NCBI GenBank assembly: GCA_021325435.1
Contig: JAJPHE010000028.1
Span: 1-36,394, forward strand
DNA length: 36,394 nt
Reading direction: 5' to 3'
Source: Actinomycetota bacterium
Lineage (GTDB): Bacteria; Actinomycetota; Acidimicrobiia; Acidimicrobiales; JAJPHE01
This document shows, in pieces, positions 1-36,394 of the stretch. Positions within the stretch are counted from its first letter, which is position 1. Each line of letters opens with the position of its first letter. Below the pieces are notes generated by a model. It saw only the letters and a program-made list of their open reading frames with translations, had not been told where the DNA came from and searched no databases. The translations under genes and the position numbers were made by a program.

Positions 1-206
1 GCAGCCCGGATGAAACCGGGTCCAACCCGACGACCGGTGGATGGTCTCCCTTAGCTCGCGCTCAGTCGCGACCCGCCCACTCAGCGCCTATCCGCGCGGC
101 CTCTAAGTCGCGGGGCTGTCCGGTGGGAGCCACAGACCGCGGGCCCCCGGGGCGTCCCAACTACGACGGGAAATCTATCGGTCGGCGCGTCCAGGGCCCT
201 GTTCCG
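1..206. other. left-edge stretch without a recognised gene
   Basis: No frame on either strand gives a recognisable protein, and no RNA gene was seen. The stretch lies downstream of the minus-strand ABC permease gene, so it probably holds that operon's 3' flank. Only weak short stems are visible, for example CCCGG/CCGGG near positions 6-21. Confidence 0.4.
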
Positions 207-1367
207 TCAGGCGTCGCGGGTGACCATCCGCCAGGCGCCGAGGACGGTCCAGCCCACCAACCAGGCAAGGATGACGCAGACGGCCACGGTTCTCGATTCC
301 GGCAGCAGCTGGGACACCACGCGGCCACCGTTGGCCGCCCGGTCGCCTCCCCCGCCAAACACGAAGGCGAGACCCCCGGGTTCCAGGTGGGCAGTGGCCA
401 GACCCACGACCGCCCGCTGCAGGTTGGAGAGATGGGGAAGGTGCGCCATGGACACGATCGGGGTGAGAACGACCTCGAGCACGATCATGAGGATCACCGC
501 CACCGTTCTCTGCCCCAACAGAGAGGCGAGGCCCAACCCAACGAGGAAACCGACGGCCGCCTCCAGCTCGATCCACAGTCCGGTCCTGACCATGAGCGAA
601 ACCGACGGCGCCAGGAAGATTGCGCTGTAGCCCGGGTAGTCCTGCGTAGCGACCTGGACCGCGAAAGCTCTGAGCTGGTCCGGGGTGTACTGCGGAGGCA
701 CCAGCGGCCCAGACGGGCCGACCGGGAACACCTTGACTCCTTGGCGACCGCCGGGGCCCTCACCGCACGGCACCGCCGGCGGGGGCGTCGACGCCCGGAA
801 TGGGAAGTCGCAGATGACAGTGTCGGGGTGCTGCCCGGCCCAGGACTCAAAAGCGGGCAGCGACAGGCCGGCGGGCACATTGGCGCCCTGGTAGCTGATC
901 GTGGTGGGGGCAGCGAACACGCACACGGCGCAGATGACGGTGAACCCGAGGGCCACCAACGGGACGATGATGCCTAACCCGGCGGGGATCCGGGCCAGGT
1001 AGATCGCCAGCCGGGACCGCCCGGTCACCACCAGGTGTCGGAACATTCCCTCGCTGAGGTCGTTGGACCCGGCCGTGGCCCCGAGGGTGGCGGCCACGAT
1101 GAAGCCGAACACGTACATCACACCCGCGACCAGCCCCGAGAAGATGTTGTAGCCACCCGCCGGCCCGTAGGACTTTGGTGCGAAGGCGTGCAGCAACAGC
1201 CGGATCACCAGGAACACGGTCGGGATGCCGACCGTCACCACTACCAGGGTGGCCATGAGCCCCCGGCGGCGGCGGAGCTCCATGAACCGAGTGCCGATCA
1301 TCGCTGGCGTCGGGATGGGCGATCCCCGGCGGTCGGGGCGGGTGTCCAATGCCGACGTGGCAGTCAC
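207..1367 (-). CDS. ABC-2-like transporter permease
   Basis: Membrane partner of the ATPase encoded just upstream; 386 residues. Hydrophobic segments lie at about residues 36-62, 77-99 and 121-154, followed by a long polar, probably extracytoplasmic, region of roughly 100 residues with two cysteines, then further hydrophobic segments in the C-terminal third, ending near TVLGAWRM. This resembles ABC-2 type permeases that act with a single ATPase. The GTG start at 1367 overlaps the ATPase stop as GTGA, so the two are translationally coupled; the frame is open further upstream but inside the ATPase gene. The substrate cannot be told from sequence. Export of a drug, lipid or peptide is the family's usual role and is inferred here. 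Confidence 0.8.
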   Translation of the reverse strand: MTATSALDTRPDRRGSPIPTPAMIGTRFMELRRRRGLMATLVVVTVGIPTVFLVIRLLLHAFAPKSYGPAGGYNIFSGLVAGVMYVFGFIVAATLGATAGSNDLSEGMFRHLVVTGRSRLAIYLARIPAGLGIIVPLVALGFTVICAVCVFAAPTTISYQGANVPAGLSLPAFESWAGQHPDTVICDFPFRASTPPPAVPCGEGPGGRQGVKVFPVGPSGPLVPPQYTPDQLRAFAVQVATQDYPGYSAIFLAPSVSLMVRTGLWIELEAAVGFLVGLGLASLLGQRTVAVILMIVLEVVLTPIVSMAHLPHLSNLQRAVVGLATAHLEPGGLAFVFGGGGDRAANGGRVVSQLLPESRTVAVCVILAWLVGWTVLGAWRMVTRDA

Positions 1368-2320
1368 TCTGGGTCTCCCAGTCTGCTCGTGACCTGCAGG
1401 AACCACGCCTCGAGCGAGGCCCGGACCGGCTGGAGCCGGTAAACCGAGATCCCCGCCTCCACCAGGATCCGGTTGACCTCCGCCGTGACACCCCGGTCGG
1501 TCCCCCCAGGCAGGGTGAGCTCGAGTCCCTGGGGGCTGACGACAACCTGGGCACCGAGGGTGGTGCCGGCCACTAGGCGCTTGGCCCGCTCAGGGTCGGA
1601 GCACTCCACTTCCAGCACCAGCGCCGCGCCCGCCAGCAGCTCGGAGATCGGGCCCTGATGGATGATGTTTCCCCGGTCCACGATGGCCACGGCGTCACAC
1701 GTCCGCTGGACCTCGTCGAGCAGGTGCGACGAGAGCACCACGGTGCGGCCCTCGGCCACGAGGGACACGATCATGTCGCGCATCTCGTGCATTCCCGCCG
1801 GGTCCAGACCGTTCATGGGCTCGTCCAGGATCAGAAGCTGCGGATCCCCTAGGAGGCAGGCGGCCACACCGAGGCGCTGGCGCATTCCCATCGAGTACTT
1901 GGACACCCGGTCGTCGGCCCGGTGGAGAATGCCGACGCGCTCGAGGGACGGGTCGATCCGGTCCCGCGCGGCCGGCTCTCGCGCTGCGGCGAGGATCTGG
2001 AGGTTCTGGCGTCCGGTCAAGTGGGAGTGGAAGCGGGGCTCGTCGACAATGGCCCCGACCCGCGCCAGGGCCTGGTCGCGCCGCTTGGGTACCGGATGCC
2101 CGAGCAGGAACATCGTGCCGGCGTCGGCGTGCGTCAGCCCGAGCAACACCCGGATGAGAGTGGTTTTCCCAGCGCCATTGGGCCCGAGGTAGCCGAAGGC
2201 GCACCCCCGGGGCACGAGCAGCTCCACCCCGTTCACAGCGATGTTCTCGCCGAACCGCTTGGTCAGCCCGTGGGTCTCCACCGCCCAGCGGCCGTCTCCA
2301 GGCGCTTGCTCGGCGGACAT
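1364..2320 (-). CDS. ABC transporter ATP-binding protein
   Basis: Nucleotide-binding subunit, 318 residues, energising the permease encoded downstream. Walker A is GPNGAGKTT (about residues 46-54), the signature is YSMGMRQRL (142-150), Walker B is LLILDEP (about 162-168) and the switch histidine is at about 199 (SSHLLDE). About 100 residues follow the ATPase core, as in DrrA/CcmA-like exporters. The ATG at 2320 is preceded by a candidate -10 box (TAACGT) only 7 bases upstream and a 14-base palindrome over the -35 position, suggesting a leaderless, repressor-controlled transcript. Substrate unknown. Confidence 0.9.
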   Translation of the reverse strand: MSAEQAPGDGRWAVETHGLTKRFGENIAVNGVELLVPRGCAFGYLGPNGAGKTTLIRVLLGLTHADAGTMFLLGHPVPKRRDQALARVGAIVDEPRFHSHLTGRQNLQILAAAREPAARDRIDPSLERVGILHRADDRVSKYSMGMRQRLGVAACLLGDPQLLILDEPMNGLDPAGMHEMRDMIVSLVAEGRTVVLSSHLLDEVQRTCDAVAIVDRGNIIHQGPISELLAGAALVLEVECSDPERAKRLVAGTTLGAQVVVSPQGLELTLPGGTDRGVTAEVNRILVEAGISVYRLQPVRASLEAWFLQVTSRLGDPE

Positions 2321-2327
2321 GTCCCGC

Positions 2328-2333
2328 TACGTT
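2328..2333 (-). promoter_or_regulatory. candidate -10 box of the ABC operon
   Basis: TAACGT on the minus strand, 7 bases before the ATG at 2320. If used, transcription would begin at or next to the start codon. No clear -35 consensus is present; the -35 position falls within the palindrome at 2352-2365. Confidence 0.35.
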
Positions 2334-2351
2334 AGGCCCTTCCGGCTTAGG

Positions 2352-2365
2352 CGGGGTGCACCCCG
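2352..2365. promoter_or_regulatory. perfect 14-base palindrome, putative operator
   Basis: CGGGGTGCACCCCG is identical to its reverse complement. It covers the expected -35 position of the ABC operon promoter, as expected for a repressor operator. No regulator gene lies beside it, so the binding protein is unknown. Confidence 0.4.
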
Positions 2366-2614
2366 TAAGTGCAGAGACACGCGCCGAGCAGCGGCGCCCG
2401 CGGGTCCTCTGAGGGGTGAAAACTGGCGTGATCGCGGGGCGGCGGCAGTCGGGCGTCGTGACCGCTTCCCCATCGGGGAGTATACGGACGTGCCGTCTTC
2501 TCAATGAGATCGTACGAGAGATCGCCGCGTCACCGAGGCTCCCGGCACGGCGCTCTGGGTGATCGCGGACGGCGAGACCGCCGTTACCTGTGACGGCGTC
2601 ACCAGCATTGACGA

Positions 2615-3418
2615 TCAGCTGCCGGTTACGCCGAGCACCTCAGCCGAACGGCCGTACCGTCGATGCCAATACACCTCGTCTGCGAAGCCGAGGCGCCGGT
2701 AGAGCGCGGCCGCCGGCCCGCCGTCGGCGCAGTTGATCAGCAGCGACCGAACTAGACCCTCCGCCTCCCTGGTCCAGCGGGCAAGCATCGCCTGGGCGAT
2801 GCCACGATGACGGTAGGGGACTCTGGTGGCAACGTTGAAGACCATCTGGTCGTTGCCCATGTAGTGACCAAGGATGCTGACAACTTCGCCCGCCTCCCGA
2901 CCGAGCTGGTAGCGGCAGACCGGCCACTCTTGTTTCCAACCCTCGATTTCCGCCGTGAGCCGGTCGGCATCCGGCATGGCCTCGTCGTCCGCGAACCCCT
3001 GGAGCTTGACCCTGGCCCAGTCGCGCAGGCCGTCCAGGTCGGTGACGTCCTCGACAGCCAGGCCTGGCGGCCCGGGCTGGGCCCGAATGGCGCCTACCAA
3101 GGCGAGAACGATCGTGTCCTGAGCCTTGGAGAGGCCGACCGCTTCCAGGGCCGGCCCCAGCCGCTCGGCCCGGGAGCGGTCATCCACCCACACCTCGAAC
3201 TCGGAGCTCCCGTAGAACTCAGCAGCGGCGGCGAGGGCCCCAGCCACCTCCGCAGGGTCGTCCACCGTCAACACAAGCCGCCGGAACGCGGCCCGCTCAG
3301 AGTTGCTCAAAACCCCGAACGTCTCTCGGGTAACCGATATCCCCAGTTTCGGCGTGGAGCACGTATACCACGACCGGACTTGTTCGGCCACGGCATCGTG
3401 GTCCGGATGCTGCTCCAT
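2615..3418 (-). CDS. GNAT-family N-acetyltransferase
   Basis: 267 residues. The C-terminal half carries the GNAT acetyl-CoA pyrophosphate loop as RHRGIA (about 203-208), preceded by a beta strand (MVFNVATRV) and followed by a helix, then the late GNAT strand/helix LLINCADGG...ALYRRLGF typical of the superfamily. The N-terminal 120 residues are less conserved and may be a second, degenerate GNAT-like fold. The acceptor substrate cannot be predicted. The ATG at 3418 has a candidate -10 box (TAGCGT) 6 bases upstream and no Shine-Dalgarno, so the mRNA may be leaderless. Confidence 0.85.
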   Translation of the reverse strand: MEQHPDHDAVAEQVRSWYTCSTPKLGISVTRETFGVLSNSERAAFRRLVLTVDDPAEVAGALAAAAEFYGSSEFEVWVDDRSRAERLGPALEAVGLSKAQDTIVLALVGAIRAQPGPPGLAVEDVTDLDGLRDWARVKLQGFADDEAMPDADRLTAEIEGWKQEWPVCRYQLGREAGEVVSILGHYMGNDQMVFNVATRVPYRHRGIAQAMLARWTREAEGLVRSLLINCADGGPAAALYRRLGFADEVYWHRRYGRSAEVLGVTGS

Positions 3419-3424
3419 GCTCTC

Positions 3425-3448
3425 ACGCTACCGAACCCCGATACGGGG
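3425..3448 (-). promoter_or_regulatory. candidate promoter and operator of the GNAT gene
   Basis: Minus-strand TAGCGT (3430-3425) lies 6 bases before the ATG at 3418. Immediately upstream, 3436-3448 is an inverted repeat (CCCCG-ATA-CGGGG on plus) sitting in the promoter spacer, where a repressor could bind. The -35 box is poor. Confidence 0.35.
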
Positions 3449-3762
3449 CGTCCCCGAGCGCGCCGAAGTCGGCAGCACCACCTTCTTCGGCTACCTCGGC
3501 GACAAGCAGGAGGTTCTTACAGGGGATTCATCGCGATCGGCCGCGCGTTGGGTCGCCCCCTGGGTTGGAAACCGCCTTCCTGGGCGGCGTGCTTGTGCAA
3601 GCGTTTCCAGGCAGTGGGCGTTCCGAGGAGAGCGGATGTCAGCACAGCAGCCGCTTCTGGCGACCGGCGCGGGCCTCGGCGGGTTGGCGGGATCTCGCTG
3701 GTCGACTCGTCTGAGTCGCCGGAGTTCGGCTACCTCGACGGGTCCGAGGGGGGCCCAGGTGG
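3449..3762. other. non-coding stretch between GNAT gene and monooxygenase-like gene
   Basis: No convincing gene. A plus-strand frame beginning near 3636 has a GAGAG before ATG but reads on into sequence antisense to the next gene and resembles nothing recognised. Short peptide-like fragments suggest decayed coding sequence at most. Confidence 0.35.
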
Positions 3763-3788
3763 GAGCGGCGACCAGGTGGTCGCCGCTC
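3763..3788 (-). terminator. hairpin terminator downstream of the monooxygenase-like gene
   Basis: A perfect 11-base stem (GAGCGGCGACC / GGTCGCCGCTC) with a 4-base loop lies 3 bases beyond the stop codon of the minus-strand gene at 3792-4109. No U-tract follows, which is common for high-GC actinobacterial terminators. Confidence 0.55.
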
Positions 3789-3791
3789 GTG

Positions 3792-4109
3792 TCAGATGCC
3801 GGGAATCTCGGTAACGAGCCGGCTGCCGATGTTGGTCGCCGTGGGGTTGGGGTCGGACAGGACCGACATCCAGAACTCCGCCCACTCAGTGTCCGCCTGC
3901 AGAGCGTTGGCGAACTGGGTCCACGCGGTCAGATCCTCGAACGACGTTACGTAATCCACAACACCCGGCTCACCGCCGACCGCGTTCTGTACGACCATCA
4001 CTCTTGCGCCGAGGCGCTCATGGATCTTCTTGGCATGACCCGCCTTGGCGACGAAGTCGCCGAGCCGGTCCGGACGAACCTTCCACGTGACAACATGTGC
4101 TACCGCCAT
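3792..4109 (-). CDS. small dimeric alpha/beta-barrel (ABM/NIPSNAP-like) protein
   Basis: 105 residues with the pattern of antibiotic-biosynthesis-monooxygenase-like ferredoxin folds: an N-terminal strand (AVAHVVTWKVRPDR), a helix, a central strand (ARVMVVQNAVGGEPG), and a late helix with aromatic WTQFANAL and EWAEFW. Such proteins dimerise and act as cofactor-free oxygenases, heme-binding proteins or stress proteins; which applies is not visible. The ATG at 4109 has a good Shine-Dalgarno (AAAGGAG, 7 bases away). It lies downstream of the ArsR-type regulator on the same strand but 242 bases away with a hairpin between, so it probably has its own promoter. Confidence 0.75.
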   Translation of the reverse strand: MAVAHVVTWKVRPDRLGDFVAKAGHAKKIHERLGARVMVVQNAVGGEPGVVDYVTSFEDLTAWTQFANALQADTEWAEFWMSVLSDPNPTATNIGSRLVTEIPGI

Positions 4110-4204
4110 TTAGTGCTCCTTTCCGCCGTGCGCCCTTGCGCGGTCGAGTGTGATGGTCTCACTACTCGCCGGAGCGATCGATAGCACGTATGGGGGGTCA
4201 CACC

Positions 4205-4236
4205 GCGGCCGACCGCTTCACACGGTGGCCGGCCGC
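4205..4236 (-). terminator. bulged hairpin downstream of the ArsR-type gene
   Basis: Arms GCGGCCG (4205-4211) and CGGCCGC (4230-4236), with a further ACC/GGT pairing inside, form a stem about 115 bases past the regulator's stop codon. No U-tract. It could end the regulator transcript. Confidence 0.3.
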
Positions 4237-4351
4237 TCCCCCTCCGACGTCATCCCTCAGTTGACGATGGGCGCTCTGTGATGTCTCAGCACGGTCTACC
4301 GGTTGTTACTGCTCATACGCCCGTTATCGTCGCTCCAGAGACCAGCTCGGA

Positions 4352-5371
4352 TCAGGGGGCGGACGTTGAAGAGGCCAGCGCGGTCTGCAGCTCAGAGAGG
4401 AGATCAGCCACCACGTCCTCTTTGAGGACCAGATTGCGCCGGCGCCCCTCCTTTACGTCGGCAAGTAGCCCGGCCTCACGCAACAGCTTCACGTGATTGC
4501 TGACGGTCGGCTGGGTGATGTCGAGAGCGGTGGCCACTTCGGTGACGGTTCGGGGCCGGGCGCGGACCAGGTCGAGAAGCGCCAGCCGGGTCGGGTCGGA
4601 GATCGCCTTCAGCCGACGCGCCAGTGCTTCTGTCCGGTCGCGGGCGAGCGCTCCGTTCACGTCGGTGCGGACGCCCACCACCACCAGGTTGGGAAGGTCA
4701 ACCAGCAGCCCCAGGTGGGTGAAGAACGCCGGTACCACCGTCACCTCGCCGTTGGCGCCCATTCCGCCAACCGCCTGCTGGAGCACCGCGCCGAAGTCAC
4801 AATCGCCCCGCGTGACGTCCATCCAGTCGGCGCCCCGGGCCAGCAATGCCCGCCGTTCGGCAATCGCCGCCTCGACGCTGGGCTTCCCGGAAGACTCCCA
4901 CGGCGGGCCCACCGCGGCCCATGTCGCACGCAGCAGCTCCGAGTAGTCGCGACGGCGGACCCGAGAGCGGCGCAGGAGGACCATTCGCCCGACGATGGCG
5001 GCTCGGTCCTCCTCGGACTCCGAGATGAGGGCCAGGTTGTGAAGGTCAGCTGGTGCCCGGGCGCAGATCTCCTCAACCTGGCTCAGGAGCTCGTCTGGAT
5101 CCAGAGTGAAGAGCACCCCGCCGTGGTGGGCCAAAAGGATCAGTTCCATGAAGCCTCCGCAGCTCATGGAGAGGTCGGCCGGCCAGAAGTCCCGGATTTG
5201 CTGCCCGAGAGCTGGATCGGCTCCGTAGACGGCTGAGAGGACGGGATGGTCGTCGCGGAAGTCGGCCCGACTGGCTGACCCGAGCGCCCACTCGAGCTCC
5301 ACCGCGATCGAGCCCTGTATCGACACCCTGGGTTGGGCCGGGGCCACCTGAGGCGTGGTGAAGATTGGCAT
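4352..5371 (-). CDS. ArsR-family winged-helix transcriptional regulator
   Basis: 339 residues. The C-terminal ~90 residues are an ArsR-type winged helix: ISDPTRLALLDLV, then the recognition helix TQPTVSNHVKLLREAGLL and the wing KEGRRRNLVL. The roughly 230 N-terminal residues form a domain seen in other long actinobacterial ArsR-like regulators (similar to DUF5937), probably for sensing or dimerisation; no metal-binding cysteine box is visible. The ATG at 5371 is chosen over a TTG at 5392 because the latter lies inside the operator and promoter. A palindrome over the promoter indicates autorepression. Its target may be its own gene plus a neighbour; the ligand is unknown. Confidence 0.85.
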   Translation of the reverse strand: MPIFTTPQVAPAQPRVSIQGSIAVELEWALGSASRADFRDDHPVLSAVYGADPALGQQIRDFWPADLSMSCGGFMELILLAHHGGVLFTLDPDELLSQVEEICARAPADLHNLALISESEEDRAAIVGRMVLLRRSRVRRRDYSELLRATWAAVGPPWESSGKPSVEAAIAERRALLARGADWMDVTRGDCDFGAVLQQAVGGMGANGEVTVVPAFFTHLGLLVDLPNLVVVGVRTDVNGALARDRTEALARRLKAISDPTRLALLDLVRARPRTVTEVATALDITQPTVSNHVKLLREAGLLADVKEGRRRNLVLKEDVVADLLSELQTALASSTSAP

Positions 5372-5380
5372 AGCCCAATG

Positions 5381-5408
5381 ACTATATCGCAATATAGTTG
5401 CCTGTCAA
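5381..5408 (-). promoter_or_regulatory. promoter with overlapping operator for the ArsR-type gene
   Basis: On the minus strand TTGACA (5408-5403) is followed after 16 bases by TATAGT (5386-5381), a near-consensus sigma-70 promoter. The inverted repeat ACTATAT-CGCA-ATATAGT (5381-5398), with perfect 7-base arms, covers the -10 box and part of the spacer. AT-rich imperfect palindromes are typical ArsR/SmtB operators. Transcription would start about at the ATG (5371), giving a leaderless mRNA. Confidence 0.75.
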
Positions 5409-5587
5409 GGCCTCGTGGGTTAGCGTGGGCACATGCACCCGGGATGGTTGCAGTCAGAGGTCAGTGAGCGACGAGCGGCCCTGCAGCGGGACGCCGTACC
5501 CCGACGAACCCCCTCAGTAAGGGCCAGGCCACCAAGGTCGACAGGTCGCGGTTGGTCGCCCTCGCGACGGCTCGGCGCCCTGTTGAT

Positions 5588-5787
5588 CTCGGTGGGCCGG
5601 CGGCTCGCCCCAGAGGAAGTAGCGCTTCCGTAACGCCGCGCCGCGGCGCGGCACCAACCTCTTTCGGGGACCCTTCGAATCGGACGGCTTCACCGTGAAA
5701 TGGCGCGCTCGCACAGTTCGCGGCGATGTCGAGGCTCTGCTCCACCATTATCACGGTGGCGCCACGATCACGCATGCGATGTTGCAC
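5588..5787 (-). pseudogene. remnant of a LivF/LivG-like ABC transporter ATPase
   Basis: The minus strand encodes RDRGATVIMVEQSLDIAANC followed by a GEAVRFEGSPKE segment. This matches the C-terminal end of branched-chain-amino-acid-type ABC ATPases (switch-region VEQ in place of the usual SHD, then the G-x-VRFEG strand). The usual tail (LLRxVFLG-like) appears in another frame as LRKRYFLWG near 5600, implying a frameshift. Walker A, signature and Walker B are all missing, so only about the last 60-70 residues survive. The boundaries are approximate. It sits between the ArsR-type regulator and the damaged doc gene, in a decaying patch. Confidence 0.55.
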
Positions 5788-5924
5788 TCGTTACCGCCGT
5801 CACCCGACCCGCTGACATCGAAGAGGTCGACGCAACCCTGACGGGCGTAGGCCTCGTTTGTGTCGGAGGGGCGAATTGGCCACCTGCACCACGGCAAACC
5901 CTGCTCGATCTGGCGGCGTGACGG

Positions 5925-6318
5925 TCAGTCTGCCTCGCCTTCTTTGGAGAGGCGCAGCCCAACCAGCGGACCATGGCGGCCTCGTCAACCTCTCCCGCCG
6001 CCACGGCCACCATCTGGGCCACGGCGTCATCGGCAGGAACGTCCAGGATCCGTCCGTGAGCTCGCAGAACATGTTGAGGCATCCCCAGGCCAAACGCTTG
6101 TTGCCGTCGGGCAGGGGATGGTTCCGGGCGATCCTGACCGCCAGGAACGCCTTCTCGATGAGGTCCGGGTAGAAGTCGTGATCACCGAAGCCGGCCTGCG
6201 GCGCGTGGAGGGCGGAGTCCAGTAGGTCCACTCCGGCCGAACGAGCCAGGACGGCGCTGTCGATGCCCGTGACCGCCTCGGCAATGACCAGCGCCTCAGC
6301 GAGCGACAGATACCTCAC
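5925..6318 (-). pseudogene. Doc-type (Fic fold) toxin gene with two frameshifts
   Basis: Doc toxins are Fic-fold kinases that phosphorylate EF-Tu. The frame from GTG 6318 encodes the Fic/Doc core HPLPDGNKR (H-x3-DGN-K-R) and FCELTDGS, then leaves the expected frame. One added base in the CC of GGATCC (about 6048) restores LDVPADDAVAQMVAVAAGEV and later MVRWLG; a second added base in the GGG near 5962 restores GLRLSKEGEAD and a stop at 5925. The repaired protein would be 131 residues, a normal Doc length. Unrepaired, the first frame runs to 5800 with an unrelated tail (172 residues). GTG overlaps the antitoxin stop as GTGA, so the pair was coupled. It may be a true pseudogene or contain base-calling errors; other genes in the window are intact. 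Confidence 0.75.
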
Positions 6319-6527
6319 TGGGCCAAGCGGTCGAGTATCTCCTTGTCTCGGTCCGTGAGGCGCCGCAGCCGGGCCATGAAGTCCTTATCCCCCTTCACCC
6401 GCTCGATCTCGGCACTGAGCGCCTCCAAGACGACGGCGTTGACACTCATCCCCCGGCCGCGGGCCACGACCTCGACCTGCTCGGCCAGCTCCTCGGGCAT
6501 GCGGACGGTCGTCACCTTCTTCGCCAT
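6315..6527 (-). CDS. ribbon-helix-helix antitoxin of a Doc system
   Basis: 70 residues. The N-terminus (VTTVRMPEELAEQVEVVA then GMSVNAVVLEAL) has the strand-helix-helix pattern of Arc/CopG-type DNA-binding antitoxins. The charged C-terminal tail (KDFMARLRRLTDRDKEILDRL) would wrap the Doc toxin and block its active site. It directly precedes and overlaps doc. The ATG at 6527 has no Shine-Dalgarno but a -10-like TATTAT six bases upstream, suggesting a leaderless mRNA; the repeated palindromes further upstream are the likely operator for autoregulation. Confidence 0.8.
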   Translation of the reverse strand: MAKKVTTVRMPEELAEQVEVVARGRGMSVNAVVLEALSAEIERVKGDKDFMARLRRLTDRDKEILDRLAQ

Positions 6528-6533
6528 GCCATC

Positions 6534-6570
6534 ATAATAGCATGCCAGTAGCGCTACCCTACGTAGCGCT
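6534..6570 (-). promoter_or_regulatory. antitoxin-toxin promoter and operator
   Basis: TATTAT (minus strand, 6539-6534) is a candidate -10 box. Upstream, GTAGCGCTAC (6548-6557) is a perfect 10-base palindrome, and its core recurs as GTAGCGCT at 6563-6570. AGCGCTAC and GTAGCGCT together also form an 8-base-arm inverted repeat with a 5-base spacer (6550-6570). Paired operator boxes are usual for RHH antitoxins, which bind cooperatively with their toxins. Confidence 0.6.
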
Positions 6571-6639
6571 CGGCTCAGCCATGTGAGCGCCCGCCCGACC
6601 TCGACCAGGGCACACCCGCGACAGAGGAGCCATCTGGTC

Positions 6640-6652
6640 GGCCGAATCGGCC
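6640..6652. promoter_or_regulatory. 13-base palindrome upstream of the small-gene pair
   Basis: GGCCGA-A-TCGGCC lies between the divergent antitoxin and small-gene operons, about 80 bases before the ATG at 6733. It may be an operator for the HTH protein encoded there; this is inference. Confidence 0.25.
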
Positions 6653-6732
6653 ACGAAGGAAGGGCAGAACCGACCAGGGAGCCGGCATTCCGCGGCAACT
6701 GACCGTCACAGCCGTCGGGCACAGTGACTGCC

Positions 6733-6933
6733 ATGAGCCAAGGCGACGATGATCGGGTTCCTCCAGGCCTTGTTCTGAACCTCGACGAGGCCTTTCGCGT
6801 CTTGGAGGCCCTAGAAGATGCGCTGCTCGCCCTAGAGGAGGCAGGGCTCGCCCCAGGGCTTCAAGACGAGCTGGCGACCGTCATCCGCCTAATCCACGGT
6901 AGCCTTGGTCTGGACGAAGGAGGCCTGCGGTGA
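6733..6933 (+). CDS. small acidic helical protein of unknown function
   Basis: 66 residues, acidic (pI clearly low), mostly alpha-helical by composition: DEAFRVLEALEDALLALEEAGL, then LQDELATVIRLIHGSLGLDEGG. I do not recognise a family. ATG 6733 is preferred; a GTG at 6724 is in frame. The stop overlaps the GTG of the next gene (GTGA at 6930-6933), so the two are coupled and may work together, possibly as a partner or modulator of the HTH protein. Codon use (mostly G/C in third positions) supports real coding. Confidence 0.55.
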   Translation: MSQGDDDRVPPGLVLNLDEAFRVLEALEDALLALEEAGLAPGLQDELATVIRLIHGSLGLDEGGLR

Positions 6934-7103
6934 GCGAGCCCGAGGTTCTGCGGCCAGCGGAGGCGGCGCGTCGTCTCGGTGTACCCACCCGGGTCGTAGT
7001 CCAGGCGATGTACGAGAAGAAGCTGCCGCGGGTTCGGCTTCCTGATGGAACGCTCGGCATACCTTTGGATGCTCTAGAGGGGTTCCACGTATCCACCACC
7101 TAG
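6930..7103 (+). CDS. excisionase-like small HTH DNA-binding protein
   Basis: 57 residues: after a short start (SEPEVLRP) come AEAARRLGVPTRVVVQAMYEKK, LPRVRLPDGTLGIP and LDALEGFHV. This is the compact winged helix-turn-helix of the excisionase/MerR-like family (helix AARRLGVP, recognition helix TRVVVQAMYEKK, wing LPRVRLPDG). It may be a recombination directionality factor or a small transcription regulator. GTG at 6930 overlaps the preceding stop. No integrase is found in the window, so if it came from an element that element is largely gone. Confidence 0.7.
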   Translation: MSEPEVLRPAEAARRLGVPTRVVVQAMYEKKLPRVRLPDGTLGIPLDALEGFHVSTT

Positions 7104-7625
7104 GTTGGCGACGGCGCGCGATACGTGCCGATCTCCGTCGAGTACGCGGCCGGTGCCATGCGCGCGGAAATACCGGGGCCGGTGATACCGGGGCGGGTCG
7201 CCAGAATGGCCCACCCGCTCGACACGTCAGTGGATCGTGGGCTTGCCGTCGAAAAAGTCCTGGAGGCGGTCCAGTGTCAGAGGCCTCTCTTCGAATCGAA
7301 CGCCTGCGGGTGAGCCATCCGGCCGACGACGACAACCTATCGGAAGCGAGCACGGAGCCTCTGAGGTCCCCTGGCCGCCCGGTCGCCGAGAACGACTCGG
7401 AAGCGACGTTCATGCCGTGCCCATCGGTCCCGGCCTGGGGAGCGGCCGGCCAGGGGCGGAGGTCGAGTGACACCGCCGGGGGGCCGATCAAGGGGCCGTG
7501 AATCCGGTTCGGCTTTCCGTCTCCGCCTGTTACGCCGCTGATGCGGCCGCGGTTCGGATCCCTACCGGACTGCCGGGGTTCGGGTTCAATACCCGGTGAG
7601 AATTCCCAGGAGTGGGAGGAGCGAG
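7104..7625. other. stretch without a supported gene before tRNA-Leu
   Basis: No recognisable protein. A plus-strand frame at 7274-7501 (75 residues, GTG start) has moderately GC-rich third positions but no known motif, so I leave it uncalled. A near-tandem ATACCGGGGC occurs at 7170-7179 and 7185-7194. A short T-arm-like stem (7570-7590) lacks the rest of a tRNA. The stretch could be the scar of a lost element between the excisionase-like gene and the tRNA. Confidence 0.4.
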
Positions 7626-7709
7626 TGTCGGAGGGGGGACTTGAACCCCCACGCCCTTGCGGGCACTAGCCCCTCAAGCTAGCGCGTCTGCCTATTCCGC
7701 CACTCCGAC
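7626..7709 (-). tRNA. tRNA-Leu (anticodon GAG)
   Basis: 84 bases, read on the minus strand. Acceptor GTCGGAG pairs with CTCCGAC, with discriminator A at 7626. The anticodon arm is CTAGC-TTGAGGG-GCTAG, giving anticodon GAG (reads CUC/CUU). A long variable arm (TGCCCGCAAGGGCGT) marks it as a class II tRNA, and the T arm is GGGGG-TTCAAGT-CCCCC. CCA is not encoded. It lies 70 bases after the last gene of the peptide transporter operon. Confidence 0.95.
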
Positions 7710-7711
7710 CT

Positions 7712-7765
7712 GGTCCCCGTGGGGCCGCTCAACTCTACATCGGCGGCGTCTCGCCCGATCGAGAC
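7712..7765 (-). terminator. two short hairpins after the peptide-transporter operon
   Basis: GTCTCG-CCCGAT-CGAGAC (7748-7765) and GGTCCC-CGT-GGGGCC (7712-7726, one G-T pair) lie between the last transporter gene and the tRNA. Neither has a U-tract. Either could end the operon transcript. Confidence 0.35.
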
Positions 7766-7779
7766 CGGACACCAGGCGG

Positions 7780-9450
7780 CTATTTGAAGTACCAGTCCTC
7801 CAGGTTCCAGAACGGGCCCATGACCGCGTTGTCGGAGACCGGGCCTCGGACCTGACTGTTCCGAACGAGAACGTCGGGCAGAGTGGCCACCGGCACTAGG
7901 GGCACCAGGCGAGCGACGGCCTGCTGACCCTGCTTCAGCAGAGCCGCCCGGTCTCCGTCGTCGAGGGTGCGGTCCGCCTTCCCCCAGGTGTCGTCCAGCG
8001 ACGGGTCGGCGATACCGGTCCAGTTCTGGCCGGAGTAGCCGTTCGCCGGCGCCGGGATGTTGGACGAGCACCAGAGGATGCACTGACCCGGGTCGCGGGC
8101 GGTGAAGACGTCGGCGTAGATGGCAGCCTGAAAGTTGCCGTGAGGCAGGTCGTCGTCAAACAGGGCGCCGACGCTCTCGTTCTGCACCGTCGCCTGGAAG
8201 CCCGCCGTTCTCCATTGGCTCTGCACCATGGCCTCCATCTGCGCCCGACGAGGATTACCCAGGGTGGACTTCAGCTGGATGCTCGCCTGCTGGCCCGACC
8301 TCGTCCAGGTTCCGTCCGCTCCCTTGTGCCATCCGTCGCCGGTCATGAGCTCGTTCACCATGGCGAGGTTCAGGTGGTACTGGGAGAAGGCCGGCGTGTA
8401 CACCGATGACCAGCTCGACGGTTCCGAGGACTGCAACGGCCGCGGGTTGGGCTCCGCCCTGCCAAACAGGGCCTGGACGAGCGCCTGCCGGTCTATGGCG
8501 TAGGCGAGCGCCTTGCGAACCGCGGGCCGGTCCAAGGGGCTGCTTTGCGCGTTGAACCAGATGGCCTCGTCGTTGATGCCCGGGTAGACGCCAACGACCG
8601 CCCCCGGCGCGCCCCGCAGCTGGCTGACCACCTCGAAATCGGACTGGGTGTAGACGATCTGGGCCTGGCCCTGACGGTAGGCCTGGACCTGAGCTGCTGG
8701 GCTGCTGTTGAACTGGAAGACGACCCGGCTCAGAAGCGGCTTGGCCCCCCAGTACCGGGGGTTGGGTACGAGCGTCATGCTCCGTCCCTTCACCCAGCCG
8801 GCGGCGCCTCCTTCGAGCATCCAGGGTCCGCCCGACCAGCCGTACCCGTCCTTCATCAGGCCGTCGCGGTCGCCACCGGCCAGGATGTGGGAAGGCAGTA
8901 TCCCGTACTGGTCGGCGCCGAACAGGTCGCGCCAGGCGGCGTACGGCTTGGCGAAGGTCGCCACGGCCGTGTCGGCCGACGGCGTGTCCACCGCCACGAT
9001 GTCGGAGTAGCCCAGGTCCGAGTAGATGTCGCTGCCGTGGGCGATCTGGTCCCACGTGTAGCGGATGTCGGCCGAGGTGATCGGAGCCCCGTCCGACCAG
9101 CGGGCTCGAGGGTTCAGGTGGTAGGTGACCCGCTGCGGGGGCCCGGCGTCCAGATCGGGCGCCCCGGCCAGCACGGGTCCGGGGACGTAGTTGCCACTCT
9201 GGTCGACGACGAACGCCTTGGGAACCGTCTCTGCCTCCAGGGCCCAGTAGCCCCACGGCTCGCCGGCGCAGCTGCCGATCCAGTCGGCGCAATCGGGCTC
9301 CTGACCGGCGGCGACCGTGAGGGTCCCACCCGGCTTCCCCGCCCGGGCCGGGGCGGGGGGCCCGCCGCAGGCGGACAGAAGGGCGGCCACGAGGATGAAC
9401 GCCACGGTCACCGGCCAGGTTGGTGGACGTCCGGGTCGTGCGCCCGGCAC
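7780..9450 (-). CDS. peptide ABC transporter substrate-binding lipoprotein (second)
   Basis: Family 5 extracellular solute-binding protein, 556 residues, capturing oligopeptides or similar ligands outside the membrane. A signal peptide with lipobox LLSAC anchors it at Cys28. Family features include the early ARWSDGAPITSADIRYTWDQI segment and, mid-protein, RKALAYAIDRQALVQALFG. GTG 9450 is chosen because AGGTGATC, the full complement of the 16S tail, lies 5 bases upstream inside the end of the preceding ATPase gene; an in-frame GTG at 9486 lacks this. It is the last gene of the operon and differs from the first binding protein, so it may widen substrate range. Confidence 0.88.
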   Translation of the reverse strand: MPGARPGRPPTWPVTVAFILVAALLSACGGPPAPARAGKPGGTLTVAAGQEPDCADWIGSCAGEPWGYWALEAETVPKAFVVDQSGNYVPGPVLAGAPDLDAGPPQRVTYHLNPRARWSDGAPITSADIRYTWDQIAHGSDIYSDLGYSDIVAVDTPSADTAVATFAKPYAAWRDLFGADQYGILPSHILAGGDRDGLMKDGYGWSGGPWMLEGGAAGWVKGRSMTLVPNPRYWGAKPLLSRVVFQFNSSPAAQVQAYRQGQAQIVYTQSDFEVVSQLRGAPGAVVGVYPGINDEAIWFNAQSSPLDRPAVRKALAYAIDRQALVQALFGRAEPNPRPLQSSEPSSWSSVYTPAFSQYHLNLAMVNELMTGDGWHKGADGTWTRSGQQASIQLKSTLGNPRRAQMEAMVQSQWRTAGFQATVQNESVGALFDDDLPHGNFQAAIYADVFTARDPGQCILWCSSNIPAPANGYSGQNWTGIADPSLDDTWGKADRTLDDGDRAALLKQGQQAVARLVPLVPVATLPDVLVRNSQVRGPVSDNAVMGPFWNLEDWYFK

Positions 9451-9452
9451 CC

Positions 9453-10472
9453 CTAGATCACCTGGCGTGTCTCGGCGAAGTGACACGCCGACGGGTGACC
9501 CTGACCTCGGTCCACCAGCGCCGGCTCCTCGTCGGCGCAGATCTGCTGCGCCTTCCAGCAGCGGGTGCGGAACCGGCAGCCGGACGGAGGGTTGGCCGGG
9601 CTGGGCACCTCCCCGCTCAGCACGATGCGTCGCCGGCGGCGCTCCGCCCTCGGGTCCGGAATGGGCACGGCCGAGAGCAGGGCCTGGGTGTAGGGATGGG
9701 AGGGCTCCTCGTAGATCTGATCGCGGGTGCCGATCTCGACGACCTTGCCCAGGTACATGATCGCCACGCGGTCGGAGATGTGCCGGATCACCGAGAGGTC
9801 GTGGGCGATGAACAGGTAGGCCAGGCCCAGCTGGTCCTGCAGGTCCTCGAGGAGGTTGACCACACCGGCCTGGATGGACACGTCGAGGGCGGACACCGGC
9901 TCGTCGAGCACCAGCACCGAGGGCTCGAGGGCGAGGGCCCGGGCGATGCCGATGCGTTGGCGCTGGCCACCCGAGAACTCATGGGGGTAACGGTTGCGGT
10001 GTTCGGGGTTGAGCCCGACCAGCGCGAACAGCTCCTCGATGCGCCGGGCACCGGTCTCGTCCCAGCGGTGGTGGATGTGGAGCGGTTCGGCGACGATGTC
10101 ACCGACCGGCATCCTGGGGTCGAGCGAGGCGTAGGGGTCCTGGAACACGACCTGCATTTCCCGTCGGACGTGGCGCATCTCCTTGCGGGTCATCTGCGTG
10201 AGGTCGCGGTCGCGGAACAGCACCTCCCCTGAGGTGGCCGGCTCCAGCTGGAGGACGACCCGCGCCGTGGTGGTCTTGCCGCAGCCGGACTCCCCCACCA
10301 GGCCGAGGGTCTCGCCGGGGTGCAGGGCGAACGAGACACCGGAGACGGCGTGCACCTTGCCCACCTGGTGGCGGACGATGCGGCCGCCCCGGATGGGGAA
10401 CTCCTTCACCAGGTCGCGAACCTGCAGGATCGGAGTAGTGGTGGGCGCGGCCGCGGGCTGAACCGTGGTCAT
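9453..10472 (-). CDS. dppF: peptide ABC transporter ATP-binding protein DppF/OppF type
   Basis: 339 residues. Walker A is GESGCGKTT (60-68), the signature is [14 protein letters not shown], Walker B is [12 protein letters not shown], and the switch is [11 protein letters not shown]-terminal oligopeptide-transporter extension ends in the cysteine-rich [18 protein letters not shown] 10472 overlaps the preceding stop as ATGA; the frame is open much further upstream but inside dppD. With DppD it forms the ATPase pair under the two permeases. Confidence 0.92.
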
Positions 10473-11518
10473 TCCACCACCTCGGCGTCGCTTGAGATCG
10501 GCGCAAACAGCTCGTCGCCGGGGGACACCTCCTCGGCGTAATGGCAGGCGGCCAGGTGCCCCCCGCCGACAACCGGTCGGAGCACGGGTTCGTCCTCGGC
10601 GCAGTTCGGGCGGGAGATGGGGCAACGGGGCATGAACGGGCAGCCGGGCGGCATGTTCGCCAACGACGGCGGGACGCCGGGTATCGGGCGCAGCCTCTCA
10701 TCCCCGCTGGCATCGAGCCGGGGCAGCGATCCCAACAGCCCTTTGGTGTAAGGCATGCGGGGCCAGTAGAAGATGTCCTCGACCGTCCCCCGCTCGACCG
10801 CCTTGCCGGCGTACATCACCATCACATCGTCGGCCAGGCCGGCCACGACCCCGAGGTCATGGGTGATGAGGATGATGGCGGCGTGGGTCACCTCCTGAGC
10901 GGTGCGGAGGGCTTCGAGCACCTGGGCCTGAACGGTCACGTCGAGAGCGGTGGTGGGCTCATCGGCGATGATGACGTCGGGGTCGTTGGCCATCGCCATG
11001 GCGATCACGACCCGTTGGCGCATTCCGCCGGAGAACTCGTGGGGGTAGCCCGCCGCCCGCTGGCGGGCTTCGGGTATGCCGACGGTGTCGAGCAGGTGGA
11101 CGGCCCGATCCCAGGCGGCATCCTTGTCGATCTCCTGATGGGCCTGGATGGCTTCGACCAGCTGCCATCCCACCGAGTAGACGGGGTTCAGGGACGTCAT
11201 CGGGTCCTGAAAGATCATGGCGATCTCCGCACCCCGCACGGCCATCATCTCGCGGTCGGGGCGTCCGAGCAGCTCCATCCCTCGGAACTTGGCCGAGCCC
11301 GCCACCTGGGCACTCCGGGGCAGGAGCCCGAGGAGGGCCATGGCGGTGACGCTCTTGCCGGAGCCGGACTCTCCGACGACGCTCAGCAGCCGGCCGGGCT
11401 CGAGGGTGAAGCTCACCCCGCGGACGGCGCGGACGAGGCCGTCCTCGCTGCTGAAGGTCACCGAAAGGTCACTGACCTCCAGGAGGGGCGCGTCATCGGA
11501 GAAGAGGGCGTCGTCCAT
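10469..11518 (-). CDS. dppD: peptide ABC transporter ATP-binding protein DppD/OppD type
   Basis: 349 residues. Walker A is GESGSGKS (49-56), the signature is [13 protein letters not shown], Walker B is [12 protein letters not shown], and the switch is LITHDLGVV. The C-terminal segment [15 protein letters not shown] is the cysteine-rich tail of OppD/DppD-type ATPases. Its ATG shares one base with the upstream permease stop (TGATG), and its own stop overlaps dppF, so all four core genes are translationally linked. Confidence 0.92.
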
Positions 11519-12525
11519 CAGGCCCGCACCCGGGTCTGGCGGGGGTCGAAGGCGTCACGCAACCCGTCGCCGATGAAGTTGACACACAACACGATGACGA
11601 CGAGGAAGATGGCAGGGAAGGCGAACAGCCACCACTCGGTCGTGGCCGCCCCCTGGTTCTGGCTGATCAGCAGACCCAACGAGGTCTGGGGAGGCTGGAC
11701 CCCGAGCCCGAGGAACGAGAGAGTGGACTCGAGCAAGATGGCCGTGGCCACCGACAGTGTCGTGTTGACGATGATCGGCCCCACCGCGTTGGGGAGGAGG
11801 TGGCGGAGGATGATGCGTCCGTCGCCGGCGCCGAGGGCCCGGGCCGCCTCGATGAAGTCACGCTCGCGCAACGACAGAAGCGCTCCCCGCACCAGCCGGG
11901 CCACGGAGGTCCAGATGACAAACCCGATTATCAGACCGATGAACAACCAGCTGCCAGCGTGTCGGGCCGCCTGACGGGACAGGACCAGGAGGATAGCGAG
12001 GATCGGGATGGTGAGGATGAGGTCGGTGAACCGCATGAGAAAGGCCTCCGGCCAGGAGCGGTAGTACCCGGCCAGAGCGCCGATGGCGACGCCGATGACC
12101 ATGCTCACCGCCGCCACCACCAGCGACAACTCGATGGAGGTCAGCGACGCCCGCATCACCTGGGCGAACATGTCGTGGCCCACGCCATCGGTGCCGAACG
12201 GGTGACCGCCGGTCGGCCCGCTGTTGAGGGCATCGGTCAGCTGCGAGTAGGTGTAGGGCCACAGTCGCGAGCCGATCTCGTCGAGCAGCAGGATGGCCAC
12301 GAACAGCACCAGGCTGGCCATGGCCAGCCGGTGTCGGAGGAACCGGCGGAGGATGGCCCGGCCCTGGCTGCGGGCGGCCACGGCCGCCACCGAGGTGTCG
12401 ACGAACGACTCGGGGGACGGCATCGCCTCAACCGGGGCGGTGGAGCCCCCCACGCCGGTGCTCGGCGCCGGAGCCCCGGTCGCCGGATCGGTGGCCCCCC
12501 CGAGGAGCCCGGGGTTGTCAGGCAT
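11518..12525 (-). CDS. dppC: peptide ABC transporter permease DppC/OppC type
   Basis: 335 residues. About 70 N-terminal residues are Pro/Ala/Gly-rich and probably cytoplasmic, followed by the first membrane span (LAMASLVLFVAILLLDEIG). The periplasmic loop HPFGTDGVGHDMFAQVM is a strong DppC signature, and the EAA loop is seen as EAARALGAGDGRIILRHLLPN. Five or six spans in all. It pairs with DppB to make the peptide channel. ATG overlaps the dppB stop by 8 bases (ATGCCTGA). Confidence 0.92.
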   Translation of the reverse strand: MPDNPGLLGGATDPATGAPAPSTGVGGSTAPVEAMPSPESFVDTSVAAVAARSQGRAILRRFLRHRLAMASLVLFVAILLLDEIGSRLWPYTYSQLTDALNSGPTGGHPFGTDGVGHDMFAQVMRASLTSIELSLVVAAVSMVIGVAIGALAGYYRSWPEAFLMRFTDLILTIPILAILLVLSRQAARHAGSWLFIGLIIGFVIWTSVARLVRGALLSLRERDFIEAARALGAGDGRIILRHLLPNAVGPIIVNTTLSVATAILLESTLSFLGLGVQPPQTSLGLLISQNQGAATTEWWLFAFPAIFLVVIVLCVNFIGDGLRDAFDPRQTRVRA

Positions 12526-13495
12526 GACGGATCCGGGGGTCGAGGTAGCCGTAAATGATGTCGACGAGCAGATTGAACAGGATCACGATGCCGGCGGTCA
12601 GCATCAGGTAGGCCAGCACCACGTTGACGTCGATCTGCTGGATGCCGGTGAGCAGGAACTGGCCCATGGCGTTCCAGCCGAAGACCGACTCGGTCACCAC
12701 CGCCCCACCGAAGATGGCGGCGGTGTCCAACCCGATGACCGTCACCACCGGGATGAGGGCGTTGCGGAGGATGTGGCGGACCAGTACCCGGCGAGGTGAG
12801 AGTCCCTTGGCCCGGGCCAGCCGGATGTAGTCCGAGTTCTGCACGTCGAGCATTTCGGCCCGCTGGTAGCGGCTCCAGGCCGGATAGGTGACGAGGGTGA
12901 GGGTGATTACGGGCAGGATGGTGTGCTCGGTGTAGTCGAGCAGCCTCGAGCCGAAGCTCGGCTCCAACAGGGCGCTCTGCTGGCCCAGCGTGTAGAGCAG
13001 CGTCTTGCCGGCGGCAAGGTTCACCCGAACGGCGAGGAACTGTTTGAGCAGGATCCCGACCACGAAGACCGGGGTGGAGAAGAAGACGAAGCTGGCGAAG
13101 GTGGCGCTGTAGTCGACAACCGAGTACTGCCGACGGGCGCTGATCACTCCCAGCCCGACGCCGAACATGACCGACAGCAGCGTCGCCCCGACCACCAGGC
13201 GCAGCGTGACTCCGAGCTTCCCCCACAAAATGGGGCCAACCGGGTAACCGGCGATGGAGTTGCCGAAGTCGCCCCGGAACATGTGGGACACCCAGATCCA
13301 GTAGCGGGCGAAGATGGACTCGTTCAGGTGGAGGAGCCGTTCCCGTTGAGCGATCACCGCCGGGGGGATGTGGGGGTTGGCCTTCAGCTGGGCCAGTGGG
13401 TCGCCCGACAGGGAGACGAGAAGGAAGACCACGAAGCTGGCGACGACCAGCACCACCGCCCCGATCGCCAGTCGGCGGATTATGTAGGGCAGCAC
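12518..13495 (-). CDS. dppB: peptide ABC transporter permease DppB/OppB type
   Basis: 325 residues beginning MLPYIIRRLAIGAVVLVVAS, the classic first span of DppB. The EAA loop (DYIRLARAKGLSPRRVLVRHILRNALIPVVT) and the terminal LVDIIYGYLDPRIRHA are also typical. It lies 96 bases after the first binding-protein gene, separated by a strong stem-loop that may reduce permease expression relative to the lipoprotein. Confidence 0.92.
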   Translation of the reverse strand: MLPYIIRRLAIGAVVLVVASFVVFLLVSLSGDPLAQLKANPHIPPAVIAQRERLLHLNESIFARYWIWVSHMFRGDFGNSIAGYPVGPILWGKLGVTLRLVVGATLLSVMFGVGLGVISARRQYSVVDYSATFASFVFFSTPVFVVGILLKQFLAVRVNLAAGKTLLYTLGQQSALLEPSFGSRLLDYTEHTILPVITLTLVTYPAWSRYQRAEMLDVQNSDYIRLARAKGLSPRRVLVRHILRNALIPVVTVIGLDTAAIFGGAVVTESVFGWNAMGQFLLTGIQQIDVNVVLAYLMLTAGIVILFNLLVDIIYGYLDPRIRHA

Positions 13496-13534
13496 AGGAA
13501 GAGAGTACCTATCGGCTGGGCTGGTGGGGCGGCA

Positions 13535-13574
13535 CAGGAGGGGCCGGCGACCTGACGGCCGCCGGCCCCTCCTG
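13535..13574 (-). terminator. 15-base perfect stem-loop between binding protein and dppB
   Basis: The arms at 13535-13549 and 13560-13574 are perfectly complementary over 15 bases, with a 10-base loop and no U-tract. It lies just after the stop codon of the first substrate-binding gene. In many solute-binding/permease operons such intergenic hairpins protect the upstream mRNA or act as partial terminators, making more binding protein than permease. Confidence 0.6.
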
Positions 13575-13591
13575 GCACTTCACACGATGGT

Positions 13592-15307
13592 CTAGGAGGC
13601 TTTGTAGCCCCACTCCTGGGCGTTCCAGGTGTAGCCCTGGTTGGAGGTGTTGATCACCACGTTGGCCAGGTTGGTCACCCAGGCGATCTGGCTGGGTCGC
13701 TGGAAGAACGGCAGGCTCACCATGTCGGTCCAGAGGATCTTGTCCGCCTGGTTGTACAGGTTGGTGGCCTGAGTGGCGTCGACCGTCGCCACCGCCTGGT
13801 TAAGGAGGTTGTCCACCTGGGGGTTGGCGTAGTGGTCGTAGTTGGATCCGCAGGCCTGCGAGTTGGTGTACGAGCAGTACAGCGGCTGGTTGCCCGACGG
13901 GAAGATGGTGTCCACCCAGGCCCAGATGGCCAGTTGGTACTCACCCTTGGGCAGGATGGTGCCGAACAGCTGTGAGGCCGTGTAGTTCTGGATGGTCACC
14001 TTGACGCCGAGCTTCTGCAGGTCGGTCTGAACGACCTCCTCCTCCGACTGCCGCAGGGCCTGCCCCGAGGTGGTCGAGAGGGTGAAGGTCAGATCCTTGC
14101 CCGCCTGGGGCCCGCTGGTCGGCTGGAAGTAGCCGTCGGTCCCGAGCTTCATGCCGGCCGCCTGCATCAGGCTCTTGGCCTTGGCCAGATCGGGCTTCTC
14201 GTACGCCGTGCCGTTGTCCACGTACTGGGGCTGGGTCGGCATGAACATCCGGTCGCCGATGGGCTTGATCGTGGAGCTGAGCTGACCGACGGTGCGGTTG
14301 ATCAAGTCCTGGCGATCGATGGCGTAGGCGAGGGCCTGACGGACCTGGACCTTGGCCAGATACGGGTCGGTCTGGCTGAAGTCCATGTGCTCGAACTCCA
14401 GGCCGGCGGGGGCCTGGCTGGTGATACCGGGGACCTGGGCCAGCGCCTGCTTGGTGGCCAAGCTGGCCGCCGACGGGTTGAAGATCTGGATCTCCTTGTT
14501 CTGCATACCCGGCGGGCCGGCGCTGTCGTCGGACAGGATCCGGAAGATGAGCGAGTCGAGGACCGGCTTCTTGCCCCACCACTTCGGGTTGGCCGTCTCG
14601 GTCACCGTCTGGTCCTTCACGTAGTTGCTGATGACGAAGGGCCCACCGGAGATCACCTTCGTGTAGTCGTTGAATCCGGTGTTCCACCCGACGGTCTTGG
14701 CCACGTGGGCAGGCACGATGTTGCCGAACAGGCTCTGCCAGTCGCCGAAGGGGGTGGAGAACACGACCGTCACCGTGTCGCCGTTGTTCGAGCCGGTCAC
14801 TGACTTGATGTTGGCGTAGCCGGTGGTGCTGACGTCGTCGTAGGGCTTGCCGCCCACGTCGGTGTAGGCCGAGTTACCGCTCTGGGCCTGCCAGTTGTAG
14901 ATGAAGTCGTCGGCGTTGATGGGGGTGCCGTCCGACCACACCGCCTTCGGGTTGATCTGGTAGACGATCGTCTCCGGGTTGGTGCTGGTGACCTTGGCGC
15001 TGGTCAGCAGGTCGGTGTTCATCTGGGGCTTGAGGTCACCGTTGGCGAAGAAGGCCGACGGCCAGACCTGGTTGAGCACCTCCTGGAGGACGAACTCGTT
15101 GTCCGCCGAGGTGTTGACGTTGAAGCCGGGGATCGTCTCGTCGATGGCGAACGTCACCGTGCCACCGGGCTTCAGGGCACTCGCCGAAGTCGTGCTGGTA
15201 CTACCACCACCGCTGCCGCTCGGACTCGAGCTCCCGCAGGCCGCGGCAACTAAGGCCACAGCTCCGATTCCCAGGAGCATCCGGGGCGACCATCTGCCTT
15301 GTCGCAC
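13592..15307 (-). CDS. dppA: peptide ABC transporter substrate-binding lipoprotein (first)
   Basis: Family 5 solute-binding protein, 571 residues. The signal peptide (RMLLGIGAVALVAAAC) places the lipidated Cys at 24, followed by a Ser/Gly/Thr-rich linker. The family pattern includes AVWSDGTPINADDFIYNWQAQ near the N-terminus and VRQALAYAIDRQDLINRTVG in the middle. GTG 15307 has an excellent Shine-Dalgarno (GAGGAGGTG, about 5 bases away). As first gene of the operon with a strong ribosome site it should be the most expressed subunit. The ligand (peptide or other) cannot be fixed from sequence. Confidence 0.9.
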   Translation of the reverse strand: MRQGRWSPRMLLGIGAVALVAAACGSSSPSGSGGGSTSTTSASALKPGGTVTFAIDETIPGFNVNTSADNEFVLQEVLNQVWPSAFFANGDLKPQMNTDLLTSAKVTSTNPETIVYQINPKAVWSDGTPINADDFIYNWQAQSGNSAYTDVGGKPYDDVSTTGYANIKSVTGSNNGDTVTVVFSTPFGDWQSLFGNIVPAHVAKTVGWNTGFNDYTKVISGGPFVISNYVKDQTVTETANPKWWGKKPVLDSLIFRILSDDSAGPPGMQNKEIQIFNPSAASLATKQALAQVPGITSQAPAGLEFEHMDFSQTDPYLAKVQVRQALAYAIDRQDLINRTVGQLSSTIKPIGDRMFMPTQPQYVDNGTAYEKPDLAKAKSLMQAAGMKLGTDGYFQPTSGPQAGKDLTFTLSTTSGQALRQSEEEVVQTDLQKLGVKVTIQNYTASQLFGTILPKGEYQLAIWAWVDTIFPSGNQPLYCSYTNSQACGSNYDHYANPQVDNLLNQAVATVDATQATNLYNQADKILWTDMVSLPFFQRPSQIAWVTNLANVVINTSNQGYTWNAQEWGYKAS

Positions 15308-15535
15308 TCTGCACCTCCTCGCCCCCGTCTGCCGGGAACGTCGCCGATCGGGTTACCTAACCGGGTCCTTTGCTCCGGGTGGCCTGCACGCCGCGACCCC
15401 CCGGCCAGTGGTAACCGGCGCGCCGACCGTAGCACCCGATCGAACCGGTCAGTTGGATACACGAATCCGACCGTTGTCGTGCCTCGGACTGGCTAGTCAG
15501 ACCGCCGCCGGGCGCCGAGAACGCCGGCCGATTGC

Positions 15536-15760
15536 CTAGAGCCGAAGGGCCAGGGCGACGGTGGTGAAGGCGAAGATGACGGCGACGGCCACCGTGATTC
15601 GGTCGAGGTTGCGCTCGACGACCGTGGACCCGGCCGCCACCGCCCCCACCCCTCCGAACATGTCCGACAGCCCGCCGCCCCTGCCGCTGTGCAGCAGGAT
15701 CAGCAGCACCAGCATCAGCGACACGAACACGTGGATGGCGATGACCACGATGGTCAGCAC
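15536..15760 (-). CDS. secG: protein translocase subunit SecG
   Basis: 74 residues with two membrane spans: TIVVIAIHVFVSLMLVLLILLH, then the conserved cytoplasmic SGRGGGLSDMFGG loop, and a second span ITVAVAVIFAFTTVALAL. SecG associates with SecYE to assist preprotein export. Position after tpiA is the usual actinobacterial arrangement (52-base gap). Confidence 0.93.
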   Translation of the reverse strand: MLTIVVIAIHVFVSLMLVLLILLHSGRGGGLSDMFGGVGAVAAGSTVVERNLDRITVAVAVIFAFTTVALALRL

Positions 15761-15812
15761 AGGACTCGGTTCCTCCCGGGGTGGGCCGGATCAGGACGGA
15801 AAAGTACCAGCG

Positions 15813-16590
<778 letters not shown>

Positions 16591-16598
<8 letters not shown>

Positions 16599-17724
16599 CC
16601 ATCGCCCCCCGCCGCAGGGCCACCAGCCCCGGGAGGTCGCCCTTCTCGATCAGCTCCAGGGACGCCCCCCCGCCGGTCGACACGAAGTCGACCCGGTCGG
16701 CCAGGTCGAAACGGTCGATGGCGGCGGCCGAGTCGCCGCCCCCGACGACCGTGAACCCCCGGCAGTCCGCAACCGCCTCGGCGACGGTCCTCGTGCCGGC
16801 GGCGAAGCGGTCGTCTTCGAACATGCCCATCGGGCCGTTCCACAGCACCGTGCGGGCGTTGGCGATCTCGTCGGAGAACTCGGCCGCCGAGCCCGGGCCG
16901 ATGTCGAGCCCCTTCCAGCCGGACGGGACGGTCCGGCCCACCTGGCGGACCTCCTCCCCGTCCGGGGCGAGGGCGACGATGTCGGTCGGCAGCATGATGC
17001 GCCGTCCGGAGTCCAGCAGCTGCCGGCAGGCCTCCACCTGGTCGGGCTCGACCAGCGACTCCCCGACCTGATGGCCGAGGGCGACGAGGAAGGTGAAGCA
17101 CATGCCGCCCCCCACCACGACCACGTCGACCCGTTCGAGGAGGGCCCGGATGACGCCGAGCTTGTCGCTGACCTTGGCCCCGCCGAGGATGGCGGCGAAC
17201 GGTCGGCCGGGCCGGTCGAGCAGGCCGCCGAGAACCTCCACCTCGCGGGCGAGCAGGCGGCCGGCCGCGGCCGGAAGCCGGGTGGGCGGCCCGACGATCG
17301 ACGCATGGGCCCGGTGCGAGGACCCGAAGGCGTCGTTGACGTACAGGTCCTGGCCGGCCACCAGCTCGTCCACGAAGGTCGGGTCGTTGGCCTCCTCCCG
17401 AGGGTCGAACCGGAGGTTCTCCGTGAGCTTCACCCCGGGGACCAGCTCCTCCAGCCGTCGGCGGACCGGATCCATGGAGTAGCGGGGATCGGGCTTGCCC
17501 TTGGGGCGCCCGAGGTGGCTGCAGACGGTCACCTCGGCGGCCCCCTTGTCGAGCAGCCAGGTCAGGGTGGGCACCGCCGCCCGGATCCGGCGGTCGTCCT
17601 CGATCACGCCGTCGGCGAGAGGCACGTTGAAGTCGGCGCGTACCAGCACCCGCTTGCCGGCCGGGTCGGGCAGATCCTCGAGCTGTGGAACGGGTCGGAC
17701 GACGACCGGCGGCGAGCTAGCCAC
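16591..17724 (-). CDS. pgk: phosphoglycerate kinase
   Basis: Transfers phosphate from 1,3-bisphosphoglycerate to ADP. 377 residues, slightly shorter than the usual 390-400. Motifs: KRVLVRADFNVPL (about 24-36), the HLGRPKG hinge-side motif, the nucleotide-site AILGGAKVSDKLG, WNGPMGMFE, and the C-terminal GGGDSAAAI and STGGGASLELI. The GTG start overlaps the gap stop by 8 bases (GTGGCTAG). Confidence 0.97.
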
Positions 17725-18754
17725 CTGCCGAGGACAGGGCCCGGCCCATCAGCACCGTCATGTCGACCATGCGGTTGGAGTAGCCCCATTCGTTGTCGTA
17801 CCAGCCGAACACCTTGGCCAGGCTGGTGCCGTTGCCGAGGGGCAGAACCATGGTCAGGGGCGCGTCGAACGTGCACGACGCCGGCGAGCCGACGATGTCG
17901 CTCGAGACCAGCGGTGCCTCGCTGTAGACGAGGACCTTCGAGAGAGGTCCCTTTTCGGCCGCCGTCTTGAAAGCGGCGTTGACCTCGTCGGCGGTCACCT
18001 CCGCCCCCAGGATGGCGGTGAAGTCGGTGATCGAGCCGTCCGCCACCGGCACCCGCAAGGCTCCCCCGTCGAGGCGGCCCTTCATCGCCTCGAGCACCAG
18101 GCTGGTCGCCCGGGCCGCCCCGGTAGAGGCGGGCACGATGTTGATGGCCGCCGCCCGGGCCCGGCGCAGGTCCTTGTGGATGAGGTCGAGGAGGTTCTGG
18201 TCGTTGGTGTAGGCGTGGACCGTCGTCATGAGGCCGTGCTGGACGCCGAAGGCGTCGTCGAGGACCTTGACCATCGGCACGAAGCAGTTGGTGGTGCACG
18301 ACGCGTTGGAGATCACCTTGTGCCGGGCCGGGTCGAAGGTGTCGTCGTTGACCCCGATGACGAACGTGCCGTCGACGTTCTTGGCCGGGGCCGAGATCAG
18401 CACCATCTGGGCGCCGGCCTCGATGTGGGCCCGGGCGTCGTTGCCGTCGGTGAACCGGCCGGTGGACTCCACGATCACGTCGACGCCGAGGTCCGACCAG
18501 GGCAGCGCCTTGGGGTCACGCTCGGAGAGGATCTTGATGTCGCGGCTGCCGACCCGGATCCCGTCCCCGGTTACCGCCACCTGCTCGTCGAGCTTCCCCT
18601 GGGTCGAGTCGTACTGGAGCAGGTGGGCGTTGGTCTCCACCGATCCCAGGTCGTTGGCCGCCACGACCTCGATGTCGGCCCCGGCGCCCAGCACGGCGCG
18701 CAGATAGTTCCTGCCTATCCGGCCGAAGCCGTTAATTCCGACCCTGATGGCCAT
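17717..18754 (-). CDS. gap: type I glyceraldehyde-3-phosphate dehydrogenase
   Basis: Converts glyceraldehyde 3-phosphate to 1,3-bisphosphoglycerate. 345 residues with the NAD-binding GINGFGRIGR at the N-terminus, an Asp in AANDL (about 35) that favours NAD over NADP, the catalytic Cys153 in SNASCTTN, the HAYT histidine, and the late YDNEWGYSNRMVD. Shine-Dalgarno GGGAGG lies 9 bases before the ATG. First gene of gap-pgk-tpiA-secG. Confidence 0.97.
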   Translation of the reverse strand: MAIRVGINGFGRIGRNYLRAVLGAGADIEVVAANDLGSVETNAHLLQYDSTQGKLDEQVAVTGDGIRVGSRDIKILSERDPKALPWSDLGVDVIVESTGRFTDGNDARAHIEAGAQMVLISAPAKNVDGTFVIGVNDDTFDPARHKVISNASCTTNCFVPMVKVLDDAFGVQHGLMTTVHAYTNDQNLLDLIHKDLRRARAAAINIVPASTGAARATSLVLEAMKGRLDGGALRVPVADGSITDFTAILGAEVTADEVNAAFKTAAEKGPLSKVLVYSEAPLVSSDIVGSPASCTFDAPLTMVLPLGNGTSLAKVFGWYDNEWGYSNRMVDMTVLMGRALSSAGG

Positions 18755-18818
18755 GCCAAATCGCCTCCCGGAGGGCTGCCTCGCTGCGGCCTCGTCTACC
18801 TAGCCCTACCCAGAACCC

Positions 18819-19694
18819 CTATCCGACCAGATCCTCGAGGACGGCTGCCAACCGCTCAGGGTCGTGGGCCAGGCCGTCCGAACGTGCCAGGGCCGCCTCC
18901 ACGCACGGTAGGGCCACCTGGCCCATGTCCAGCTCGCCTGTGTCACACACCACGGCGTCGGCGTCCACCCCGTGGGCCTCGAGGGCGGCCACGTGGGCAG
19001 CGACGTCGAACCCCTCCGTCTCGGGAATCTGGGGCCGGAGGTTGCACACGTAGATCTTCCGGCCCCGGGTCCGGGCCAGTGCCTCGCGCAAGGCGGGCAC
19101 CGCCGCCACCGCCAGGACGCTGGTGAACAGCGACCCCGGCCCGATGATCACCTGGTCCGCCTCGAGGATGGCCTCGATGGCCTCGGCGGGGGGCTCGGCG
19201 TCGGGCGGCACGATCGACACCGAGGCGATCCGGCCGGCCTGGCCCACGTTCACCTGGCCCTCGATGTCCCCGTTGGCCGACGCCGCCTTGAGCACCACCG
19301 GCACGGTCGTGGCCGGGTAGACCCGTCCCACCGCCCCCACCAGGCGGCCCGCTTCGAGGAGTGCCTCGCCGAAGTCACCGGTGACGCTGGCCAGCCCGGC
19401 TAGGAGCAGGTTGCCGAGGGAATGGCCCTCGAGGTCGCCGGCGTCGAAGCGGTGTTCGAGCACCTGGGCCCACACCGACCGGGGGTCCCCCAGGGCGACC
19501 AGGCACTTGCGCAAGTCGCCGGGCGGGAGGATGCCGAACGCCTGGCGCAGCCGGCCGCTGGAGCCCCCGTCGTCGGCCACCGACACCACGGCCGTGATCG
19601 ATCCGGCGTAGCGCCTGGCCGCCTGCAGGGAAGCGGCCAGCCCGTGGCCGCCGCCGAGGGCGACCACCGCCGGGCCGGAACGAGCGGGGCTCAC
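18819..19694 (-). CDS. yvcK: YvcK/CofD-like gluconeogenesis factor
   Basis: 291 residues, somewhat shorter than typical (about 320). The N-terminus (VVALGGGHGLAASLQAARRY) and VSVADDGGSSGRLR mark the UPF0052 branch of the CofD-like family; GPGSLFTSVLAV is also conserved. In other bacteria YvcK binds UDP-sugars and affects carbon metabolism and cell-wall synthesis. It sits 31 bases after rapZ. In most actinobacteria whiA would follow, but here gap begins 64 bases later. Confidence 0.92.
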   Translation of the reverse strand: MSPARSGPAVVALGGGHGLAASLQAARRYAGSITAVVSVADDGGSSGRLRQAFGILPPGDLRKCLVALGDPRSVWAQVLEHRFDAGDLEGHSLGNLLLAGLASVTGDFGEALLEAGRLVGAVGRVYPATTVPVVLKAASANGDIEGQVNVGQAGRIASVSIVPPDAEPPAEAIEAILEADQVIIGPGSLFTSVLAVAAVPALREALARTRGRKIYVCNLRPQIPETEGFDVAAHVAALEAHGVDADAVVCDTGELDMGQVALPCVEAALARSDGLAHDPERLAAVLEDLVG

Positions 19695-19725
19695 CCCCCG
19701 GCCACCTCGGCTGGCGCGGGGCGGC

Positions 19726-20583
19726 TCACCGGGCCACGTCGCGGTGGGTGACGGTTGGCGACAGGCCGTTGCGGCGGAGGATGTCGGCGATCTCCTCGGC
19801 CAGCACGACCGAGCGGTGGTGGCCCCCCGTGCAGCCGACGGCGACGCTCAGGTAGGCCTTGCCCTCCTTCACGTAGGCGGGCAGGAGCAGCTCGAACAGG
19901 TCCTCGAGCCGGTCGAGGAACGCCTTGGTGTCGGGCTGGGCCATCACGTAGTCGCGCACCGGCTTCTCGAGCCCGGAGTGGGGCCGTAGCTCCTCGATCC
20001 AGTGGGGGTTGGGCAGGAACCGGCAGTCCAGCACGATATCGACGTCGAGCGGTATGCCGTGCTTGTACCCGAACGACACCACCTGGGTCTGCATGCCCGT
20101 GGAGCCGGCGTCGGCGCCGAACAGGGTGACCAACCGCTCGCGCAGCTGGTGGACGTTGAGGTTGGACGTGTCGACGACGATGTCGGCCTGGGTCTTGATC
20201 GGCTCGAGCAGCTCACGCTCGCGAGCGATCGACTCCATCACCCGCTCCGCCCCCAGCGGGTGGCGGCGGCGGGTGCCCTCAAAGCGGCGGACCAGCACCT
20301 CGTCGGAGGCCTCGAGATAGGCCACCCGGACCCGGTGCCCGGTCGAGCGGAGCGAGTCGAGGGCGGGGCCCACCTCCTCCAGGTACTCCTCTCCCCCGCC
20401 CCGGCCCATGACCAAGGCCACCCGCTCGGTCTCCGAGCCGGGCTTGCCGACCAGCTCGGCCACCTTGGTGATGAGGGTGGGCGGCAGGTTGTCGATGATG
20501 AACCAGCCCAGGTCCTCAAGGGTCGCCGCCGCGGTGGAACGACCCGCCCCGGACAGCCCGGCGATGACGAGGAAGTCGATCAT
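19726..20583 (-). CDS. rapZ: RapZ-family nucleotide-binding protein
   Basis: 285 residues with Walker A GLSGAGRST (9-17), a FIIDNLPPTL segment and the C-terminal conserved SFGYKHGIPLDVDIVLDCRFLPNPHW and VAVGCTGGHHRSV. Enterobacterial RapZ controls GlmS through a small RNA; in actinobacteria it hydrolyses nucleotides and its role is less clear. It lies in the uvrC-rapZ-yvcK order usual for the phylum. Confidence 0.95.
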   Translation of the reverse strand: MIDFLVIAGLSGAGRSTAAATLEDLGWFIIDNLPPTLITKVAELVGKPGSETERVALVMGRGGGEEYLEEVGPALDSLRSTGHRVRVAYLEASDEVLVRRFEGTRRRHPLGAERVMESIARERELLEPIKTQADIVVDTSNLNVHQLRERLVTLFGADAGSTGMQTQVVSFGYKHGIPLDVDIVLDCRFLPNPHWIEELRPHSGLEKPVRDYVMAQPDTKAFLDRLEDLFELLLPAYVKEGKAYLSVAVGCTGGHHRSVVLAEEIADILRRNGLSPTVTHRDVAR

Positions 20584-20620
20584 CCGCCCTCATTGTGACG
20601 CCGCATTGCCACCCCGGCCG

Positions 20621-21385
20621 TCATTTGCCACCACCGGACGGTCGGTCGGCGGGCTGCTTGGTGGCGACCAGCAGCAGCAGGCGGGGGATGGTCGCCGCCT
20701 CGGCGTACTCCTCGGCCCGGGCCAGGAAGCCCGGCGGCGGGGCGGGCTCCTCCATGTGGGTGACGAGCAGGCCCGCTGACGCCAGGGCGTTCACGTAACG
20801 CGAGAGAGGCCGGTGGACGAACGGGATCAGAACCCCCTTGTCCACCTCCTCCATGGTCACGTCCTCGGTCAGGTAAGGGCCGATCCGCCAGTACTGCTCC
20901 TCGAGGATGCGGTCGTCGATCCAGCCGCTGCCCGGGGTCTGCAGGAGCGGGTGGTTCAGAAAGAAGACGAACCGACCGCCCGGGGCCAGCACCCGGCCCA
21001 GCTCGGCGATGGCCCCGTCAACGTCCTCGATGTGCTCGAAGACCAGGCAGGCCACGGCGGCGTCGAAGGACCGGTCGGCGAAGGGGAGCCGGGCCGCCTC
21101 CCCTCGCAGGTAGGCCGGGTCCCCACCCCGGGCCCGGGCCACCTCCAGCTGGGCCCAGGCCGGATCCAGACCCACCACCGCGGCGCCCCGGCTCGCCACC
21201 AGCCTGGCGACCTGCCCCTCACCGGTGCCCACGTCGAGCACCCGGCGGCGGCCGGCCAGGTGCTCGGCCGCCAGCGGGAGGATCTGCTCGGTGTACTCGG
21301 CGTCGGCCCCCTCGGTGAAGTGGGTCTGCCACCAGCCGGCGTGGGTCTCCCACAGCTGGCGGCGGGCAACTGATTCCTCACTCAC
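20621..21385 (-). CDS. class I SAM-dependent methyltransferase
   Basis: 254 residues from GTG 21385, the first start after the uvrC stop (21393); the open frame upstream overlaps uvrC. SAM motif I is VLDVGTGEG (about 49-57), the acidic end of strand 2 is VVGLDP, motif III is FDAAVACLVFEHIED, and the post-motif is LAPGGRFVFFLNHP. This is a Methyltransf_11/25-type Rossmann enzyme. The substrate is unknown. It occupies a slot between uvrC and rapZ and is presumably cotranscribed with them. Confidence 0.88.
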   Translation of the reverse strand: MSEESVARRQLWETHAGWWQTHFTEGADAEYTEQILPLAAEHLAGRRRVLDVGTGEGQVARLVASRGAAVVGLDPAWAQLEVARARGGDPAYLRGEAARLPFADRSFDAAVACLVFEHIEDVDGAIAELGRVLAPGGRFVFFLNHPLLQTPGSGWIDDRILEEQYWRIGPYLTEDVTMEEVDKGVLIPFVHRPLSRYVNALASAGLLVTHMEEPAPPPGFLARAEEYAEAATIPRLLLLVATKQPADRPSGGGK

Positions 21386-21392
21386 CCCGGTC

Positions 21393-23342
21393 TCACGTGG
21401 ATGCCGGTTGGGGCCGGACGTCCTCGACACCGGCGACGGCGCCAACGCCTGATGGGCCACCGGCGTCGGACGTGGCGGGGCTCGGCCCGTCCGGGCCGTG
21501 GACCTTTTCGTGCAAGGCCTCGGCCACGGGGTCGGGCAGCCACGGCAGCGCCTTCAGCGTTTCCAGGGACGCCTGGCGAATCGCTTTCACGCCACCGAAC
21601 TCCTTGATGAGCCGCTTGCGCCGGGCCGGCCCGAGCCCGGGGATGTCCTCCAGCACGCTGGTCGTCATCCGCTTGCCCCGCAGCTGGCGGTGGTAGGCGA
21701 TGGCGAAACGGTGGGCCTCGTCGCGCACCCGCTGCAGGACGTAGAGGGCCTCCGACTGGCGGGGGATCCGGACCGGGTCCGTCCGGCCCGGCAGGTAGAC
21801 CTCCTCGAACTGCTTGGCCAGGGCGGCCACCGGTATCTCCCCCTCCAACCCCAGATCCTCGAGGACCCGCACGGCCACGTTGAGCTGGCCCTTGCCCCCG
21901 TCGACCAGCAAGAGCTGGGGCGGGTAGGAGAACTTGCGGGGCCGCTCCGACATCGGGCGTTCCTGCTCGACCAGCAGAGCGGTCAGCCGGCGGGTGAGCA
22001 CCTCCTCCATGGCGGCGTAGTCGTCGTTGCCGGGCACGCCCCGAACCTTGAAGCGCCGGTAGTCGGACTTCTTGGGCAGGCCGTCCTCCATGACGACCAT
22101 GGATCCCACGTAGTCGGTGCCCTGCAGATGGCTCATGTCGAAGCACTCGATGCGCAGCGGCGCCTCGGGCAGGTCGAGGGCGTCCTGCAGGGCGGTGAGG
22201 GCCCGGGCCCGGGCGTTGTGATCGGCCGAGCGCCGCAGCCGGTGGCGGGTGAACTCCTCGGTGGCGTTCCTCGTCACCGTCTCCTGCAGCTGGCGCTTGT
22301 CCCCCCGCTGGGGCACCCGGACGTTGACCCGCGAGCCCCGCAGGCCGCCCAGCCAGCGCTCGAACAGCTCGGGGTCGTCGGGGTCGTCGGGGACCAGCAC
22401 CTCCTTGGGCACCCCCAATGTCGGGTCGCCGTAGAGCTGCTCGAGGACGTGGCCAACCAGCTGGGGACGGGTCAGGTCCTCGACCTTGTCGAGGACGAAC
22501 CCCTTGCGCCCCACGACCCGGCCGCGGCGCACGTAGAAGACCTGGATGGCGGCCTCCAAGTCGTCCTCGGCGATCCCGACCACGTCTAGGTCCTCGGCCT
22601 TCTCGGTGACCATCTGCTGGCGCTCGATGGCCTTGCGCACGCTGGTCAGCCGGTCGCGGATGCGGGCCGCCCGCTCGAACTCCAGGGCGGAGGAGGCCTC
22701 CTTCATGGCGGCGTCCAGGCGGCGGACCACCGGCTCGGTGTTGCCGTCCAGGAAGTCGACCAGCTCCTCGACCAGACGCGCGTAGTCCTCCGGGGTCACG
22801 TCGCCCACGCAGGGCCCGCTGCACCGCTCGATGTGGAACAGCAGGCACGGCCGCCCGGAGCGCTGGTGGCGGCCCAACTTGTTGTCTGAGCAGGTCCGGA
22901 TCGGGAACGACCGCAGCAGCAGGTCCAGCGTCTCGCGGATGGCGTAGGCGTGGGCGTAGGGCCCGAAGTACCGAACGCCCTTGCGTTTGGCGCCCCGCAT
23001 CACCGTCGCCCGGGGCCACTCGTCCTCCATGGTGATGGCCAGGAACGGGTAGCTCTTGTCGTCACGCAGCCGGACGTTGAACCTCGGCCGGTGGGCCTTG
23101 ATGAGGTTGTACTCCAGCATCAGGGCCTCGACGTCGTTGCGGACCTGGATCCACTCGACGCTGTCGGCGGCGGCCACCATCTGGGCCGTGCGGGGCGGCA
23201 GCGAGGCCGGGTTCTGGAAGTAGTTGGAGAGCCGCTGGCGTAGGGACGCGGCCTTCCCCACGTAGATCACCCGCCCGTCGGCGTCCTTGAACTGGTAGGA
23301 GCCGGGGGCGTCCGGGATGGTCCCCGCCGGGGGCCGCTTCAC
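21393..23342 (-). CDS. uvrC: UvrABC nuclease subunit C
   Basis: Makes both incisions in nucleotide excision repair. 649 residues from GTG 23342. Domains in order: GIY-YIG nuclease (GSYQFKDADGRVIYVGKA near the N-terminus), a UvrB-binding UVR motif (SALEFERAARIRDRL), an RNase H-like catalytic half (ECFDMSHLQGTDYVGSMVV, LLLVDGGKGQLNVA), and a tandem helix-hairpin-helix (LEDIPGLGPARRKRLIKEFGG). GGAGG lies 3 bases before this GTG, a little close; a GTG one codon earlier is also possible. The last ~25 residues (Ala/Gly/Pro-rich) extend beyond the HhH domain. Confidence 0.95.
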   Translation of the reverse strand: MKRPPAGTIPDAPGSYQFKDADGRVIYVGKAASLRQRLSNYFQNPASLPPRTAQMVAAADSVEWIQVRNDVEALMLEYNLIKAHRPRFNVRLRDDKSYPFLAITMEDEWPRATVMRGAKRKGVRYFGPYAHAYAIRETLDLLLRSFPIRTCSDNKLGRHQRSGRPCLLFHIERCSGPCVGDVTPEDYARLVEELVDFLDGNTEPVVRRLDAAMKEASSALEFERAARIRDRLTSVRKAIERQQMVTEKAEDLDVVGIAEDDLEAAIQVFYVRRGRVVGRKGFVLDKVEDLTRPQLVGHVLEQLYGDPTLGVPKEVLVPDDPDDPELFERWLGGLRGSRVNVRVPQRGDKRQLQETVTRNATEEFTRHRLRRSADHNARARALTALQDALDLPEAPLRIECFDMSHLQGTDYVGSMVVMEDGLPKKSDYRRFKVRGVPGNDDYAAMEEVLTRRLTALLVEQERPMSERPRKFSYPPQLLLVDGGKGQLNVAVRVLEDLGLEGEIPVAALAKQFEEVYLPGRTDPVRIPRQSEALYVLQRVRDEAHRFAIAYHRQLRGKRMTTSVLEDIPGLGPARRKRLIKEFGGVKAIRQASLETLKALPWLPDPVAEALHEKVHGPDGPSPATSDAGGPSGVGAVAGVEDVRPQPAST

Positions 23343-23406
23343 CACCCTCCTAGAGTGCCGCGTCCCCGGCCCTCCGTTGGCCGGTCCCAGCAGCCACACT
23401 GGGGCG

Positions 23407-24210
23407 ATGGTCCGGACCCTGGCCGAGGAGGTGCGGGAGGAGGGCTTCGCCGTCCTCCGGGGCGCGGTCCCGTCCGAGATGTGCGAGGCGGTGGTCAGAG
23501 CGCTACGGGATGAGCTGGGGTTGGACGCCGACGACCCGTCTACGTGGGACCGGATCTCCCCAGTCATCGACCAGGCCGCCATGTGGGGCCACCAGTCGCA
23601 ATGGGACATCCGCCAGCTGCCCAACCTCCACGCCGCCTGGGCCGAGCTGTGGGGGACCGAGCGGTTGTGGGTGTCCGTCGACTCGTGCCGATTCTCACCA
23701 CCGTGGAATGAGGGCCGCTGCCGCCCGCTTCCGCTCCATTGGGACCACGACCCGTTCGACTGGTCCGTGCGCTACTACCAGGGCGTGGTGTCGCTGGCGG
23801 CCACCGGGGCCGGCGGGGGCGGGTTCCGCTGCGTTCCGGCGCTCTTTCGCGACCAGGACAGGTGGCCCCACGACTGGGCGCCCGGGCGGATTGGCCCGGC
23901 CTCGGTAGAGCCGGCAGAAGTCGTCGAAGTGCCCACATCAACAGGGGATGTCGTGATCTGGGACTCGCGACTCCCCCACGCCAACAGTCTCAACGCCAGC
24001 GACCGTCCGCGGGTGGCCTTCTACCTGCAGTACTTTCCGCCCGGCGACGCCGCAGCCGCCTCCGAACGGCTCGAGGATTACCTGGCAGGGCGCGCACCCG
24101 TTTTCTTCCGCAACAAGCCTGGTCACGACCGCGTCGAACCATGGCCTCCGGCCCGGCTCACCCGGCTCGGCCGGCGCCTATTGGGAGCGGAACCTTGGCC
24201 GATGGAATAG
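23407..24210 (+). CDS. phytanoyl-CoA dioxygenase (PhyH) family protein
   Basis: Fe(II)/2-oxoglutarate oxygenase fold, 267 residues. The iron triad appears as H111-x-D113 (LHWDHD) and H191 (LPHANSLN), and an Arg at about 202 (DRPRVAFYLQYFPPGD) would bind 2-oxoglutarate. The substrate is unknown; members hydroxylate fatty acyl chains, small metabolites or nucleotides. The ATG at 23407 is chosen because it starts the conserved N-terminal helix. Divergent from uvrC with only 64 bases between. Confidence 0.85.
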   Translation: MVRTLAEEVREEGFAVLRGAVPSEMCEAVVRALRDELGLDADDPSTWDRISPVIDQAAMWGHQSQWDIRQLPNLHAAWAELWGTERLWVSVDSCRFSPPWNEGRCRPLPLHWDHDPFDWSVRYYQGVVSLAATGAGGGGFRCVPALFRDQDRWPHDWAPGRIGPASVEPAEVVEVPTSTGDVVIWDSRLPHANSLNASDRPRVAFYLQYFPPGDAAAASERLEDYLAGRAPVFFRNKPGHDRVEPWPPARLTRLGRRLLGAEPWPME

Positions 24211-24215
24211 CTGTC

Positions 24216-24230
24216 CCAACCTAGGGTTGG
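24216..24230 (+). terminator. short hairpin after the PhyH-family gene
   Basis: CCAACC-TAG-GGTTGG lies 5 bases after the stop codon. It is a 6-base stem without a U-tract and is a weak terminator candidate. Confidence 0.3.
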
Positions 24231-24407
24231 TGATGGTGAGGGGTGCTCCTCCTACCGGAGAAGGTGCCTCTTGCCTAGTATTGGCGGTACGCCGGCCTGG
24301 TATCCGGCGACATATCAGCTCCGTGACCGACAACCCCGCGGATGGGCGACCAGGCTGTCCCCGCCGGTCTTAAGCGGAGCCCCCTCCTGGAGGAGGCACA
24401 TTCCAAA

Positions 24408-25520
24408 ATGCTCCGTCTTCAGACGCCGTTGCCCGACGCGTACACCATGGCGACGCCAGAAGAGCTCGCGGACCGAATCCGGGTTGCCAAGGACACCCTC
24501 GGCCCCCGGCTCCTGATCCTCGGTCACCACTACCAGCGCGACGAGGTGATGCGCTGGGCCGATGCCCGGGGCGACTCCTTCGGCCTCTCCCGCATCGCCG
24601 CTGACCGCCACGACGCCGAGTTCGTCGTCTTCTGCGGGGTCCACTTCATGGCTGAGTCCGCCGACATCCTGACCGGCCCCCACCAGAAGGTGATCCTCCC
24701 CGACCTGAACGCCGGCTGCTCCATGGCGGACATGGCCGACCTCGACGAGGTGGAGGACGCCTGGGAGTCCCTCGCCGAGGTCACCGACGTCGAGCGGATC
24801 GTGCCGATCACTTACATGAACTCATCGGCCGCCCTGAAGGCCTTCGTGGGACGCCACGGAGGCGCTGTGTGCACGTCCTCCAACGCCAGAGCCGTTCTCA
24901 CCTGGGCACTGGGCCTCGACGGCTCGGAACCCCAGGGGGACAAGGTCCTCTTCTTCCCCGACCAGCACCTCGGGCGCAACACGGGCTACCAGCTCGGCTT
25001 CGGGGAAGCGGACATGCGGGTGTGGAATCCTCGCCAGGATGTCGGGGGCCTGGACGAACGGGACGTGAAGGAGGCGACCTTCCTCCTGTGGAAGGGGCAC
25101 TGCTCGGTCCACCAGCGCTTCCGGCCGGAGCACATTAAGGCGTTCCGCAAGGAGCATCCCGACGGCATCGTCGTGGTCCATCCTGAGTGCGCCCACGAGG
25201 TGGTGAAGCTCGCCGACCGGGTGGGGTCGACTGACTACATCATCAAGGCCGTGGCCGCCGCGCCCCCCGGCTCCGTCATAGGCGTTGGCACCGAGATCCA
25301 TCTCGTGCAGCGCCTTAACAACGAGACATCCGACAAGACTGTTGTGTCACTGGATCCGCTAATCTGTCCGTGCTCGACCATGTTCCGGATCGACGCGGCG
25401 CATCTGAGCTGGGTGCTGGATAACCTGATCGAAGGCAAGGCCACCAACCAGATTTCGGTCAATGCCGAAGTTGCTCACCTAGCCAAACTCGCTCTCCAAC
25501 GAATGCTAGATATCGTCTGA
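24408..25520 (+). CDS. nadA: quinolinate synthase NadA
   Basis: Condenses iminoaspartate with dihydroxyacetone phosphate to quinolinate in NAD synthesis, using a [4Fe-4S] cluster. 370 residues. Three cysteines at about 104 (NAGCSM), 232 (WKGHCSVH) and 320 (LICPCSTM) match the spacing of the long B. subtilis-type NadA. LILGHHYQRDEV and MNSSAALKAF are further family motifs. ATG 24408 has AGGAGG 11 bases upstream; in-frame ATGs at 24342 and 24447 are alternatives. nadB and nadC are not nearby. Codon use near the 3' end becomes less GC-rich, like the polysaccharide genes that begin 13 bases later. Confidence 0.95.
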   Translation: MLRLQTPLPDAYTMATPEELADRIRVAKDTLGPRLLILGHHYQRDEVMRWADARGDSFGLSRIAADRHDAEFVVFCGVHFMAESADILTGPHQKVILPDLNAGCSMADMADLDEVEDAWESLAEVTDVERIVPITYMNSSAALKAFVGRHGGAVCTSSNARAVLTWALGLDGSEPQGDKVLFFPDQHLGRNTGYQLGFGEADMRVWNPRQDVGGLDERDVKEATFLLWKGHCSVHQRFRPEHIKAFRKEHPDGIVVVHPECAHEVVKLADRVGSTDYIIKAVAAAPPGSVIGVGTEIHLVQRLNNETSDKTVVSLDPLICPCSTMFRIDAAHLSWVLDNLIEGKATNQISVNAEVAHLAKLALQRMLDIV

Positions 25521-25533
25521 GAGCATCCCTTCG

Positions 25534-26550
25534 GTGATCGCCCCGATCTCCCTCCTTGTACCGACGTATAACGAAGCTGCCAACATCTCCGCTTGCCTCA
25601 AGGCGATAGCACGCCAGACTTATCCCAGTGAGCTGGTCGACGTGGTTCTCATAGATGGACGCTCGACCGACGACACCCTCCTTCAGGCGCGGCAAACCGC
25701 CGATCGCGAAGGACTGAGCATTCGAATCCTTCATAATGAGGCTCGAAGAACGGCCATTGGCTTGAACATCGGCCTGAAACATGCCCAGGGTGACCTTGTC
25801 GCGCGGGTCGATGCACGAAGCCGGATCCCGCCTCACTACTTGCAACTGACTGCCACCCTCCTCGCGTCGAATTCAACTCTTGGAGTCGTCGGAGGTGCCC
25901 AGGTTACGGAGGCCCGCTCATCGAGCATCATTGACCGGGGCGTCGCAAGAGCTCTTCGTAATCGATGGACCACTGGGCTGAGCCGCTATCGACGGCGTTC
26001 ATCGTCGGGGCCGGCGGACACAGTCTGGATGGGTGTATTCCGCGCCGAAGAGCTGCGACGAATAGGAGGCTGGAACGAAAGCTTGGCGATAAACGAGGAC
26101 TTTGAACTCAACAGTCGCTATCGACAACAAGGCAAGATCGTATGGTTCGAAGACTCTCTGTCCACAGCATACGTGCCACGCTCCCCGACGGGATTGGCAC
26201 ATCAGTACTATCGATACGGGAGGCATAAGGGGGCCTTGTGGGTTAGGGGCCAGACTCTCGAACCGCGCCAAGTAGTAGCCCTAGCTGCACCACCGCTTCT
26301 CGCATTGCCTCTGATCACGCTATCTATCCGCAGGCGTAATCCGACCATGTCGTTCGGTCTGGCCCTTGTCTCGCTGCTCGTTGCCGACCACGTCGGAACG
26401 CCCAATGAACGCGCTGAACTCAGTGTAAGGCTGATGAGCGCGACAACCATTGCCCTCTATTGCACATCATGGTGGATCGGGACTGTCGTTGGAGCTGCGG
26501 ATGAGTGCTACTCATCCTCCTCACCAGGATCCGCAGCTCCTCGGACATAG
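25534..26550 (+). CDS. family 2 glycosyltransferase, ExoA-like
   Basis: 338 residues. The GT-A nucleotide-sugar domain opens with ISLLVPTYNEAANISACLKAI, continues with DVVLIDGRSTDDTL and has the metal-site region GDLVARVDARSRIPP; the late INEDFELNSRYRQQGKIVWFED matches the ED motif. Hydrophobic segments at about 250-270, 275-290 and 305-325 would anchor it in the membrane. It resembles succinoglycan ExoA-type transferases. The GTG start is 13 bases after nadA and its last 43 bases overlap the convergent next gene. Confidence 0.85.
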   Translation: MIAPISLLVPTYNEAANISACLKAIARQTYPSELVDVVLIDGRSTDDTLLQARQTADREGLSIRILHNEARRTAIGLNIGLKHAQGDLVARVDARSRIPPHYLQLTATLLASNSTLGVVGGAQVTEARSSSIIDRGVARALRNRWTTGLSRYRRRSSSGPADTVWMGVFRAEELRRIGGWNESLAINEDFELNSRYRQQGKIVWFEDSLSTAYVPRSPTGLAHQYYRYGRHKGALWVRGQTLEPRQVVALAAPPLLALPLITLSIRRRNPTMSFGLALVSLLVADHVGTPNERAELSVRLMSATTIALYCTSWWIGTVVGAADECYSSSSPGSAAPRT

Positions 26551-28730
26551 CCCGGCACCCCTTTCACCTCCTCGAGAAACCCCGTCCAAGAGTGCTGCGT
26601 TGCGAGCCTTCGATAGGCGCCGCGCCGAAGCTCGTCGATCAGCTGAGGCTGATCCAGCACTCTCGCGAGCGCTTGCGTGTACTGATCGACATCGTCATAC
26701 GGAGAGACAAGGAGACCGGACTCACCTCCCCTGACGAACTCGGGAATCGCACCACTGTCGGATGACACAATCGCTAGGCCAGCCGCTGCCGCCTCGAGGA
26801 CGACATTTGGAAGACCATCCCATTCGGAAGTGTTGAGGAACACGTCGAACTCCGGGGGGTTGAGGTCACTAAACTCGTTATACGCTCCGCGGAACCTAAT
26901 GCCCGCACGACGCATTTCATTCCGAGTAGCAGCAGGGTCGAGTAGACCATAACCGTAGGCCGTAAATTCGATCGCTAGTCCTTTGCACGCTCGCGCTACC
27001 GCAACCAGGAGGTCAGGCCTCTTCTGGCGGTCCAACCGACCGGCCCACAGAACCCGCAGTCGTCGCGATTCTGGTAGCTGGGCGGCTGGCCTGGGTGGCG
27101 CCGCATCTATCGGCTGGTAGTGCACGTGAAGCCGCGACTCTTCAATACCAAAAAGACGCTGCAGCATCGATAGTGTCTTCCGTCCGTCTGAGAAGACGGC
27201 CGTCAGATAAGGCTCGACCTCCGGTAGGCCTGAGACAATATGTCCTGTGATTTCACCTTCTCGGGTCCTGTCCTCACAGAAGACTGAGGCCACGAGCGAC
27301 ATTGTGCTACTCAACGCTACCCCGTACTCGGCAATGGCCCCATATGCCATCCCGGAGTTGAACACGTGCGCCACTCGCGCTCGCGATTGCACAAGGTAGA
27401 GTGCGAGCGCTCGCTCCTGCTGCCGAGTGTTCAGTCTCCTAGCGACACTCCCGAACTCCAGGAGAGCAACGTCGCTAGGTAGCCGTGTTCGCCAGGGCGA
27501 TTCCGTGTCCTCAGTCGTCATCACGACCGGTCGGGCGCCAAGCGCACGCAAGGCCCTCGCATAGTTGAGGAGTTCCAGGTCCGACCCACCCCGCTTTACC
27601 CAGGGGGCGATGAGGATGTGGGTGACATCGCTGGGCGTGGCCGCAAGCAACTGTCCTACAGTCTCCCCAAGCGGTGAGGCAGGAAGCGCTACATATTGCG
27701 GGCTTGAAGCGACCCGCGAGTTTGGAAAGAGTGATGGCTCAATCAGATGCGCACGCATGAGATCATGCCGAAGCCACAACGGCAGTCTTCGGCGCGCGAT
27801 GAATCGATCGACTGTAAGAAGTCCGCGTCGAACCCCTAGTGCGAGCGGGGCCAGTTCCGGATGTCTAAGCACGACTCGCCTACCGCTCGCCTCGAGCCGC
27901 CGGCGCATCGTTGTGATGGATTGATGGTTTCGGTGATCAGTCGTTACGTCTTGTCGTTCGCTCGGTGGATCTCGATCCAAGTGCATGCCGGGGCCAAAGA
28001 GCTTTGTGGGAGCCGGTAGGGCCGGACCTCGATCAGCACTGAGAGATTCGCGTCGCGCACGGTAGTAGCCGCAGGTGCCGGGGACTACCTCTACGGTCCC
28101 CCCTCCGGCCAAGACATCGCAGTTCCAGGTCCAGTCCTCGTGGAAAGCCTGGCGAGCGGGCATCGAACGGAATGGGAGTGCAGTCAGGAGTTCCCGCGGA
28201 GCCATAAGATGGAGTGCCCAACCATTTCGCTCCATCAATCCGCTCGCGCGAAAGTGTTGACTTGTAGCCGATACCTGCCACATCAATTCATTCTGCGTTC
28301 CGAAAACGACTATCACCTCGGGACGAAGCACAGTCTTCAAGAGGCCCGATCGCACAAATAGAGCATGACCCTTAGTGAGCCAGGCCTCGGATAGGAGATC
28401 ATCCCCGTCTAACAGCGCTACATACTCTCCTCGCGATCGTTCGATGCCATGGTTGCGAGCCTGTCCAGGGTCTCCGAGATCAAGATGGGTCACATGGTGA
28501 CCAGCGCCGCTGAGTCGCGTACCAAGCCGCTCCGTCGGGTCATCTGGACGGTCGAGAACAACTATAAGCTCACCCGATGCCCCCGCTTCGTTGGTCAGTC
28601 TCTCCAGCGCAGCTGTGGCGCTCATCACGGCTCTGTGCAGCAGCAATCCTTCTGAATGAGCGGTTATGACTACGGAGACCGCTGGATTGGCTACTGGGGT
28701 TGGAACCGGTGCGACAAAGTCATTCTGCAT
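26508..28730 (-). CDS. two-domain glycosyltransferase, GT2 fused to GT4
   Basis: 740 residues. The N-terminal GT2 domain shows SVVITAHSEGLLLHRAV (19-35), ELIVVLDRPDDP and the metal-binding LLDGDD (about 106-111). After a middle region the C-terminal half is GT4/GT-B: RVLWAGRLDRQKRPDLLVAV (about 559-578) and SEWDGLPNVVLEAAAAG (about 635-651), then GESGLLVSPYDD. Two catalytic domains in one chain suggest that it adds two sugars in succession. It runs against the other polysaccharide genes and overlaps the GT2 gene tail to tail. The C-terminus is acidic (PGEEDE). Confidence 0.85.
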   Translation of the reverse strand: MQNDFVAPVPTPVANPAVSVVITAHSEGLLLHRAVMSATAALERLTNEAGASGELIVVLDRPDDPTERLGTRLSGAGHHVTHLDLGDPGQARNHGIERSRGEYVALLDGDDLLSEAWLTKGHALFVRSGLLKTVLRPEVIVVFGTQNELMWQVSATSQHFRASGLMERNGWALHLMAPRELLTALPFRSMPARQAFHEDWTWNCDVLAGGGTVEVVPGTCGYYRARRESLSADRGPALPAPTKLFGPGMHLDRDPPSERQDVTTDHRNHQSITTMRRRLEASGRRVVLRHPELAPLALGVRRGLLTVDRFIARRRLPLWLRHDLMRAHLIEPSLFPNSRVASSPQYVALPASPLGETVGQLLAATPSDVTHILIAPWVKRGGSDLELLNYARALRALGARPVVMTTEDTESPWRTRLPSDVALLEFGSVARRLNTRQQERALALYLVQSRARVAHVFNSGMAYGAIAEYGVALSSTMSLVASVFCEDRTREGEITGHIVSGLPEVEPYLTAVFSDGRKTLSMLQRLFGIEESRLHVHYQPIDAAPPRPAAQLPESRRLRVLWAGRLDRQKRPDLLVAVARACKGLAIEFTAYGYGLLDPAATRNEMRRAGIRFRGAYNEFSDLNPPEFDVFLNTSEWDGLPNVVLEAAAAGLAIVSSDSGAIPEFVRGGESGLLVSPYDDVDQYTQALARVLDQPQLIDELRRGAYRRLATQHSWTGFLEEVKGVPGYVRGAADPGEEDE

Positions 28731-28916
28731 TCATCTGTTCCTAGCGCGCGCAACCGAGTCGAACCCTCATCGACAATGAGGGCCCGCCGTCGGCACACGA
28801 TACTGTGCATCTCGCTCTATAGGACGCATGCCAATGGGCATTCCGGGGCGTCATGGGCCGCGGCTGGGTCGAGACCCGTCCGTGCCAATCGCGAACTGGG
28901 CGTCTAGCGTCAAGTC
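28731..28916. promoter_or_regulatory. divergent intergenic region of the polysaccharide cluster
   Basis: Separates the minus-strand fusion glycosyltransferase from the plus-strand exporter genes and must hold both promoters. On plus, TAGCGT (28905-28910) lies 6 bases before the Wzm ATG, with a weak -35 GTGCCA 17 bases upstream, suggesting a leaderless mRNA. On minus, AGGAA precedes the fusion gene ATG. Confidence 0.35.
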
Positions 28917-29744
28917 ATGAGTAGTGCCGTGACCTACGACTCGACTGAGCGCCGAACAGCATTGGTGAGCGAGTTTCGGGACATTTGGTCTCGTCGCGGT
29001 CTTCTCGGGCTCCTTGTCGTCCGAAATTTAACCATCCGATACAAACGCTCGCTTCTAGGTGTCTGGTGGACCGCACTCAATCCACTCCTCACAGTGGCGA
29101 TCATGTTCTTGGTCTTTAGCAGGGTATTTCGGTTGGCAACTCCTGGTCAGCCCTATGTCGTCTATCTACTTAGCGGTGTTCTGTTGGTCTCCTTCTTTAG
29201 CCAAGGTGTAACTCAGTGCGCCTTCTCGATAATTGGAAGCTCCGGGGTCTTAAAGAAACTCTATGTGCCCCCCGAACTCTTCTCCCTCTCCGCTGGCTTG
29301 GCGGCGGCTATCACATTCGGAATTAGCCTTATACCGCTACTGATTGTGCAACTCGTCGTGGGGGTCGGCGTGCCTTGGACCTTCATGCTGACCCCGATAC
29401 CTATCGTCTTCATGGTTATCTTCATTACAGGAATAGGATTATTGGTCGCCGCAGCCGCGGTCTATTTTTATGACATCTTCGAGATTGCGAACGTGGCCCT
29501 TCAACTAATTGCCTATCTGACCCCGACATTCTACCCAGCGTCAATAGTGCCCGTACACTTGCGGTGGGCCGTTGACATCAACCCCTTGTTCTCTTTCCTG
29601 CAAGTCTTTCGCGGTCTGGCTTACCAGCAACATATAGTTTCCTGGCACTGGTACGCCGGAATGGGGGCCTATTCACTAGCTGCCTTACTAGTGGGTACGC
29701 GGCTATTCCGTCGCTCTTGGAAGAATCTCGTCGTGCTGTTGTGA
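28917..29744 (+). CDS. wzm: polysaccharide ABC exporter permease, Wzm type
   Basis: 275 residues of the ABC-2 membrane family. The cytoplasmic N-terminal FRDIWSRRGLLGLLVVRNLTIRYKRSLLGVWW, with a charged coupling segment before the first span, is typical of Wzm/TagG. Six spans follow (for example NPLLTVAIMFLVFSRVF and YVVYLLSGVLLVSFFSQGV), and the PTFYPASIVP loop and NPLFSFLQVFR are conserved. It would move a lipid-linked glycan across the membrane with the Wzt ATPase, whose start overlaps its stop. Confidence 0.9.
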   Translation: MSSAVTYDSTERRTALVSEFRDIWSRRGLLGLLVVRNLTIRYKRSLLGVWWTALNPLLTVAIMFLVFSRVFRLATPGQPYVVYLLSGVLLVSFFSQGVTQCAFSIIGSSGVLKKLYVPPELFSLSAGLAAAITFGISLIPLLIVQLVVGVGVPWTFMLTPIPIVFMVIFITGIGLLVAAAAVYFYDIFEIANVALQLIAYLTPTFYPASIVPVHLRWAVDINPLFSFLQVFRGLAYQQHIVSWHWYAGMGAYSLAALLVGTRLFRRSWKNLVVLL

Positions 29745-30481
29745 CAGAATTAGCGGTCAACATCGAAGGCGTATCCCTCGCATATCGGATGGCGCATAAC
29801 CGAGCTGCATCCCTCAAGGAGTTTGCAGTACATCTCGTGCGGCGCCAGATCCGGTACGAGCAGTTCTACGCGCTGAAACAGATCGATCTAAAGGTCCCCG
29901 CCCATGAATTTCTTGGCGTTGTGGGTGCTAACGGGGCAGGTAAGAGCACGTTGATGAAGATCATTGCTCGAGTCCTACCCCCGACCGAGGGTCGGATTGC
30001 AGTTCGGGGAACAGTCGCCCCAATGATCGAACTCGCGGCTGGGTTGGACAATGAGCTCACAACAGCGGAGAACGTCGTGCTCTATGGAAGCTTGCTTGGC
30101 CGATCGCCGCGAGAAATGCGCCAGCGTGTGGACCGCATCCTCGAGTGGGCCGAGCTTGAAGACTATGCAGATGTTCCGGTGCGGAGTTTTTCGAGCGGAA
30201 TGCTCGCCCGACTTGGCTTCGCGGTCGCAACCGATGTAGACCCCGACATCTTGGTGGTTGACGAGGTGCTCGCCGTAGGTGATCAGGCATTTCAGCACCG
30301 CTCTACCGAGCGCATCCAAGAGCTGATGCGGCAAGGAACAACGGTAATCTTTGTGTCACACGACCTCTCTACAATCCGGTCTCTTGCAAGCAGCACACTG
30401 TGGCTGGACCGCGGTGAGATCCGGATGTGCGGTCCGACAGAGGACGTCGTCACTCAGTACGAGCAGTCTGCGTCTCTGTGA
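29741..30481 (+). CDS. wzt: polysaccharide ABC exporter ATPase, Wzt type
   Basis: 246 residues from GTG 29741, which overlaps the wzm stop as GTGA. Walker A is GANGAGKST (62-70), the signature is FSSGMLARL (150-158), Walker B is ILVVDEVLAVGD (170-181) and the switch is His207. The N-terminal 50 residues (VSLAYRMAHNRAASLKEF) include the usual Wzt/TagH linker. It lacks the C-terminal carbohydrate-binding domain of O9a-type Wzt, so chain capping is probably not sensed by this protein. Confidence 0.92.
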   Translation: MTELAVNIEGVSLAYRMAHNRAASLKEFAVHLVRRQIRYEQFYALKQIDLKVPAHEFLGVVGANGAGKSTLMKIIARVLPPTEGRIAVRGTVAPMIELAAGLDNELTTAENVVLYGSLLGRSPREMRQRVDRILEWAELEDYADVPVRSFSSGMLARLGFAVATDVDPDILVVDEVLAVGDQAFQHRSTERIQELMRQGTTVIFVSHDLSTIRSLASSTLWLDRGEIRMCGPTEDVVTQYEQSASL

Positions 30482-31689
30482 CGCTACCCAAACTCCCGCC
30501 CGCGCCGGAACCCCCGAACTCTATCGAGGGCCCAACCCTCCTGGTCGTGACTCCCGTAGTACCACCCTCGCCGTCTGGACAGTCTGTCGTTCTCGAACGT
30601 CTCCTAACCGATCCGAGGGGCAAAGTTCTCTATGCAAGTCAAAACCCACCACCGGACGAGATCGGTCGCTCGGACTTCGTGCGGTTACGCATTGCGAAGT
30701 TCCATGGACCGCGCGGCCTCCCTCGGATCTTGCGCATTGCTGCGGCGGTGGTTCGTACGGTTCTGAGCATGACCATTCGCGTTCTAGAGTTGTGCTTGAT
30801 TAGTCATCGATGCGACGTGGACGTGATTGTCGGGTGTACCGCCGGGCCCACGGAGTTGCCTGGGGCTTGGCTCTGCGGACTTATTACGCGCCGACCAGTC
30901 ATTGCTTACCTATTCGATGATCCTGTCTTGCAATGGCCGCCAGGGGCTCAGCGGAGCCTCGCATCGGCACTCGAGCGACTCTGGGCACCCCGGGTCCGCG
31001 CTATAGTCGTTCCGAATGAGGCACTAGCAGAAATGGTTGCGGCGCGCACGTCGAGAGCGACGGTGCTGGTCCGTAACCCTCTGCCTAACGATTTATCTCC
31101 GAGGTTGCAGGTCCGTAGCACGATGACAAAGCCGCTACGGCTCGTGTACACAGGATCCATATACGGGGCCCAGGACGACGCATTTCGTGTCCTGCAGGCG
31201 GCTCTTGAACTTCTTGGTGGTTTCGCTGAGTTGCACGTTTACACCGCCAATACCCAAGCTGAACTCCGGGCAGCTGGCATCACTTCCTCTTTTGTCATTT
31301 GCCACCCGGCTACAGACGCCAAACAGTCCATCGCACTCCAACGAGCCGCCGATGCCCTCTACTTGCCGCTTTCCTTCCATTCAAAGATACCTGAGGTCAT
31401 CAGGACTGCTGCTCCTGCAAAGCTCGGAGAATATCTCGCGAGCGGCCGCCCGATTCTCGTCCATGCGCCCAGCGACTCCTACCTCTCGCGATTCTTTAGA
31501 GAGACCGGCGCTGGTATTGTCGCCGACACCGAGAATCCGTTATTGCTCGCTGACGCCATAAGACACCTCGCATCCGATGACCAAGAGATTATCGATCTAG
31601 CTGCCAGAGCCTCTGACGCCGCCAAACTCTTTGACATCAGTAGTGCTAGACGGCAGTTTTGGGCACTCGTACAGGAAGTAGTGCAATGA
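30478..31689 (+). CDS. GT4-like glycosyltransferase
   Basis: 403 residues from GTG 30478 (GTGA overlap with wzt). GT-B features: an N-terminal Rossmann half (LLVVTPVVPPSPSGQSVVLERLL), a linker VLVRNPLPND, and a C-terminal half with LRLVYTGSIYGAQDDAFRVL, a ...AADALYLPLSF segment and PAKLGEYLASGRPILVHAP, the donor-sugar loop of GT4 enzymes. Donor and acceptor unknown. The codon set includes less common A/T-ending codons, as in its neighbours. Confidence 0.8.
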   Translation: MTLPKLPPAPEPPNSIEGPTLLVVTPVVPPSPSGQSVVLERLLTDPRGKVLYASQNPPPDEIGRSDFVRLRIAKFHGPRGLPRILRIAAAVVRTVLSMTIRVLELCLISHRCDVDVIVGCTAGPTELPGAWLCGLITRRPVIAYLFDDPVLQWPPGAQRSLASALERLWAPRVRAIVVPNEALAEMVAARTSRATVLVRNPLPNDLSPRLQVRSTMTKPLRLVYTGSIYGAQDDAFRVLQAALELLGGFAELHVYTANTQAELRAAGITSSFVICHPATDAKQSIALQRAADALYLPLSFHSKIPEVIRTAAPAKLGEYLASGRPILVHAPSDSYLSRFFRETGAGIVADTENPLLLADAIRHLASDDQEIIDLAARASDAAKLFDISSARRQFWALVQEVVQ

Positions 31690-31816
31690 CGCACCGGCGC
31701 AACTCCGGCAGAGCCCATTACCACTTTCGGCAGCGGTGCAGCGAAATTTCTCTGGTAGATCCACACCTTCGGCCGTCGCTGTGCCTTGTCGGGGCTAGCT
31801 TTTTCCAGGGCGGCAA

Positions 31817-32971
31817 GTGAACCTTCTATTCGTTGCCATGCCCAATAGCCCGCATACTGCAGGATGGCTAAGACTCCTGGCGGGTCGCGGTTGGCGCGTG
31901 ACCGTTGTAGCTCCTGATGCGTCACCTAACATCGAGGGGATACCAGACCGGCGCGCCCGCATCAGGGGAGGCAATCCTGACGGTGTTGCATCGCCGTTAC
32001 CCGGAGCTGCTGGCCGTCAGGTCGAACGCATCCTCGATCGAGCGGTCGGCCCACTGACGTGGAGGGCACACTGGCTAAGTTCAGTCATTAAGCGGGTTCA
32101 GCCTACCCTTATTCACTCCCTCGAGTTTCAGCACTGCGGATACATCTGTCTCCGAGCAAAGCAGCACCGCGCCTCCCTTCCCCCGTGGATAGCCACCAAC
32201 TGGGGGAGCGACATCTCGTATTTTTCCAAGGATCCGTTTCACCGTCGGCAGATTGTCTCGATCTTGCAAGAAGCTGACTATTACGGCGCTGAGTGTCACC
32301 GCGATGTGGAACTAGCCCTAGGGTTGGGCTTCAAAGGTCAGCTATTCCCCGTGGTCCCAAATAACGGCGGGTTCGACCTAGCGTGGGCCAGGTCGCTTGG
32401 CTCTGGACCCCCGTCAACACGGAGGCTCATCATGCTCAAGGGATATGAGCACTTCTCTGGCCGAGCGACCAATGCTCTTGCGGCTATCAGAGACTGCCGC
32501 TCTCTTCTTCGGGGCTACGCCGTGCGCGTGTATTCGGCGGCTCGCTCAGTTCGCCGATTGGCGGATGAACTTCGTCATGAGCACGACATCGACATCGAAT
32601 GCCTGCCGAAGCTAGCTCACGGTCGAATGCTTGCCATGCACGGCTCCGCACGAACTTCCCTATCTATCGGGATCTCCGACGGCATTAGTATTTCGATGCT
32701 TGAGGCGATGGTCATGGGTTCATATCCGATACAATCCGATGGCTCCTGTGCTGGAGAGTGGATCGTGCACCGGCAGACCGGAGCGATCGTAAATGCAGAG
32801 GACGTTGGGGAGATCTCCCGAGAACTCGAACTCGCTCTGACGCACGACGATCTCGTCGACGTGGCTGCGACTGCTAACGCTCGTCTCGCTGATATCCGCC
32901 TAGACCGCGCCTCAATCCGCGAGATTGTACTTGAGGCCTACTCCAGTGCCGCAGGAGATCTACATGTCTAA
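31817..32971 (+). CDS. GT4-like glycosyltransferase
   Basis: 384 residues. The N-terminus (NLLFVAMPNSPHTAGWLRLLAGRGWRVTVVAPD) and the mid-protein IATNWGSDISYFSK, resembling WGSD motifs in GT4-like capsule enzymes, support a GT-B glycosyltransferase; the late SLSIGISDGISISMLEAMVMGSYPIQSD carries the family donor-site pattern. The start is GTG 31817 behind AGGGCGG; 127 bases separate it from the previous gene. Substrates unknown. Confidence 0.75.
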   Translation: MNLLFVAMPNSPHTAGWLRLLAGRGWRVTVVAPDASPNIEGIPDRRARIRGGNPDGVASPLPGAAGRQVERILDRAVGPLTWRAHWLSSVIKRVQPTLIHSLEFQHCGYICLRAKQHRASLPPWIATNWGSDISYFSKDPFHRRQIVSILQEADYYGAECHRDVELALGLGFKGQLFPVVPNNGGFDLAWARSLGSGPPSTRRLIMLKGYEHFSGRATNALAAIRDCRSLLRGYAVRVYSAARSVRRLADELRHEHDIDIECLPKLAHGRMLAMHGSARTSLSIGISDGISISMLEAMVMGSYPIQSDGSCAGEWIVHRQTGAIVNAEDVGEISRELELALTHDDLVDVAATANARLADIRLDRASIREIVLEAYSSAAGDLHV

Positions 32972-32998
32972 CGACATTGAGCAATTCAGCCGACACCC

Positions 32999-33021
32999 GA
33001 GCGAGGAACGTGTCCTCGCTC
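32999..33021 (+). terminator. 9-base stem-loop between glycosyltransferase and reductase genes
   Basis: GAGCGAGGA-ACGTG-TCCTCGCTC, a perfect 9-base stem with a 5-base loop, lies 27 bases after the GT4 gene and 26 before the next ATG. No U-tract follows, so it may be a partial terminator or an mRNA-processing hairpin that sets off the nucleotide-sugar genes. Confidence 0.45.
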
Positions 33022-33046
33022 CAGTGGGTATCGGTCCTATTGGCCA

Positions 33047-33925
33047 ATGAGAGTCCTGGTGCTTGGCGCAGACGGGATGGCGGGACATGTCGTGTTGCGC
33101 CACCTTGCGGCGCGTCACGAAGCCTTCGGTTCCACACGTTCGGTCGAGCCAACCGCTCTTTACACCGCCGAGATCTCCCCTGCCAACATCAAGACGGGGT
33201 TGGACGCGCGGGACTTCGATCAATTCCGGCTGGCAATACAGCTTATCCAGCCTGAAGCCGTCATCAACTGCATAGGCATCGTCAAGCAGCGGACTAGCGA
33301 CAACATCGCCATGCTAGAGGTCAATTCACTTTTCCCTCACCGACTGGCCCTTCTGTGTTCCGAAGTCGGAAGTCGCCTCATCCACCTCAGTACCGATTGC
33401 GTATTTTCTGGCCGTCGCGGACTATACACTGAGGCAGATCTGCCGGACCCAAGCGATTTCTACGGAGTCTCCAAGCTAGCCGGCGAGGTAACACCGGTCC
33501 CAGCCCTAACCCTTCGAACATCGATTATCGGGTTAGAACTCGTTCGTCGCACATCACTGATTGAGTGGTCTCTTCGGCAGACCATCAGTGCTCCCGGCTA
33601 CACCAAAGCCATCTTCTCTGGCTTGACTACTCAAGAACTGGCTCGGCTCCTAGATCTCATCCTCGTAAGTCAACCGGACCTCACCGGGCTCTGGCACGTC
33701 GCATCCACCCCCATAAGCAAATATCACCTCCTAGGACACTTTTACGACCAGCTTGGTCGAACCGTGACACTCGTACCATCTGATGAGGTCGACTGCGACC
33801 GGAGCCTCGACGGCAGCCGATTTAGTCACCGGACAGGGTATGTGGCGCCGAGTTGGTCGCAGATGCTCGCCGAGCTGGCCTTGGAAGTACACGAACGGGA
33901 GAGACTTTACGATGTTGGACGGTAA
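33047..33925 (+). CDS. RmlD-like nucleotide-sugar reductase (WbvR/WbjC role)
   Basis: 292-residue short-chain dehydrogenase. NAD(P) site is GADGMAG (7-13), the catalytic Ser/Thr lie in LSTDCVFSG and the Tyr139-x3-Lys143 pair is in YGVSKLAGE. In the UDP-L-aminosugar pathways an RmlD-like enzyme reduces a 4-keto intermediate made from UDP-GlcNAc. The cupin domain found in WbjC/CapF (L-FucNAc route) is absent, which fits the WbvR type (L-RhaNAc/L-QuiNAc route) better. The stop lies 14 bases inside the next gene. Confidence 0.8.
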   Translation: MRVLVLGADGMAGHVVLRHLAARHEAFGSTRSVEPTALYTAEISPANIKTGLDARDFDQFRLAIQLIQPEAVINCIGIVKQRTSDNIAMLEVNSLFPHRLALLCSEVGSRLIHLSTDCVFSGRRGLYTEADLPDPSDFYGVSKLAGEVTPVPALTLRTSIIGLELVRRTSLIEWSLRQTISAPGYTKAIFSGLTTQELARLLDLILVSQPDLTGLWHVASTPISKYHLLGHFYDQLGRTVTLVPSDEVDCDRSLDGSRFSHRTGYVAPSWSQMLAELALEVHERERLYDVGR

Positions 33926-34970
33926 GAACATCACCATTACGGGCGGAACCGGATCGCTTGGAAAGGTCTTGGTTCGACGAATTCTGTCAGGCGAAGTCGG
34001 GATACCCGAGAGGGTGCTCATTCTGTCGCGAGACGAGGCGAAGCAACATGAGATGCGGTTGTCATATCAGCATCCGACAACGTCCACTGATGAAATCGTC
34101 TACAACAACTTTCGGCAGCTCCTTCAGTTCCAGATCGGGGACGTCCGAAACTCCACAGACGTTGTCCGGGCGGTGCGAGGGGCCGACATCGTCGTCAATG
34201 CTGCTGCCCTCAAGCAGGTACCTAGCTGCGAATACTTCCCGGAACAGGCGATTTTTACGAACTGCCTGGGCGCAGTAAACGTGTGTGAGAGCATCAGGAC
34301 GCTCGACTATGCGGTCGATGTCGTTGTCGGCGTAAGTACGGATAAGGCCTGCAAGCCCGTAAATGTCATGGGGATGACCAAGGCCGTACAGGAGCGGGTC
34401 TTCTGCGCGGCGAACATTGAATCGACGCACACTCGGTTCGTGACCGTCCGCTATGGCAACGTGCTCGCATCTAGAGGATCGGTCATACCGTTGTTCCTCG
34501 AACAGCTTCGTCGAGGCGGGCCCTTGACGATCACAGATTCTCGGATGACGCGATTTTTGCTAAGCCTTGATGAGGCCGTCGACACTGTCTTCGCCGCCAT
34601 TAGGGACGCACGCCCAGGGGAGACCTTCGTCCCACGTTGCCCCTCAGCAATGGTCACGGACATTGCAGTGGCGCTGATTGGGGCTGCCGCGATACGGACT
34701 GAAGTGACTGGGATCAGGCCCGGCGAGAAGCTTCACGAGATTCTGATCTCTGAGGAAGAGATGCGTCACGTGCGCCGTTCAGGAGGTTTTCTAGCCATAG
34801 TTCCAATGCTTCCCGAACTATCGGGTCACACCCTCTCCGAGCAGCTCGGGTATGAGTTCAGTTCCGCGACATCGCCACTCGCGCTGTCCGAGGTTTCAGC
34901 ATTGCTCGAACGCCACCAGTTGCTGCCGGCTCAGGCGCCCATCGGACACGAGCAGGAGCTACTACGCTGA
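33912..34970 (+). CDS. CapE/WbjB-like UDP-GlcNAc 4,6-dehydratase/5-epimerase
   Basis: 352 residues of the extended SDR family. NAD site GGTGSLG (11-17). The active-site region VSTDKACKPVNVMGMTKAVQERVF has Met in place of the usual catalytic Tyr before x3-Lys, as in CapE. Downstream, FVTVRYGNVLASRGSVIPLF and GIRPGEKLHEILISEEE are typical of the CapD/FnlA class. It should convert UDP-GlcNAc to a 4-keto-6-deoxy-L-sugar. ATG 33912 has GGGAGAG 8-10 bases upstream and overlaps the previous gene. Confidence 0.88.
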   Translation: MLDGKNITITGGTGSLGKVLVRRILSGEVGIPERVLILSRDEAKQHEMRLSYQHPTTSTDEIVYNNFRQLLQFQIGDVRNSTDVVRAVRGADIVVNAAALKQVPSCEYFPEQAIFTNCLGAVNVCESIRTLDYAVDVVVGVSTDKACKPVNVMGMTKAVQERVFCAANIESTHTRFVTVRYGNVLASRGSVIPLFLEQLRRGGPLTITDSRMTRFLLSLDEAVDTVFAAIRDARPGETFVPRCPSAMVTDIAVALIGAAAIRTEVTGIRPGEKLHEILISEEEMRHVRRSGGFLAIVPMLPELSGHTLSEQLGYEFSSATSPLALSEVSALLERHQLLPAQAPIGHEQELLR

Positions 34971-36100
34971 AGATCGTCACCCTGCTGGGCACACGCCCTG
35001 AGGTAATCAAACTCAGTCGGGTCATTGCTGAGCTCGAACGATATTCGGATCACGTGCTCGTTCACTCTGGGCAGAACTACGACCCTCTGCTGAGCGACAT
35101 CTTCTTTGGCGAGCTATCCATCGCCGCTCCCTCCTATCACCTTGGTATCGGAACTGAGTTTGGGGCTGCTGCAGCGATTGGTCATGTCATTTCCCGCTTC
35201 GATGAGGTGCTGACGCGCGAAAGGCCTGACGCTGTCCTGATATACGGCGATACCAATACAGGTCTCGGAGCCATCGCGGCAAGGCGTCGTCGAGTACCAG
35301 TCTTCCACATGGAAGCAGGTAACCGAGCCTTCGACGCTCGAATCCCGGAAGAGGTGAACCGTCGCGTAATCGATCACTTGAGTGATGTCAATATGACCAA
35401 CTCGGAACACGCGAGGCGATACCTAATCATGGAGGGTCTCCGGCCCGAACTCGTACTGAAGACAGGCTCCCCGATGCGGGAGGTCTTGGATCATCATCGG
35501 GAACAGGTCGGCCATTCAGAGATCCTACGGGATCTCAATCTTAGACCCGGTGGCTACTTCGTCGTCTCCGCGCATCGCGAAGAGAACGTCGACGACCCCG
35601 TTCGGCTGAGGTCGTTTGTTGCCACCCTTGAACGGCTCGCAAACGATCACCAGAAGCCCGTTATCGTGTCAACTCACCCTCGGACCCGTGCTCGCCTTGC
35701 CAATGGGATCAATTTCGGAGGCCACGAACTAGTCCGATTCCTCGAACCCTTCTCGTTTAGTAACTACATTCGCCTTCAGACAGAAGCTCTCTGCGTAGTC
35801 TCGGATAGCGGCACCCTCACGGAGGAGGCGTCTCTTCTGGGGTTCCCAGCCGTGATGATACGAGAAGCACACGAACGACCGGAGGGAACCGACGTCGGGG
35901 CTGTTGTCTTCACTCCGATAACCCCAGACTCTGTCGCATCAGCCGTTGATCTCGTCACTACTCAAGGATCACTGGGCGTGAACACAATCACTGACTATTC
36001 ACCCGCCAACGTCTCCAAGGTCGTGGTACGAACTATCGTCAGTTTCGTTCCGTACTTGCGTCGCACGATTTGGTTCGGTGCGCCTCCAATCTTCAGTTGA
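34967..36100 (+). CDS. UDP-HexNAc 2-epimerase, WbjD/FnlC type (CTG start)
   Basis: 377 residues when read from CTG 34967, overlapping the previous stop as CTGA. AGGAG (34954-34958) lies 8 bases upstream. This start yields the family N-terminus KIVTLLGTRPEVIKLSRV; the first ATG/GTG (35054) would remove 29 residues including GTRPE. Further family motifs: YGDTNT (about 93-98), MEAGNRAFDARIPEEVNR (115-132), SAHREENVD (201-209) and SDSGTLTEEA near the C-terminus. The AHREENVD form is characteristic of WbjD/FnlC/CapG rather than WecB. It should invert C2 of the UDP-L-aminosugar made by the two preceding enzymes. Confidence 0.9.
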   Translation: MKIVTLLGTRPEVIKLSRVIAELERYSDHVLVHSGQNYDPLLSDIFFGELSIAAPSYHLGIGTEFGAAAAIGHVISRFDEVLTRERPDAVLIYGDTNTGLGAIAARRRRVPVFHMEAGNRAFDARIPEEVNRRVIDHLSDVNMTNSEHARRYLIMEGLRPELVLKTGSPMREVLDHHREQVGHSEILRDLNLRPGGYFVVSAHREENVDDPVRLRSFVATLERLANDHQKPVIVSTHPRTRARLANGINFGGHELVRFLEPFSFSNYIRLQTEALCVVSDSGTLTEEASLLGFPAVMIREAHERPEGTDVGAVVFTPITPDSVASAVDLVTTQGSLGVNTITDYSPANVSKVVVRTIVSFVPYLRRTIWFGAPPIFS

Positions 36101-36254
36101 GTAGATCTCAGGAATCGGATCGACTTCCGGGTTCTTTCGGCGAATTCCAACGGCCCCGACGGGCCGACGCCGACGGCAGTACGTCCAATTGCACCTTCAC
36201 GCCCGACTCATTGCCGAACCACAATCAGACGCGAAGTGCGAAGCGCCGGTCCAA
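36101..36254. other. non-coding stretch after the 2-epimerase gene
   Basis: No gene recognised. CGGCCC-CGAC-GGGCCG (36151-36166) is a 6-base stem about 50 bases past the 2-epimerase stop and could be its terminator, without a U-tract. Confidence 0.35.
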
Positions 36255-36394
36255 CTAGTTGCTGAGCCGCTTGACAGCGAGGATATGGGGGTCTACGCGT
36301 CTGAGTAGGGACTGCGCCTGGTTCGGATGCGCGGCGGGCAGGGTCTTGAGGGCCAGGTGACTCCGCCGGCGTGGAGTAGGACTCGGAGCCGGTA
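36255..36394 (-). CDS. possible 3' end of an unidentified gene running off the window
   Basis: A minus-strand frame stays open from the window edge to a TAG at 36257-36255, about 46 codons. Its last residues (LRRVDPHILAVKRLSN) look protein-like, and third positions are mostly G/C in the second half. I do not recognise a family, and so short a piece may be chance. If real, it is convergent with the 2-epimerase gene. Confidence 0.25.
   Translation of the reverse strand, partial: PAPSPTPRRRSHLALKTLPAAHPNQAQSLLRRVDPHILAVKRLSN

Follow-up and report, generated by a model that had tools for sequence, protein, structure and literature searches.

The epimerase gene at 34967–36100 on the forward strand of the window, the stretch of 36,394 nucleotides analyzed here, most probably codes for a complete, non-hydrolysing UDP-HexNAc 2-epimerase of the FnlC/CapG/WbjD type, which would be translated from a CTG codon at 34967 by coupled re-initiation; we put the probability of this reading at about 0.8. 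The CTG start had been proposed in a first-pass annotation of the window and is supported, within the limits of sequence evidence, by four observations. The frame has no canonical start where one is expected, the position of the start is conserved among homologues, the CTG lies behind a Shine–Dalgarno-like sequence and overlaps the stop codon of the upstream gene, and CTG codons are conserved across genera at the starts of other genes. In what follows, G000 denotes the source genome, other G numbers the genomes of relatives, and L numbers stretches of DNA.

The CTG codon and the upstream stop codon

The frame of the epimerase gene is bounded upstream by an in-frame TGA at 34853–34855, and the absence of an ATG, GTG or TTG before the GTG at 35054–35056 (Val30), as first described, is borne out over the whole interval back to that stop. 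Read from the CTG (34967–34969), the protein has 377 residues (34967–36097, with the stop codon at 36098–36100), and 34967 is the maximum of a genome-trained codon score that drops steeply upstream of this position. When the window was given to an ORF finder that accepts ATG, GTG and TTG only, the result was a shortened, 348-residue form beginning at 35054, which is the truncation that had been anticipated for gene callers.

An AGGAG resembling a Shine–Dalgarno sequence (34954–34958) precedes the CTG with a spacer of 8 nt, as initially noted and within the normal range, and the CTG overlaps the stop codon of the fnlA-like gene (TGA, 34968–34970) to form a CTGA at 34967–34970. The same geometry is found, as had been pointed out, at two GTGA stop/start junctions of the same cluster and strand, one between ABC transporter genes (29741–29744), the other between the genes for an ABC ATPase and a glycosyltransferase (30478–30481). 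As in the 4-nt ATGA and GTGA overlaps of coupled genes, the start in the window overlaps the upstream TGA and the Shine–Dalgarno sequence lies inside the upstream gene, and by analogy the epimerase gene may be coupled too; unlike in those overlaps, the first base is a C, and a CTGA, such as results here, does not normally pass for a start.

The enzyme and its gene cluster

The 377-residue reading scores above the cut-off with both PF02350 (273.5 bits; cut-off 30.6) and TIGR00236 (219.3 bits; cut-off 210.15), the latter match extending from position 1. Its best matches in the PDB are a UDP-GlcNAc 2-epimerase (4hwg; E 2.7e-117) and CapG of S. aureus (7ya2; E 3e-102), both of which align over the full length and from residue 1, in agreement with the proposed start. 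The CTG reading carries the GTRPE motif as well as Arg10, Lys15, Asp95, Glu116 and His203, that is, the active-site Arg and Lys of GTRPExxK and the catalytic Asp, Glu and His. In CTG numbering, Arg10 and Lys15 correspond to Arg12 and Lys17 in the active site of the T. thermophilus enzyme and Lys15 to Lys15 of the E. coli enzyme, in which the equivalent of Asp95 also has the same residue number (PMC10622841). The reading from 35054 loses Arg10 and Lys15 together with the first part of the N-terminal Rossmann fold and, judging from the known active-site residues, would give an inactive form.

Upstream of the epimerase gene, and on the same strand, lie genes for an RmlD-type reductase (FnlB/WbvR-like, 292 residues; 33047–33925; PF04321) and for a FnlA/CapE/WbjB-like UDP-GlcNAc dehydratase/epimerase (33912–34970; PF02719). 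Partners of the FnlA and RmlD types also accompany FnlC, CapG and WbjD, and a reductase of the RmlD type, a dehydratase of the FnlA/CapE type and an epimerase form what we take to be the combination of three genes that is usual for a 2-acetamido-2,6-dideoxy-L-sugar. The window gene differs from FnlC, CapG and WbjD in starting with CTG rather than with ATG or GTG, and in the shortness of its partner reductase, which is of the RmlD type only, so that the likeness to these enzymes does not fix the identity of the sugar. Moreover, the FnlA-like protein scores 244 bits with TIGR04130, the FnlA equivalog model, far under the cut-off of 730, and the product could accordingly be FucNAc, QuiNAc or another sugar.

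The polysaccharide cluster (25000–36100) has a GC content of about 56–59%, against about 70% for the genome, which makes acquisition possible; the cluster may have been acquired, perhaps recently. At the end of the window, a sequence of about 106 bp (36290–36394) recurs, with 88–100% identity, in contigs C140, C9 and C131 of the source genome, in each case at a contig end or close to it, and this repeat probably broke the assembly.

Where homologous epimerases start

Each of the 80 homologues taken from named genomes has its canonical start either at the codon aligned with the CTG at 34967 or up to 7 codons before it, and the same holds for the homologue in L006, whose genome belongs to the same order as the source genome. 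Homologues that begin at the position of 35054, which the first-pass annotation had named as the finding that would speak against the CTG, were not encountered among the 80 or in L006. The proteobacterial homologues mostly start one codon upstream of the CTG position (ATG CTT AAG). As to which codon relatives have at the CTG itself, a comparison also proposed at the outset, the nine homologues from the same class all have a canonical start exactly at 34967, ATG in seven and GTG in two.

In two of these nine, L090 and L093, fnlA lies directly upstream and overlaps the epimerase start as ATGA. The 3' end of fnlA reads GAG CTG CTG CGA TGA in L093 and GAG TTG CTG CGA TGA in L090, and that of the fnlA-like gene of the window GAG CTA CTA CGC TGA. 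To judge from these sequences, the overlap between fnlA and the epimerase gene is conserved, and the start codon of the window differs from those of L090 and L093 in its first base only; a C at 34967 in place of the A of ATG leaves the Arg encoded by fnlA unchanged. Moreover, mean identity over 89 homologues is higher for residues 2–29 (63.5%) than for residues 30 to the end (52.7%), which indicates that the N-terminal extension is genuinely coding.

CTG candidates elsewhere in the source genome

A third of the source genome (1.32 Mb) was searched for genes in which coding sequence continues well upstream of the first canonical start. Seven further genes were found in this sample for which a CTG suits the N-terminus of the family and no usable canonical start exists. 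They are mreB (L140:10547-11548, minus strand, CTG at 11548), prmC, which follows prfA (L123:3-368, minus strand, CTG at 368), an MBL hydrolase gene after murI (L142:4579), a second MBL hydrolase gene (L144:2132, minus strand), and the genes for a SAM hydroxide adenosyltransferase (L148:10012), a SpoU-type methyltransferase (L163:11225) and a nuclease-like protein (L179:6810, minus strand). An in-frame stop codon lies 12–118 codons upstream of the CTG; the SpoU-type methyltransferase frame is exceptional in having a distant upstream GTG, located inside the neighbouring gene. For mreB, both MBL hydrolases and the adenosyltransferase, domain matches start a few residues from the CTG, and the N-termini of the SpoU-type methyltransferase, PrmC and the nuclease-like protein were judged from orthologues. 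Six of the seven genes overlap or abut the upstream stop codon (CTGA, CTGGCTAG, CTGGCTGA, TAGACGGCTG), compared with about 24% of all genes; the high share among the seven is partly a product of the design of the search. The mreB gene of G000 has CTGGCTAG at its putative start, with AGGAGG 10 nt before, and its frame has no canonical start from an in-frame stop 43 codons upstream to codon 39.

Three other candidates were set aside. The orfB of an IS3 transposase (L176:2417, CTGA) was rejected, since IS3 orfB is normally expressed through programmed frameshifting, and the genes for a uracil-DNA glycosylase (L097:10739, minus strand) and a heparinase-like protein (L127:9490) were left out because a canonical alternative is close (+18 and -5 codons, respectively).

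Recurrence of CTG in related genera

The junction between prfA and prmC is CTGA, with no canonical start nearby, in G000, G001, G002, G023 and G030; the next canonical start of prmC in G001 is a TTG about 19 codons in, and the only one in G040 is a GTG past the conserved Thr-Trp motif. In all, prmC has the CTG in the source genome and in five other genera (L123, L287, L288, L286, L290 and L299), and other genera of the order have ATG, GTG or TTG at or near the junction. On a tree of RF1, four changes are required to account for the prmC CTG label, and well-supported branches force at least two of them, which makes it probable that the prmC start has switched to or from CTG repeatedly.

The CTG of the nuclease-like gene is present at the same codon, and with no canonical start nearby upstream, in G000, G001, G030, G040 and G056, and miaA of G002 (L356:5786) appears to begin with CTGA and has no alternative start. 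A pattern search places a CTG at codon 1 of mreB in G000 and in 19 of 58 relatives; because the sequences of the relatives were covered from this codon onwards, the mreB CTG start is shown for G000 only, though in G020 the length of the frame leaves at most one codon before the CTG. The closest relative has a GTG at the CTG codon of the MBL hydrolase gene linked to murI, and several genera have ATG or GTG at that of the SpoU-type methyltransferase gene. Since the same CTG occurs in independent assemblies (prmC, the nuclease-like gene and mreB), sequencing error is unlikely as a general explanation; recurrence in relatives thus argues against an artefact for those genes, and is no proof of the base at 34967.

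Counts and translation machinery

Counts of codons are less telling. Among 4-nt overlaps that lack another start (score above 10), the first base in G000 is G in 27, A in 15, T in 5 and C in 4; the same count in 650 kb of a Rhodococcus plasmid gave A in 7, G in 5 and C in none, so that C occurs at 4 of 51 NTGA junctions of G000 versus 0 of 12 in the control. Among 20 orphan genes, 10 have a CTG near the coding boundary, with 6.35 expected. By codon statistics alone, genome-wide enrichment of CTG in the sample of G000 is not significant, and the argument for CTG therefore rests on the comparison of orthologues. Some orphan genes have neither a canonical start nor a CTG near the boundary, where the codon is GTA (L193, minus-strand reading, position 7481), unclear (L097, minus-strand reading, position 17058) or ATC (L172:98), and other causes must therefore exist; these orphans might be due to frameshift errors or to unusual starts of another kind.

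In the initiator tRNA (L140:4-78) all three G-C pairs are present, as is normal, which rules out a permissive, M1-type initiator and means that no special tRNA accounts for the use of CTG. A search of the source assembly for the 3' end of 16S rRNA gave no rRNA match, and no IF3 turned up in the third of the genome that was sampled.

Alternatives to initiation at the CTG

The strongest of the alternatives, and still an improbable one, is that 34967 was miscalled or misassembled, in which case the true codon would be ATG (or GTG) and the gene an ordinary one. One A-to-C difference separates the junction from the ATGA of L090 and L093, and the source genome is an assembly of 160 contigs; however, consensus substitution errors are rare, and errors would not produce the CTG pattern at many other genes and in independently assembled genomes. 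We think it less probable again that the start was lost and that the epimerase gene is dying or silent, with only a weak or truncated product from the GTG at 35054. While the low GC content (about 57% against 70%) and perhaps recent acquisition of the cluster would fit such decay, the frame is intact over 377 codons, residues 2–29 and the catalytic residues are conserved, and the Shine–Dalgarno sequence, the 4-nt overlap and the upstream genes are all intact.

Lower still in our estimation stands initiation one codon upstream of the CTG, at a likewise non-canonical ACG (34964–34966). This codon follows AGGAG by 5 nt, has a codon score nearly equal to that at 34967, and occupies the position of the ATG in most proteobacterial homologues. 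In contrast, the same-class homologues all start exactly at 34967, two of them with the fnlA overlap there, and what the other cases in the source genome have in common is CTG, not ACG; moreover, the middle base of ACG is mispaired, and bacteria as a rule initiate less well at this codon. Finally, we rejected as highly improbable a fusion of FnlA and the epimerase produced by ribosomes that shift frame at the junction. The two frames do overlap, and that of the epimerase stays open for 37 codons upstream, but there is no slippery heptamer at CTACTACGCTGA and the homologues are separate proteins with a start of their own.

A model for CTG initiation and its significance

Initiation at the CTG of the epimerase gene would then proceed as follows. 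Ribosomes would terminate translation of fnlA at the TGA (34968–34970), would be kept in place by the AGGAG, and would re-initiate on the overlapping CTG with the initiator tRNA, giving an epimerase with the N-terminus Met-Lys-Ile-Val-Thr. An ancestral ATG or GTG at 34967 may have become CTG by substitution (from ATG, the A-to-C change that is silent in fnlA), and the CTG may have been tolerated because the start of the epimerase gene is translationally coupled. That initiation occurs at the CTG, that Met is the first residue and that coupling is the reason is what we infer from the arrangement of the sequence. Switching to CTG seems to have happened repeatedly in the lineage, at prmC, probably at mreB and at other genes, and we read this recurrence as CTG initiation favoured by translational coupling.

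Starts at CTG were initially described as rare. This stands for the bacteria studied so far (PMC11497404; PMC4633059; PMC9094748; PMC5622118), whereas in the present lineage CTG seems to be unusually common. CUG gives 0.86% of AUG expression in E. coli and makes up about 0.024% of starts in other bacteria (Hecht 2017, as cited in PMC11497404). In mycobacteria, CTG is not selected (0.03%; PMC4633059) and not enriched (PMC9094748), and among 61,358 cases reconstructed for other prokaryotes, an ancestral AUG had changed to CUG in only 2 (PMC5622118). CUG is strongly rejected by the machineries of E. coli and mycobacteria, and the yield from the CTG may accordingly be low. Like the rare non-AUG starts of bacteria (CUG, at a fraction of a per cent, and the AUU of E. 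coli infC), the codon is near-cognate; unlike them, it seems to recur in housekeeping genes, is conserved between genera of one order, and has no autoregulatory setting in the genes described here. An incomplete search of the literature found no published report of lineage-wide, recurrent CTG starts.

To judge from the gene order uvrC-rapZ-yvcK-gap-pgk-tpi, the order in question, which comprises many families, probably belongs to the Actinomycetota. We lean, if only somewhat, towards the broader view that CTG serves the whole order regularly as a fourth start codon, mostly at genes that overlap or abut the preceding stop codon, and that prmC, mreB and other core genes have retained CTG or repeatedly switched to it across genera. 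Possibly, termination–reinitiation relaxes the selection of the start codon.

Gene finders usually disallow CTG, and genes that start with it are therefore truncated by 20–60 residues or missed; in the source genome, such misannotation would hit MreB, PrmC and the epimerase. In practice, there is a case for permitting CTG at stop/start overlaps when genomes of this group are annotated. The comparisons suggest that CTG, believed to serve hardly ever as a start codon in bacteria, has been so used repeatedly in this group, and that gene finders have missed it. If this is true, a lineage with recurrent and conserved CTG starts would be a natural system in which to study the fidelity of start-codon selection and the parts played in it by initiation factors, rRNA and coupling.
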